Origin: Alphaproteobacteria bacterium
GTDB lineage: Bacteria > Pseudomonadota > Alphaproteobacteria > GCA-002720895
Assembly: GCA_022450705.1 (NCBI GenBank)
Contig: JAKUPP010000005.1
Span: 1 to 48,920, forward strand
Direction: 5' to 3'
DNA: 48,920 nt
The position numbers were made by a program, and so were the translations under genes. Positions 1 to 48,920 of this stretch are shown piece by piece. The notes beneath the pieces are model-generated. The model was not told the DNA's origin and did no database searches. It saw nothing but the letters and a program-made list of their open reading frames with translations. How positions within the stretch are numbered: position 1 is the stretch's first letter; every line of letters starts with the position of its first letter.

Positions 1-163
1 TATTAGATAAAACATGCAAATTAGTTAATTGGTCTGTTCTTCCATTTACGCTATTTTTTGGCATAACCGTTGATCTGTCCCAGTGCAAAATTCCCATTGT
101 TTCATAAAGCAAAGATATTTCTTTATATTTATTTTCTAAATCTTTATAAAAATTTATTTTCAT
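1..163 (-). CDS. M32 carboxypeptidase (carboxypeptidase Taq family), N-terminal part
   Basis: Only the first 54 codons are inside the window; the gene runs off the left edge. The N-terminus reads as helix, then GILHWDRSTVMP, then GRTDQL, which matches the start of M32 metallocarboxypeptidases (family consensus LxWDxxTxMPxxGxxxRxxQ). Such enzymes remove C-terminal residues from peptides in the cytoplasm using an HExxH zinc site, which would lie beyond the window edge. Its ATG overlaps the TAA of surf1 by one base (TAATG), so it is probably translationally coupled as the last visible gene of the cox cluster. The family call rests on this short stretch only. Confidence 0.72.
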   Translation of the reverse strand, partial: MKINFYKDLENKYKEISLLYETMGILHWDRSTVMPKNSVNGRTDQLTNLHVLSN

Positions 164-834
164 TAGTGTCTTTTTGAATAAATGTAATTCATAACTAAGA
201 ATAATAGTCCAAGTATTGCCCAAGTTATTGCATATTGTAAATGGTTATTTACTATTTTTGGAGTTGAAGAATTTATGATGGTAAGTTTATGATTAGGATT
301 ACTTCCAATTAAATCCACAAAAATATTATCAACTAATCTTAGTCCTGCAAATTTAGACATTTCATCAGTGCTTATATAAAACCATAAATTTTTCTCCATA
401 TTATTTTTTGGTGTAAAAATATTTTTAATATCAGACTCTTTCAAAATACCTTTAATTAAATATTCTTTATTTGGTTCTCTTATCTTTATTATTTCTTTAA
501 GCCATCCTCGATTGGTTAAAATATATCTGCCATCTTTAAGTAAAAAGGGAGTTATTAAATGATAACCAACTTGGTCTTTATTAACCCTAGGACCTAAAAA
601 CATACTCTTTTCATTAATAAAAGTACCTTCCAAATATACATTTTTAAATTTAAAGTTTCTTAAATCACCAGATAGTACATTTATATTTATTGAATCTGAA
701 TTATAAGCTTTTTCAATATTGCTAATTAAATTTTTCTTCCACTCAAGTCTTTTAACTTGCCAAATACTTAAACTAAAACAAATCAAAGAAATTATTATTG
801 AAACTAAAGTGAAAGTTTTTTTTATTTTTAACAA
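163..834 (-). CDS. surf1: SURF1 family cytochrome c oxidase assembly protein
   Basis: SURF1 proteins help insert heme a into subunit I of cytochrome aa3 oxidase at the inner membrane. The protein has the expected two-helix layout: an N-terminal membrane segment (about residues 8-25) followed by the family signature WQVKRLEWKKNLI, a periplasmic domain containing LGPRV and ILTNRGWL, and a C-terminal NNHLQYAITW motif leading into a second membrane helix. Its 223 residues are typical of bacterial SURF1. The start is TTG, four bases after the ctaG stop; no in-frame ATG gives the full first helix. It is the last oxidase gene of the minus-strand cluster. Confidence 0.93.
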   Translation of the reverse strand: MLKIKKTFTLVSIIISLICFSLSIWQVKRLEWKKNLISNIEKAYNSDSININVLSGDLRNFKFKNVYLEGTFINEKSMFLGPRVNKDQVGYHLITPFLLKDGRYILTNRGWLKEIIKIREPNKEYLIKGILKESDIKNIFTPKNNMEKNLWFYISTDEMSKFAGLRLVDNIFVDLIGSNPNHKLTIINSSTPKIVNNHLQYAITWAILGLLFLVMNYIYSKRH

Positions 835-837
835 CGT

Positions 838-1395
838 TTAGTTATTATTTTCTGAAATTTTTTCTAAATTTTGGTCAGACTGAAAAAAAGTATATGATAA
901 AACAATGCTATTTAAATGTTTAACACTAGGATCATTTAAAATTTTAGGATCAATATAAAAATTGATAGGTAACAAAACTTCTTCCCCAGGTTCTAATGTT
1001 TGATTTTCAAAACAAAAGCAATCAACTTTATTAAAATATTGTGCTGCTTCAAATGGGAGAACATTGTATGTTGCAACGCCTGTGATACTTTTATTCCCAT
1101 TATTTTTAGCTTTATAAAAAGCTAATATAGAATCTCCAATTTTGGACTCCATACTTCTTTGCTCAGGTTTAAAAGACCAATTTAATTTTTTGTTTACATC
1201 TGAATTAAATTCAATTTTTATTTTCTTTTGAGAAATATCTATTTGATCTTTAATATCAACTATTTTTGGCGTTCCTCCGTATCCAGTCACTTGGCAAAAT
1301 AATTTATACAAAGGAACTGCGGCAAAAGTCAAAAAAAACATAAAACTTACAAGAAATATAAGGCTAAAAGTAATTTTCAAATTATTCTTTTTCAT
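838..1395 (-). CDS. ctaG: Cytochrome c oxidase assembly protein CtaG/Cox11
   Basis: Cox11 delivers copper to the CuB site of subunit I. The 185-residue protein has one N-terminal membrane anchor (about residues 8-28) ending in VPLYKLFCQVTGYGGT, with Cys34, then a periplasmic immunoglobulin-like domain. This carries the copper motif CFCF at 126-129, followed by the conserved EPGEEVLLPINFYIDP stretch. These are the hallmark residues of Cox11, so the call is firm. It lies between the 39-residue small ORF and surf1, eight bases after the small ORF. Confidence 0.96.
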   Translation of the reverse strand: MKKNNLKITFSLIFLVSFMFFLTFAAVPLYKLFCQVTGYGGTPKIVDIKDQIDISQKKIKIEFNSDVNKKLNWSFKPEQRSMESKIGDSILAFYKAKNNGNKSITGVATYNVLPFEAAQYFNKVDCFCFENQTLEPGEEVLLPINFYIDPKILNDPSVKHLNSIVLSYTFFQSDQNLEKISENNN

Positions 1396-1403
1396 ATAAA
1401 TAC

Positions 1404-1523
1404 CTAAAGTTTAACCCAAGTCATTACATAAAAAATTAAAACCAGTGTAAGTAAAATTATTAGTAAAGCTAAGTTTTTAGCTTTTCTTTTCTTTAATTCT
1501 TCGTCTGTTAATTTTCTTCTCAT
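1404..1523 (-). CDS. 39-residue single-pass membrane protein in the cox cluster (CoxF-like)
   Basis: A short reading frame fills the gap between ctaB and ctaG. It starts with ATG two bases after the ctaB stop and ends with TAG eight bases before the ctaG start. The product begins MRRKLTDEELKKRKAKN and continues as one hydrophobic helix (LALLIILLTLVLIFYVM) ending TWVKL: a charged N-terminus, a transmembrane segment and a short tail. Alphaproteobacterial cox operons often carry a tiny gene called coxF here, thought to aid oxidase assembly. Assignment is by position and shape; I cannot confirm homology. The tight packing and lack of any other use of the gap make it a credible gene. Confidence 0.72.
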   Translation of the reverse strand: MRRKLTDEELKKRKAKNLALLIILLTLVLIFYVMTWVKL

Positions 1524-1525
1524 AA

Positions 1526-2446
1526 TTAAGCAAATAAATTTAAATGATCAATAATCATACTTAAAAATAAAATATATAGATAAAAAATAGAATAAAGAAA
1601 CATTTTTATTGGTTTATCTTTATTACTTTTATCTAAATAAACTTTAAAAGAATGATAAATAAAATATAAACCCAGTATTATGGAAGTTAATAAATAAAAA
1701 ATACCAAAGTATCCTAAAAAAAAAGGGAGTAATGTTATTAAAAACATTAAAAAAGAATATATAACAATTTGTTCCTTAGTTTTTTTAACACCAGAAATTA
1801 CTGGTAACATTGGAAAGCCTGCGGATTTATAATCTTTTAAACAATGAATAGATAAGGCCCAGAAATGTGGGGGCGTCCACATAAAAATTATCAAAAACAT
1901 TAATAATGGCAAAATATCAAGACTGTTAGTTACGGAAAGCCAGCCAATTAATGGTGGGAAAGCTCCTGCCGCGCCACCAATTACTATATTATATTTTGTT
2001 TTTGGTTTTAACCACATGGTGTAAATAACCACATAAAAAAATATTGAAAAAGCTAAAAACGCAGCTGCATAGTAGTTTATAGCAACAGCCATTACATAAA
2101 TTGAGATCAAGCTTAAGAAAATAGCAATTCCCAATGCTTCACTCTTTTTAATTTTATTTGATGGTAACGCACGCTTTCGTGTTCTTAACATTTTGAAATC
2201 TAAATCACTTTCGTACCACATGTTAAAAGCTCCGGCCGCACCAGATCCAAGAGCAATGCAAAATATTGAAACAAAAGCAATCCAAGGATGAATTGACACA
2301 GGTGCAACAAAAATGGAAACAAAAGCTGTAAAAACAACAAGCGTCATTACTTTTGGTTTAACTAAACTAAAATAATCTTTAAAAAACAATATATATCCAG
2401 AACTCTCTGATAATTTTTTATTAGCAGATATTATTTTTGCTACCAT
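1526..2446 (-). CDS. ctaB: Protoheme IX farnesyltransferase
   Basis: This UbiA-superfamily enzyme adds a farnesyl chain to heme b to make heme o, the precursor of heme a for the neighbouring oxidase. The protein is a multi-helix membrane protein of 306 residues. The prenyl-diphosphate binding motif is N75-MWYESDLDFKMLRTRKR, with Asp81, Asp83 and Arg88 as expected for CtaB/CyoE. A second conserved stretch is GAFPPLIGW, followed by WTPPHFWALS. It starts with ATG and is followed directly by the small ORF. Placement between subunit I and ctaG is usual for alphaproteobacteria. Confidence 0.96.
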   Translation of the reverse strand: MVAKIISANKKLSESSGYILFFKDYFSLVKPKVMTLVVFTAFVSIFVAPVSIHPWIAFVSIFCIALGSGAAGAFNMWYESDLDFKMLRTRKRALPSNKIKKSEALGIAIFLSLISIYVMAVAINYYAAAFLAFSIFFYVVIYTMWLKPKTKYNIVIGGAAGAFPPLIGWLSVTNSLDILPLLMFLIIFMWTPPHFWALSIHCLKDYKSAGFPMLPVISGVKKTKEQIVIYSFLMFLITLLPFFLGYFGIFYLLTSIILGLYFIYHSFKVYLDKSNKDKPIKMFLYSIFYLYILFLSMIIDHLNLFA

Positions 2447-2479
2447 TAATAGGATTTTAAGAAAAAAATTTAAAAAAAA

Positions 2480-4066
2480 CTATGTTTTTGGAACTTTATC
2501 ACCAAAAGTATGAAAAGGTGGTGGTGAACTTACTGACCATTCTAATGTTGTAGCGCCTTCACCCCATGGGTTTGCAGCAGCTTTTTTACTACTCATGAAT
2601 GCTTTAATTACAATATAGATAAACAAAAGAGTGCCAGCAGCACTTATATATGCTCCAATTGAAGCAACTCCATGCCATCCTGCATATGCATCTGGATAAT
2701 CTGGAACTCTTCTAGGCATTCCAGCCAAACCTAAGAAATGCATTGGGAAAAAGGTAACGTTAACACCGATAAATGTTAACCAAAAATGTAACTTTCCTAA
2801 ACTTTCAGAATATTCTTTTCCAGTCATTTTAGAAAACCAATAATAAAAAGAGCCAAATATACCAAAAACAGCAGCTATTGACATTGTGTAATGAAAATGC
2901 CCAACAACATAATAAGTGTCATGAAGTGCAAAATCTAAACCCGCATTCGATAAAACAACGCCTGTAACTCCACCAACGGTAAACAAAAAGATAAATCCTA
3001 AAGCCCATAACATTGGAGTTTTAAAACTGATTGAACCACCCCACATAGTTGCTAACCAACTAAAAATTTTTATACCTGTTGGGACAGCTATCACTAAAGT
3101 TGCTGCATTAAAATATGCTCTTGTATCAATATCCATACCGGCTGTATACATATGATGAGCCCAAACTGCAAATCCAATAACACCTATTGCAACCATTGCA
3201 TAAGCCATACCTAAGTATCCAAAAATCGGTTTTTTTGAAAATGTTGAAACAATATGACTAATAACTCCAAAACCCGGAACAATTAAAACATAAACTTCTG
3301 GATGTCCAAAAAACCAGAAAAGATGTTGAAATAAAACTGGATCTCCTCCCCCTGCTGGATCAAAAAAAGCTGTACCAAAATTTCTATCTGTTAAAAGCAT
3401 GGTGATTCCTCCTGCAAGAACAGGAAGTGATAAAAGTAATAAAAAAACAGTTACTAAAATTGCCCAAACAAATAAAGGCATTTTATGTAGTGTCATTCCA
3501 GGGGCGCGCATATTAAAAATTGTAGTTATAAAATTTATTGCTCCTAAGATTGAAGAAGCGCCTAGCAAATGTATGCCTATAATTAAATAATCAACTGAAT
3601 TTCCGGGGTGTCCTATTTTAGAACTCAACGGTGGGTAAAAGGTCCAGCCCGATCCCATTCCCGTTTTATATGCCATCATTAGCATAAGAAAGGCTGGTAT
3701 CAATAACCAAAAACTTACATTATTCATTCGAGGAAAAGCCATGTCAGGAGCCCCAATCATAATTGGAACAAACCAATTACCAAATCCTCCTATCATAGCA
3801 GGCATGATCATTGCAAAAATCATGATTAATCCGTGCATTGAAATAAGGGTATTATAAAGTTGGTGATCTCCACCCAAAACTTGTAATCCTGGTTCTGCTA
3901 ATTCTGCGCGCATTGTTAAAGACATAGAAAGACCGATTAATCCTGCAACAAAAGCAAAAATTAGATACATAGTACCTATGTCTTTATGATTAGTTGAATA
4001 CACCCATCTCTTCCATCCTGTTGGATGACCGTGACCGTGATGTTCTGCTGTACTAGAATATGCCAT
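2480..4066 (-). CDS. ctaD: Cytochrome c oxidase subunit I (aa3 type)
   Basis: This is the catalytic subunit that reduces oxygen and pumps protons. All redox ligands are visible: His78 and His392 (heme a), His390 (heme a3), His255, His304 and His305 (CuB), and Tyr259, which cross-links to His255 in HPEVY. Glu257 in that motif ends the D proton pathway and marks a type A1 oxidase; Lys333 in TGIKIFSW is the K-pathway lysine. Length is 528 residues, usual for the family. The N-terminus is His-rich (HHGHGH). Base composition is higher in GC than the surrounding lysine-rich genes, as expected for a conserved and highly expressed membrane protein. Confidence 0.98.
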
Positions 4067-4076
4067 TTTTAATTAT

Positions 4077-4898
4077 TTATGCTCCCCACCAATATACTAC
4101 AGTAAATAGAAAAATCCATACTACGTCAACAAAGTGCCAGTACCATGCAGCTGCTTCAAAACCTACATGATGGTCTGCTGTAAAATGTCCTTTTATAGAT
4201 CGAATTAAACAAACTAACAAAAAAAGAGATCCGACAATAACATGAAAACCGTGGAAACCTGTAGCCATATAAAAGGCTGAAGAATATATGCCTTCAGTAA
4301 AAGCAAATTTTGCATGATGATATTCATAAGCTTGAAAAGCAGTAAAGGTCCATCCCAAAGCTAAGGTAAGAATTAAACCATAAATAAGTTTTTTTCTATT
4401 ATTTTCTTTTAAACCGTGATGTGCCCATGTAAGTGTTGCGCCAGAGGTTAATAAAATAACAGTGTTTAAAAGTGGTATTCCCATTGCATGCATAGTTTCA
4501 ACACCTTCAGGTGGCCATACCCCGCCTATGGCTTCTCTAGAAGCTGGATACAAACTAGGATCAAAAAAAGCCCAAAAAAAAGCGACGAAGAAACACACTT
4601 CCGAAGCAATGAACAATACCATTCCATATTTCAAACCAATTTGAACTATTTTATTGTGAAAACCGCTATGAGATTCTTTTACAACGTCTATCCACCAGAC
4701 AGCCATGGTAAATAATACTACCCCCAATCCAATAAGCATAGGTAACATTGAACCACGTGTTGTTTCTTCAGCACCAAATGCCAGACCATCTCCAAAATAA
4801 CTGACAGCACCAAAAGCAAGAATAATAACTCCAAGTGAACCTAAGGCTGGCCAAGGACTTGGGTCGACTAAATGATAATTATGTTTTTCAAATTTCAT
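4077..4898 (-). CDS. ctaE: Cytochrome c oxidase subunit III
   Basis: Subunit III is the seven-helix core subunit that stabilises subunit I and binds lipid. The N-terminus MKFEKHNYHLVDPSPWP is the classic subunit III opening. Further conserved blocks are FIASEVCFFVAFFWAFF and the C-terminal FEAAAWYWHFVDVVWIFLF. Length of 273 residues fits. It starts with ATG nine bases after the ctaC stop and ends ten bases before the ctaD start. Its position between subunits II and I is unusual: in the alphaproteobacterial clusters I know, it comes after ctaG and before surf1. Confidence 0.97.
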   Translation of the reverse strand: MKFEKHNYHLVDPSPWPALGSLGVIILAFGAVSYFGDGLAFGAEETTRGSMLPMLIGLGVVLFTMAVWWIDVVKESHSGFHNKIVQIGLKYGMVLFIASEVCFFVAFFWAFFDPSLYPASREAIGGVWPPEGVETMHAMGIPLLNTVILLTSGATLTWAHHGLKENNRKKLIYGLILTLALGWTFTAFQAYEYHHAKFAFTEGIYSSAFYMATGFHGFHVIVGSLFLLVCLIRSIKGHFTADHHVGFEAAAWYWHFVDVVWIFLFTVVYWWGA

Positions 4899-4907
4899 AA
4901 AATTTAA

Positions 4908-5747
4908 TTATTTAACAATTTCTACTTTTTTAATTTCTTCATTTCTTTTTGCAGCAGCCTTTTTATTTTTAACCCAATTATCAAATTCAGATTCTGATAC
5001 AGCTTTAACCATTACAGGCATAAAACCATGGAGCATTCCGCAAAGTTCTGAACATTGACCGTAATACGTTCCTTCATTAAGAATTTCAAACCATGTATCT
5101 TGCGCTCTTCCTGGAACACCATCAATTTTTATTCCAAATGCAGAAACTGAAAAACTATGAATAACATCTGATGCGGTTGCAATAACTTTTATTTTTTTAT
5201 TTACTGGTAGAACAAGTGGTTCATCAACATCTAGCAATCGCACATATTTTTGTCCTGTTTCTTTGGACATTTCATCACACTCTTCTTTCGTACCGCAAAG
5301 CATATTACTATCAAAAGCAATGCCATGATCTGGATATTCATAAGACCAATACCATTGATTGCCAATTGCTTTAATAGTCATTTCTGTATTTGGATTATGA
5401 TGAGAATAATATAAAAGTTTAAAAGCAGGAATTGCGATTATAATTAATATTATAGTCGGTATAGCAGTCCACAAAACTTCTAAAGTTGTATTATGTGTTG
5501 TTTTGGTTGGTTTAGGGTTATTTTTTTCACTAAATCTTATAATTATATAGACCATTAATGCTATAACAAAAACAGCAATAGCAATAATAATAGGATTTAT
5601 AAAACTATCGTGGAATCGTACTACTTCTTCCATTGTAGTAGTAGCTGGAGGTCTAAAACCTAATTGCCAAGGTTTAGGTCCGCCATCTGCAAATGTAGTA
5701 CCACTGAAACTAAATAAACTTGTTAAAAAAAATAAAACTTTTTTCAC
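4908..5747 (-). CDS. ctaC: Cytochrome c oxidase subunit II
   Basis: Subunit II accepts electrons from cytochrome c through the binuclear CuA centre in its periplasmic domain. Numbered from the GTG start, a signal peptide is cleaved near FA20-DGG, two membrane helices follow (about 50-71 and 90-112), and the cupredoxin domain carries all CuA ligands: His197, Cys232, Glu234, Cys236, His240 and Met243. The aromatic electron-entry patch NQWYWSYEYPD is at 130-140. I prefer GTG at 5747 over an in-frame ATG at 5768 because GTG has an AGGGAGA ribosome site at ideal distance and gives a normal signal peptide of 20 residues. It is the first gene of the oxidase cluster. Confidence 0.96.
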   Translation of the reverse strand: MKKVLFFLTSLFSFSGTTFADGGPKPWQLGFRPPATTTMEEVVRFHDSFINPIIIAIAVFVIALMVYIIIRFSEKNNPKPTKTTHNTTLEVLWTAIPTIILIIIAIPAFKLLYYSHHNPNTEMTIKAIGNQWYWSYEYPDHGIAFDSNMLCGTKEECDEMSKETGQKYVRLLDVDEPLVLPVNKKIKVIATASDVIHSFSVSAFGIKIDGVPGRAQDTWFEILNEGTYYGQCSELCGMLHGFMPVMVKAVSESEFDNWVKNKKAAAKRNEEIKKVEIVK

Positions 5748-5753
5748 AAATAA

Positions 5754-5760
5754 TCTCCCT
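5754..5760 (-). promoter_or_regulatory. Shine-Dalgarno site deciding the ctaC start
   Basis: On the minus strand AGGGAGA lies six bases before GTG at 5747. It falls inside the longer reading frame that would start at ATG 5768, and it strongly favours the GTG as the true start. Clear ribosome sites like this are scarce in the window. Confidence 0.6.
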
Positions 5761-5768
5761 TTACACAT

Positions 5769-5856
5769 TAATAAATTAAAAGAAAATTAAACTTTATCAA
5801 CAAAAAAAATACAAATGTTGATCTATATTAATTATATTATTATATATTAGAAAATT
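5769..5856. promoter_or_regulatory. Divergent promoter region between ctaC and tldD with inverted repeat
   Basis: This 88-base gap separates the minus-strand oxidase cluster from plus-strand tldD. It contains a perfect 7-base inverted repeat, ATCAACA at 5796-5802 and TGTTGAT at 5816-5822. On the plus strand TTGATC (5818-5823) is followed after 17 bases by TATATA (5841-5846), a plausible sigma-70 promoter placing the transcript start just before the tldD ATG. On the minus strand TTGATA (5800-5795) could be the matching -35 for ctaC, but its -10 is weak. The promoter reading is inference; the repeat is directly visible. Confidence 0.4.
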
Positions 5857-7290
5857 ATGAATAAAATTCACAACTCATACGATCTTTTTTTTGAAAAAGA
5901 AGGATTGGATTTTAAGAAAACTGAAAAAATTATAAACGAATCATTAAGAAAAGCTGACGACGGGGAGCTTTTTTTAGAATTTAAACAATCTGAAAGTTTT
6001 GTATTTGATGATAAAAAAATAAAAAACGCTAGTACATCTATAGATAAAGGGTTTGGCCTGCGTTCTGTAAAAGATGAAACTTCTGCATACTCGCATTCCT
6101 CAAATATTAGTGAAGCAAGTATTAAAAATGCAGGTAAAACTGTTCAATCAATTTTATCATCTTCTTCTAAATCAAAAATTGTTGATCCAATAAGAACTAA
6201 TAAAAAACATTATTCAAACATAAATCCTTTAAACGGTTTTACTTCAGAGGAAAAAACAAAACTTTTAAAATCTATTGATGAATATACAAGAAAATTAGAT
6301 AGAAGAGTAAAGCAGGTATCTGTATCTCTTAATGGAGAATGGCAAGCTATACATATTATAAGAAAAAACGGATATCATTGTGGAGATATAAGACCTCTAG
6401 TTAGATTAAATATATCTGTAACGGTTGATAATGGAAAAAGAATGGAAACCGGTTCTAGTGGTGCGGGTGGAAGAAAAAATTATATTGATTTTTTTACTGA
6501 TAAAATATGGAAAGAACAAGCAAAGGATGCTTTGAGACAAGCGATAACAAACTTAAAATCTTGTCCGACCCCAGCTGGTAAAATGCCAATTGTTTTAGGT
6601 CCTGGCTGGCCAGGCATTATTCTTCATGAGGCCATTGGGCATGGATTAGAAGGTGATTTTAATAGAAAAAAAATATCAGTTTTTTCAGATCTTCTTGGAA
6701 AGAAAATTGCATCAAAAAATGTAACTGTGGTTGATGATGGAACAATTGATTATAAAAGAGGTTCAATAACAGTTGATGATGAAGGTACTCCGAGTCAGTG
6801 CACTACATTAATAGAAAATGGTATTATGGTTGGGCACATGCAAGATAGATTAAATGCAAGTTTAATGAAAACTAGTTCAACTGGAAATGGGAGAAGAGAA
6901 AGTTATGAATATCTTCCCATGCCAAGAATGACTAATACATATATGCTTTCAGGAAATACTTCTGAAGAAGACATATTCAAATCAGTGAAAAAAGGATTAT
7001 ATGCTGTTAATTTCTCAGGCGGAAGTGTAGATATTACATCGGGTCAATTTGAATTTTCAGCATCAGAAGCCTACATGATTGAAAATGGAAAAATTACCAA
7101 ACCTGTTAAAGGCGCAACTTTGATAGGAAAAGGAGAAGAAGTATTAAAAAAGATTTCATTAGTTGGTAACAATATGTCTTTGGATGGCGGTATTGGAACT
7201 TGTGGAAAAGAAGGCCAAGGAGTCCCTGTTGGCGTCGGACAACCTACAATTTTGGTGGATGAAATTTTAGTTGGAGGAACAGATGTTTAA
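5857..7290 (+). CDS. tldD: TldD metalloprotease subunit
   Basis: TldD is the catalytic half of the TldD/TldE heterodimer, a cytoplasmic protease that trims unfolded peptides and, in some bacteria, matures peptide natural products. The zinc motif HEAIGHGLEGD has His257, Glu258 and His262 (HExxxH). The C-terminal stretch GTCGKEGQGVPVGVGQPT is also typical. At 477 residues it matches the family. It is divergent from the oxidase cluster, a conserved alphaproteobacterial arrangement. The partner pmbA lies 3.3 kb downstream on the same strand, past four other genes. No peptide substrate gene is seen nearby. Confidence 0.96.
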   Translation: MNKIHNSYDLFFEKEGLDFKKTEKIINESLRKADDGELFLEFKQSESFVFDDKKIKNASTSIDKGFGLRSVKDETSAYSHSSNISEASIKNAGKTVQSILSSSSKSKIVDPIRTNKKHYSNINPLNGFTSEEKTKLLKSIDEYTRKLDRRVKQVSVSLNGEWQAIHIIRKNGYHCGDIRPLVRLNISVTVDNGKRMETGSSGAGGRKNYIDFFTDKIWKEQAKDALRQAITNLKSCPTPAGKMPIVLGPGWPGIILHEAIGHGLEGDFNRKKISVFSDLLGKKIASKNVTVVDDGTIDYKRGSITVDDEGTPSQCTTLIENGIMVGHMQDRLNASLMKTSSTGNGRRESYEYLPMPRMTNTYMLSGNTSEEDIFKSVKKGLYAVNFSGGSVDITSGQFEFSASEAYMIENGKITKPVKGATLIGKGEEVLKKISLVGNNMSLDGGIGTCGKEGQGVPVGVGQPTILVDEILVGGTDV

Positions 7291-7311
7291 TAATCTGTTT
7301 TTGTAAAAAAA

Positions 7312-7605
7312 TTAATCTTTTGGTTTTCTAAATAACCTATTTTCTAAAATAATAAAATTTTTTATCATTAATTTCCAAATTCTTTCAACTGTTAAGCTGT
7401 TTACTTTATACTTTTTTGACAAACTATTTATTCTTTTTAAAACAATATTAATTCTCTTTCTATCGATTATTTGTTTTTTATTTGTTTTAAATTTTACAGC
7501 CTGTCTCGCATAAAATTCTCTTTCAGCAATTAGTTTGACTAAGCGCGTATCGATATTATCAATACTTTTTCTTACTTCATTTAAGTTTTTAAATTTTTTT
7601 TTCAT
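7312..7605 (-). CDS. Chorismate mutase, AroQ type
   Basis: This 97-residue all-helical protein matches the AroQ fold, which converts chorismate to prephenate for Phe and Tyr synthesis. The residue pattern follows the E. coli enzyme domain: Arg12 in the first helix (VRKSIDNID), Arg29 in LIAERE, Lys40, then Asp48 with following basic residues in QIIDRKR. The C-terminal helix supplies the remaining site residues but is more divergent. It is a stand-alone domain with no prephenate dehydratase attached. It is convergent with tldD and lies 30 bases after gshA on the same strand. An isochorismate pyruvate-lyase role is possible but less likely. Confidence 0.8.
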   Translation of the reverse strand: MKKKFKNLNEVRKSIDNIDTRLVKLIAEREFYARQAVKFKTNKKQIIDRKRINIVLKRINSLSKKYKVNSLTVERIWKLMIKNFIILENRLFRKPKD

Positions 7606-7635
7606 CTTAAAAAAGAATAACCTTTTAAATATTTT

Positions 7636-8979
7636 TTAATATGAATTATTTATGAATATTTTGTCCGAACAGTTATTATTTTTATCAACATGTTCATAAA
7701 TTAATTTTTCAGCTGGAGTAATGCCGCTTTCAGCAATTTCAAATAAAACATCTAAAAAATATTCTTCGTTTCTCTTACTTTTATTTAAATAATTTCTTAT
7801 ATTTAATCCTTTTTTAGCTAATAATAAAATTTCGATACAAAGATCTTGAATTTTTTTTCCTTTTATCTTTGATCTTAATCCATATTTTTGAACATCATGA
7901 TTCAACTGGGAAATATCTTCTAATTTCCAATCTTTTAAAAATAAAAAAATTTCATTTAAAATTGTTTTATTGTATAAAAGTCCAACCCAAAAAGCAGGTA
8001 GAGCACATATTCTATTCCATGATCCACTATCAGCCCCTCTCATTTCGATATATTGTTTAATTCTAACATCTGTAAATATGGTACTGATATGATTTTCTAA
8101 ATCTTTAACAGTGGGTCTTTGTTTTGGAAATTTATTTAATTTTCCATTTAAAAAATCCCTAAAATTTTGATTTTTTACTTCAATATATTTTCCATCTTTT
8201 ACTACAAAATACATTGGTACATTTAGCAAATAAGAAACATATTTTTCAAATGTAAATTTTTTTGAAAAAACCTCAGAAATTATACCGCATCTCTTTTTAT
8301 CAGTTTTTGACCAAATATGACTTCTGTAACTTAAAAACTTAGATTTCTTTTTATTTATTATCGGAGAATTTGCAAATAAAGCTGTAACAAATGGTTGTAA
8401 AGCAAATCCCACTCTTACTTTCTGAAACATATCATTTTCATTTGCATAATCCAGATTAGTTTGTATGCAACAAGTTGATGACATCATTTCTAATCCGTGA
8501 GAGCCAGCTGTTTTCATTTTTTTTTTCATAATTGAGTATCTTTTTTTTGGAACCCAGCCAGAATTTTTTTTAAAATTTTTAGGATAATAACCAATACCAA
8601 GAATTCCTAATTTCTTTTTTTCACAAATTGTTTTTAGCTCGTCTAGGTAAATTTTTGCTTGTTTACAAGTTTCATGTATAGTTTTAACCGTTCCTCCTGA
8701 TAACTCAATTTGACACCTGGGTTCAAGCGAGATCGTTGATCCTTTTTTTTTTAAAGCAATAGGATTTTTATCCTCTATTACTTCTTTCCATCCTTTTTTT
8801 TTTAATAATTTAAATAAAGACTTAATTCCATTTTTTCCGTAATAATCAATTGGCTGTAAGTTATTTAAATCATAAAGAAATTTTTCGTGTTCAGTTCCAA
8901 TTTTCCAAAATTGTTTAGATTTTGATCCTTTTTGAAAATACTCAATTATTTCTCTCTTATTCTCTAAAATCTTTTTCAT
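7636..8979 (-). CDS. gshA: Glutamate-cysteine ligase, plant/alphaproteobacterial type
   Basis: This enzyme makes gamma-glutamylcysteine, the first step of glutathione synthesis, in the cytoplasm. The N-terminus has the ATP-grasp-like GCS2 opening KIGTEHEKFLYD (Glu30, His31, Glu32), followed by SLEPRCQIELSGG, the substrate-binding glutamates, and MMSSTCCIQTNLDY. Later, EMRGADSGSWNRICALPAFW is highly conserved in plant-type glutamate-cysteine ligases. Length of 447 residues is normal. The gene starts with ATG three bases after the rsmE stop, so rsmE, gshA and chorismate mutase form one minus-strand unit. gshB is not in the window. Confidence 0.93.
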   Translation of the reverse strand: MKKILENKREIIEYFQKGSKSKQFWKIGTEHEKFLYDLNNLQPIDYYGKNGIKSLFKLLKKKGWKEVIEDKNPIALKKKGSTISLEPRCQIELSGGTVKTIHETCKQAKIYLDELKTICEKKKLGILGIGYYPKNFKKNSGWVPKKRYSIMKKKMKTAGSHGLEMMSSTCCIQTNLDYANENDMFQKVRVGFALQPFVTALFANSPIINKKKSKFLSYRSHIWSKTDKKRCGIISEVFSKKFTFEKYVSYLLNVPMYFVVKDGKYIEVKNQNFRDFLNGKLNKFPKQRPTVKDLENHISTIFTDVRIKQYIEMRGADSGSWNRICALPAFWVGLLYNKTILNEIFLFLKDWKLEDISQLNHDVQKYGLRSKIKGKKIQDLCIEILLLAKKGLNIRNYLNKSKRNEEYFLDVLFEIAESGITPAEKLIYEHVDKNNNCSDKIFINNSY

Positions 8980-8982
8980 ATT

Positions 8983-9708
8983 TTATTTTTTTTTGTGTAT
9001 AAACAAAGTTAACGCACTAATTGCAGCTGTATCAGCCCTTAAAATTCTTTCTCCTAAGCTTAAACCATAAACATAATTTAAACTTTTTAAAAAATTTTTT
9101 TCTGATGGAGAAAATCCACCTTCTGGTCCGATAAGTATAGTATTTATATTCTTTTTTAATGTTAAAAAATTATTAAAAGTTTCCTTTTTTTCAGTTTCAT
9201 CACAAAAAATAACTTCATTATTTTTATCCCATAAAGAAAATAAACTTTTTAAACTTTTAAATTCATGTATTTCAGGAACGCTAAGTCTTCCAGATTGTTG
9301 CGATGCTGCTATCAAACAGGCATTTGCTTTTTTATAATTAAATTTCTTAATAACAGAACGCTCTGAAATAATCGGAAAAATATTAGAAACTCCTAGTTCA
9401 GTAATTTTTTCGATTAAATAATAATTTCTATGCCCTTTAATTGGAACATAAATAATATTTATTAACTTTTCTTTTTCTTTTTTTTTTATTTGCTTCTCAA
9501 TTAAAATTACAGCTTTTTTTTTATTTAAACTTTGTATCACTCCTGTCCACTCTCCTTGAAAACCATTAAAAATTGAAAGTTTTTGTTTTTCTCTTATTCT
9601 TAAAACATTTGATATATAATGTGTATGTGAAACTGATAAGTTAATTAAAGATTTCTCTTTAAGTTCAGTCTTTATAAATAATCTTTTTAATGGCAGAATA
9701 TCTTTCAA
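8983..9708 (-). CDS. rsmE: 16S rRNA m3U1498 methyltransferase RsmE
   Basis: RsmE methylates N3 of U1498 in 16S rRNA using S-adenosylmethionine. The SPOUT trefoil-knot motifs are clear: LIGPEGGFSPSE near residue 192 and SLGERILRADTAA near 215-227. The N-terminal PUA-like domain includes HYISNVLRI. Length is 241 residues. The start is TTG at 9708; no upstream ATG is available because the divergent ubiA ATG begins six bases further on. The first gene of a three-gene minus-strand unit with gshA and chorismate mutase. Confidence 0.93.
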   Translation of the reverse strand: MKDILPLKRLFIKTELKEKSLINLSVSHTHYISNVLRIREKQKLSIFNGFQGEWTGVIQSLNKKKAVILIEKQIKKKEKEKLINIIYVPIKGHRNYYLIEKITELGVSNIFPIISERSVIKKFNYKKANACLIAASQQSGRLSVPEIHEFKSLKSLFSLWDKNNEVIFCDETEKKETFNNFLTLKKNINTILIGPEGGFSPSEKNFLKSLNYVYGLSLGERILRADTAAISALTLFIHKKK

Positions 9709-9714
9709 ATTTTT

Positions 9715-10578
9715 ATGTTTAAATATATTTTATATTACTTAAAAAATTTTCTGATTCTAATAAGAATAAATAAACCAACTGGAATTATGTTATTAATGTT
9801 TCCAGCTATTTGGTCCATCTTAATAGTATCAAAAGAAGAAATCGATATTTATCTAATTTTGTTATTTATATATGGGTCATTTATAATGAGGTCAGCTGGA
9901 TGTATTATAAATGACATAATAGATAAAAATTTTGATAAACGTGTTAAAAGAACAAAATTTCGCCCGTTAGCATCTGAAAATTTAGATATAAGTGACGCAA
10001 TCATTTTATTTATTGTTTTTCTCTCTATTGGTTTATCAATATTGTTAAGTTTAAATTCTACATGCATTTTATTAGGTTTTATTGCTTTTCCATTAATAAT
10101 GTTATATCCATTAATGAAAAGATTTACATATTTTCCTCAGCTATTTTTAGCAATTGTTTTTAATTTTAGTGTTCTAATTTCGTGGACAGCTGCAACAGGT
10201 AGGTTTGATAATCAAAGTTTATTATTATATCTAGCCTGCATATTTTGGACTTTGGGATATGATACAATTTACGCATATGAAGATAAAGAAGATGATAAAA
10301 AAATTGGTGTTAAATCTTTAGCAATATATTTAGAACAAAATATTAAATTTTGGATTTCATTATTTTATTTATCTTTTATATCGATTTTTTCTTTTCTTGG
10401 AGTACTAAATAATATTAATTCTATTTTTTATATAATTCTAATATTATTTGCTTTAAAAATTTTATATGAATTCTTTAAAATTGAAAAATCAAACTCTAAA
10501 AATTATGTAAAAATTTTTCATATGAATTCATGGTATGGTTTTTTTATAACAATTGGATTATTTTCTAACTATATATAA
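9715..10578 (+). CDS. ubiA: 4-hydroxybenzoate polyprenyltransferase
   Basis: UbiA attaches the polyprenyl tail to 4-hydroxybenzoate in ubiquinone synthesis at the inner membrane. The protein is hydrophobic with about eight or nine helices. Both diphosphate-Mg motifs are present: NDIIDKNFDKRVKRTKFRPLAS with Asn66, Asp67, Asp70 and Asp74, and the second YDTIYAYEDKEDD near residue 180. The spacing IRINKPTGIMLLMFPAIW is typical for the UbiA branch using 4-hydroxybenzoate. The ATG is six bases from the divergent rsmE start, leaving no separate promoter space; the true start could be slightly downstream but no internal ATG precedes the first helix motif. Confidence 0.94.
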   Translation: MFKYILYYLKNFLILIRINKPTGIMLLMFPAIWSILIVSKEEIDIYLILLFIYGSFIMRSAGCIINDIIDKNFDKRVKRTKFRPLASENLDISDAIILFIVFLSIGLSILLSLNSTCILLGFIAFPLIMLYPLMKRFTYFPQLFLAIVFNFSVLISWTAATGRFDNQSLLLYLACIFWTLGYDTIYAYEDKEDDKKIGVKSLAIYLEQNIKFWISLFYLSFISIFSFLGVLNNINSIFYIILILFALKILYEFFKIEKSNSKNYVKIFHMNSWYGFFITIGLFSNYI

Positions 10579-10597
10579 TGTTTATATAATTTAATAA

Positions 10598-11935
10598 ATG
10601 AATGAAACTCAAATAAATGAAAAAGCTGATTTTTTAATAAAGAAATCAAAAAAAGCTGGTGCTGATAGTGTTGATGTTTTGTATGTTGAGAATACAAATA
10701 TAGATATTGGTTCTAGATTAAAAAAAATTGAAAAATTAGAAAGATCTGAAAGCAATGACATGGGTTTACGTTTTATGAAAGATAAAAGACAGGTTATGGT
10801 ATCTTCTAATGATTTAAATAAAAAAAGTCTAGAAGAGCTAGTTTTTAAAGCTTCGAAAATGGTAAAAGCAGTTCCTAAAGACCCTTATTGTTCTATTGCA
10901 ACAAAAAAAGATATAATAAAAAATATTCCAGACATAAAAATTTTTGAAAATAAAGAACCATCTATTAAATCATTAAAAAAAAAAGTTATTGAAGCTGAGA
11001 AAGCTGGTTTGAATGTTAAAGGTGTAACTAATTCAGAAGGCGCTGAAATTGGTTGGAATAAATCAAAAATACATTTGTTTAATAGCAATGGATTAAACGT
11101 AAGTTATCAATCATCAAGCCACAGCATTTATGCTGTTTTAATTGCTGGTAAGGGCACATCAATGGAAAGAGAATATGAATTCGCAACTAGTGTTTTTGAA
11201 AAAGATTTAACAAAAGCTTCTTTAGTAGGAGAAAAAGCTGGTGAATTTGCGGTAAGGAAACTTAATCCAAAGAAAATAAAAACATCGAAAATTCCTGTTA
11301 TTTTTTCACCAAGAGTGGCAAATAGTTTTTTAAAGCATCTTTCAAATTCAATAAATGGAAATTCTATAACTAGAGGTACAAGTTTTTTAAAGAAAAAATT
11401 AAATAAAAAAATATTTTCAAGTGATATTAATATTGTAGATGATCCTCTAAGAAAAAAAGGTTTACAATCTAAACCTTTTGATGGAGAAGGCTTAGAAACT
11501 AAAAAAACACAAATTGTCAAAAATGGTGTCTTGAAAACATGGTTTTTAGATCTTGCTACAGCCAGTCAACTGAAATTAAAATCTACGGCTCATGCATCCA
11601 GAGGTATTTCAAGCCCCCCAACACCAAGCCCTACTAATCTTTACTTTGAACCAGGTGATTCAGCGCCAAAAAATTTAATTGGTAATATTAAAAAAGGTAT
11701 CTATTTAACAGAATTAATGGGTTCAAGCGTAAATTTAATAAATGGTGATTATAGTAGAGGCGGCTCAGGATTTTGGATAGATAAAGGTGAAATTACATAC
11801 CCTATTAATGAAATCACAATCGCAGATAATTTAAATGATATGTTTAAAAAAATAACACTGGCAAACGATCTTGAATTTAAACAAGGATTAAATTCTCCAA
11901 CTATGTTAATTGAAGATATGATAGTAGCCGGATAA
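10598..11935 (+). CDS. pmbA: PmbA/TldE metalloprotease subunit
   Basis: TldE (PmbA) is the non-zinc partner of TldD in the two-subunit protease. The sequence lacks an HExxxH motif, as expected for this subunit. It shows the TldE landmarks NPKKIKTSKIPVIFSPRVA, STAHASRGISSPPTPSPTNL and the C-terminal PTMLIEDMIVAG. Length of 445 residues fits. It starts with ATG about 20 bases after ubiA and is followed by msbA after five bases, so it is likely cotranscribed with the lipid A export block. Confidence 0.94.
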   Translation: MNETQINEKADFLIKKSKKAGADSVDVLYVENTNIDIGSRLKKIEKLERSESNDMGLRFMKDKRQVMVSSNDLNKKSLEELVFKASKMVKAVPKDPYCSIATKKDIIKNIPDIKIFENKEPSIKSLKKKVIEAEKAGLNVKGVTNSEGAEIGWNKSKIHLFNSNGLNVSYQSSSHSIYAVLIAGKGTSMEREYEFATSVFEKDLTKASLVGEKAGEFAVRKLNPKKIKTSKIPVIFSPRVANSFLKHLSNSINGNSITRGTSFLKKKLNKKIFSSDINIVDDPLRKKGLQSKPFDGEGLETKKTQIVKNGVLKTWFLDLATASQLKLKSTAHASRGISSPPTPSPTNLYFEPGDSAPKNLIGNIKKGIYLTELMGSSVNLINGDYSRGGSGFWIDKGEITYPINEITIADNLNDMFKKITLANDLEFKQGLNSPTMLIEDMIVAG

Positions 11936-11940
11936 TTTTT

Positions 11941-13758
11941 ATGAAAAATAATAAAAGCGAAAAAAGCATCGTACTTGTAAAAAGATTAATTAAAGAACAC
12001 GTTAGGCCATATTTTGGAAAATTATTACTTGCTGCTATATGTATGGCAATAGTAGCAGCAGCAACTGCTGGAAATGCTTGGTTGATGCAACCAGTTTTAG
12101 ATGAAGTTTTTTTAAATAAAAACACTAAATTACTTCTTTTAGTGCCAATCGCAGTAATGACTATAGCGATTGTTAAAGGTTTGGCTTCTTATGGTGAATC
12201 AATTTATATGGAGTACGCGGGAGAAAGGATTATTTCTGATGTAAGATATAGGCTATTTTCTCATTTAATGAATGCTGACTTAAATTTTTTTCATAAAAAC
12301 TCTTCAGGAAAATTAATATCTCGTTTTACATATGACGTTGGTTTGCTTAGAGCATCTGTTTCTACCGCGCTTACAGGAATAGCTAAAGATACAATGACAT
12401 TAATTTTTTTGGTTGCTTTAATGTTTTATCAAGATTGGTTTCTCGCAATTATAGCCTTTTTTGTTTTTCCTGCTGCAGTTCTTCCAATTCTTTATATTGG
12501 TAGAAGAATAAGAAAAATTTCAACATCTACTCAAGCTGAAATCGGGTCCTTTGCTAGTTTACTAAGTCAAATTTTTCAAAGCGCTAGATATGTTAAAGCA
12601 TATACGATGCAAAAATATGAAAAGAAAAGAGCAAAAAAGATTGTGGAAGATCTGTTTAATTTAATTTATAAATCAGTAAGAATTAGATCAAGAACTAGGC
12701 CAATTCTTGAATCACTTGGAGGTATTGCAATTGCCTTAGTCATTTTTTATGGAGGAACAAAAGTAATTAGTGGCGCAACAACTCCTGGAACTTTCTTTTC
12801 ATTTATAACTGCTTTATTGATGGCTTATCAGCCATTAAAAAGATTAGCAAACTTTAATGTGAACATACAAGATGGTTTAGCAGCAGCAGTTAGAATATTC
12901 AATTTACTCGATCAAAAACCAGAAATTATTGATTCACCAAATGCAAAAGAATATGTTCTCAAAAAAGGTGAAATAGAATTTAAAAAAGTTAGATTTTCTT
13001 ATGGATCAAAAACTTCTCATGCTTTAAATAATATAAATCTAAAAATCCCAGGAGGAAAAACTGTTGCATTAGTTGGTAAAACAGGCGCAGGAAAATCAAC
13101 CATTCTTAATTTGATTCCAAGATTTTATGATACTGTCAACGGTGAAATTATAATTGATAAAAAAAATATAAAAGATTATAAAATTCAGAGTCTGAGACAA
13201 AAAATAGCCTTAGTTAGCCAAGAAGTAACGTTGTTTGATGATACTATTAGATCTAATATTGCATATGGTAATCCAAATTGTAGTGAAAAACAATTATATG
13301 AAGCAGCAAAAAAGGCTGATGCACATGAATTTATTACTGCTTTCAAAAATGGATATAAATCATTAGTTGGAGAGCATGGTATACAATTATCAGGTGGTCA
13401 AAGACAAAAAATAGCGATTGCAAGAGCTATTCTAAAAGATGCGCCAATTTTATTATTAGACGAAGCAACTTCTTCATTAGATTCAGACTCAGAAAAAGAT
13501 ATACAAAAGAGTATTAAAAAATTAATGAAAAATAAAACAACTTTAGTAATAGCACATAGACTTTCTACAATTCTAGATGCTAATTTGATATATGTTATAG
13601 ATAACGGTAAAGTTGTAGAGCGTGGAAATCATAAAACATTAATGAAAAATAAAGGATTGTATTCTAAGTTATATAAATTACAGTTCGCAAGTCAAAAAAG
13701 TTCAAAAAAAAAAATCGTAAACTTAGAAGATTACTTAGATAAAAAAAATTTAGTTTAA
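11941..13758 (+). CDS. msbA: MsbA-like lipid A / lipid exporter, ABC transporter with fused domains
   Basis: A 605-residue half-transporter with six membrane helices followed by a nucleotide-binding domain; family members flip lipid A-core or other lipids across the inner membrane. Walker A GKTGAGKST starts at residue 379, the signature LSGGQRQK at 483, and Walker B LLLDEA has Asp507 and Glu508. An H-loop His appears in LVIAHRLST. The C-terminal tail is lysine rich (SSKKKIVNLEDYLDKK). The following genes encode a DUF374 acyltransferase, LpxK and an LpxL-like enzyme, so a lipid A flippase role is the best reading. Start ATG is clear. Confidence 0.9.
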   Translation: MKNNKSEKSIVLVKRLIKEHVRPYFGKLLLAAICMAIVAAATAGNAWLMQPVLDEVFLNKNTKLLLLVPIAVMTIAIVKGLASYGESIYMEYAGERIISDVRYRLFSHLMNADLNFFHKNSSGKLISRFTYDVGLLRASVSTALTGIAKDTMTLIFLVALMFYQDWFLAIIAFFVFPAAVLPILYIGRRIRKISTSTQAEIGSFASLLSQIFQSARYVKAYTMQKYEKKRAKKIVEDLFNLIYKSVRIRSRTRPILESLGGIAIALVIFYGGTKVISGATTPGTFFSFITALLMAYQPLKRLANFNVNIQDGLAAAVRIFNLLDQKPEIIDSPNAKEYVLKKGEIEFKKVRFSYGSKTSHALNNINLKIPGGKTVALVGKTGAGKSTILNLIPRFYDTVNGEIIIDKKNIKDYKIQSLRQKIALVSQEVTLFDDTIRSNIAYGNPNCSEKQLYEAAKKADAHEFITAFKNGYKSLVGEHGIQLSGGQRQKIAIARAILKDAPILLLDEATSSLDSDSEKDIQKSIKKLMKNKTTLVIAHRLSTILDANLIYVIDNGKVVERGNHKTLMKNKGLYSKLYKLQFASQKSSKKKIVNLEDYLDKKNLV

Positions 13759-13762
13759 ACGG

Positions 13763-14434
13763 GTGTTAAGCTATAAAAAAATTCTTAGAACAAAAATAGC
13801 ATATAGTGCCGTATGCTGGCTAGGAGCAAAATATATAAAGCTTGTTTCATTTACTAATAGTTGGAGTTTTATAAATAAAAAGTATGTCGAGAATTTGTGG
13901 AAAAAAAATGAATCATTTATACTTTGTTTTTGGCATGGAAGACTTTTGATGATGCCATTGAGCTGGAACAAAAAAAAAAAAATTAATGTCTTGATTAGTT
14001 CTCATCCAGATGGTCAGTTACTTTCAAGAACTGTAAAATATTTTGATATAGAAACAATAATAGGTTCATCTTCAAAAGGAGGTTCTGAGGCTATTAGAAA
14101 TATTATTAAATCACTTAAATCAGGAACTTCTATTGGAATGACGCCAGATGGACCAAGAGGACCAAGAATGAAGATTAATTCAGCAATTATTAAAATAGCA
14201 AGTTTAACAGGGTGTAAAATTGTTCCTTTAGCATATTCAGTTAAAAAAAAAATTTTTTTAAATAGTTGGGATAAATTCTTATTAGCATTACCATTTGGAA
14301 AGGGATGTTTTATTTGGGGAAGGCCATTTGAAGTTAAAAAAAATATTTCAAAAAAAGAAGATATAAAATTATCTAATAAATTAGAAAAAATTCTTATAAA
14401 ATTAACTAAAGACGCAGACAAATATTGGAATTAA
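13763..14434 (+). CDS. DUF374 lysophospholipid acyltransferase-like protein
   Basis: DUF374 proteins belong to the LPLAT acyltransferase superfamily and sit in lipid A gene clusters of alphaproteobacteria; the exact substrate is not established. Here FWHGRLLMMP contains His58 of the superfamily HxxxxD-like region, SSHPDGQLLSR follows, and TPDGPRGPR at 127-135 is the conserved second block. Length is 223 residues with an N-terminal amphipathic region. The start is GTG, four bases after the msbA stop. A run of 13 A residues at 13970-13982 encodes part of a KKKK stretch. Confidence 0.88.
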   Translation: MLSYKKILRTKIAYSAVCWLGAKYIKLVSFTNSWSFINKKYVENLWKKNESFILCFWHGRLLMMPLSWNKKKKINVLISSHPDGQLLSRTVKYFDIETIIGSSSKGGSEAIRNIIKSLKSGTSIGMTPDGPRGPRMKINSAIIKIASLTGCKIVPLAYSVKKKIFLNSWDKFLLALPFGKGCFIWGRPFEVKKNISKKEDIKLSNKLEKILIKLTKDADKYWN

Positions 14435-14454
14435 AAAAAAATTACTAGATTAAA

Positions 14455-15468
14455 TTGTTACAAAAACTTTTAATATTATTTAAATACGGTTATCCAAGTT
14501 TCTGGTCTAAGAAAAATAATTTAATAGAAAAAATTATTATTTTTATTCTATTCCCATTTAGTTTCTTTTATTTTTTAGTTTCTAAAATTGATAAAAAGTT
14601 AAAAAAAATAAATAAAGTAGGAATACCTGTTATTTGTATAGGAAATATCAATACTGGAGGATCCGGGAAAACGCCTTTTGTAATTTATTTAGCAAATTTA
14701 TTAAAGAAAAAGAAAATAAATACTCATATAGTTTCCCGCGGATACCTTGGTAAATTACGCGGACCAATTAAAGTAGATTTAAAAAAGCACTCTTCTAATG
14801 ATGTGGGAGATGAAGCTTTATTGCTTGCTAAACAAACTGATACTTGGGTATCAAAAAATAAGTTTGAAGGTGCTTTAAAAGCTACATTAGATGGGGCAGA
14901 TGTAATTATTTTAGATGATGGATTACAAAATTATTCACTTTATCAAGATTTAAAGATTTTAATTGTAGATGGAGGTTTTGGCTTTGGTAATGAATTTATT
15001 TTACCGGCAGGTCCTTTAAGAGAAACTATAAATTCTGGAATCAAAAAATCGGATATATTAATTCTTTTCAATAAAGATGAAAATTGTATAGAAAAAAGAA
15101 TAAAAAATAAAATTCCAGTTATTTATGGGAATTCTAAAATAAAAAAATTCGCAAATTTAAAAAATAAGAAAATAATTAGTTTTTCTGGTATGGGAAGGCC
15201 AGAAAAATTTTATTCCTCATTAAAAGAAAAAAAATTAAATGTTTTAAAATTTTTTTCTTTTCCTGATCACTATTCGTATAGTAAAAAAAAAATAGATAGC
15301 CTTCTTAAGTATGCAAAAAAAAATAATTCCATACTTGTTACAACTTTGAAAGATAAACAAAGAATAAATATTAGCCAAAGAAAGAGAATGGTTTTTTTAG
15401 ATTTAGAAATTGAGATAAAACAAGAAAAAAAATTAATTAATTTTTTAAAAAAAAGAAAAATTGTATAA
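14455..15468 (+). CDS. lpxK: Tetraacyldisaccharide 4'-kinase LpxK
   Basis: LpxK phosphorylates the 4' position of the lipid A disaccharide to give lipid IVA, at the cytoplasmic face of the inner membrane. After an N-terminal membrane helix, the P-loop GNINTGGSGKTP runs from 63 to 74, and the family motif DDGLQ lies at 154-158. Length of 337 residues is normal. The start is TTG at 14455, giving the typical YPSFWSKKNNL opening of LpxK. It overlaps the next acyltransferase gene by eight bases. The Kdo transferase gene waaA, often located just before lpxK, is absent here. Confidence 0.94.
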   Translation: MLQKLLILFKYGYPSFWSKKNNLIEKIIIFILFPFSFFYFLVSKIDKKLKKINKVGIPVICIGNINTGGSGKTPFVIYLANLLKKKKINTHIVSRGYLGKLRGPIKVDLKKHSSNDVGDEALLLAKQTDTWVSKNKFEGALKATLDGADVIILDDGLQNYSLYQDLKILIVDGGFGFGNEFILPAGPLRETINSGIKKSDILILFNKDENCIEKRIKNKIPVIYGNSKIKKFANLKNKKIISFSGMGRPEKFYSSLKEKKLNVLKFFSFPDHYSYSKKKIDSLLKYAKKNNSILVTTLKDKQRINISQRKRMVFLDLEIEIKQEKKLINFLKKRKIV

Positions 15469-16327
15469 ATTAAAAAAAAATATTATGTATTTTTTAGAAG
15501 GCTCTTTCCTTTTATTAATATTTATTGTTTTAAGAATTTTGCCATTAGGTATTTCTTCTTTTTTAATGGGAAAGTTATCATCATTAATTGGTCCCAGACT
15601 TGGAGTTACAAAAAAAGCATATAATAATATAAAAAATGTAATGCCTGAAAAGAATGAAAAAGAAATAACAAAAATTATAAAAGATATGTGGGAAAATCTA
15701 GGAAAAGTTGCCGGAGAGTATCCGCATTTATCAAAAATAAGTCCAGAAAAAAATAATAAGATTCAAATTTATGGAAAAAAAAATCTTTTACTTGTAAAAA
15801 AAACTAAAACACCTGCAATTTTTTTTTCAGGACACTTAGCAAATTGGGAAATTTTGCCAAATGTAGCGATTAAAAATGGCGTTCCAGTTTTATCAATTTT
15901 TAGAAGACCAAATAATCCCTTTATTAATTTTCTTATAAAATATATAAGATCAAATTTACCTATGGCACCAAAGGGTAAAGAAGGAGCGAGACAATTAATT
16001 TATTCTTTAAAAAAAGGTAGGAGCATAGGGTTAGTAATTGACCAAAAAATGAATGATGGAATTGAAGTACCTTTCTTTAATAAACCTGCTATGACTTCTG
16101 ATGCTTTAGCTCAATTATGTCTTAGAATAAAATCATTAGTTATTCCTGTTGAAGTAGAAAGAATGAAAAATACAAATTTCAAAATTACTTTTCATAATCC
16201 ACTAAAAATTACGAAAAATGGACAAAAAAAGACGCCTTTACAAATAATGACTGAAGTGAATTTAATAATGGAAAAATGGATTAGAAAAAACCCCGGTCAA
16301 TGGTTATGGTTACATAGAAGATGGTAA
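15461..16327 (+). CDS. LpxL/HtrB-like lipid A acyltransferase
   Basis: Members of this family add secondary acyl chains to lipid A from acyl carrier protein, at the inner membrane. The catalytic HxxxxE motif is HLANWE (His125, Glu130). An N-terminal helix and the RLGVTKKAYNNIKNVMP segment are typical, as is PGQWLWLHRRW at the C-terminus, close to the family ending WxHRRW. The proposed start is TTG, overlapping lpxK by eight bases; an ATG at 15485 would shorten the protein by eight residues. Whether it adds laurate or another chain cannot be read from sequence. Confidence 0.88.
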   Translation: MYKLKKNIMYFLEGSFLLLIFIVLRILPLGISSFLMGKLSSLIGPRLGVTKKAYNNIKNVMPEKNEKEITKIIKDMWENLGKVAGEYPHLSKISPEKNNKIQIYGKKNLLLVKKTKTPAIFFSGHLANWEILPNVAIKNGVPVLSIFRRPNNPFINFLIKYIRSNLPMAPKGKEGARQLIYSLKKGRSIGLVIDQKMNDGIEVPFFNKPAMTSDALAQLCLRIKSLVIPVEVERMKNTNFKITFHNPLKITKNGQKKTPLQIMTEVNLIMEKWIRKNPGQWLWLHRRW

Positions 16328-16328
16328 A

Positions 16329-17201
16329 TTAAAATTCTGGTTGGTCTAATAATAATAATTCAGGATCTATAGCAATGTTATAAACATTTATTCTCCAATC
16401 TAAATGAGGGCCTGTGGATCTTCCAGTACTTCCTACTTCTGCTATTAAATCTCCTTTTTTAATTTGCTCTCCTTCCTTTACATGTATTTTTTTCAAATGT
16501 GAATATATTGAATTTAAACCTAGCCCATGGTTCAATATCACCATTTTTCCGTTAAAAAAAGTATCTTCCATGATTAGACTAACTTCAGCATTGGATGGAG
16601 AAATTATTTTTGTGCCTGATGCTGCAGCTATATCTAAACCGTAGTGCGGTCTCCTTGGTTGGCCATTTAAAATTCTTTGATTTCCATACTTTCCAGTAAC
16701 AATCCCTTTTACCGGCCAAATAAATCCACTTTTATAAAGAGTTTTATTAAGAAACTTATTTTTTGAAATAGAAATTATTTTTGATTCATTTCTAATTCTT
16801 TTAAGCTCTTCTTCGTTTGGAGTTACTTTGTTCTTTGGCAGACCATCAATTCTTTGTATTTTATATTTTCTTTTAGATATTTGAATTTTATGTGTTTCAT
16901 TTTTTTTTAAACCTTTAATAATTATTAAATTTTCTAATTTTTCATCTCTTCCTATAGCTAAAATAAAATCTCCACTTTTGTTTACAAAAACCTCTTTTTC
17001 ATTAAAAAAAATTTTATTTTTGTAATTAGTTTTTCCAAATAAAAGACCGCCTTGAGTAAAACTTCCGTTAAGTTCTAAAAGATCTGAAAAAACTTTAGCA
17101 AAAGATTTTTGTGTGCTGTAAAAAAAAATAAATAAAAATAAAAATAAAATTTTTAAAAAATTATTTCTTTTTTTTTGAAATTGCTTCAATAGTTCCATCA
17201 T
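16329..17201 (-). CDS. Secreted M23 peptidase (LytM-like peptidoglycan endopeptidase family)
   Basis: M23 enzymes cleave peptidoglycan cross-links in the periplasm, or act as non-catalytic regulators when degenerate. A signal peptide or anchor covers about residues 15-35 (ending QKSFA). A beta-rich linker domain follows, then the LytM domain with His186 and Asp190 in HYGLD, His235 in SHLKKIH, and GPHLDWR with His266 and Asp268. The last motif is normally HxH; here the second His is Asp. Length is 290 residues. The ATG start lies within the end of xseA, a 41-base overlap; the second Met codon is an equal choice. Confidence 0.87.
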   Translation of the reverse strand: MMELLKQFQKKRNNFLKILFLFLFIFFYSTQKSFAKVFSDLLELNGSFTQGGLLFGKTNYKNKIFFNEKEVFVNKSGDFILAIGRDEKLENLIIIKGLKKNETHKIQISKRKYKIQRIDGLPKNKVTPNEEELKRIRNESKIISISKNKFLNKTLYKSGFIWPVKGIVTGKYGNQRILNGQPRRPHYGLDIAAASGTKIISPSNAEVSLIMEDTFFNGKMVILNHGLGLNSIYSHLKKIHVKEGEQIKKGDLIAEVGSTGRSTGPHLDWRINVYNIAIDPELLLLDQPEF

Positions 17202-18396
17202 GAAATGTGATTTTAAGATTAGTTTTATCTTTTATATCTTTAACGCTTTTTATAAATAAATTATTTTTTAAATTTTTTATATATGTATAGCCTCTTTTTA
17301 ATGTATTTTGATGAGAGCCAATATCAAACTTTCCTACTATACTTTTTAATTTATCGCTTAATATATTAAAAAATTTTTTTTCAGAATTATTAAATTTTTT
17401 CTCACCTTTAGAGAATGAATCTTTTTTTAAATTAAATAAGTTATCTGGCTTTTGTAATTTACCAAAACAGTAATCTAAACTTTTTATTTTATTTAAAAAA
17501 AAATTAGAATAATTATTTTGAAAATTTTTAAAAATTTTTTTCAATCCTAATATTAACTCTTTTCTTTCAGGAACAACTTTTTTTGCTGCATGTGATGGAG
17601 TAGCTAAACTCATGTCTGCGACATAATCTATAATATTAATATCAGGTTCGTGTCCTATAGCAGATATAATAGGAATTTTTGAATTAAAAACTGACCTTAC
17701 TAAATCTTCATTGTTAAAACACCACAAATCTTCGATACTCCCTCCTCCTCTAGCAATTATTAAAACATCTGGTTTTAAATTGCTTGATTGATTATTAAAA
17801 TATTGAACTCCTTTAATTATATCTCTAACTGCTTTTTCACCTTGAACTGTGGCTTTATATAATTCAATAGGGACTGAAAATCTTTCAAAAATAATTCTTT
17901 GCATATCTTTGATTACAGAACCAGATGGCGAAGTTATTATCCCTATTTTATTTGGAATAAATGGAATATCTCTTTTATATTTAGTTTCAAACAAACCTTC
18001 AACTTCTAATTTTTTACGGAGTTCCTCTTTCATTTTAAGAAGTTGTCCTTCTCCTTCGACAGAAATAGAGTCAACATCAATTTGAAACTTAGAATCTCTT
18101 TTTGTATATGCGGTAATTCTACCTGTGCAAATTACTTCTAGACCATCTTCTGGTAACAATTTTAAATGAGGGATTCTATTTCTTTTAATAATTGCGCTAA
18201 TTACATTTTCTTCATCTTTAAGAGTAAAATAAATTTCAGGATATTTATTTCCGGTTTCACCTGATATTTCCCCTTTTATTTTTATATAACTATATTTTTC
18301 CTCAAGTAGTTCTGTAACTTCCTTTGTTATTTCTGATACACTAAATATTGGAATATTATCATTCTCTAATTTATCTATTAATTTATTGTCAGCCAT
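17161..18396 (-). CDS. xseA: Exodeoxyribonuclease VII large subunit
   Basis: XseA is the catalytic subunit of exonuclease VII, which degrades single-stranded DNA. It begins with an OB-fold region (SVSEITKEVTELLEEKYSYIKIKGEISG), then VEGLFETKYKRDIPFIPNKIGIITSPSG and the catalytic segment IIARGGGSIEDLWCFNNEDL, followed by PIISAIGHEPD and LATPSHAA. A lysine-rich coiled-coil makes up the C-terminal third. Length of 411 residues is slightly short of the usual 430-450. The small subunit xseB is not in the window. The gene is divergent from purD across a 54-base AT-rich gap. Confidence 0.95.
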   Translation of the reverse strand: MADNKLIDKLENDNIPIFSVSEITKEVTELLEEKYSYIKIKGEISGETGNKYPEIYFTLKDEENVISAIIKRNRIPHLKLLPEDGLEVICTGRITAYTKRDSKFQIDVDSISVEGEGQLLKMKEELRKKLEVEGLFETKYKRDIPFIPNKIGIITSPSGSVIKDMQRIIFERFSVPIELYKATVQGEKAVRDIIKGVQYFNNQSSNLKPDVLIIARGGGSIEDLWCFNNEDLVRSVFNSKIPIISAIGHEPDINIIDYVADMSLATPSHAAKKVVPERKELILGLKKIFKNFQNNYSNFFLNKIKSLDYCFGKLQKPDNLFNLKKDSFSKGEKKFNNSEKKFFNILSDKLKSIVGKFDIGSHQNTLKRGYTYIKNLKNNLFIKSVKDIKDKTNLKITFHDGTIEAISKKKK

Positions 18397-18450
18397 TTTA
18401 TTTATAATTATGATAAATTTATTAAAAAAAATTAATATAAAAAAATTTAA

Positions 18451-19728
18451 TTGAAAGTTTTAGTTTTAGGATCTGGTGGAAGAGAACATGCGTTGTGTTG
18501 GGCAATATCCAAATCTCCTTTATGTGAAAAACTCTTTTGTATTCCAGGAAATGCAGGAATTAATTCTGAAGCAGAATGTGTGAATATTAAAATTAACAAT
18601 TTTAACTCTATAAAGAAATTTATAAAAAAAGAAAAAATTAATTTTGTAGTTGTTGGTCCTGAAGAACCTCTTGTAAATGGTATTGTAGATAAACTTAAAA
18701 AACTAAAAATTAAAACTTTCGGTCCTAATAAAAAAGCATCTATACTTGAATCTTCAAAGAGTTTTACAAAAGATTTTTGTAAAAGAAACAATATACCTAC
18801 AGCAAGTTATAAAAAATTTAAAAATTATCGTAAAGCAATTAATTATATTCAAAATATTAATTACCCCATAGTAATTAAAGCAAGCGGTTTAGCAGCTGGA
18901 AAGGGTGTTTTTATATTAAAAAATAAATCTCAATCTAAAAAAATTTTAAAAGATCTAATGGTAAAAAAAAAATTTGGAAATTCTGGAAAAGAAGTGGTTA
19001 TTGAAGACTATCTTATTGGAGAAGAAATAAGTTCTTTAGCTTTAGTGGATGGAAAAAATTATATTCCTCTTTTATTATCACAAGATCATAAGAAAATTTT
19101 TGAAAATGATAAGGGGCCAAATACAGGAGGTATGGGAGCATACTGTCCTCTTCCATATTTAAAAAGAAACATTCAAAATAAAATTAATAAAGAAATAATT
19201 GAACCAACTATTAAAGCAATGAATAAAGAAGAAAGACCATTTAATGGAATTTTGTATTCAGGATTAATGCTAGTAAAGGAAAAAATTTATTTAATTGAAT
19301 ATAATGTCCGATTTGGGGATCCTGAATGTCAGCCTTTAATTTTTTTACTAAAATCTGATTTACTAAAAGTTCTAAATAATTGTGTTAGCAAAAAATTGAA
19401 TAAAACAAAAATTAAATGGAAAAAAGAATACGCTCTAAGCGTTGTTATGGTTAATAAAGGATACCCAAATAAATTTAAAAAAAATAGCATTATTAAGAAT
19501 TTAAACTTAATAAACGAAGATCAAAATACTAAAGTTTTTCATTCAGGTACTAGTTTGGATAATCAAAATAAAATAGTTGCTTCAGGCGGAAGAGTTTTAA
19601 CTGTAACTTCAAGTGATAAAAACTTTAATAGTGTAAAAAAAAAGGTTTATCAAACTGTAAAAAAATTAAAATGGAAAAATAGTTTTTTTAGAAAAGACAT
19701 TGGTTTTAGAGCAAAAAAATTAAAATGA
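18451..19728 (+). CDS. purD: Phosphoribosylamine-glycine ligase
   Basis: PurD joins glycine to phosphoribosylamine in purine synthesis, using ATP. The N-terminus MKVLVLGSGGREHALCW is the standard PurD opening, which fixes the start at TTG 18451. The ATP-grasp domain includes IVIKASGLAAGKGVFI, GPNTGGMGAYCPLP and YNVRFGDPECQP. Length is 425 residues, as usual. It ends directly at the convergent tadA stop with no gap. Confidence 0.97.
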   Translation: MKVLVLGSGGREHALCWAISKSPLCEKLFCIPGNAGINSEAECVNIKINNFNSIKKFIKKEKINFVVVGPEEPLVNGIVDKLKKLKIKTFGPNKKASILESSKSFTKDFCKRNNIPTASYKKFKNYRKAINYIQNINYPIVIKASGLAAGKGVFILKNKSQSKKILKDLMVKKKFGNSGKEVVIEDYLIGEEISSLALVDGKNYIPLLLSQDHKKIFENDKGPNTGGMGAYCPLPYLKRNIQNKINKEIIEPTIKAMNKEERPFNGILYSGLMLVKEKIYLIEYNVRFGDPECQPLIFLLKSDLLKVLNNCVSKKLNKTKIKWKKEYALSVVMVNKGYPNKFKKNSIIKNLNLINEDQNTKVFHSGTSLDNQNKIVASGGRVLTVTSSDKNFNSVKKKVYQTVKKLKWKNSFFRKDIGFRAKKLK

Positions 19729-20178
19729 TTATCTTTTTAATTTAAAAAAGTCTTTTAATAACTGAGAAAAAAATTTTTCCTCTATCCCGCCCATTATTTT
19801 AGGTCTAAACATCGAATTTTTTTTATTAAATATTTTAGCTCCATTAGTTATAGCTCCAAATTTGATATCATATGCACAAAAATATAATCTTTTAATCCTA
19901 GAAAAAGATATAGCGCTAGCACATAATGCGCAGGGTTCAAGTGAAGTGTAAATATCAAATTCATCTAAAAACTTTTTTTTAGTTTTTTTTAAAGCATTAT
20001 TAATAACAATCATTTCTGCGTGGTTTAGTGGATTATTAGATTTATGGCATGTATTATAAGCTGAGAAAATGATTTTATCCTTTTTAGCGATAATTGCTGA
20101 AATAGGAACTTCATCATTTTCTTTTGCTTTTAAAGCTAACTTTTTTAATTCTTCGATTATTTTTTTATTTACTATCAA
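19729..20178 (-). CDS. tadA: tRNA-specific adenosine deaminase TadA
   Basis: TadA converts A34 to inosine in tRNA-Arg(ACG). Numbered from TTG at 20178, the zinc motif is HAE at 53-55 (NHAEMIVIN) and PCALC with Cys83 and Cys86; the proton shuttle is Glu55. Length of 149 residues is typical. An in-frame ATG at 20247 would add a hydrophobic, non-homologous 23-residue extension and overlap the divergent gene at 20234, so I prefer the TTG. The protein could also be another small nucleoside deaminase, but EVPISAII and ALCASAISFSRIKR favour TadA. Confidence 0.88.
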   Translation of the reverse strand: MIVNKKIIEELKKLALKAKENDEVPISAIIAKKDKIIFSAYNTCHKSNNPLNHAEMIVINNALKKTKKKFLDEFDIYTSLEPCALCASAISFSRIKRLYFCAYDIKFGAITNGAKIFNKKNSMFRPKIMGGIEEKFFSQLLKDFFKLKR

Positions 20179-20233
20179 AATTTTATAAAAAAGGTTATTA
20201 AAGAAACTATTATAAATACATACAATAAAAAAA

Positions 20234-20947
20234 ATGAAAAAATACAAGAAACCTGTAATTGGAATTTCAATAGATACTGGAATAAATAAAAGTTACTCTC
20301 AATTTCCCTGGTACGCTGTAAGAATAAATTATATTAATAGTATTTTAAATTCTAATGGTATTCCTTTAATGCTGCCTTCTAAACCTGAGCTAGCAAATCA
20401 TTACTTTAATTTAGTTGATGGTATTTTATTAACGGGAGGAGATTTTGATATTGATCCAACTATATATGGTGAAAAAAAAGATAAATTGGTCAATCATTTA
20501 GATAAACCACGAACTAATTTTGAACTTAAATTGGCTAAATTAGCCTTAAAAAAAAACAAACCGATTTTAGGTATTTGTGGTGGGCAACAATTGCTTAATG
20601 TTGCCTTAAGTGGTTCGCTAATACAACATATTACAAAAACAAATATTAAACATGAACAAACTCAGTCAAGAGACAAACCAAGTCATAAAGTTCAAATAAA
20701 CTTAAAAAGTAAATTATATAAAATAGTAAAAAAAAAAGAATTTAGAGTTAACAGCGCGCATCATCAAGCAATTAAAAAGGTCGGAAAAAATCTTAATGTA
20801 AATGCAATTGCGGAAGACGGGGTAATAGAAGGAGTAGAATTAAATAAGCACAAATTCTTTTTTGGAATTCAGTGGCATCCTGAGTTTTTTATTAGTAATT
20901 ATGATAAAAAGATATTCAAAGCATTTGTTAAAGCTTGCCAGAAATAA
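20234..20947 (+). CDS. Class I glutamine amidotransferase-like gamma-glutamyl hydrolase (peptidase C26, PuuD-like)
   Basis: C26 enzymes hydrolyse gamma-glutamyl bonds, for example gamma-glutamyl-GABA in putrescine breakdown. The catalytic triad is visible: Cys115 in GICGGQQLLN, and His215 with Glu217 in QWHPEFF. The segment LTGGDFDIDPTIYGE is characteristic of PuuD-like members. Length is 237 residues. It stands alone without other putrescine genes, so the substrate is uncertain; the neighbours are RNA modification genes. The start is ATG at 20234. Confidence 0.88.
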   Translation: MKKYKKPVIGISIDTGINKSYSQFPWYAVRINYINSILNSNGIPLMLPSKPELANHYFNLVDGILLTGGDFDIDPTIYGEKKDKLVNHLDKPRTNFELKLAKLALKKNKPILGICGGQQLLNVALSGSLIQHITKTNIKHEQTQSRDKPSHKVQINLKSKLYKIVKKKEFRVNSAHHQAIKKVGKNLNVNAIAEDGVIEGVELNKHKFFFGIQWHPEFFISNYDKKIFKAFVKACQK

Positions 20948-21669
20948 AATATAAAGTGATTAAATCTTTTAAAGTAGCAAAATTAATTGCAGATGCAGGT
21001 GTTTGTTCAAGGAGACAAGCAGAGTTATTAATAAAAGAAGGCAGAGTTAAATTAAATAATAAAATTCTTATTTCTATCCCCGAAAGAGCGACACTTGAAG
21101 ATTTAATAAAAGTCGATAATAAAAAAATAATTTTAAAGAAAGAAACAAGATTATGGAAATATAATAAACCAGTTGGAAAATTAACAACTAATTATGATCC
21201 GTTAGGTAGAAAAACTATTTTCGAAGATTTTCCAAAAAGTTTACCAAGAGTTATAACTGTAGGAAGGTTGGATTTTAATTCTGAAGGTCTTTTATTGCTA
21301 ACTAATTCTGGTTCTTTATCAAGGTATCTTGAGCTTCCAAAGAATTCATTTGTGAGAGAGTATAAAGTTAAAGTTAAAGGGGTTCTAGATATGCAGAAAT
21401 TAAAAAAGTTGAAAAAAGGAATAATAATTAAAGGTATTAAATATAAAAGCATAAATTTTGGTGTTTTAGAAAAAAATGAAAAATATTTTTGGTTAAAAAT
21501 GAAATTAATAGAAGGAAAAAATAGAGAAATTAGAAAAATAATAAATTTCTTTGGATGGGGAATAAATAGATTGCAAAGAATAAGTTTTGGCCCTATTCAG
21601 TTAAATAACCTTAAAAAGAATGAAATTAAAGAAATAAATATAAAAAAATATTTTAAAAAAATACCATGA
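20935..21669 (+). CDS. rluB: RluB-type 23S rRNA pseudouridine synthase
   Basis: The protein has an N-terminal S4 RNA-binding domain (KVAKLIADAGVCSRRQAELLIKE) followed by an RsuA-family catalytic domain. The catalytic Asp is in GRLDFNSEGLLLLTN (Asp113 from the TTG start), and EGKNREIRKI is the conserved C-terminal block. RluB modifies U2605 of 23S rRNA; RluE/RluF/RsuA relatives cannot be fully excluded, though the S4 domain and length of about 240 residues favour RluB. The start may be TTG at 20935, overlapping the C26 gene, or GTG at 20956, eight bases after its stop. The stop overlaps the rsmD start (ATGA). Confidence 0.87.
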   Translation: MPEIKYKVIKSFKVAKLIADAGVCSRRQAELLIKEGRVKLNNKILISIPERATLEDLIKVDNKKIILKKETRLWKYNKPVGKLTTNYDPLGRKTIFEDFPKSLPRVITVGRLDFNSEGLLLLTNSGSLSRYLELPKNSFVREYKVKVKGVLDMQKLKKLKKGIIIKGIKYKSINFGVLEKNEKYFWLKMKLIEGKNREIRKIINFFGWGINRLQRISFGPIQLNNLKKNEIKEINIKKYFKKIP

Positions 21670-22238
21670 GGATTATTTCAGGAAAATTTAGAGGAAAAAA
21701 ATTAATAAAGTTTAACAAAGAAGGTATCAAGCCAACAACTGATAAAACTCGTGAATCTATATTTAATATTGTTATTAGTTATTTACAAATTAATGAAAAA
21801 AAAAAAAAAATTCCCTTTGAAGATTTTAACGTTCTAGATATTTTTGCAGGAACTGGTGCTTTAGGTTTTGAAGCAATATCAAGAGGTGCGAAAAATGTAA
21901 CATTTATAGAAAAATCACCTGATAATTTACGTGTTCTATATAAAAATGCAGATCATTTAAAAGTTAATGAAAAAGTAGAAATAATTAAAAGAAGTATAAG
22001 AAAAGTAAAAAAGATTGATGGTAAATTTGATTTAATTTTTATGGATCCACCATATCAAATGGATTTAATTATTAAAAAAACTTTAAAAAAAATTTTAGAT
22101 TTTAAAATAACAAAAAAAGAAGCCGTAATTATAATAGAATACGCAAAAAAGAAAAAAATAGTTATTCCCAAAGATTTTAAAATTATAAAAAAAAAAGACT
22201 ATGGAAACAGTAGTATTGCTTTAATTAAATTAAAATAA
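21666..22238 (+). CDS. rsmD: 16S rRNA m2G966 methyltransferase RsmD
   Basis: RsmD methylates G966 of 16S rRNA. The N-terminus MRIISGKFRGKKL is characteristic. The SAM-binding motif DIFAGTGALGFEA starts near residue 59, and the catalytic DPPY is at 127-130. Length is 190 residues. The ATG overlaps the stop of the pseudouridine synthase gene as ATGA, a sign of coupled translation. A 15-base A run at 21796-21810 encodes part of a KKKK stretch. Confidence 0.95.
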   Translation: MRIISGKFRGKKLIKFNKEGIKPTTDKTRESIFNIVISYLQINEKKKKIPFEDFNVLDIFAGTGALGFEAISRGAKNVTFIEKSPDNLRVLYKNADHLKVNEKVEIIKRSIRKVKKIDGKFDLIFMDPPYQMDLIIKKTLKKILDFKITKKEAVIIIEYAKKKKIVIPKDFKIIKKKDYGNSSIALIKLK

Positions 22239-22240
22239 AA

Positions 22241-23422
22241 TTAAGTTTTAATACTTTTTTTCAAAATAAAAAAATAATAAAAAAATATTAATAATGAAAT
22301 AAACATTAAAAAAGCTCCAAAATTATAAGGTGAGTTCTTACCAAAAAAATAAAAAAGATTGCCCATTGCTAAAGGACTTAATATTCTTGCTAAACTTCCA
22401 ACAGATTGCACAACGCCAAATGAAGCTCCTATAATACCCTTGCTCAGATTTTTAGATAACAAACTATTTAATGAAGGATTTCCCAAACCTACTGAAATAC
22501 CCAAAATACCAAGAGCAATAGTTAAATAAAATAAATTTTGAGCTGATAAAGTAATAAAAAATAATCCTACTAACATTAAAAAACAACTAGTTATTAAAAG
22601 TTTTAATTCTCCAAACTTTTTAGTTAGTTTTCCTATGAAAACTCCTTGTATAATGGCTACTAACAAGGCTGTAAAAGTAAAAGCATAACCTGTTTGCCTA
22701 GATGCCCAGTTCATCGCTCTTTCAGTCCACAAAGCAAAAGTTGTTTCAAAACCCGCAAAAGAAAAAGTAATTAAAAAAGATAATATAATTAAAAATAGAA
22801 GTGCAGGAATCTTAAAAAGATCTATTAAATCTTTAAATGAATCAAGGAAATTTATTGAAATGAATTGTTTATTTCTTTTTTTTGGTTCAATCAATATAAA
22901 ATAAGCAAGAATACATGATATTATTGCTACTAGAGAAGCAAAAAAGAATGGAGTTTTATAATCTATATTATTAATATCTCCTCCTCCAAAATAGCCCCCT
23001 ATTACTGGCCCAAAAACCAAACCTAAACCAAAAGCTGCACCGATTAATCCCATACCTTTTGATCGATTTGCTGATGAAGTAGTTTCAGTAACATATGCAT
23101 TTGCAATAGCTGTAGTAGAACCAAATAAACCAGCAACTGATCGTGCAAATAAGACTAAAGCAAAGTTAGTAGCAAAATATAAAAGAAAATAAGAAATTGC
23201 AGAACCAATTAAACATAAAACTAATATTTTTTTTCTGCCATATATATCACTAATCCTGCCTAATATTGGACTAAATATAAGTTGCATTAATGAATAGCTT
23301 GCCATTAATAAAGTGACTTCATTAGGATTTGCTCCAAAATGTTCCGCATAATATGGAAGTAAAGGTATTATAATTCCAAATCCTAGAAGATTTGAAAATA
23401 CGACCAAAAATAATGCATACAT
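22241..23422 (-). CDS. MFS transporter, DHA1/TetA-like drug:proton antiporter family
   Basis: A 393-residue protein with about 12 hydrophobic helices. Motif A of the major facilitator superfamily is visible between helices 2 and 3 as GRISDIYGRKKIL, and the antiporter motif C appears as GLGLVFGPVIGGYFGG in helix 5. Both are typical of DHA1 multidrug or tetracycline exporters. The substrate cannot be told from the sequence. It is the last gene of the minus-strand run from the maoC-like gene, six bases after pgi, so it may be cotranscribed with housekeeping genes rather than separately induced. Confidence 0.83.
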   Translation of the reverse strand: MYALFLVVFSNLLGFGIIIPLLPYYAEHFGANPNEVTLLMASYSLMQLIFSPILGRISDIYGRKKILVLCLIGSAISYFLLYFATNFALVLFARSVAGLFGSTTAIANAYVTETTSSANRSKGMGLIGAAFGLGLVFGPVIGGYFGGGDINNIDYKTPFFFASLVAIISCILAYFILIEPKKRNKQFISINFLDSFKDLIDLFKIPALLFLIILSFLITFSFAGFETTFALWTERAMNWASRQTGYAFTFTALLVAIIQGVFIGKLTKKFGELKLLITSCFLMLVGLFFITLSAQNLFYLTIALGILGISVGLGNPSLNSLLSKNLSKGIIGASFGVVQSVGSLARILSPLAMGNLFYFFGKNSPYNFGAFLMFISLLIFFYYFFILKKSIKT

Positions 23423-23428
23423 ATTAAT

Positions 23429-24682
23429 CTACTTTAATTTAATTGATTTTCCTTTATCAATCGCTGGCTGATCAAAAGGATTCAAATTATTTAAATAAGC
23501 TAAAATTATAGTTTCTAACATAAAATTCATCATTAAATATCCAATTTCAAATTCTGCACATTTATTTAATATGATTGTTCTATAAGGTCTTTTATATTCA
23601 TTTAAAAGTCTACAAACTTTTTCCATTTCAAAATCTAAAAGTTTATTTAAAGATTCTTTTTTTAAAAAAGATAATTTCTTAACTTTAGAAATTAAATTGT
23701 TATTAATTTTTATTTGATCTTTCTGTTTTTTTAAAGTTATAAATGTTATTAGCTTATCTTTTGGACCTTCTAAAAAAAGTTGTAAAAGTGAATGTTGATC
23801 AGTAGCTCCCATTGAGTGGACAGGGGTAAAGCCTTTATTTTTTTTTCCTAAACTTTCAGCTATTAATTGTTCGTGCCAATATCCAAAATTTCTCAAACGC
23901 TCAGTGTATGTTAATAAAACAGAAATATTAATTTTTGAATTTTGTGCTGCATAATGTAAGGCAGCACCTTCAGATGGAATTATTTGTTGTTTTTTTAAAT
24001 ATTCGTTTAATAAAGATAATGCACCTTTTGTTATATTTTGAACATTCAAACCAGAAATAGCTGCGGGCAATAGTCCTATTGGAGAAAAAGCAGAAAATCT
24101 TCCTGAAAGATTGTTATCTAAATCTATAACTCCGATCGAAAAATCATTTGCTAAATTTCTTAGCGAACTGCTACCTTTTTTTGTAATTACAGTAAAATAT
24201 TTTTCTATTTTTTGTTTTTGAAAACTTTCTTTATATTTTGACAAAAAAATTAAAAATTGCACTAATGTTTCATTAGTTTCTCCTGATTTTGAAATAACAA
24301 TTATTCCTGTCTTTTTTAAATTAATTTTTTTGAATAAGTCATTGAAATCTTGGAAGTCAATATTTTCTAAAAAAGTAATTTTTGGAAATTTAGGACTTCT
24401 TCCAAAAGTTCTATAAGCAATCTGAACGAAGGTACGTCCTGCTTTACTTGAACCTCCTGTTCCTAAAATAATTACATCTTTAAAATTTTTTTGATAGTAC
24501 GAACCTAGTTTATTTAATTCTTCTTTTTGATAATTATTAAATTGATTAAGAAAAGACAAAAGAAGAGGTTCCTTAGATTTCTTAATTTGATCTATTATAA
24601 AATTTATTTTTTTTAAAGAAGATTTGTATGAATCTTTTTTTATAACAGAATCTATAAAACAATTATTTATATTATGTTTCAT
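23429..24682 (-). CDS. pgi: Glucose-6-phosphate isomerase, short form
   Basis: Pgi interconverts glucose-6-phosphate and fructose-6-phosphate. SIS-domain motifs are present: GTGGSSKAGRTFV, ISKSGETNET, WHEQLIAESLGK with the catalytic Glu, GATDQHSLLQLFLEGP with the catalytic His, and a C-terminal FDQPAIDKGK with the expected Lys. Length of 417 residues is well below the roughly 550 of the E. coli type, so it belongs to the compact group. In this gene run it follows the two M16 peptidases and precedes the MFS transporter. Confidence 0.92.
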   Translation of the reverse strand: MKHNINNCFIDSVIKKDSYKSSLKKINFIIDQIKKSKEPLLLSFLNQFNNYQKEELNKLGSYYQKNFKDVIILGTGGSSKAGRTFVQIAYRTFGRSPKFPKITFLENIDFQDFNDLFKKINLKKTGIIVISKSGETNETLVQFLIFLSKYKESFQKQKIEKYFTVITKKGSSSLRNLANDFSIGVIDLDNNLSGRFSAFSPIGLLPAAISGLNVQNITKGALSLLNEYLKKQQIIPSEGAALHYAAQNSKINISVLLTYTERLRNFGYWHEQLIAESLGKKNKGFTPVHSMGATDQHSLLQLFLEGPKDKLITFITLKKQKDQIKINNNLISKVKKLSFLKKESLNKLLDFEMEKVCRLLNEYKRPYRTIILNKCAEFEIGYLMMNFMLETIILAYLNNLNPFDQPAIDKGKSIKLK

Positions 24683-24691
24683 AAAAATTTT

Positions 24692-26011
24692 TTATATTTT
24701 ATTTGCATTTTTTAAATCAGTCGGATTACCGATTACAAGAAAAAAAATTTGATTTTCATCTAAAATTCTAGAAGCAACTTTTTTTATATCTTCTAAAGAA
24801 ACAGAATTTATATAATCATTTCTTTTTTCAAAAAAATCTGTATTTAAACCATCCATTTGTGTATTTAAAAGCATTGATGCAACCTTATTATTACTATCTA
24901 ATCTCAAAACATAAGAATTAATTAGATAGTTTTTTGCGTTTTTTAATTCTTCCTCAGTTACACCTTTTTTTTTAACTTTTATCAACTCTCCTTTGATAAT
25001 TTTAATAACTTTAACAACGTTTTCATTACTTGTTTGTGCTCCACCTGAAAAAAAATTATATTTATCATATCGATATAAATAAGAATATACAGAATAAACT
25101 AATCCTCTTTTTTCCCTTACTTCTGTAGTTAAACGGGAAAAGAATCCGCCACCACCTAAAATATAATTCATAACATATGCTGAGTAAAAGTAAGGATCGT
25201 TTCTTGAAATACCTTTTCCTGCGAATAAAATGCTACTTTGTCTTAGATCTTTTTTATGTAAAAAAATCTCAGAATTAATATTTTTTTTGTGTGTTGGGAT
25301 TTCATTTACTTTTTTTTTATTATCAAATTTAACAAAATATTTTTTTAAATATTTTTTTAGTTCTGCTTCTTTAATATCACCAGAAGCTGCTACAAACAAT
25401 TTTTCAATTGTTAGATTATTATTTAAAAAAGATTCTAAGTCTTTTTTTTCTATTTTATCAATATCTTCACTTACTCCTAATGTGTCATATTGATAAGGAT
25501 GATCTTTAAAAAGAATTTCTCTAAACAATCTTGCTCCTATATCATCGGGATCTTTATAAGATTGTTCTAAAACTAATTTTATATTACCCTTAACTCTATT
25601 AATTTCTTCTAATTTAAATGTTGGTTTTGTTAAAGCTAAATCTAAAAGCTGGAATGAAAGATCTAAATTTTCTTTTAAGGTATATAAATCTATATAAAAA
25701 TTATCATGACTTACATTAAAATTAAGAGTTATTGAATTATCAGCTAAAATCTTTTTAAATTCTTTTGCAGAATAATTTCCTGCTCCTTCATCTAAAAGAG
25801 ATGCTGTCATACTAGCTAATCCTTTTTTTCCAATAGGATCAATTCCTGATCCTGCTTTAAAAGCGAATTTTATAGCTACAATTGGTAAGTTATTATCATT
25901 TACAAGCCATGCTTTATTATCTTTATAATAATTTATTTCTTTTACATCCAAAGCACTCAAATAGTTAAAATTAAGTAAAATAAAAAAAAGAAATATAAAA
26001 AATTTTTTCAT
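24692..26011 (-). CDS. M16 peptidase-like protein lacking the zinc motif (non-catalytic partner)
   Basis: The N-terminal signal peptide (about residues 1-20, FNYLSA) points to the periplasm. The fold markers of M16 are visible, such as GSGIDPIGKKGLASMTASLLDEG at 55-76, where catalytic members have HFLEH; here the equivalent is MTASLLDE, so zinc binding is lost. The C-terminal half contains GGGGFFSRLTTEVREKRGLVYSVYS, the conserved M16 substrate-binding arginine and tyrosine region. Such proteins pair with an active M16 subunit, and one is encoded four bases upstream. Length 439. Function of the pair in the cell is not established. Confidence 0.9.
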   Translation of the reverse strand: MKKFFIFLFFILLNFNYLSALDVKEINYYKDNKAWLVNDNNLPIVAIKFAFKAGSGIDPIGKKGLASMTASLLDEGAGNYSAKEFKKILADNSITLNFNVSHDNFYIDLYTLKENLDLSFQLLDLALTKPTFKLEEINRVKGNIKLVLEQSYKDPDDIGARLFREILFKDHPYQYDTLGVSEDIDKIEKKDLESFLNNNLTIEKLFVAASGDIKEAELKKYLKKYFVKFDNKKKVNEIPTHKKNINSEIFLHKKDLRQSSILFAGKGISRNDPYFYSAYVMNYILGGGGFFSRLTTEVREKRGLVYSVYSYLYRYDKYNFFSGGAQTSNENVVKVIKIIKGELIKVKKKGVTEEELKNAKNYLINSYVLRLDSNNKVASMLLNTQMDGLNTDFFEKRNDYINSVSLEDIKKVASRILDENQIFFLVIGNPTDLKNANKI

Positions 26012-26014
26012 AAT

Positions 26015-27328
26015 TTATTTATCAATTGGTAATAAAAGTCCTGTAACAGATTTATTTGAATCAAAAATTTTTGACAAAATATTTTGTATATCGTCAAGGG
26101 AAACTTTTTGGATATCACTTGACCAATCAATTATATCTTTTAATGAGTATCCTGTAGATAATGAAGAACCAAATATTCTCATACCCATGTATAAACTATC
26201 TTGAGCAAAAATAGTTTCGTTAACTAATCTTTTTTTTGTACTTTTTAATTCATCCTTATTTACAACTTTTTCTTTAATTTCCTTTAAATATATGTTTAAT
26301 TCTGATTCTATCTTATTTAAAGTAATTCCTTTTTTTGGTACAATACTTATAGTAAAGCTAGTATCGCCGAATCCATCTGGATAATAATAAGCAGCTGCGC
26401 TTGTTGCTATTTTTTTATTTTTCACAAATTCATCAAATAACATTCCTGTTGATGGATTTCCAAAAATTTCAGTAAAAACTTGCATAGCTATAGATTCTTT
26501 TTTTGATTTAGTATAAGTTGGAACTAAATAATGTCTTTTAAAAACTGGTATCGCGGTATTTTTCGATTTTAGTATAACTACTCTTGGTGCATGTTGAGTT
26601 GGCTCCTCAGTCCATAATCTTTTTTCAATTTTAGAAGGTTTAATTGATCCAAAATGTTTTTTTGCAATTTTAACAACTTCCTCTAATGTCACATCTCCAC
26701 AAATAACAATTATAGCATTGTTTGGAGCATAATATTTTTCGTAAAAACTCATAACATCTTTCAAGCTTAGATTTTTTATTTCATGTTCCCATCCTATGAT
26801 TGGTTTTCTATAAGGATGATTCATAAACAATGCAGTATTTATTTGTTCTGATAGCAAAGCAGATGGGTTGTTATCGACTCTTGAATATCTTTCTTCAAGA
26901 ACTACTGTTTTTTCATTTTCAAACTCCTTTTCAATTAATTTTATATTCTTCATTCTGTCTGCTTCTAAAGACATAACTAATTCTAGTTTTGATTTATGTA
27001 TTAATTGAAAATACCCTGTATAATTCTTACTAGTAAAAGCATTTTCTTTTCCACCGTTTCGAGCAACTATTTGCGAAAACTCACCAGGCTTTAGTTTCTC
27101 AGTGCCTTTAAATAATAAGTGTTCTAAAAAATGAGCTATTCCAGATTTACCGTTTGGCTCATCTGCAGACCCAACTTTATACCAAATTGAATGGGCAATA
27201 GCTGGTACTCTATTATTTTCTAATACAACAATTTCTAATCCATTTTCTAAAATAGTATGCTGAGGTTTAAATTCAGCAAAAGCAAATTTTGAAAATAAGA
27301 TTATTATTAAAAATAAAAAAAATCTCAT
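26015..27328 (-). CDS. M16 zinc peptidase, catalytic partner
   Basis: A signal peptide covers residues 1-18 (ending AFA). The inverted zinc motif HFLEH is at 66-70, with the distal Glu in the NEKTVVLEERYSR segment. Length is 437 residues. Active and inactive M16 pairs are common in bacteria, where they form a heterodimeric periplasmic or outer-membrane-associated peptidase resembling mitochondrial processing peptidase. The pair is transcribed downstream of lspA and the DUF3035 lipoprotein, suggesting a role in envelope protein turnover (inference). Confidence 0.93.
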   Translation of the reverse strand: MRFFLFLIIILFSKFAFAEFKPQHTILENGLEIVVLENNRVPAIAHSIWYKVGSADEPNGKSGIAHFLEHLLFKGTEKLKPGEFSQIVARNGGKENAFTSKNYTGYFQLIHKSKLELVMSLEADRMKNIKLIEKEFENEKTVVLEERYSRVDNNPSALLSEQINTALFMNHPYRKPIIGWEHEIKNLSLKDVMSFYEKYYAPNNAIIVICGDVTLEEVVKIAKKHFGSIKPSKIEKRLWTEEPTQHAPRVVILKSKNTAIPVFKRHYLVPTYTKSKKESIAMQVFTEIFGNPSTGMLFDEFVKNKKIATSAAAYYYPDGFGDTSFTISIVPKKGITLNKIESELNIYLKEIKEKVVNKDELKSTKKRLVNETIFAQDSLYMGMRIFGSSLSTGYSLKDIIDWSSDIQKVSLDDIQNILSKIFDSNKSVTGLLLPIDK

Positions 27329-27382
27329 GTTAATTAAATAAATAAGAAAATAATTAAATAAATATGAAATTTAAAAAAAATT

Positions 27383-28051
27383 TTAGTCGTTATCGCCTCT
27401 AGATTCAAAATCCGGAATATCTTGATCCCTAGAATTGCTTGAGGGTGCGTCTTCTTGAGTTATAAGATCTTCTAGTAAAAATTCTTCTTCTTTTGACAAA
27501 TTATTATCACCCATAGTTTGTGTTTGCTCAAAACTTTGTTGTCCAAATCCATAATTATTATTATTTCTTTTCACATATGATGTATTTCTATTTTTTGGTT
27601 GAATTTTTCCAAAATCATACGCGTCCGATGGGACAGTTGACCTATATGTTTTTTGGACTCTTGGATTAATATTAATATTTTTTTGTTTATTAATCTTTGA
27701 CACACTTGGATTAAAATTTTCAAAACTTTGAATTTCGCCTGAATTTTCAATATTTGTCATAGCTGGAACTTCATCACTAAATATATCTGTATTTTCATTT
27801 GATTCATATATCTGCTGATCCTCAAAACCCTGATCCATAGTTTCTAAATCATATGTTTGCATTGATTGTTCTTGATCTGTATTTTGTGAATTAATATCAA
27901 ATTCCGGTGGTATTGCTAACGGTGGACCAGATAGTACTGCGTTTTCAGTAGCATCAACATCATCTTTTCCTCCTATTATTCCGCATGATGTTAATAAAAA
28001 AATAGAAATTATAAGAATATAGAATTTATTTATATAATTTTGTAAAACCAT
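27383..28051 (-). CDS. DUF3035 (BamF-like) outer membrane lipoprotein
   Basis: The N-terminus has a lipobox, LLTSC with Cys23, so it is a predicted lipoprotein. After the lipobox comes SGPPLAIPPEFDI, the characteristic DUF3035 motif. Caulobacter BamF, a member of the outer membrane protein assembly machine, belongs to this family. The rest of the 222-residue chain is low complexity, rich in Asn, Gln, Asp and Glu, and probably disordered. It lies 11 bases after lspA and before the M16 pair, the usual alphaproteobacterial context. Confidence 0.8.
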   Translation of the reverse strand: MVLQNYINKFYILIISIFLLTSCGIIGGKDDVDATENAVLSGPPLAIPPEFDINSQNTDQEQSMQTYDLETMDQGFEDQQIYESNENTDIFSDEVPAMTNIENSGEIQSFENFNPSVSKINKQKNININPRVQKTYRSTVPSDAYDFGKIQPKNRNTSYVKRNNNNYGFGQQSFEQTQTMGDNNLSKEEEFLLEDLITQEDAPSSNSRDQDIPDFESRGDND

Positions 28052-28062
28052 TATTTATAAAT

Positions 28063-28539
28063 TTAAGCAATATTATCCTTTTGGCTAGTAAAAATAGTAA
28101 AAACATATATAAAAGCACCAATTGTTATATAAGTATCGGCAAAATTAAAAGCAGGCCAGTGAAAATTGCCAATATGAAAATCGATAAAATCAACTACTGC
28201 TTTATGGCTTAATCTATCAATAAGATTTCCGATTGCACCGGATATTATTAAAGATAATGATAAACTTAAATTTCTATTTTTAGTTTTTTGAAACCAAAAA
28301 AAAAGAAATAGTATGATGCTTGAAGTAACTATAATCATAAAAAAATTTATATTCATAAAATTTGATAACATGCCAAAACTAATCCCTTTATTCCAAACGG
28401 GAACAAAATTTAAATATTTATTTATTTCAATAATTCTTTGACTATCAAAAACATTGCTTAACATCCAATTTTTACTTAACTGATCAAGAAAAATAAATAA
28501 AGGAATTAATATTAATAATTTTTTTTTAGTTTTACTCAT
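28063..28539 (-). CDS. lspA: Lipoprotein signal peptidase (signal peptidase II)
   Basis: LspA cleaves lipoprotein signal peptides after lipid attachment. Four membrane helices are present. The catalytic Asp pair is Asp117 (KAVVDFIDF) and Asp135 ([11 protein letters not shown]). The block [10 protein letters not shown] matches the family. Length is 158 residues. The start ATG overlaps the ileS stop (ATGA), a typical ileS-lspA coupling. Substrates in this window include the DUF3035 lipoprotein and the small lipoprotein before exbB. Confidence 0.96.
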
Positions 28540-31295
28540 TTTTCAACCACAGATTGGCATCTATTACATAAATTTTTATTATTTACTTCTTTAGATATAA
28601 CCCAACATCTTTCACATTTTAATCCATCTGCTTTTTTAATTTTTACTTTAATATCATTAATACCATCTAAAGAAAAGGCATCGTCTGATAATTTATCTAC
28701 AATTTCCGCTGATGAAACTATGAAAAGATCGTTTAAATTTATATTATTTAAATAATTTTTTATTTTTTTTGAAACTGTAAGTTCAGTTGATGCTTCTAAA
28801 CTTGATCCGATTATTTTTTTCTCTCTTTCTATTTCAATTGCACTAGTAACAACTTTTCTAACATTTATAATTTCTTTCCATTTTTCTCCAAAACTTTTAT
28901 CGCCCCATTTTTCATCAGTTTTTGGAAATGTTCTTAAATGTATACTTTCCTTATTATTAAAGTTACTTGATAACCAGGCTTCCTCTGCGGTAAAACAAAG
29001 TATCGGTGCAAACCAAGTTGTCAAAAAATTAAATATTATTTTTAAAGTAGATCTGCACGACTTTCTTTTTTGGCTTAATTCTTTATCGCAGTACAAACAA
29101 TCTTTTCTTATATCAAAATAAAAAGAAGATAAATCGTTTGAACAAAAAACAAGTAATTCTTTATATATTTTATGATAATTATTTTCTTTAATAGAATTTT
29201 CTATAATTTTATTTATTTCCCATATTTTAAATAAAATATATTTCTCTAAATCTGGTAAATTTTTATAATCCATTTGTTCTTTATCTTTATAACCTTTAAG
29301 ATTTCCGATTAAAAAACGAAATGTATTTCGAATTCTTCTATAAGAATCTACTTGTGACTTAATTATATTTTCATCTATTTTTATATCTTCAAAATAATCC
29401 GAAGCAACTGCCCATAATCTTAATATATCTGTTCCATATTTATTAATAATTTCATTAGGAGAAACAACATTTCCTTCCGATTTTGACATTTTTTTCCCTT
29501 TTCCATCAACAACAAATCCATGGGACAAAATACTTTTAAATGGCGCTTTATTTCTTGTTCCACATGATTGTAACAATGATGAATGAAACCATCCGCGGTG
29601 TTGGTCTGAACCTTCTAAATATAAATCTGCTGGCCACGCTAAATCTTTTCTATCTTCTAAAACATATGTATGGCTTGATCCACTATCAAACCATACTTCT
29701 ATTACATCTTTAATTTGAATAAAATCATCTTTATTATAATTTTTTCCAAGAAATTCTCCTGGATCTAATTCAAACCATGAGTCACTTCCTTTTTTTTCAA
29801 AAATTTTAGCAATATTTTCTATAATATTTTTATCAATTAACGGCTCGCTAGTTTTTTTATTTACAAATATAGGAAGCGGTACTCCCCAAAACCTTTGTCT
29901 TGATATGCACCAATCTGGTCTATCTTCTATCATAGAAGTTATTCTGTTTTTCCCTTTCTTAGGAAAAAAATCGACTTTTTTAAGAGCATCTAATGCTTTT
30001 TTTCTTAAACTTTCTTTTTCTAAAGAAATAAACCATTGGGTGGTGTTTCTGTAAATTAATGGTTTTTTTGAACGCCATGAATGAGGATAACTGTGAAAAA
30101 TATTTGTTTTATATAAAAGTTTCTTTTTTGTTTCTAAAAATTCAATGACTTTATTATCAGCTTTAAAAACGTGCATATCTTTCATTAAAGGAACTTCTTC
30201 ATAATAAATTCCACTTTCATTGATAGTTTTTGGTACATCAATATTATTTTTTTTTGCTAAATTAAAATCATCGATACCATGTCCTGGGGCTATATGTACA
30301 ATGCCTGTACCTTCTTCTTTTGTAACAAAATCTGCTTCTAATAAAGGAACTTCAAATTTATATCCATAATCATTTAATGGATGCCTGCAAATAGTTTTTG
30401 AGAGTTCTTTGCCTGTAAAATCTTTAATTTTTTTTATATTTAATTCAGTATCTTTTTTTAATTTATCTATTAGGTCGCTTGCAATTATAAAATTAGTATT
30501 AGATAAATTTTCATTTACTAAACTATATGAAAAATTTTTATTAAAAGCTAAAGCTCTATTGCCTGGTATAGTCCAAGGAGTCGTAGTCCATATTAAAATA
30601 TTAGTATTTTTTTTATCTTCAATTTTTAAGTTTGTTTTATTAATTGGAAATAAAACATAAATTGCATTATCAGATTTATCTTTATATTCTACTTCTGCAT
30701 CAGCCAATGCTGTTTTCTCAACTACGGACCACATTACGGGTCTAGAACCTTTATAAAGAGAACCATTTAATAAAAATTTACCTATTTCTCTAACTATTTG
30801 CGCTTCTGCTTTATAAGACATAGTGGAGTAATAGTTTTCCCAATCACCCAATATACCAAAACGTTCGAACTCTTCTCTTTGAATTTTTATCCAATGTTCT
30901 GCAAATGTGCGGCATTTATTTCGGAACTCTTTAATAGAAATTTCTTTTTTGTCGTCTCCTTTTTTTCTTAACTCTTGCTCAACTTCCCATTCGATTGGTA
31001 AACCATGGCAGTCCCAACCCGGCACAAATGCCGCATCTAAACCTTGCATTTGTTTAGATCTAACAATTATATCCTTTAAAATCTTATTTAATGCATGGCC
31101 CATATGTAAATGGCCATTTGCGTAGGGAGGACCATCGTGTAAAACAAATTTTTTATTTTTTTTTGATTTTTTTCTTAATTCTTGATACAACTTCTCTTTT
31201 TTCCATTTTTCAAGAATCTTAGGTTCATTAGTAGGTAAACTAGCTTTCATACTAAATTCTGTTTCTGGTAAAAAAAGTGTATCTTTATAATTCAT
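28536..31295 (-). CDS. ileS: Isoleucyl-tRNA synthetase
   Basis: Class I synthetase charging tRNA-Ile. The HIGH motif is HMGH at 64-67 within [20 protein letters not shown], and the KMSKS loop is [12 protein letters not shown]. The editing (CP1) domain includes [11 protein letters not shown]. The C-terminus carries a Cys4 zinc finger, CERCW and CNRCQ, typical of eubacterial IleS. Length is 919 residues. It overlaps ribF on one side and lspA on the other by four bases each, giving a coupled ribF-ileS-lspA block as in many proteobacteria. Confidence 0.98.
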
Positions 31296-32218
31296 TTATT
31301 TTTACTTAAAATTCTTTTTGCTAATAAAATATCTTTTTCTATTTGTTTTTTTAAAGCTTTAATATTAGCAAATTTTTTTTCTTTTCGTAAAAACCCTAAT
31401 AGTTCTACAAATATTTTTTTTCCATACAAAATATTTTTAAGATTAAAAAAATGATTTTCAAAAAATATTTTCTTTTCATTAAACGTTGGTCTGTTTCCAA
31501 TATTTGCTAATCCAAAATATTTTTTTTTTTTATTAGTGTCAAAATAACTTTTAGTTATATAAACACCTTTCATAGGAACAATATAATCATTTAAAACAAA
31601 ATTTGCTGTTCTATACCCTAGTTTTATTCCTCTTCCACTTCCTTTAATAATTTTACCTTCTAATAACCAATTACGCCCTAACATTTCCTTAACAATATCA
31701 TATTTTCCAGTTTCTAGTTTTTTCCTAATAAATGTTGAATTAAATACTGTTTTATTTCTACCTACTACTGGTTTAACAACTTTTAATTTGTATGAATATT
31801 TTTTAGCTAATTTTTTTAGAAAATCTATATTTCCTTTTCTCCTATAACCAAAATAAAAATTATATCCAACAACAATAAATTTTGGTTTGAATATAATAAG
31901 TTTCTTGATAAACCCCTCAGGTGATAATTTATTTAAATTTTTATTAAATTTCATAAAAATTAAATAATCCACACCTAGTTTTTTTATTTCTTCAATTTTT
32001 GTTGTATCACTTAATAATTTAAAAGGTTTAGAATTTTTTTTAAAAAAATCGTTTGGATGCGGTGTAAAAGTAATTACAACTGACTTTAAATTATCTTTTT
32101 TCGAGAGTTCAACAACTTGCTTAATAATTTTTTGATGGCCTTTATGTATTCCATCAAAATTACCAATTGTTAAAACGGTATTTTGTCTTATTTTTGAATA
32201 TCCATTTAGGACTTTCAT
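31292..32218 (-). CDS. ribF: Bifunctional riboflavin kinase / FAD synthetase
   Basis: RibF makes FMN and FAD from riboflavin. The N-terminal FAD synthetase domain has the nucleotidyl-transferase motif GNFDGIHKGHQKII and later STFIRKKLETGKYD. The C-terminal riboflavin kinase domain has GSGRGIKLGYRTANF with the PTAN-like loop as RTAN. Length is 308 residues. The start is ATG, and the stop overlaps the ileS start. It sits upstream of ileS in the same unit. Confidence 0.95.
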   Translation of the reverse strand: MKVLNGYSKIRQNTVLTIGNFDGIHKGHQKIIKQVVELSKKDNLKSVVITFTPHPNDFFKKNSKPFKLLSDTTKIEEIKKLGVDYLIFMKFNKNLNKLSPEGFIKKLIIFKPKFIVVGYNFYFGYRRKGNIDFLKKLAKKYSYKLKVVKPVVGRNKTVFNSTFIRKKLETGKYDIVKEMLGRNWLLEGKIIKGSGRGIKLGYRTANFVLNDYIVPMKGVYITKSYFDTNKKKKYFGLANIGNRPTFNEKKIFFENHFFNLKNILYGKKIFVELLGFLRKEKKFANIKALKKQIEKDILLAKRILSKNK

Positions 32219-32224
32219 ACTAAT

Positions 32225-32641
32225 TTACTTTTGTGGAGGTATAACAATTGCAGTACCCTCTAAAACTACTTTATTCTTCACAAAACATAGTGTTTGAAGT
32301 TCACACCATTTCTTTTTTAATATTTTTTTTTGAACACTTATTTTTATTTTAACTAAATCGTTAATTTTTACTGGTCTTTTAAATTTTAAAGTTTGAGAAA
32401 CATATATTGTCCCATTTCCAGGAAATTTATTGCCTATAACCGACGAAACAAATGAGGCAATTAACATTCCATGAGCAATTCTTGTTTTGAAAATAGTGTT
32501 TTTTGCAAAGTTTTCATTTAAATGTATTGGGTTTTTATCACCCGATGCACTAGCAAATTTTTTTATATTTGCATCACTAACTTTTATACTTTCAGTATAT
32601 GATTGGTTTATTTTTAATTTATTAAAATGAATTTTTTTCAC
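32225..32641 (-). CDS. MaoC-like (R)-specific enoyl-CoA hydratase
   Basis: A single hotdog-fold MaoC domain of 138 residues. The hydratase 2 signature is present: SGDKNPIHLN with Asp35 and His40, followed by IAHGML. PhaJ-type members hydrate trans-2-enoyl-CoA to (R)-3-hydroxyacyl-CoA for polyester or lipid synthesis; no other polyhydroxyalkanoate gene is visible here. It is the first gene of the minus-strand run and lies across an AT-rich 91-base gap from the divergent lipoprotein gene. Confidence 0.86.
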   Translation of the reverse strand: MKKIHFNKLKINQSYTESIKVSDANIKKFASASGDKNPIHLNENFAKNTIFKTRIAHGMLIASFVSSVIGNKFPGNGTIYVSQTLKFKRPVKINDLVKIKISVQKKILKKKWCELQTLCFVKNKVVLEGTAIVIPPQK

Positions 32642-32732
32642 AATTTCTATAAAAAAGAAAAAATTATTAAAACAATTTTTTTAAAATTAATGTAATATTA
32701 TATTTAATTAATTTTTAAACAACACAAACTCA

Positions 32733-33026
32733 ATGAAAAAAATTATCTTCAAAAATACTCTAATTCTTTTTTTATTTTTAACTGTTGGGTGTGAAAAAAG
32801 TTTTAATACTTCAAAATTTAATAAACAAAGTTCAAATTATAAAATTTGTCTAAAAGATGCTAATGATAATATTGAAACAAGTATCAATATTAATCAAGAT
32901 AGGATTGATATGCTTCAAACAGATGATACCATGGTTGATTCATATAATATTGGAAATGATATAGATAATATAAAATTATCAAAAAAAAGAAAAAAAATGA
33001 TTGAAGATTGTATGAAATCAAGATAA
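32733..33026 (+). CDS. Small predicted lipoprotein of unknown function upstream of exbB
   Basis: I do not recognise this 97-residue protein. It has a signal sequence and lipobox, FLTVGC with Cys20. The mature part is hydrophilic, mostly helical in appearance, and contains two further cysteines, Cys39 and Cys93, which could form a disulfide. It starts with ATG and is followed after 23 bases by exbB, on the same strand, so it is probably part of the Ton motor operon. Whether it works with ExbB/ExbD/TonB is inference from position. Its base composition is like the neighbouring genes. Confidence 0.7.
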   Translation: MKKIIFKNTLILFLFLTVGCEKSFNTSKFNKQSSNYKICLKDANDNIETSININQDRIDMLQTDDTMVDSYNIGNDIDNIKLSKKRKKMIEDCMKSR

Positions 33027-33049
33027 TGAACTAATTATTGTGTTTTTTA

Positions 33050-33706
33050 ATGGAATTACTCGAATTCATAAATTTAAATAATCTAAATAATTTAGATTTA
33101 ATATCAAAAGGAGGCCCTGTGATGTTTGTTTTACTGGGATTCTCAATTTTTGCTTTTGCAATAATTTTTGTCAAATTAATACAATTTTTATCTGCTGCAT
33201 TAACTAAAACCAATAAGATAGAAGAAGTTCTTTCTAAACTAAATGGCTCCAATGCAAAAAAACATTTACCTGATATTCAAAAAATAAAAAGTCCGCTAGC
33301 AAGAATTATTGAAGTTGTAATTGTGACAAAAGGAGATAGAAGATTTGATAAAGAATCTAGAGAAGCAGAAATATCTAGGATTATCTCAGTTGAAGTCAGG
33401 GCTTTAGAAAATTATCTTGGTGGATTAGAGGTCATTGCAAGCATTAGTCCTTTGCTTGGATTATTTGGAACTGTTCTTGGAATGATAAAAGCTTTTTTAA
33501 ACTTAGAAAAAGCAGGTTCACAAATAGATCCTGCTCTATTAGCTGGGGGAATTTGGGAAGCGCTGTTAACAACTGCATTTGGACTTGCAATTGCAATACC
33601 GGCTCTAGCTGCTTATCATCTTTTTGAAAATAAAATAAGTAATACCAGAGATAAAATTAACGATGCGGTCGTAAGAACCAATACCCTACTTAATTTTAAA
33701 AAGTAA
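33050..33706 (+). CDS. exbB: ExbB/TolQ-family proton channel subunit
   Basis: ExbB forms the membrane scaffold of the Ton motor, which couples the proton gradient to TonB. The chain has three hydrophobic segments; the region PLLGLFGTVLGMIKAF, then GIWEALLTTAFGLAIAIPALAAYHLFE, is the conserved pore-lining block with the family Glu in IWEALLTTA and two Thr. Length from ATG 33050 is 218 residues; an in-frame TTG at 33038 adds four residues and is less likely. The genes after it are two ExbD and one TonB, not TolA, TolB or Pal, so ExbB fits better than TolQ. Confidence 0.9.
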   Translation: MELLEFINLNNLNNLDLISKGGPVMFVLLGFSIFAFAIIFVKLIQFLSAALTKTNKIEEVLSKLNGSNAKKHLPDIQKIKSPLARIIEVVIVTKGDRRFDKESREAEISRIISVEVRALENYLGGLEVIASISPLLGLFGTVLGMIKAFLNLEKAGSQIDPALLAGGIWEALLTTAFGLAIAIPALAAYHLFENKISNTRDKINDAVVRTNTLLNFKK

Positions 33707-33712
33707 AAAACT

Positions 33713-34126
33713 TTGAAAACTCACAATTTTTATCAAAAAGAAGAAAAAGAACTTATATCTATTAATATTACTCCTTTGATAGATATTGTTTTTCTTTTGC
33801 TTGTTTTTTTCATGCTTGCCACTTCATTTATTCAAAAAAGTACAATTGAAGTAAATTTAAGCAGCGGAGAAACTCTTCAAACCGAAAAACAAAAAAATGA
33901 TGTAATACTAACTTTAAATAAAACGGGTCAGATTTATTTAAATAATAAGTTAATTAATATTTCTAATATTAAAAATGAAATAATTAAAATTATTGATAAT
34001 AATCCAGAACATAAAATTTTAATAAAAAGTCATAAAAAAATAGCTGTTCAAAAAGTAATTAGATTAATTGAAGAAGTTCGTTTAGCTGGAACAGATAATA
34101 TTAAATTAGTAAATTTAGAAAAATAA
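33713..34126 (+). CDS. exbD: ExbD/TolR-family protein, first copy with conserved Asp
   Basis: ExbD threads the ExbB pore and carries the protonatable Asp needed for energy transduction. Here the transmembrane helix starts ITPLIDIVFLLLVFFMLAT, with Asp24 in place. The periplasmic domain contains the usual DVILTLNKTGQIYLNNK and a C-terminal KVIRLIEEVRLAGTDNIKLV. Length is 137 residues. The start is TTG at 33713, six bases after the exbB stop. The last base of its TAA is shared with the ATG of the second ExbD gene. Confidence 0.92.
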   Translation: MKTHNFYQKEEKELISINITPLIDIVFLLLVFFMLATSFIQKSTIEVNLSSGETLQTEKQKNDVILTLNKTGQIYLNNKLINISNIKNEIIKIIDNNPEHKILIKSHKKIAVQKVIRLIEEVRLAGTDNIKLVNLEK

Positions 34127-34524
34127 TGGCAACAAAGAAAAAAATAAAGCAAATAAACTTAATTCCGTTAATCAATATTATTTTTTTAATGTTAATTTTT
34201 TTTATGCTTGCAGGAACTATCACAACAATTGACCCTCATAAAGTGAGTGTTCCTGATTCAATAATAAAAAATGATCCTATAACTCCTTTTTTAACAATTA
34301 TTATAAAAAAAGATGGCGAAGTATTTATTGACAGTAAAAATAGAAAAAAAGAATTACAAAAAAGAAATTATTTAGAAATTTTAAGATCAAGAAAGCCGAA
34401 TGAAGTATCCCTAAAAATAGATTCACAAACACCTTCGGAATATTTTTTAAAAATTTTAAAAATACTTGAAAACGAGAATATAAAAAAAGTAGTAGTAGAA
34501 ACAAATTACGTGCAACAAAAATAA
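34126..34524 (+). CDS. ExbD-family protein, second copy with Asn instead of the transmembrane Asp
   Basis: This 132-residue protein aligns with ExbD over its whole length: a short basic N-terminus, a transmembrane helix IPLINIIFLMLIFFMLAG, and a periplasmic domain with FLTIIIKKDGEVFIDSK. At the position of the essential family Asp, ExbD has PLID (Asp24 in the first copy); here the codon is AAT, giving PLIN with Asn17. No other acidic residue lies in the helix. The gene shares its first base with the stop of exbD and its TAA directly abuts the tonB ATG, so all three are tightly coupled. It may form a mixed dimer with the first ExbD. Confidence 0.88.
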   Translation: MATKKKIKQINLIPLINIIFLMLIFFMLAGTITTIDPHKVSVPDSIIKNDPITPFLTIIIKKDGEVFIDSKNRKKELQKRNYLEILRSRKPNEVSLKIDSQTPSEYFLKILKILENENIKKVVVETNYVQQK

Positions 34525-35178
34525 ATGGAAGAAAAAACAAATATATGGGCTTTAAACTTTGCTTTTCTACTTTCTATTCTTTTGCATATTTATATAATTT
34601 TTTTTCTTACAGGATTTAATGTTAATTTTTTAGATAAGAAAAAGAGAATTACAATAACTTTATCTGCCATTGGTACTATGGATGAAGCTCCTAAAGAATC
34701 TATAAAAAAAGAAAAAATAATTAAAAAAGAAATCCCTGAAATTAAAAAAATTGAGAAAAAATCTAAAGAGAAAGTTAAAAAAAAGATTGATATAAAAAAA
34801 GTTTTGCCTCAAGAAAAATCAATAAAAAAAGAGGTAAAAAAAAGTGCTGAAGGTGGAACAGTAAAAGGAATCGAGGGTGGGGCTTCCAAAGAAATTATAA
34901 ATCAATATGTTACTCAAGTATATAAATTGATAGATTCAAAAAAAAAATATCCAAGACAATCTCTAATAAGAAGGGAAGAAGGTATAGTTTTACTCGAAAT
35001 AGTTATTCAAAATGATGGAAAATTAAAAAGTGTAAAATCTATTAAAGCAAAGTTCCAAAGACTTGTAGATTCAAGTTTTGATGCTGTAGAATTAGCTGCG
35101 CCATTTCCTGTCTTTCCAAAAGAAATAATTAAAAAAAGAATGATTATTCAAGTTCCAGTAATTTACAAAATAAGGTAG
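34525..35178 (+). CDS. tonB: TonB family energy transducer
   Basis: TonB spans the inner membrane and periplasm and opens outer membrane receptors. The 217-residue protein has an N-terminal membrane helix (about 10-30), then a highly charged Lys/Glu-rich linker (about 50-110) instead of the usual proline-rich one, and a C-terminal TonB domain: KKYPRQSLIRREEGIVLLEIVI and DAVELAAPFPVFPKEI match the family (YPxxA, EGxVxVxxxI, PFPPxP). The ATG follows the stop of the second exbD with no gap. No TonB-dependent receptor is in the window. Confidence 0.9.
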   Translation: MEEKTNIWALNFAFLLSILLHIYIIFFLTGFNVNFLDKKKRITITLSAIGTMDEAPKESIKKEKIIKKEIPEIKKIEKKSKEKVKKKIDIKKVLPQEKSIKKEVKKSAEGGTVKGIEGGASKEIINQYVTQVYKLIDSKKKYPRQSLIRREEGIVLLEIVIQNDGKLKSVKSIKAKFQRLVDSSFDAVELAAPFPVFPKEIIKKRMIIQVPVIYKIR

Positions 35179-35181
35179 CGC

Positions 35182-36993
35182 TTATTTTTTCATATGATGT
35201 TTTGGGTCAACAGGTTTTACTAAAAAATTAGCAATTAATGCTATTCCAAGCAAACATGCCATTACAATCATTGTTTTGTTGTAAACTTGACTTGTAGGAT
35301 CAGGGGTACCCGGTGGTAAAATTTCTAAAAGGTTTTGAATAGTTACAGTTTTTGCTTTTACAAGTTCATCTAAATTCTCAATACCTGCACCAAATTTATC
35401 TAAAAAAGCCTGTGGATCAACTTTAGCTGCTAAATCATTAATAGCGCTATTAATTGAACTTCCTCTTAATGAAGTTATTATAACAGGACCGAGAACTCCT
35501 GCAGTACTCCAAGCTGTTAATAGTCTTCCATGAATTCCGCCTACATATCTTGTTCCAAACATATCTGCTAAATAAGCTGGGATTGTAGCAAAGCCTCCTC
35601 CATACATTGTAAAAATTATCATTGTAGCTGCATAAAATAAAATTAACCAAACTATTACCGGCGCTATATCAAAGGTCTGTGCAGAGATAGGAATCGATGA
35701 ATATAAAATAATACCTAAAATAAAAAAACAATAATATGTATTTTTTCTACCAATATAATCTGAGGCGCTGGCCCAAATTATACGACCAGCCATATTAAAA
35801 ATACTAATAAGCATTACGTACCATGTTGTAAAGGCGCTTGTAACAATTAAAGCTGCTTTCTTTTGAAATATTTCGGTAATCATTGTTTTGGCAACACCCA
35901 GAACTCCAATTCCAGCTGTAACATTAAAACAGAGAATTATCCATAAAAGGTAAAATTGCGGAGTCCTCAACGCTTCATCGATGTGAACATGTTTTGTTGT
36001 TATCATTTTTTTCTCAATTTCCGCATCACTTGGAGGTGTCCATCCTTTTGGTGCCCAGCCTTCTGCTGGAACTCTATATGATAAAGATGCAATAGTCATA
36101 ACAACAAAATATATTGCGCCAAGTGTTAAGAATGTTTGTGCGACACCAACGGATCCTGTTCCAACTAGATATATACCAACGTCTCCTGGGACAATCATGT
36201 TTGAAATGTCGTTTGCTCCTACTACTACTACTTCTTTTAATCCTTCTGTCGTCTCAGCAAATCTCTTTCCTGCTTTTGTAATTAAATCTGACTCTGTTAT
36301 ATTTGATAAAAGTTCTGGTGCTTTATAATAATATTGAATAAAAAAATCTTTTATACGTGCTCCAAAAAAAGCTCCGCCACCAAATCCCATTATGGCCATG
36401 CCGGTTGCCATGCCTCTTCTATCAGGAAACCATCTAATTAATGTGGAAACTGGAGATACATATCCTAGTCCAAGCCCGCATCCACCTAAAACACCATAAC
36501 CAAGATAAATTAACCAGAGTTGGTGATTAATAATGCCCACACTTCCGATTAAAAAACCTCCGCCCCAACAAAAAGCGGCAACTAATCCGACCATTCTTGG
36601 TCCAACTTTTTCTAACCATGTTCCAGCAAAGGCTGCTGCTAAACCTAAAAATACAATTGCAGTGGAATAAATCCAAACTACTTCTTTAAGTGCCCAATCG
36701 TCAGCAGAACTTGTGACAACTCCGATAGCTTTAATCAATGCTGGATTAAATATACTCCATGCATAGACAGAACCTATACACAAATGGATTGAAACTGAAG
36801 CAACAGGAACCCACCATCTATTAAATCCTGGTTTTGCAATAATTTGTTCTTTTAATAAAAGTTTACCAAAACCACTTTCTGTAAATCCTACAACTTTGAA
36901 AAGTTTAATAATTGAAAATATAAATGTTAACCCTAGCAATACAGCTACAGTTATATTTTGCCACAAGGATAGTTGTCCTAAATCTAAACTCAT
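35182..36993 (-). CDS. OFA-type MFS transporter (oxalate/formate antiporter family)
   Basis: A 603-residue carrier, longer than the usual 400-450. After an extra N-terminal hydrophobic segment, the MFS core starts at WWVPVASVSIHLCIGSVYAWSIF, which resembles the OFA family opening; GYGVLGGCGLGLGYVSPVSTLIRWFPDRRG is the family signature region. A soluble insert between helices 6 and 7 (about 210-265) and a second near the C-terminus (about 525-575) explain the length. The substrate may be a small carboxylate, but this cannot be read. GC content is clearly higher than the flanking genes, with one 60-base line above 50 percent. Convergent with tonB, three bases apart. Confidence 0.82.
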   Translation of the reverse strand: MSLDLGQLSLWQNITVAVLLGLTFIFSIIKLFKVVGFTESGFGKLLLKEQIIAKPGFNRWWVPVASVSIHLCIGSVYAWSIFNPALIKAIGVVTSSADDWALKEVVWIYSTAIVFLGLAAAFAGTWLEKVGPRMVGLVAAFCWGGGFLIGSVGIINHQLWLIYLGYGVLGGCGLGLGYVSPVSTLIRWFPDRRGMATGMAIMGFGGGAFFGARIKDFFIQYYYKAPELLSNITESDLITKAGKRFAETTEGLKEVVVVGANDISNMIVPGDVGIYLVGTGSVGVAQTFLTLGAIYFVVMTIASLSYRVPAEGWAPKGWTPPSDAEIEKKMITTKHVHIDEALRTPQFYLLWIILCFNVTAGIGVLGVAKTMITEIFQKKAALIVTSAFTTWYVMLISIFNMAGRIIWASASDYIGRKNTYYCFFILGIILYSSIPISAQTFDIAPVIVWLILFYAATMIIFTMYGGGFATIPAYLADMFGTRYVGGIHGRLLTAWSTAGVLGPVIITSLRGSSINSAINDLAAKVDPQAFLDKFGAGIENLDELVKAKTVTIQNLLEILPPGTPDPTSQVYNKTMIVMACLLGIALIANFLVKPVDPKHHMKK

Positions 36994-37079
36994 TTCTAAC
37001 CAGTTAAATGTACATCCCTATATAAAAAAAGGAACTTAAATATACCAAAGATTTATTACAAATGAATTAAAAAAAAAAT

Positions 37080-37466
37080 TTATTTGCAATATGCATCGAT
37101 CAATGACTCAAAAATAATTTTTGAAGCATCTTTATTTTCTTTATCCGGATTAAGTTTGACATATTTAATAAAAATATCTTTATGTCTTTGTAAATTTAAA
37201 ACATTAGATAAACATAGATCTGGTAATTCTTTACCATTTTGAGATCTAATCAACTGATAAGTATTAATGGCTGATTGAATATATCTGATACAAGGATATT
37301 CTCTTTTAGCTTCCTGTTGAGCAGCTGTTTCTCCTGGTATCCACGCTTCGCATTCAAATACTAACTCTTTTGCTGTAAATGGATAAGAAACGTTTTTGAT
37401 ATCCTCAGAACGAATAGGATATAAAATTAATGAATAGAAAAATAAATAAAAAATAAAGTTTTTCAT
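37080..37466 (-). CDS. Rap1a/Tai-like secreted four-cysteine protein
   Basis: A 128-residue protein with a signal peptide (about 1-20). The mature part has Cys39 (FECEAW), Cys59 (YPCIRYIQSAINTY), Cys85 (LPDLCLSN) and Cys127 (AYCK). This order, with a central helix ending in CIxYIxxxI and a C-terminal Cys, resembles Rap1a/Tai immunity domains, small periplasmic helical proteins that neutralise type VI secretion effectors. Many homologues occur without any secretion system and have unknown roles. No effector or T6SS gene is visible here. Family assignment is by eye and moderate. It lies four bases after fkbM on the same strand. Confidence 0.55.
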   Translation of the reverse strand: MKNFIFYLFFYSLILYPIRSEDIKNVSYPFTAKELVFECEAWIPGETAAQQEAKREYPCIRYIQSAINTYQLIRSQNGKELPDLCLSNVLNLQRHKDIFIKYVKLNPDKENKDASKIIFESLIDAYCK

Positions 37467-37469
37467 AAT

Positions 37470-38234
37470 TTATTTTGCAACAAAAATAAATGCATTGGCA
37501 TGAAATTCTGGGCCATAATCTATTCTATGATTTTTATCTCCATCAAAAAATTTTAATGGTGTTAAAATTTCACCAATTAAAGCAAAGCCCCTATATCCCA
37601 TATTCAAAATTTTTTGAAGTGACTTTTCAATAGGTTCGGAGATATATCTTTCTTCAATTTCAATAAGTAAGTTTGGTTTATATTTTTTTATTAGTTTTTT
37701 TGCACCTTTCAAAACTTTAAGCTCTACTCCCTCAGCATCAATTTTGATAAAACCAATGTTTTTTAATTTTAAATCATCTATTTTTTTTGTTTCTATTTTT
37801 AATTTACCATAATTTTTATCTAATTTTACATTTCGAATAGAACCTCCTTGATTCGAATAACCTTTTTTGCCTTTTGGTATTTTTAAAAAATTATAAGATG
37901 ATTTATCTGAAAGAGCGTATGGCAAAACTTTAACATTTTTATCTACAGTTCTCTTTAAAATTTTATAAGACTTTGGATTTGGTTCAAATGCATAAACCGC
38001 TCTCGAATATTTTGATATAAAATAAGTGTAAACTCCTTTATAGGCACCAACATCTAAAGAATTAAGATTTCTATTTATAAGGTATCTTAAAAACTTTATA
38101 TCTGTTCTTCCCTTTATCCATTCTTTCAAAACTAATCTTCTTATGTATAATTTACTAGGAATAATTATATGCTTTATTTTTTCTTCAAAGCTAGTAGGTG
38201 GTACCCAATTATTTTTATTTTTTAATATATTCAT
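37470..38234 (-). CDS. FkbM family SAM-dependent methyltransferase
   Basis: FkbM-type enzymes O-methylate sugars or polyketide groups. The SAM motif is SLDVGAYKGVYTYFISK at 59-75, followed by VYAFEPNPKSY (acidic loop) at 80-90 and IGFIKIDAEGVELKVLKGAK, the FkbM signature with DAEG. Length is 254 residues. Its target is unknown; next to a GT87-like membrane protein a surface glycan is plausible (inference). The ATG at 38234 is one base from the start codon of the divergent GT87-like gene, so the two start regions are back to back. Confidence 0.87.
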   Translation of the reverse strand: MNILKNKNNWVPPTSFEEKIKHIIIPSKLYIRRLVLKEWIKGRTDIKFLRYLINRNLNSLDVGAYKGVYTYFISKYSRAVYAFEPNPKSYKILKRTVDKNVKVLPYALSDKSSYNFLKIPKGKKGYSNQGGSIRNVKLDKNYGKLKIETKKIDDLKLKNIGFIKIDAEGVELKVLKGAKKLIKKYKPNLLIEIEERYISEPIEKSLQKILNMGYRGFALIGEILTPLKFFDGDKNHRIDYGPEFHANAFIFVAK

Positions 38235-38235
38235 T

Positions 38236-39384
38236 GTGATTAAGAAAAATATAAATACTGCATTTCTTATAATTTTAATTGTTACTACAATAATAGTATT
38301 TTCAAGAAATTTTTATAATGAGATATTACAAAAATATTTAAGTAATCCAAATTTTTTTCAAGTTTTTTTTTCAGATTTTTATTTAATATACGCAGGTTCT
38401 GAAATATTAAGTCAAGGAAACAATCCTTACAAAGAATGGTTGGAAATACATAATTCTCCTTTTTTTAATCCGCCAATAGTATTCCATTTTTTTAAATTTA
38501 TTACCAATTTTGAATATACAACTATTGTAAAATTTTGGTTTTTCTGTGTTTTTATTTCTTTTCTTTCTATTCCAATAATCCTTTTTAAAATTTTCAAAAT
38601 AAATTCAAAACTTTCTTATATTTTTTTAATATGTTTTGGGGGTATTTCCCTTTCCGTTTTTTTCACAGGTAATTTATCTATAGTTTTAGGTGGATTTTTT
38701 GTAATTAGTCTATTTTTCTTAAGTAAAGAAAAAGATCATATTTTTTACTTAATTCTATCTATGCTTTCATTAATTAAATTCCCTTATTTAATTTTTTTTG
38801 GAATACCTTTTTTAATAAGAAGTTTAAACAAAGAAATTTTTCTAAAAACATCTTTTTATTTAACTCTTATTACTTTAATTTATTTAATTTCATTTTATTT
38901 AAATAGTGAACTTTTTATTGATTGGATAAACTCTTTAAAATTCTCCAAATTTATTGGGGATGAAGGAGATTATGGTAGGGGTTTATTTAGAATACTAGAT
39001 AATTATTTTATTTCTGAAAATTATTTAAAATACACAACCTATTTTTTTATTTCAGGAAGTTTATTTTTTATTTTAATTCTTTTATTTAAAAACTCTGAAA
39101 TTTTAAAAAATAAAAACATAGCCATAGCATTTAGTGTTATTGCTCTTTCAATGCTTCTTCCAAGACTTAAAAGTTATGATGTTCTGATTACTCTACCTTG
39201 TTTGTTTTTTATAATTGAAACATTAAGCTTTAAATTTTCTAAATTTTTAAATTCATTAATAAAATTTTTATTATTTATAATGTTATTTTGTTGGACAAGC
39301 CCATATGCGCCTATATCTTTATATACAATAATATTTATTATCTTATCTGCAGACTTAAAATTTAACTTTATAGAAAAGAAATAA
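38236..39384 (+). CDS. GT87/DUF2029-like polytopic membrane glycosyltransferase
   Basis: A very hydrophobic protein of 382 residues from GTG at 38236, with about ten membrane helices. Near the N-terminus, FYLIYAGSEILSQGNNPYKEW followed by FFNPPIVFHFF resembles the conserved loop of polyprenol-phosphate-dependent GT87 mannosyltransferases (NPY motif, then a proline-rich segment). A longer frame reaching back to 38143 would overlap the fkbM coding region and adds an unlikely tail, so GTG is preferred. Specific substrate is unknown. Function assignment is moderate; it could also be another GT-C type protein. Confidence 0.62.
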   Translation: MIKKNINTAFLIILIVTTIIVFSRNFYNEILQKYLSNPNFFQVFFSDFYLIYAGSEILSQGNNPYKEWLEIHNSPFFNPPIVFHFFKFITNFEYTTIVKFWFFCVFISFLSIPIILFKIFKINSKLSYIFLICFGGISLSVFFTGNLSIVLGGFFVISLFFLSKEKDHIFYLILSMLSLIKFPYLIFFGIPFLIRSLNKEIFLKTSFYLTLITLIYLISFYLNSELFIDWINSLKFSKFIGDEGDYGRGLFRILDNYFISENYLKYTTYFFISGSLFFILILLFKNSEILKNKNIAIAFSVIALSMLLPRLKSYDVLITLPCLFFIIETLSFKFSKFLNSLIKFLLFIMLFCWTSPYAPISLYTIIFIILSADLKFNFIEKK

Positions 39385-39408
39385 AAAATTATAATCTAAA
39401 TAGTTTTC

Positions 39409-39495
39409 GGGCGTGTGCTGGAATTGGTAGACAGGGTGGTCTCAAAAACCACTGGTGGCAACACCGTGACGGTTCAAGTCCGTCCACGCCTACCA
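39409..39495 (+). tRNA. tRNA-Leu(CAA)
   Basis: An 87-base class II tRNA with CCA encoded. The acceptor stem GGGCGTG pairs with CACGCCT (first pair G-U), followed by D-arm CTG...CAG with the AATTGGTAGA loop, anticodon stem GTGGT/ACCAC with loop CTCAAAA giving anticodon CAA (reads UUG), a long variable arm with stem GGTG/CACC, and T-arm GACGG/CCGTC with loop TTCAAGT. The long variable arm and anticodon make it leucine. It lies 24 bases after the GT87-like gene and 15 bases before the YqaA-like gene. Confidence 0.96.
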
Positions 39496-39510
39496 TTTAA
39501 TGTGTTATAA

Positions 39511-40092
39511 ATGATAAAAAAAATCTATGAAAAAATAATAGCAATATCTAAGAAAAAATACGCTTTACCTTTTTTGCTAATTATTGCCTTTTTAGAAAGT
39601 TTTATTTTTCCTATTCCGCCTGATATTTTTTTAATCTTTTTAGTTTTAGCTCATAGAAATAAAGCATTTTATTTAGCTTCTTATTGTACAGTTTTCTCTG
39701 TAGCAGGTGGAATTTTAGGTTATTTTATTGGTAGTTTTTTCTTTGATAGTTTAGGCCAGGGTATTTTAAATTATTACAATCTTAATGATAAATTTTTAGC
39801 TTTCTCTGAAGGATACAATGAACATGGTGCTTTAATTGTTGGCGCAGGTGGTTTTACACCAATTCCTTATAAATTAATAACTATATTCAGTGGTTTTGTT
39901 AAAATGGATCTTTTAGAATTTTCTATCGTCTCATTTATTTCTAGAGGAGCTAGATTTTTTCTAATTGCTACCCTTTTATATTTTTTTGGTAATAAAATAG
40001 AAGAATTATTAATCAAAAGATTTTGGTTAATTAGTTCAATATTATTTTTAATTTTAGTAGTTATATATTTTATAATTAAATATTTAGGTTAA
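39511..40092 (+). CDS. YqaA-type DedA-family membrane protein
   Basis: A 193-residue polytopic protein of the SNARE-associated/DedA (VTT) group, YqaA branch. The segment FLESFIFPIPPDIFLIFLVLA is the conserved re-entrant loop, followed by AGGILGYFIGSFFFDSLG and a glycine-rich GAGGFTPIPYKLITIFSG. DedA proteins are linked to lipid carrier flipping and membrane potential maintenance, though the YqaA branch is not well studied. It begins 15 bases after the tRNA, and dsbB follows after nine bases. Confidence 0.85.
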   Translation: MIKKIYEKIIAISKKKYALPFLLIIAFLESFIFPIPPDIFLIFLVLAHRNKAFYLASYCTVFSVAGGILGYFIGSFFFDSLGQGILNYYNLNDKFLAFSEGYNEHGALIVGAGGFTPIPYKLITIFSGFVKMDLLEFSIVSFISRGARFFLIATLLYFFGNKIEELLIKRFWLISSILFLILVVIYFIIKYLG

Positions 40093-40101
40093 TCATTTAA
40101 A

Positions 40102-40587
40102 ATGATTTACAAAAATAGTAATTTTTTAAATTTATTTTTTTTATTTTTTAGCGCTCTGGTTTTATTAATAGTTCACTATTTGGAGTTTTTTGAAGGAGTT
40201 GAACCATGCAAACTATGTGTGTATCAGAGATTTCCATACTTTATCGTTGTTTTATTAGCATTATCTTTTTTGTTAATTAATAATAAAAGTTTTAAAAAAA
40301 TTACATTTCTATTTTATATTCTGATTTTTGCCTCGAGTGTAATTATGTCCGTCCATCATTTTGGAGTGGAAAAAGGTTTCTGGAGTTCTTTATCAAGTTG
40401 TGAAACAAATTTTAAAAGTTTGTCAAATAGCAATGATTTAAAAGAATATTTATTAAATAAGAATTATATATCTTGTGAAGATGTTTCGTTTAAATTTTTA
40501 GGAATTTCTCTTGCTGGATACAATATAATCGTATCTTGTATTTTACTTGTTCTTTCTATAGTTGGGTTGAAAAAATTAAAGGATTAA
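40102..40587 (+). CDS. dsbB: Disulfide bond formation protein DsbB
   Basis: DsbB reoxidises DsbA using quinone. Four membrane helices are visible. The first redox pair is Cys36-Cys39 (EPCKLCVYQRFPY) and the second is Cys100 and Cys125. Length of 161 residues is typical. A DsbA gene is not in the window. The TAA stop shares TTAA with the stop of the convergent HNH gene, a four-base overlap. The presence of DsbB fits secreted cysteine-rich proteins in this region, such as the Rap1a-like protein (inference). Confidence 0.92.
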   Translation: MIYKNSNFLNLFFLFFSALVLLIVHYLEFFEGVEPCKLCVYQRFPYFIVVLLALSFLLINNKSFKKITFLFYILIFASSVIMSVHHFGVEKGFWSSLSSCETNFKSLSNSNDLKEYLLNKNYISCEDVSFKFLGISLAGYNIIVSCILLVLSIVGLKKLKD

Positions 40588-41120
40588 GGTTCAAGCTCAG
40601 TATCCCAATATAAAAAATCTTTCCAACTATCGTGCAGATAGTTTGGTGGGTACTTCTTTATTTTTTGTTGTAAATATGAAATTGAAGGTTGAAAAGGCTC
40701 TTTACTAATAGACAATTTCATTTCTTTTAAAGTCTTATTACCTTTTGATGTATTGCAATCTGAACATGCTGTAATTACATTTTCCCAAGTTGTTTTACCC
40801 CCTTTTGATTTTGGTAATATATGATCAAATGTTAAATTATTTTTTATACCACAATACTGGCATTCAAATTCATCTCTCAGGAAGACGTTAAAACGTGTGA
40901 ATGCAGGCTTTCTTGAACAAATTACATATTCTTTTAAAGCAATAACGCTTGGTATTTTTATTTTTATTGAAGGTGAACGAACAATTTCATTGTATTCAGA
41001 AACTACTGAAACTTTTTCTAAAAAAACAGCTTTAATGCTTTCTTTCCAATTACAAATGGACAAAGGAAAATAACTCAATGGCTTATAATCAGCGTTTAGA
41101 ACAAGTGTTTTAAAACTCAT
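40584..41120 (-). CDS. HNH endonuclease family protein
   Basis: A 178-residue protein. The zinc-binding HNH module is CQYC (Cys87, Cys90), FDHILPKSKGG with Asp99 and His100, WENVITACSDCN with Asn114, and Cys119 and Cys122. The N-terminal part (KTLVLNADYKPLSYFPLS) is the opening seen in a widespread alphaproteobacterial HNH family of unknown biological role. It is not part of a visible restriction or mobile element system. Likely a housekeeping nuclease or DNA processing enzyme; the exact role is unknown. Confidence 0.9.
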   Translation of the reverse strand: MSFKTLVLNADYKPLSYFPLSICNWKESIKAVFLEKVSVVSEYNEIVRSPSIKIKIPSVIALKEYVICSRKPAFTRFNVFLRDEFECQYCGIKNNLTFDHILPKSKGGKTTWENVITACSDCNTSKGNKTLKEMKLSISKEPFQPSISYLQQKIKKYPPNYLHDSWKDFLYWDTELEP

Positions 41121-41166
41121 ATATATTATTTAGCTAATAAACTTTATTAAAAATGCCAGATTATTA

Positions 41167-41820
41167 TTAACATTTTAACAAATATTTAACAAGAAAGTTT
41201 TGGCCAATTTCTAAACCTTCTTCATTTATACTATGACCTAAGTTCTCTATTAAATGTGTATTAATATCAATAGCACTATCCTTTAAAACTATTTCAGTTG
41301 ACTCCATCATTTTCTTTGGAACAACTTCATCTTCTTTACCATGAATTAAACAAATCTTTGGTTTTGAATTTATTTCAATTTTTCCGCTCTTTGTTAAGAT
41401 AACTCCTCCAGAATATCCTAGGACACCTCTTAATTCTTCTTTAATTGTTAAAGCTAAATTTAACGCAACCATTGTTCCTTGGCTAAAACCAACTAATATT
41501 AAATCTTTGTATTGAAGGTTGTACTTTTTAAGTTTTTCTTTTAGAAAAGTAATAATCATTGGTTTAACTAACTCAATTTCATTAAGTATTCTTGTTTGGT
41601 CTCTATCTTCCAAGTCAAACCATTGTCTACCAAAGGGTGCTAATTTATATGGGTACGGAGCATTTAAGGAATAAAATTTAGTTTTTTTTAAATTTGTAGA
41701 CCAATATTTTGCTAATGGTACTAAATCTGAAGCATCAGCTCCGATTCCGTGTAACAAAAAAACTAATGAATTTGGTTTAAGATCTTCATTTGGGAAAACT
41801 TCATATTTTAAATTTTGCAT
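41167..41820 (-). CDS. Phospholipase/carboxylesterase family alpha/beta hydrolase
   Basis: Small serine hydrolase of 217 residues. The oxyanion region HGIGADASDLVPLA and the nucleophile elbow GFSQG (Ser113) are clear; Asp164 (GKEDEVVP) and His196 (GHSINEEG) complete the triad. These motifs are those of the carboxylesterase/thioesterase group that includes acyl-protein thioesterase and bacterial YpfH-like esterases. The natural substrate is unknown. It follows the NDUFA9-like gene by 11 bases on the same strand. Confidence 0.88.
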   Translation of the reverse strand: MQNLKYEVFPNEDLKPNSLVFLLHGIGADASDLVPLAKYWSTNLKKTKFYSLNAPYPYKLAPFGRQWFDLEDRDQTRILNEIELVKPMIITFLKEKLKKYNLQYKDLILVGFSQGTMVALNLALTIKEELRGVLGYSGGVILTKSGKIEINSKPKICLIHGKEDEVVPKKMMESTEIVLKDSAIDINTHLIENLGHSINEEGLEIGQNFLVKYLLKC

Positions 41821-41831
41821 TTTATTTGATC

Positions 41832-42758
41832 TTAGTACTTTTTGAATCTTTTTAAATAATCTGGAATTATTAATTTTAAAGATACTGGAGAAATATCTAA
41901 ATACTTAAAAGTATAATTAGTATCTAAAACAATATTATCATTTTCTAAAAGTTTGATTTGATCTTCTGTCAATAAGGGGTTGGGTAATAATTGAAAAAAT
42001 TTAGCTAATAGAACAGCTCCTCTTTTTGGAATGTATATTAATAATCTTTTACGATTAAGAGATTCTAACAAAATTTGCAATAGCTCTTTAAATGAAAAAA
42101 TATCTGGTCCGCCAAACTCAAATATTTTATTTTTTATATCCTTTTTTAAAATTGTAACAATGCCTTTAGAAACATCTTCTACATAAACCGGTTGAAACTT
42201 AGTCGTACCACCTGCAATTAAAGGTAGAAATGGGCTGATCAAACTCATTTGTGCAAATTTATTAAAGAAATTATCTTCCGGTCCAAAGATTAGACTAGGT
42301 CTAATAATTAAAAATTTTTCTAAATTTTTTTCTATATATATATCAGCCTGATTTTTGCTTTTAGAATATAAAGAATCTTTAGACTTATTAACTCCCAAAG
42401 CAGAAACTTGTACAAACTTTTTTTTATATATTTTTATATGATCTACTAATTTCTTAACAAAATTATAATGAACCTCGATAAAATCATTTCTTTTCTTTTC
42501 ATATAAAATTCCAACTAAATTTATAATAATGTCTGAATTTTCTACTAAATTTTTTAACTTTTTATTATCTGATAAATCAAATTTAATTAAATTTATTTGT
42601 CCTACATCTCCCAATGGCTGTAAAAAATATCCTTTTGCTGGGCTTCTTGTAGGTACTTGAATTATGCATTCGTGATTACATAAATATTTAATCAAATGTC
42701 TGCCAAGAAATCCCGTTCCGCCAAATATAGTTATTTTTAAGTTTCTTAAATTATTCAT
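41832..42758 (-). CDS. NDUFA9-like complex I NAD(P)H-binding subunit (epimerase fold)
   Basis: A Rossmann-fold protein of 308 residues with GGTGFLGRHLIKYL at 13-26 (GxxGxxG). The sequence RSPAKGYFLQPLGDVGQIN is the mark of the mitochondrial complex I subunit NDUFA9 and its alphaproteobacterial homologues, which bind NADPH near the quinone site and do not act as sugar epimerases. It is encoded away from the nuo genes, as in other alphaproteobacteria. The start is ATG; an A14 tract precedes the neighbouring divergent gene. Confidence 0.88.
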   Translation of the reverse strand: MNNLRNLKITIFGGTGFLGRHLIKYLCNHECIIQVPTRSPAKGYFLQPLGDVGQINLIKFDLSDNKKLKNLVENSDIIINLVGILYEKKRNDFIEVHYNFVKKLVDHIKIYKKKFVQVSALGVNKSKDSLYSKSKNQADIYIEKNLEKFLIIRPSLIFGPEDNFFNKFAQMSLISPFLPLIAGGTTKFQPVYVEDVSKGIVTILKKDIKNKIFEFGGPDIFSFKELLQILLESLNRKRLLIYIPKRGAVLLAKFFQLLPNPLLTEDQIKLLENDNIVLDTNYTFKYLDISPVSLKLIIPDYLKRFKKY

Positions 42759-42776
42759 TAATTAATAAATTAGTTA

Positions 42777-42790
42777 AAAAAAAAAAAAAA
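42777..42790 (+). repeat. A14 homopolymer in a divergent intergenic region
   Basis: The 52-base gap between the NDUFA9-like gene and rnd holds a run of 14 A followed by TATTGA and a T9 run. Such poly(dA:dT) tracts are stiff and often lie in promoters, and the two divergent starts must both use this gap. No clear -35/-10 pair is seen. Confidence 0.5.
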
Positions 42791-42810
42791 TATTGATTTT
42801 TTTTTGAAAA

Positions 42811-43455
42811 ATGCCACATCATACCATGGACCAAAAAGTTAAAAATATCAAATTATATAAAAACGATTTACCTGCAAATGTTAAATTTGAGAAATCTATT
42901 GCAATAGATACTGAAACTATGGGATTAAATATAAACAATGATAGGCTTTGTTTAATTCAAATTTCAGATGGTAAAAATAATTCGTATATAGTTCAATTTC
43001 TTAAAAATTCTTATGATGCACCGAATCTAAAAAAAATACTTAATGATAAAAATATTCTAAAAATTTTTCATTATGCTAGATTTGATATAGCTGTTATAAA
43101 AAAAAACTTAGGAATAATGTGTGAGCCAATTTATTGTACAAAAATTGCTTCAAAATTAGCTAGAACTTTTACTGATAGACATGGATTAAAAGATCTATGT
43201 AAAGATCTTTTAAAAGTAGATTTAAATAAACAAAGTCAAACGTCAGATTGGGGAAATGATACTTTAACTGAGAACCAATTAGATTATGCGGCAAATGATG
43301 TTCTTTATTTACATGAAATAAAAAATAAGCTTGATAAGATGATAGTACGCGAAGGAAAACTACATCTTGCTAAATCTTGTTTTGAATTTCTTTCAACACG
43401 AGCAGAATTCGATTTGTTGGGATGGCAAGATAAAGATATTTTCGAACATAAATAA
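42811..43455 (+). CDS. rnd: Ribonuclease D, short form without HRDC domain
   Basis: DEDD-type 3'-5' exonuclease of 214 residues. Exo I is AIDTETMGL with Asp33 and Glu35, Exo II is in FHYARFDIAVIK, and Exo III is DYAANDVLYL with the catalytic Tyr and Asp. The C-terminal HRDC domains of E. coli RNase D are absent, as commonly seen in alphaproteobacteria. It trims tRNA and other RNA 3' ends. ATG at 42826 is an alternative start five codons later. It is followed by kdsD after about 20 bases, matching the rnd-kdsD-lptC order. Confidence 0.92.
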   Translation: MPHHTMDQKVKNIKLYKNDLPANVKFEKSIAIDTETMGLNINNDRLCLIQISDGKNNSYIVQFLKNSYDAPNLKKILNDKNILKIFHYARFDIAVIKKNLGIMCEPIYCTKIASKLARTFTDRHGLKDLCKDLLKVDLNKQSQTSDWGNDTLTENQLDYAANDVLYLHEIKNKLDKMIVREGKLHLAKSCFEFLSTRAEFDLLGWQDKDIFEHK

Positions 43456-43476
43456 ATAATAATAAATAAAAAAAAA

Positions 43477-44433
43477 ATGACAGAACAAATTATTAAAACT
43501 GCAAAAAAAGTTATAAATACTGAAATTAAAGGTCTGGAAACTTTATCAAAAAAGTTAGATAAAAATTTTGCAAAAGCTGTAAATATTTTAAGGAAAACTA
43601 ATGGAAAGATCGTAGTAACAGGGGTTGGTAAAAGTGGAATTATTGCTAAAAAAATTGCTTCCACATTATCTTCAACTGGATCCCCTTCTCAATTTATACA
43701 TTCAACCGAAGCAAGTCATGGTGACTTAGGAATGATTAATAATAAAGATGTGGTTTTAGCATTTACTTTTTCAGGAAAAACAATTGAATTAAATGATGTT
43801 TTTATATATTCAAAAGAAAGAAAAATTCCATTAATAATTATCACTGGAAAATCTAATTCAAAATTAGAAAATATTTCTACGGTTTGTATTGAAATATCAA
43901 ATTTAAAAGAGGCTTGTCCTTTAAATTTAGCTCCAACAACATCAACTACAGCTATGCTAGCTTTAGGTGATGCAATTGCAATTTCTCTAATGAAAAGTAA
44001 AAAGTTTACAAAAAAAAACTTTTATTCTTTTCATCCAGGTGGGCAATTGGGGAAAAAATTGTTGTTAGTAAAAAACGTTATGCATTCTGCTAAAAAATTA
44101 CCATTGATCAATGAAAATGTTCCTATGACAACTGCTATAATTGAAATGACTAAAAAACGTTTTGGTTGTCTAGGAGTCGTATCTAAAACGAACAATCTTA
44201 TTGGAATTATAACAGATGGAGATTTGAGAAGACATATGAAAGACAATATTTTAGAAAAAAAAACTTCTTATATAATGACAAAAAAACCAAAAACGGTTGA
44301 TGAAAATATTTTTGCAATCGAAGCTTTAAATATAATGAAAAAGAATAAAATTACCCAAGTTTTTGTTACAAAAAATAATAAACCAATTGGTATACTTCAC
44401 ATACACGATTGTATAGAATTAGAATTAGCTTAA
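43477..44433 (+). CDS. kdsD: Arabinose-5-phosphate isomerase KdsD/KpsF
   Basis: KdsD makes arabinose-5-phosphate from ribulose-5-phosphate, the first committed step to Kdo. The SIS domain has TGVGKSGIIAKKIASTLSSTG and STEASHGDLGMI, the typical substrate motif, then FTFSGKTIELNDV. Two CBS domains follow in the C-terminal half (about 200-318). Length is 318 residues. It precedes lptC, lptA and lptB, as in other alphaproteobacteria, tying Kdo supply to LPS export. Confidence 0.94.
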   Translation: MTEQIIKTAKKVINTEIKGLETLSKKLDKNFAKAVNILRKTNGKIVVTGVGKSGIIAKKIASTLSSTGSPSQFIHSTEASHGDLGMINNKDVVLAFTFSGKTIELNDVFIYSKERKIPLIIITGKSNSKLENISTVCIEISNLKEACPLNLAPTTSTTAMLALGDAIAISLMKSKKFTKKNFYSFHPGGQLGKKLLLVKNVMHSAKKLPLINENVPMTTAIIEMTKKRFGCLGVVSKTNNLIGIITDGDLRRHMKDNILEKKTSYIMTKKPKTVDENIFAIEALNIMKKNKITQVFVTKNNKPIGILHIHDCIELELA

Positions 44434-44453
44434 TTTCGTTAATTAAATTGCTA

Positions 44454-45080
44454 ATGATAAAAAAAAGAATTCTAAATTTATTTAGTAATAAACTAAATAC
44501 AAATAGTTACGAAAAATCTTTATTTATAAGGAAGCTCTATTATAAAACAGTCCCTTATGTTTTATTTTTATTTTTAATTACTATTTTTTTTTGGTCAACA
44601 ATTAACGATTTGTATCAAGAAAAAAAAATCGTATCAGGTATAACAGAAAATCAAAAAAAAACAAAAAATTTTACTTTCCAAGGAATTGATGAATTAAATC
44701 AACCTTTTTACTTACATGCAAAAAAATATCAAAAAATAACTAATAATAATAACAAATTATTATTCGAAAAACCTTCGGCTGAAATAAATTTAAAAAAAGG
44801 AAAATGGCTAACAATGAATGCCGAGAAAGGTGTTTTTGATATTGAGAAACAAACTCTGGAATTAATAGAAAATGTTATATTTTTACATAGTGATGGGGAA
44901 CAAATTGATACAAATAATGCAATAATAGATTTAAAAAATGCAAAAATTTACGGAAATAAAAAAATATTTGGTAAAAATGAGACTATAAGTTTTTCATCCG
45001 AAGGTTTCGAAGTGCAAAAAACTGTGAAAAATTTTCAACTGCTTGGAAAGAGTAAAATAAATATTAAAAATATAAAATAA
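44454..45080 (+). CDS. lptC: LPS export protein LptC
   Basis: LptC is a bitopic inner membrane protein that hands lipopolysaccharide from LptB2FG to LptA. From ATG 44454 it has a short basic N-terminus, a membrane helix at about 33-50, and a beta-jellyroll periplasmic domain with the LptC features FTFQGIDELNQPFYLHAKKYQ and MNAEKGVFDIEKQTLELIENV. Length is 208 residues. A TTG at 44409 would extend it into kdsD and is not preferred. It lies in the usual place between kdsD and lptA. Confidence 0.9.
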   Translation: MIKKRILNLFSNKLNTNSYEKSLFIRKLYYKTVPYVLFLFLITIFFWSTINDLYQEKKIVSGITENQKKTKNFTFQGIDELNQPFYLHAKKYQKITNNNNKLLFEKPSAEINLKKGKWLTMNAEKGVFDIEKQTLELIENVIFLHSDGEQIDTNNAIIDLKNAKIYGNKKIFGKNETISFSSEGFEVQKTVKNFQLLGKSKINIKNIK

Positions 45081-45092
45081 TTTAATTTATTT

Positions 45093-45725
45093 ATGCTATT
45101 AAAAACAAATTATCTCTTCTTTCTTTTATTAATTCTTATTATTTCAATTGATAAAAATAGTTTTGCTGCACCTTTATGTTTTGAAGAGGATGATAGTATT
45201 GAGAATAAAGAATTTTCAATAACTGAAAATTCTCCAGAAAAAAGTGCTGGTGATAATAAAAATAATGAGCTAGAAGAAACAAATAATACAGATGAAGAAG
45301 AGGGAAAAGATATAGAAATATCTGCAGACAAAAAAATAGAAGTGGATAATGAACAAGGGGTAATGATTGTTACAGGCAATGCCTATGTTAAAGAAGGTTT
45401 AACTTCGCTCCAAGCTGATATACTAACTGCATTTACCTGCGAAACTAAAAAGGGGGAGACAAAAATTATACAAATTAATGCTGACAACAATGTTGTAATT
45501 ATATCAGATCAAGGAAAAGCTTTCGCAGAAAGAGGAATATATTTTGTTGAAGACAATATTATAGAACTTTATGACAAAGTAAAATTAGAAAAAGAAGGCG
45601 ATATACTAGTTGGGGATAAAGGAATTTTTAATGTTTCAACTGGTAAAGGAGAAATATCAATCGAGCCAAATAAAGAAGGAGGTAGAAAAAAAGTTTATGG
45701 GATCATTAGATCAAAAAAAAAATAG
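45093..45725 (+). CDS. lptA: LPS transport periplasmic protein LptA (OstA domain)
   Basis: LptA bridges the periplasm for LPS transport. A signal peptide covers about residues 1-25 (ending FAA). The OstA-like repeats begin at DIEISADKKIEVDNEQGVMIV and include NAYVKEGLTSLQADILTAF. Between them lies an acidic, Asn/Glu/Asp-rich stretch of about 40 residues (30-70) that the usual LptA lacks. Length is 210 residues. It overlaps the lptB start by 29 bases. Confidence 0.9.
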   Translation: MLLKTNYLFFLLLILIISIDKNSFAAPLCFEEDDSIENKEFSITENSPEKSAGDNKNNELEETNNTDEEEGKDIEISADKKIEVDNEQGVMIVTGNAYVKEGLTSLQADILTAFTCETKKGETKIIQINADNNVVIISDQGKAFAERGIYFVEDNIIELYDKVKLEKEGDILVGDKGIFNVSTGKGEISIEPNKEGGRKKVYGIIRSKKK

Positions 45726-46455
45726 TAGCAAAAAAGAAGGACTATTAGTTAAAAATCTAAACAAATCTTTTTTAAAAAACGAAGTCCTAAGCAATATAAA
45801 CCTAGAAGTACATAGATCGGAAGCCGTCGGATTACTGGGGCCGAATGGTGCTGGTAAAACTACTTGTTTTCATATTTTGACAGGACTTATAAAACCAAAT
45901 AAAGGTCAAATTTTTGTTGATGGTATTGATATTACAAGTTTTCCAATACATATTCGTTCAAAAATAGGTATAGGTTATTTGCCACAAGAACCTTCGGTTT
46001 TTAGAGGTTTGACAGTTGAAGAAAATTTACTGGGTATACTTGAATATACTGTACTAGAGAAAAGTAAGAGGATTAATTTTTTGGAAGATCTTTTAAAAGA
46101 TTTTGCTTTGATAGAAAAGAGAAAAGAAAATGCAATGAAACTATCAGGTGGGCAAAGAAGAAGAGTGGAAATTGCCAGAACGTTATGTACAAATCCTAAT
46201 TTTATTTTACTTGATGAACCTTTTACTGGTATCGACCCTTTACAATTAAATGAAGTAAAGAATTTAATAAAGAATTTAAAAAAAAGAAACATAGGTGTTT
46301 TGATTACAGATCATAATGTAAGAGAAGCACTAAGCATAATTGATAGAGCATACATAATACACGAAGGAAATGTATTGATGCAGGGCAGACCAAAAGATAT
46401 TATAAATAATAAAATAGTTAAAAAAGTTTACTTGGGAGAAACTTTTAAAATTTAG
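45697..46455 (+). CDS. lptB: LPS export ABC transporter ATPase LptB
   Basis: LptB powers LPS extraction from the inner membrane. Walker A is GPNGAGKTT at 48-56; the Q-loop is in GYLPQEPSVFRGLTVEENL; the signature LSGGQRRRVEIAR and Walker B LLDEPFTGIDP follow, with ITDHNV as the H-loop. All fit the LptB branch. I use ATG 45697, giving 252 residues; a longer frame from 45610 lies inside lptA. An AGGAGG stretch about 14 bases upstream may aid initiation. rpoN follows after 11 bases. Confidence 0.96.
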   Translation: MGSLDQKKNSSKKEGLLVKNLNKSFLKNEVLSNINLEVHRSEAVGLLGPNGAGKTTCFHILTGLIKPNKGQIFVDGIDITSFPIHIRSKIGIGYLPQEPSVFRGLTVEENLLGILEYTVLEKSKRINFLEDLLKDFALIEKRKENAMKLSGGQRRRVEIARTLCTNPNFILLDEPFTGIDPLQLNEVKNLIKNLKKRNIGVLITDHNVREALSIIDRAYIIHEGNVLMQGRPKDIINNKIVKKVYLGETFKI

Positions 46456-46466
46456 TTTTTAGATAT

Positions 46467-47819
46467 ATGAAAATAAAAAATAGCATAGCATTGAATCAAT
46501 CTCAAAGGATCTCAATTAACTTTCAAATGCAAGAATCTCTTCAAATACTCCAATTATCTTATGCTGAAATGATTGAAAAAATAAATAAAGAATTAGAACA
46601 AAATCCGCTTCTAGAACCCGAATCTAACAGAGACAAAAAAGAATATAATGCAGACTCGTATTTTAAAAAAGGAGAAGATAACTCAAAATCAGAAATTATT
46701 GAAAAAACTTTAGAACAAAAAAAAAATTTAAGAGATCATATTAATGAACAAATAAATATTGATATTAAAAATAGCGAAGAAAAACTAATAGCTCTAAAAT
46801 TTTTAGAACGTATAGATAATAATGGCTATATTAAAGAAGATGATGTAGGCAAGGTTTTTGAAAAATTACAAACACAGCATTACAACATAACTAAAGGTTT
46901 AGTAGAAAAAACTTTAAAAAAGATCCAAGAGTTTGATCCTCCGGGTATTTTTGCAAGAAATCTATCAGAATGTATTGAAATACAGCTTAAATTAAAAAAA
47001 TTATTTAACAGTAAATATCATTTTCTTGTAAGAAATTTAGAATTATTAGCAAAAAATGATATTGGCGTCCTATGTAAAAAAACTAGGCTTAAAAAAGATG
47101 AATTATTAAGAATGATAAAAAATATTAAATCTTTGAATCCTAAACCAGCAAATACATATGATTATCAGCCTAATATAGACATAATACCTGATGTTATTTT
47201 AAAACAAAATAAAGATAATTTTAAGTTAGAAGTAAATCAGTCACAAATGCCTAGATTTGATTTTAATAAAAAACTTTACCAAACAATAAAAAAAAAAAAA
47301 TTATATGAAAGAGAAAAACGAAACTTATCTAACTGGGTAAAATCAGGGAAGTTATTATTAGACTCAATAAAAAATAGGGAAAGAACCTTAGAAAAAGTTA
47401 CTAAAGAAATAGTAAAGCATCAAAAAAATTTTTTAAAAAAGGGAATAAATTATTTTTATCCTCTAACTCAAAAAGAAATTGCAGAAAAAACTGGCTTCCA
47501 TGAAAGTACGATAAGTAGATGTACATCAAAAAAATATATTCAAACACCAAAAGGAATTTTTGAGCTAAAATATTTTTTCTCTAGAGGAATAAATAGTAAA
47601 GATAAAGCCACATTGCTCTCTAATAAATTAGTTAAAAATAAAATTTTAAGATTGGTTAAAGAAGAATCAAAAAAAAATATAATGTCGGATAAATATATTG
47701 TTTTTAAACTCAAAAAAAATGGAATTAATATTGCAAGAAGAACTGTATCAAAATACAGAAAGTTAATGAATATTCCTAGTTCTTATAAAAGAAAAAAGCA
47801 ATTCTCTAGACACTTCTAA
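46467..47819 (+). CDS. rpoN: RNA polymerase sigma-54 factor
   Basis: Sigma-54 directs polymerase to -24/-12 promoters and needs enhancer-binding activators. Region I has the glutamine-rich FQMQESLQILQLSYAEM and NPLLEPE. The core-binding region follows, and the RpoN box ARRTVSKYRKLMNIPSS lies at 423-439, matching the family. Length of 450 residues is usual. An A13 run at 47288-47300 encodes a KKKK stretch. It follows lptB as in many proteobacteria, but hpf and ptsN, the usual next genes, are absent. No activator gene or -24/-12 site was seen in the window. Confidence 0.95.
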   Translation: MKIKNSIALNQSQRISINFQMQESLQILQLSYAEMIEKINKELEQNPLLEPESNRDKKEYNADSYFKKGEDNSKSEIIEKTLEQKKNLRDHINEQINIDIKNSEEKLIALKFLERIDNNGYIKEDDVGKVFEKLQTQHYNITKGLVEKTLKKIQEFDPPGIFARNLSECIEIQLKLKKLFNSKYHFLVRNLELLAKNDIGVLCKKTRLKKDELLRMIKNIKSLNPKPANTYDYQPNIDIIPDVILKQNKDNFKLEVNQSQMPRFDFNKKLYQTIKKKKLYEREKRNLSNWVKSGKLLLDSIKNRERTLEKVTKEIVKHQKNFLKKGINYFYPLTQKEIAEKTGFHESTISRCTSKKYIQTPKGIFELKYFFSRGINSKDKATLLSNKLVKNKILRLVKEESKKNIMSDKYIVFKLKKNGINIARRTVSKYRKLMNIPSSYKRKKQFSRHF

Positions 47820-47842
47820 AAAAAATACTAAAAGAATTTTAT

Positions 47843-48208
47843 TTAAACAACAAACTGAGCAATTCCGTCTTTAAATGCAAAATCAATATCATGATTCTCA
47901 GTTATTGTTATAAAAACATTTTCAGGTTTAATTCCGGGACTTTTGGATAAATTTTCCACTACCTTCTTATAAAATGCTTGTTTTAATTTGTTAGTTCGAC
48001 CTGACCGCATAACTAAATGCATCATTACCCTATCTTCAGTTCTATTTTGATATTGAAGACAATCTTCACTTACCTGATGTACAACCTGAAATAGATCATC
48101 TTCAGGAAAATCCATAGCCTCTTTAACTGCAGAATTTATTCCTTCTGATACTGCTTTAATGTATTCTTTACCCTTACCTTCAAGTAAGGTAATTGTTACA
48201 AAAGGCAT
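47843..48208 (-). CDS. 4-oxalocrotonate tautomerase-like protein
   Basis: A 121-residue protein starting MPFVTITLLEGK, so removal of Met would expose the catalytic Pro1 of the tautomerase superfamily. The length fits the longer tautomerases with 110-130 residues that resemble two-domain MSAD/cis-CaaD-type or related members more than the 62-residue 4-OT. The substrate is not clear. GC content is about 36 percent in lines I counted, against about 20 percent at the end of rpoN. The gene is followed on the left by rpoN in convergent orientation and lies downstream of the NTF2-like gene. Confidence 0.78.
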   Translation of the reverse strand: MPFVTITLLEGKGKEYIKAVSEGINSAVKEAMDFPEDDLFQVVHQVSEDCLQYQNRTEDRVMMHLVMRSGRTNKLKQAFYKKVVENLSKSPGIKPENVFITITENHDIDFAFKDGIAQFVV

Positions 48209-48242
48209 TAATTACTCCTTAAATAAATTATAATATAGGCTA

Positions 48243-48608
48243 TTAACTATGAAGATAAAATACTTTATTCATTATTTTCCATGCATTATCTACCTTAAGT
48301 AACGTAAAAAAGTCAGTAAATTTATGACCTGTCCAATTATCAGATTCCAGACGAACGGTCGCAATTGTACCAACTATATCGATACTGGCTATTTTTGTTT
48401 TAATTTCAGTTGCTGCTCCGTTTTTATCATTCCAGTCAAAAAGTTTTTGTATTGGACCAGCAAATAAATCATTGCCTATATAACCAAAAATCGTTGCATC
48501 GCTATGGAAGGCTGGTTTCATATCATTACCTTTCCCTGATTTAGCTCCATCAATATAAAACTGCAAAGTATTTTTGATCATTTCATTATCATTGGTTGTG
48601 TCGTTCAT
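48243..48608 (-). CDS. NTF2-like protein, lumazine-binding-type fold (PF12893-like)
   Basis: A 121-residue cytoplasmic protein. Features such as MIKNTLQFYIDGAKSGKGNDMKPAFHSDATIFGYIG, then ATVRLESDNWTGHKFTDFFTLLKV and a C-terminal AWKIMNKVFYLH, resemble the NTF2-like/putative lumazine-binding group. These are small cone-shaped domains that bind or convert diverse ligands. No signal peptide. It starts with ATG and is followed 34 bases later by the tautomerase gene on the same strand, so the two may be one unit acting on a common small molecule (inference). GC is higher than in the upstream genes. Confidence 0.72.
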   Translation of the reverse strand: MNDTTNDNEMIKNTLQFYIDGAKSGKGNDMKPAFHSDATIFGYIGNDLFAGPIQKLFDWNDKNGAATEIKTKIASIDIVGTIATVRLESDNWTGHKFTDFFTLLKVDNAWKIMNKVFYLHS

Positions 48609-48668
48609 TCTTCACCTACTTTCAAAAATATTATCTATATTATAATCAATTTTTGTAATAAATCATAT

Positions 48669-48696
48669 TTGACAGTGCTAAAATATACTATTGAAT
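48669..48696 (+). promoter_or_regulatory. Possible promoter for the small membrane protein gene
   Basis: TTGACA at 48669-48674 is a perfect -35 hexamer. After 16 bases comes TTGAAT (48691-48696), a four-of-six -10 match. The predicted transcript start would be at or beside the ATG at 48704, giving an almost leaderless message. The call rests on the exact -35 only. Confidence 0.35.
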
Positions 48697-48703
48697 TAAA
48701 ATT

Positions 48704-48916
48704 ATGGGATTTACATTAGAAGAAATTTTATGGTATCTGGTCCTTCTCGATAGTCTTTCTGTTAACATAATTATATGGTTTTTCCCAAAGTGGTATGAAA
48801 AAAGATTTAAAAATTTTTCTAAATATTTTCCTGCAAGTAAAGGGTGGAGTTTATGGTACTTAATATTGGTTTTATGGATCGGTTATGCTTTGTTAAGGTT
48901 AGATATAATATTATAA
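48704..48916 (+). CDS. Small two-helix membrane protein of unknown function
   Basis: I do not recognise this 70-residue protein. It has two hydrophobic segments, about residues 8-26 (ILWYLVLLDSLSVNIIIWF) and 49-68, joined by a basic loop with aromatic residues (PKWYEKRFKNF). No signal peptidase site or cysteine is present. It starts with ATG and ends TAA at the window edge. It may belong with the preceding accessory segment, but codon use is closer to its own neighbours and no partner is visible. Confidence 0.55.
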   Translation: MGFTLEEILWYLVLLDSLSVNIIIWFFPKWYEKRFKNFSKYFPASKGWSLWYLILVLWIGYALLRLDIIL

Positions 48917-48920
48917 TATT

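Follow-up and report, generated by a model that had tools for sequence, protein, structure and literature searches.

A Ton motor operon with one Asp-type and one Asn-type ExbD, a pairing conserved in alpha- and gammaproteobacteria

In the known Ton motors the ExbB pore encloses two ExbD helices, no more and no fewer (PMC6778125), and Asp25 of ExbD has been reported as absolutely required (PMC12905483). The locus described here raises the question of what a second ExbD does when it has an asparagine at the site of this aspartate. The locus lies in a stretch of 48,920 nucleotides from an alphaproteobacterial contig, called here the window. Four genes follow one another on its forward strand, all of them above the Pfam cut-off: exbB (33050..33706, with an alternative TTG start at 33038; PF01618, 103.9 bits, and alignment to E. 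coli ExbB), exbD1 (33713..34126, TTG start; PF02472, 100.8 bits), exbD2 (34126..34524, ATG start; PF02472, 67.4 bits against a cut-off of 25.4) and tonB (34525..35178; PF03544, 42.1 bits), whose product has the S-x3-H motif in its transmembrane helix (FLLSILLHIY) and a TonB C-terminal domain. This is the order that an earlier note on the same DNA had given, and its reading of the two decisive positions was right in coordinates, residues and codons: GAT at 33782..33784 (+) for Asp24 of ExbD1 (motif PLID), and AAT at 34174..34176 (+) for Asn17 of ExbD2 (motif PLIN). The stop codon of exbD1 is overlapped by the ATG of exbD2 as TAATG, which suggests translational coupling.

The essential transmembrane Asp is present in ExbD1 and is missing from ExbD2, whose predicted transmembrane helix (residues 13-31, 34162..34218 on the forward strand; INLIPLINIIFLMLIFFMLAGT) contains no other acidic residue, as the note had also claimed, and hence no conserved acid that could replace the Asp. 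Acids 7-8 residues ahead of the Asn are common in relatives, and E. coli ExbD and TolR are similar in this; the ExbD2 of the window is without them. By both sequence and fold ExbD2 is a member of PF02472, without the defining Asp of the proton-carrying ExbDs. Its profile matches the ExbD chains in the PDB with a best E of 3.8e-19, the best matches being chains of the E. coli and Serratia Ton motor (6TYI, 7AJQ). Its AlphaFold model has a pLDDT of 73, with the helix at residues 13-31, and the top six matches of this model in a fold search of the PDB were ExbD/TolR periplasmic domains (best E 6.1e-3).

Is the Asn a peculiarity of this genome? In two genomes of the same genus, G001 (where the operon occurs twice) and G004, the Asp/Asn order was found at all three loci, so that the close relatives also have Asn in the second copy. 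The two Asp/Asn (D/N) operons of G001 (contigs C13 and C16, loci L005 and L006) both keep the pairing; they may derive from two strains, the estimated contamination being 6%. When we scanned GTDB with ExbD2 as query, using search peptides that did not span the Asn, 22 loci came up. Asp came first and Asn second in 20 of them, reaching genera as distant as Thioalkalivibrio, Roseospira, Granulosicoccus and Halochromatium, and the remaining two, both from Rickettsiales MAGs, have Asp in both ExbDs. We then ran a profile built from 17 Asn-type ExbD2s over 385 genomes of Alphaproteobacteria, 299 of Pseudomonadota and 369 of Gammaproteobacteria, and inspected the DNA for about 130 of the profile matches. 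Since the survey took in profile matches above set cut-offs, the counts of inspected loci are lower bounds: the Asn-type pair is present in 49 or more of the 385 alphaproteobacterial genomes (a Ser-type pair in at least one) and in 24 or more of the 369 gammaproteobacterial ones (Ser-type in at least two). Most of what the phylum-wide search returned belonged to f184, a high-scoring single-ExbD family that is not related to the pair, and we looked for plasmid-borne relatives of the pair and found none.

Together the alpha- and gammaproteobacterial loci amounted to 106 non-redundant tandem pairs, namely 96 with Asp and Asn, three with Asp and Ser and seven with Asp in both copies. Three of these seven belong to a different ExbD family and were left out of the counts for the family, which refer to 103 pairs. 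The first copy has Asp in 103/103, and the second copy has Asn in 96, Ser in three and Asp in four. Among the 64 non-redundant ExbDs that have no tandem partner, Asp is universal save for one Asn at the end of a contig (L076), which is the only solitary Asn-type ExbD among the non-redundant matches inspected. The frequency of the Asn, 96 of 103 second copies, goes well past what chance would give. Both asparagine codons are in use in the second copies (AAT 43, AAC 53), therefore selection acts on the residue. The note had proposed to check in relatives whether the Asn is a linked trait, and this is what we found: judging by these sequences, the Asp/Asn pairing runs through the whole family of exbB-exbD-exbD-tonB operons in the two classes and is not a local oddity. 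Nevertheless, the Asn is not strictly required, because the four second copies with Asp fall in two lineages. Ser is found at the proton site of the second ExbD in L170 and L184 (PLVSVIF) and in L116 (PLISVVF). These lie on two branches of the tree, and the requirement may therefore be for a neutral polar residue and not for Asn itself. One locus has ExbD1 and ExbD2 as a single frame of 294 aa (L069:1000-1884, +). We did not accept it as a natural fusion: its junction has the look of a frameshift, and in a fused protein the second domain would end up on the wrong side of the membrane.

Regarding the origin of the pairing, we built a FastTree of 276 ExbD domains, which are short, so that deep support is modest. 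The second copies (104) form one clade, with a support of 0.77. Five changes on the whole tree account for the Asp, Asn and Ser states, where shuffled labels need at least 71. Asp gave way to Asn once, at the base of the second copies; the other four changes are two reversions to Asp and two gains of Ser.

What, then, does the second ExbD do? The explanation that we favour, and consider probable from the sequence data, is a form of the mixed dimer that the note had raised: a Ton motor built around an obligate heterodimer of ExbD1 and ExbD2, in which only ExbD1 would shuttle protons. The pore of the ExbB pentamer would hold one copy of each. ExbD1 would carry the proton-binding Asp, whereas ExbD2 would fill the second place with a neutral Asn, rarely Ser, which is in effect a permanently 'protonated' site, and its role would be to leave one active site. 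A heterodimer is the likeliest assembly given that known pores hold two helices, that the two Asp of known motors sit in unequal environments (PMC12965293; PMC12905483), that the D22N change in MotB mimics protonation (PMC9389320), and that the two genes overlap and are strictly paired.

Such a motor would either advance by 72 degrees with each proton, five of them making a full turn, or oscillate; ten equal steps of 36 degrees would not be expected from it. From the constraints set out in PMC9389320 we infer that a strict two-site turnstile with swapped protonation would stall in a D/N dimer, whereas a model where rotation needs both sites to be neutral would run it, at one proton per 72 degrees. 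The turnstile, if it holds, counts against our explanation, and so does the reported need for Asp25. A 2022 review regarded 10-fold rotational symmetry as almost certainly universal, and stated that five ions per turn instead of ten would need an entirely new model (PMC9389320). We therefore put forward only tentatively that this is a natural and widespread 5:2 ion motor with one ion site, which would break the 10-fold symmetry by taking five protons per turn in 72-degree steps or by reciprocating. Current models give the two central Asp equal, alternating roles, and a one-Asp motor kept by evolution would be a natural test of them. In many alpha- and gammaproteobacteria the motor of outer-membrane nutrient uptake probably runs on one proton site, not two. 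Moreover, two distinct chains are built-in labels, with which structures could assign a state to each ExbD that is hidden in homodimers, and a single N-to-D point change in ExbD2 would provide the symmetric control.

In the genomes that we checked for other ExbDs, the D/N set must be the working Ton motor. The genome of the window (79% complete) has three ExbD-type proteins, that is, the D/N pair and the TolR of a separate tolQ-tolR-tolA locus (G000:C25, L001), which has Asp; the operon of the window does not show the tolQ-tolR-tolA arrangement. The same genome has two Plug matches for TonB-dependent receptors, one of them confirmed with PF00593. Exactly three ExbDs are also found in each of seven alphaproteobacterial genomes that are 98-100% complete (G032, G381, G099, G139, G336, G162 and G200), the third always lying between TolQ- and TolA-like genes. 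With TolR as the only other ExbD, the D/N set is the sole candidate to power TonB-dependent uptake in these organisms. In the complete, single-contig genome G032 the sole TonB-dependent receptor divergently adjoins the D/N operon, and a periplasmic binding protein, a Fur-family regulator and a CobW-type protein are encoded nearby.

These genomes bear on another explanation, which we regard as unlikely. ExbD2 could be an attenuator that mixes with ExbD1 at random, leaving some ExbB pentamers with one Asp or none, slow or silent, and thus setting the level of proton flow or Ton activity with no defined heterodimer. Actually, Asn would be expected to inactivate a homodimer if the Asp is absolutely required as reported (PMC12905483), and lineages without ExbD2 exist, as described below. 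However, genes that overlap one to one, arose once and keep a strict order over deep divergence would be a wasteful way to supply a subunit that poisons at random; many genomes have no Ton motor other than the D/N set; and the signature at position 134 of ExbB, also described below, suggests dedicated partners.

The conservation of the helix weighs on a third explanation, which we find less probable still, namely that ExbD2 is a structural or adaptor subunit with a periplasmic task (TonB binding, peptidoglycan binding or gating), standing outside the pore or in separate complexes and having lost its Asp for that reason, while an ExbD1 homodimer moves the protons. A precedent for such a division of labour is Xanthomonas, where exbD2 is dispensable for iron uptake and needed for another output (PMC3551730). 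Nevertheless, the transmembrane helix of ExbD2 is nearly invariant across relatives (PLIN[IV]VFLLLIFFMLAG), which fits the interior of the pore and not a lipid-facing position. Its mean column information is 3.09 bits per column, as against 3.46 bits for the proton-carrying helix of ExbD1, and the periplasmic parts have 1.67 and 1.58 bits per column for ExbD2 and ExbD1 respectively, so the periplasmic domain is the less conserved part of ExbD2. Such constraint is not what one would expect of a helix that lies outside the pore. The note had left room for a structural second copy, and this option loses weight now that the ExbD2 helix proves about as conserved as the proton-carrying one.

The ExbB partner is consistent with the heterodimeric motor in its pore and also carries a signature of its own. 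The ExbB of the window keeps both pore threonines (T148 and T181 of E. coli, in GTVLG and LLTTAFG), and T148, T181 and L145 (E. coli numbering) are invariant in 93 aligned ExbBs of D/N operons. At E. coli position 134, on TM2, the ExbB of the window has Glu, as do 87 of the 92 ExbBs from D/N operons and 4/4 from operons with two Asp-type copies; the residue is acidic in 3/3 with an Asp/Ser pair, and it is Ala, Gly or Ser in the ExbBs of single-ExbD systems. Glu134 is thus found with Asp/Asp pairs too, and therefore tracks the second ExbD and not the Asn. Nested inside the two-ExbD clade of ExbB are 13 gammaproteobacterial operons with one Asp-type ExbD and Ser at position 134 (L186:2532-2942, L188:2488-2973, L165, L168, L169, L173-L179 and L183). 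Two of them were inspected in full and read receptor-exbB-exbD-tonB, with no second exbD. Apparently these operons lost exbD2, and Ser134 accompanies its absence. They also stand against the heterodimer as the sole form, since ExbD1 can evidently work without ExbD2 and ExbD1 homodimers are possible.

The same position suggests a fourth explanation, to which we give a very slim chance: Glu134 could replace the lost acid as part of the proton path, so that the motor would keep two kinds of acidic site. Its distribution agrees with this, including its absence from the 13 nested operons, and the residue lies 14 positions before T148, on what would be roughly the same face of the helix. However, its presence with Asp/Asp pairs does not fit, and it should be nearer the cytoplasmic end of TM2, well away from the middle of the membrane. 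Finally, a sequencing error or local mutation in the genome of the window, for which we found nothing in favour, is practically excluded, since assemblies made independently, and from distant classes, show the same residue.

Among the known systems, the closest is the ExbB5-ExbD2-TonB motor of E. coli and Serratia, which has in common the pore residues Thr148 and Thr181, the ExbD fold, TonB and TonB-dependent receptors. The window differs from it in having tonB in the same operon and two ExbD genes, one without the Asp, which in E. coli is present in both chains. The two-ExbD arrangement itself is known, from Xanthomonas, Stenotrophomonas, Sphingobium and Flavobacterium. Sphingobium SYK-6, Xanthomonas and Stenotrophomonas share with the window one exbB, two tandem exbDs and a tonB, but in the order tonB-exbB-exbD-exbD. 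In SYK-6 Asp25 is kept in both ExbDs (PMC8599685), whereas the ExbD2 of the window has Asn; for Xanthomonas and Stenotrophomonas the comparison covers the gene arrangement. The gliding motor AglRQS of Myxococcus also combines one channel subunit with two ExbD/TolR-like partners, but AglQ and AglS are both predicted to carry the Asp (PMC9389320). The change from Asp to Asn at the proton site, as a mimic of protonation, is known from MotB D22N/D32N and similar mutants of 5:2 motors (PMC9389320). These are laboratory-made and affect both copies of a homodimer, whereas the Asn described here is natural, conserved and confined to one of two subunits. TolQRA of the Tol-Pal system is a homologous 5:2 motor with a single TolR gene, TolA as output and a different operon. 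The note knew of no characterisation of the substitution, and in the open-access literature we likewise came upon no account of a conserved Asn-type ExbD; as far as these papers go, the D/N set is a variant of the Ton motor not described before.

Regarding the gene directly downstream of the pair, a profile identified it as tonB in 74 of 99 loci; in 12 there is another or a diverged gene, and 13 locus sequences are too short to show it. In nine D/N or Asp/Ser operons of one alphaproteobacterial clade (L013:5357-6265, +; L062, L065, L068, L074, L077, L109, L110 and L116) the place of tonB is taken by a gene for a protein with a TonB-like transmembrane helix, a Pro-rich linker and a non-TonB C-terminal domain of about 115 aa, which all nine conserve (phmmer E 5e-82 to 1.5e-32). 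This domain had no Pfam or NCBIfam match in three examples and no PDB match in one. From its sequence, the gene is possibly a new force transducer on the D/N motor.

Two small genes of the window may also be mentioned. One at 37080-37466 (-) encodes a secreted protein that matches the Rap1a immunity protein (PF18602, 41.9 bits). The other, just upstream of exbB at 32733-33026 (+), encodes a lipoprotein-like protein of 97 aa with no family match, and the same gene is found upstream of exbB in the same-genus loci L004, L005 and L006.
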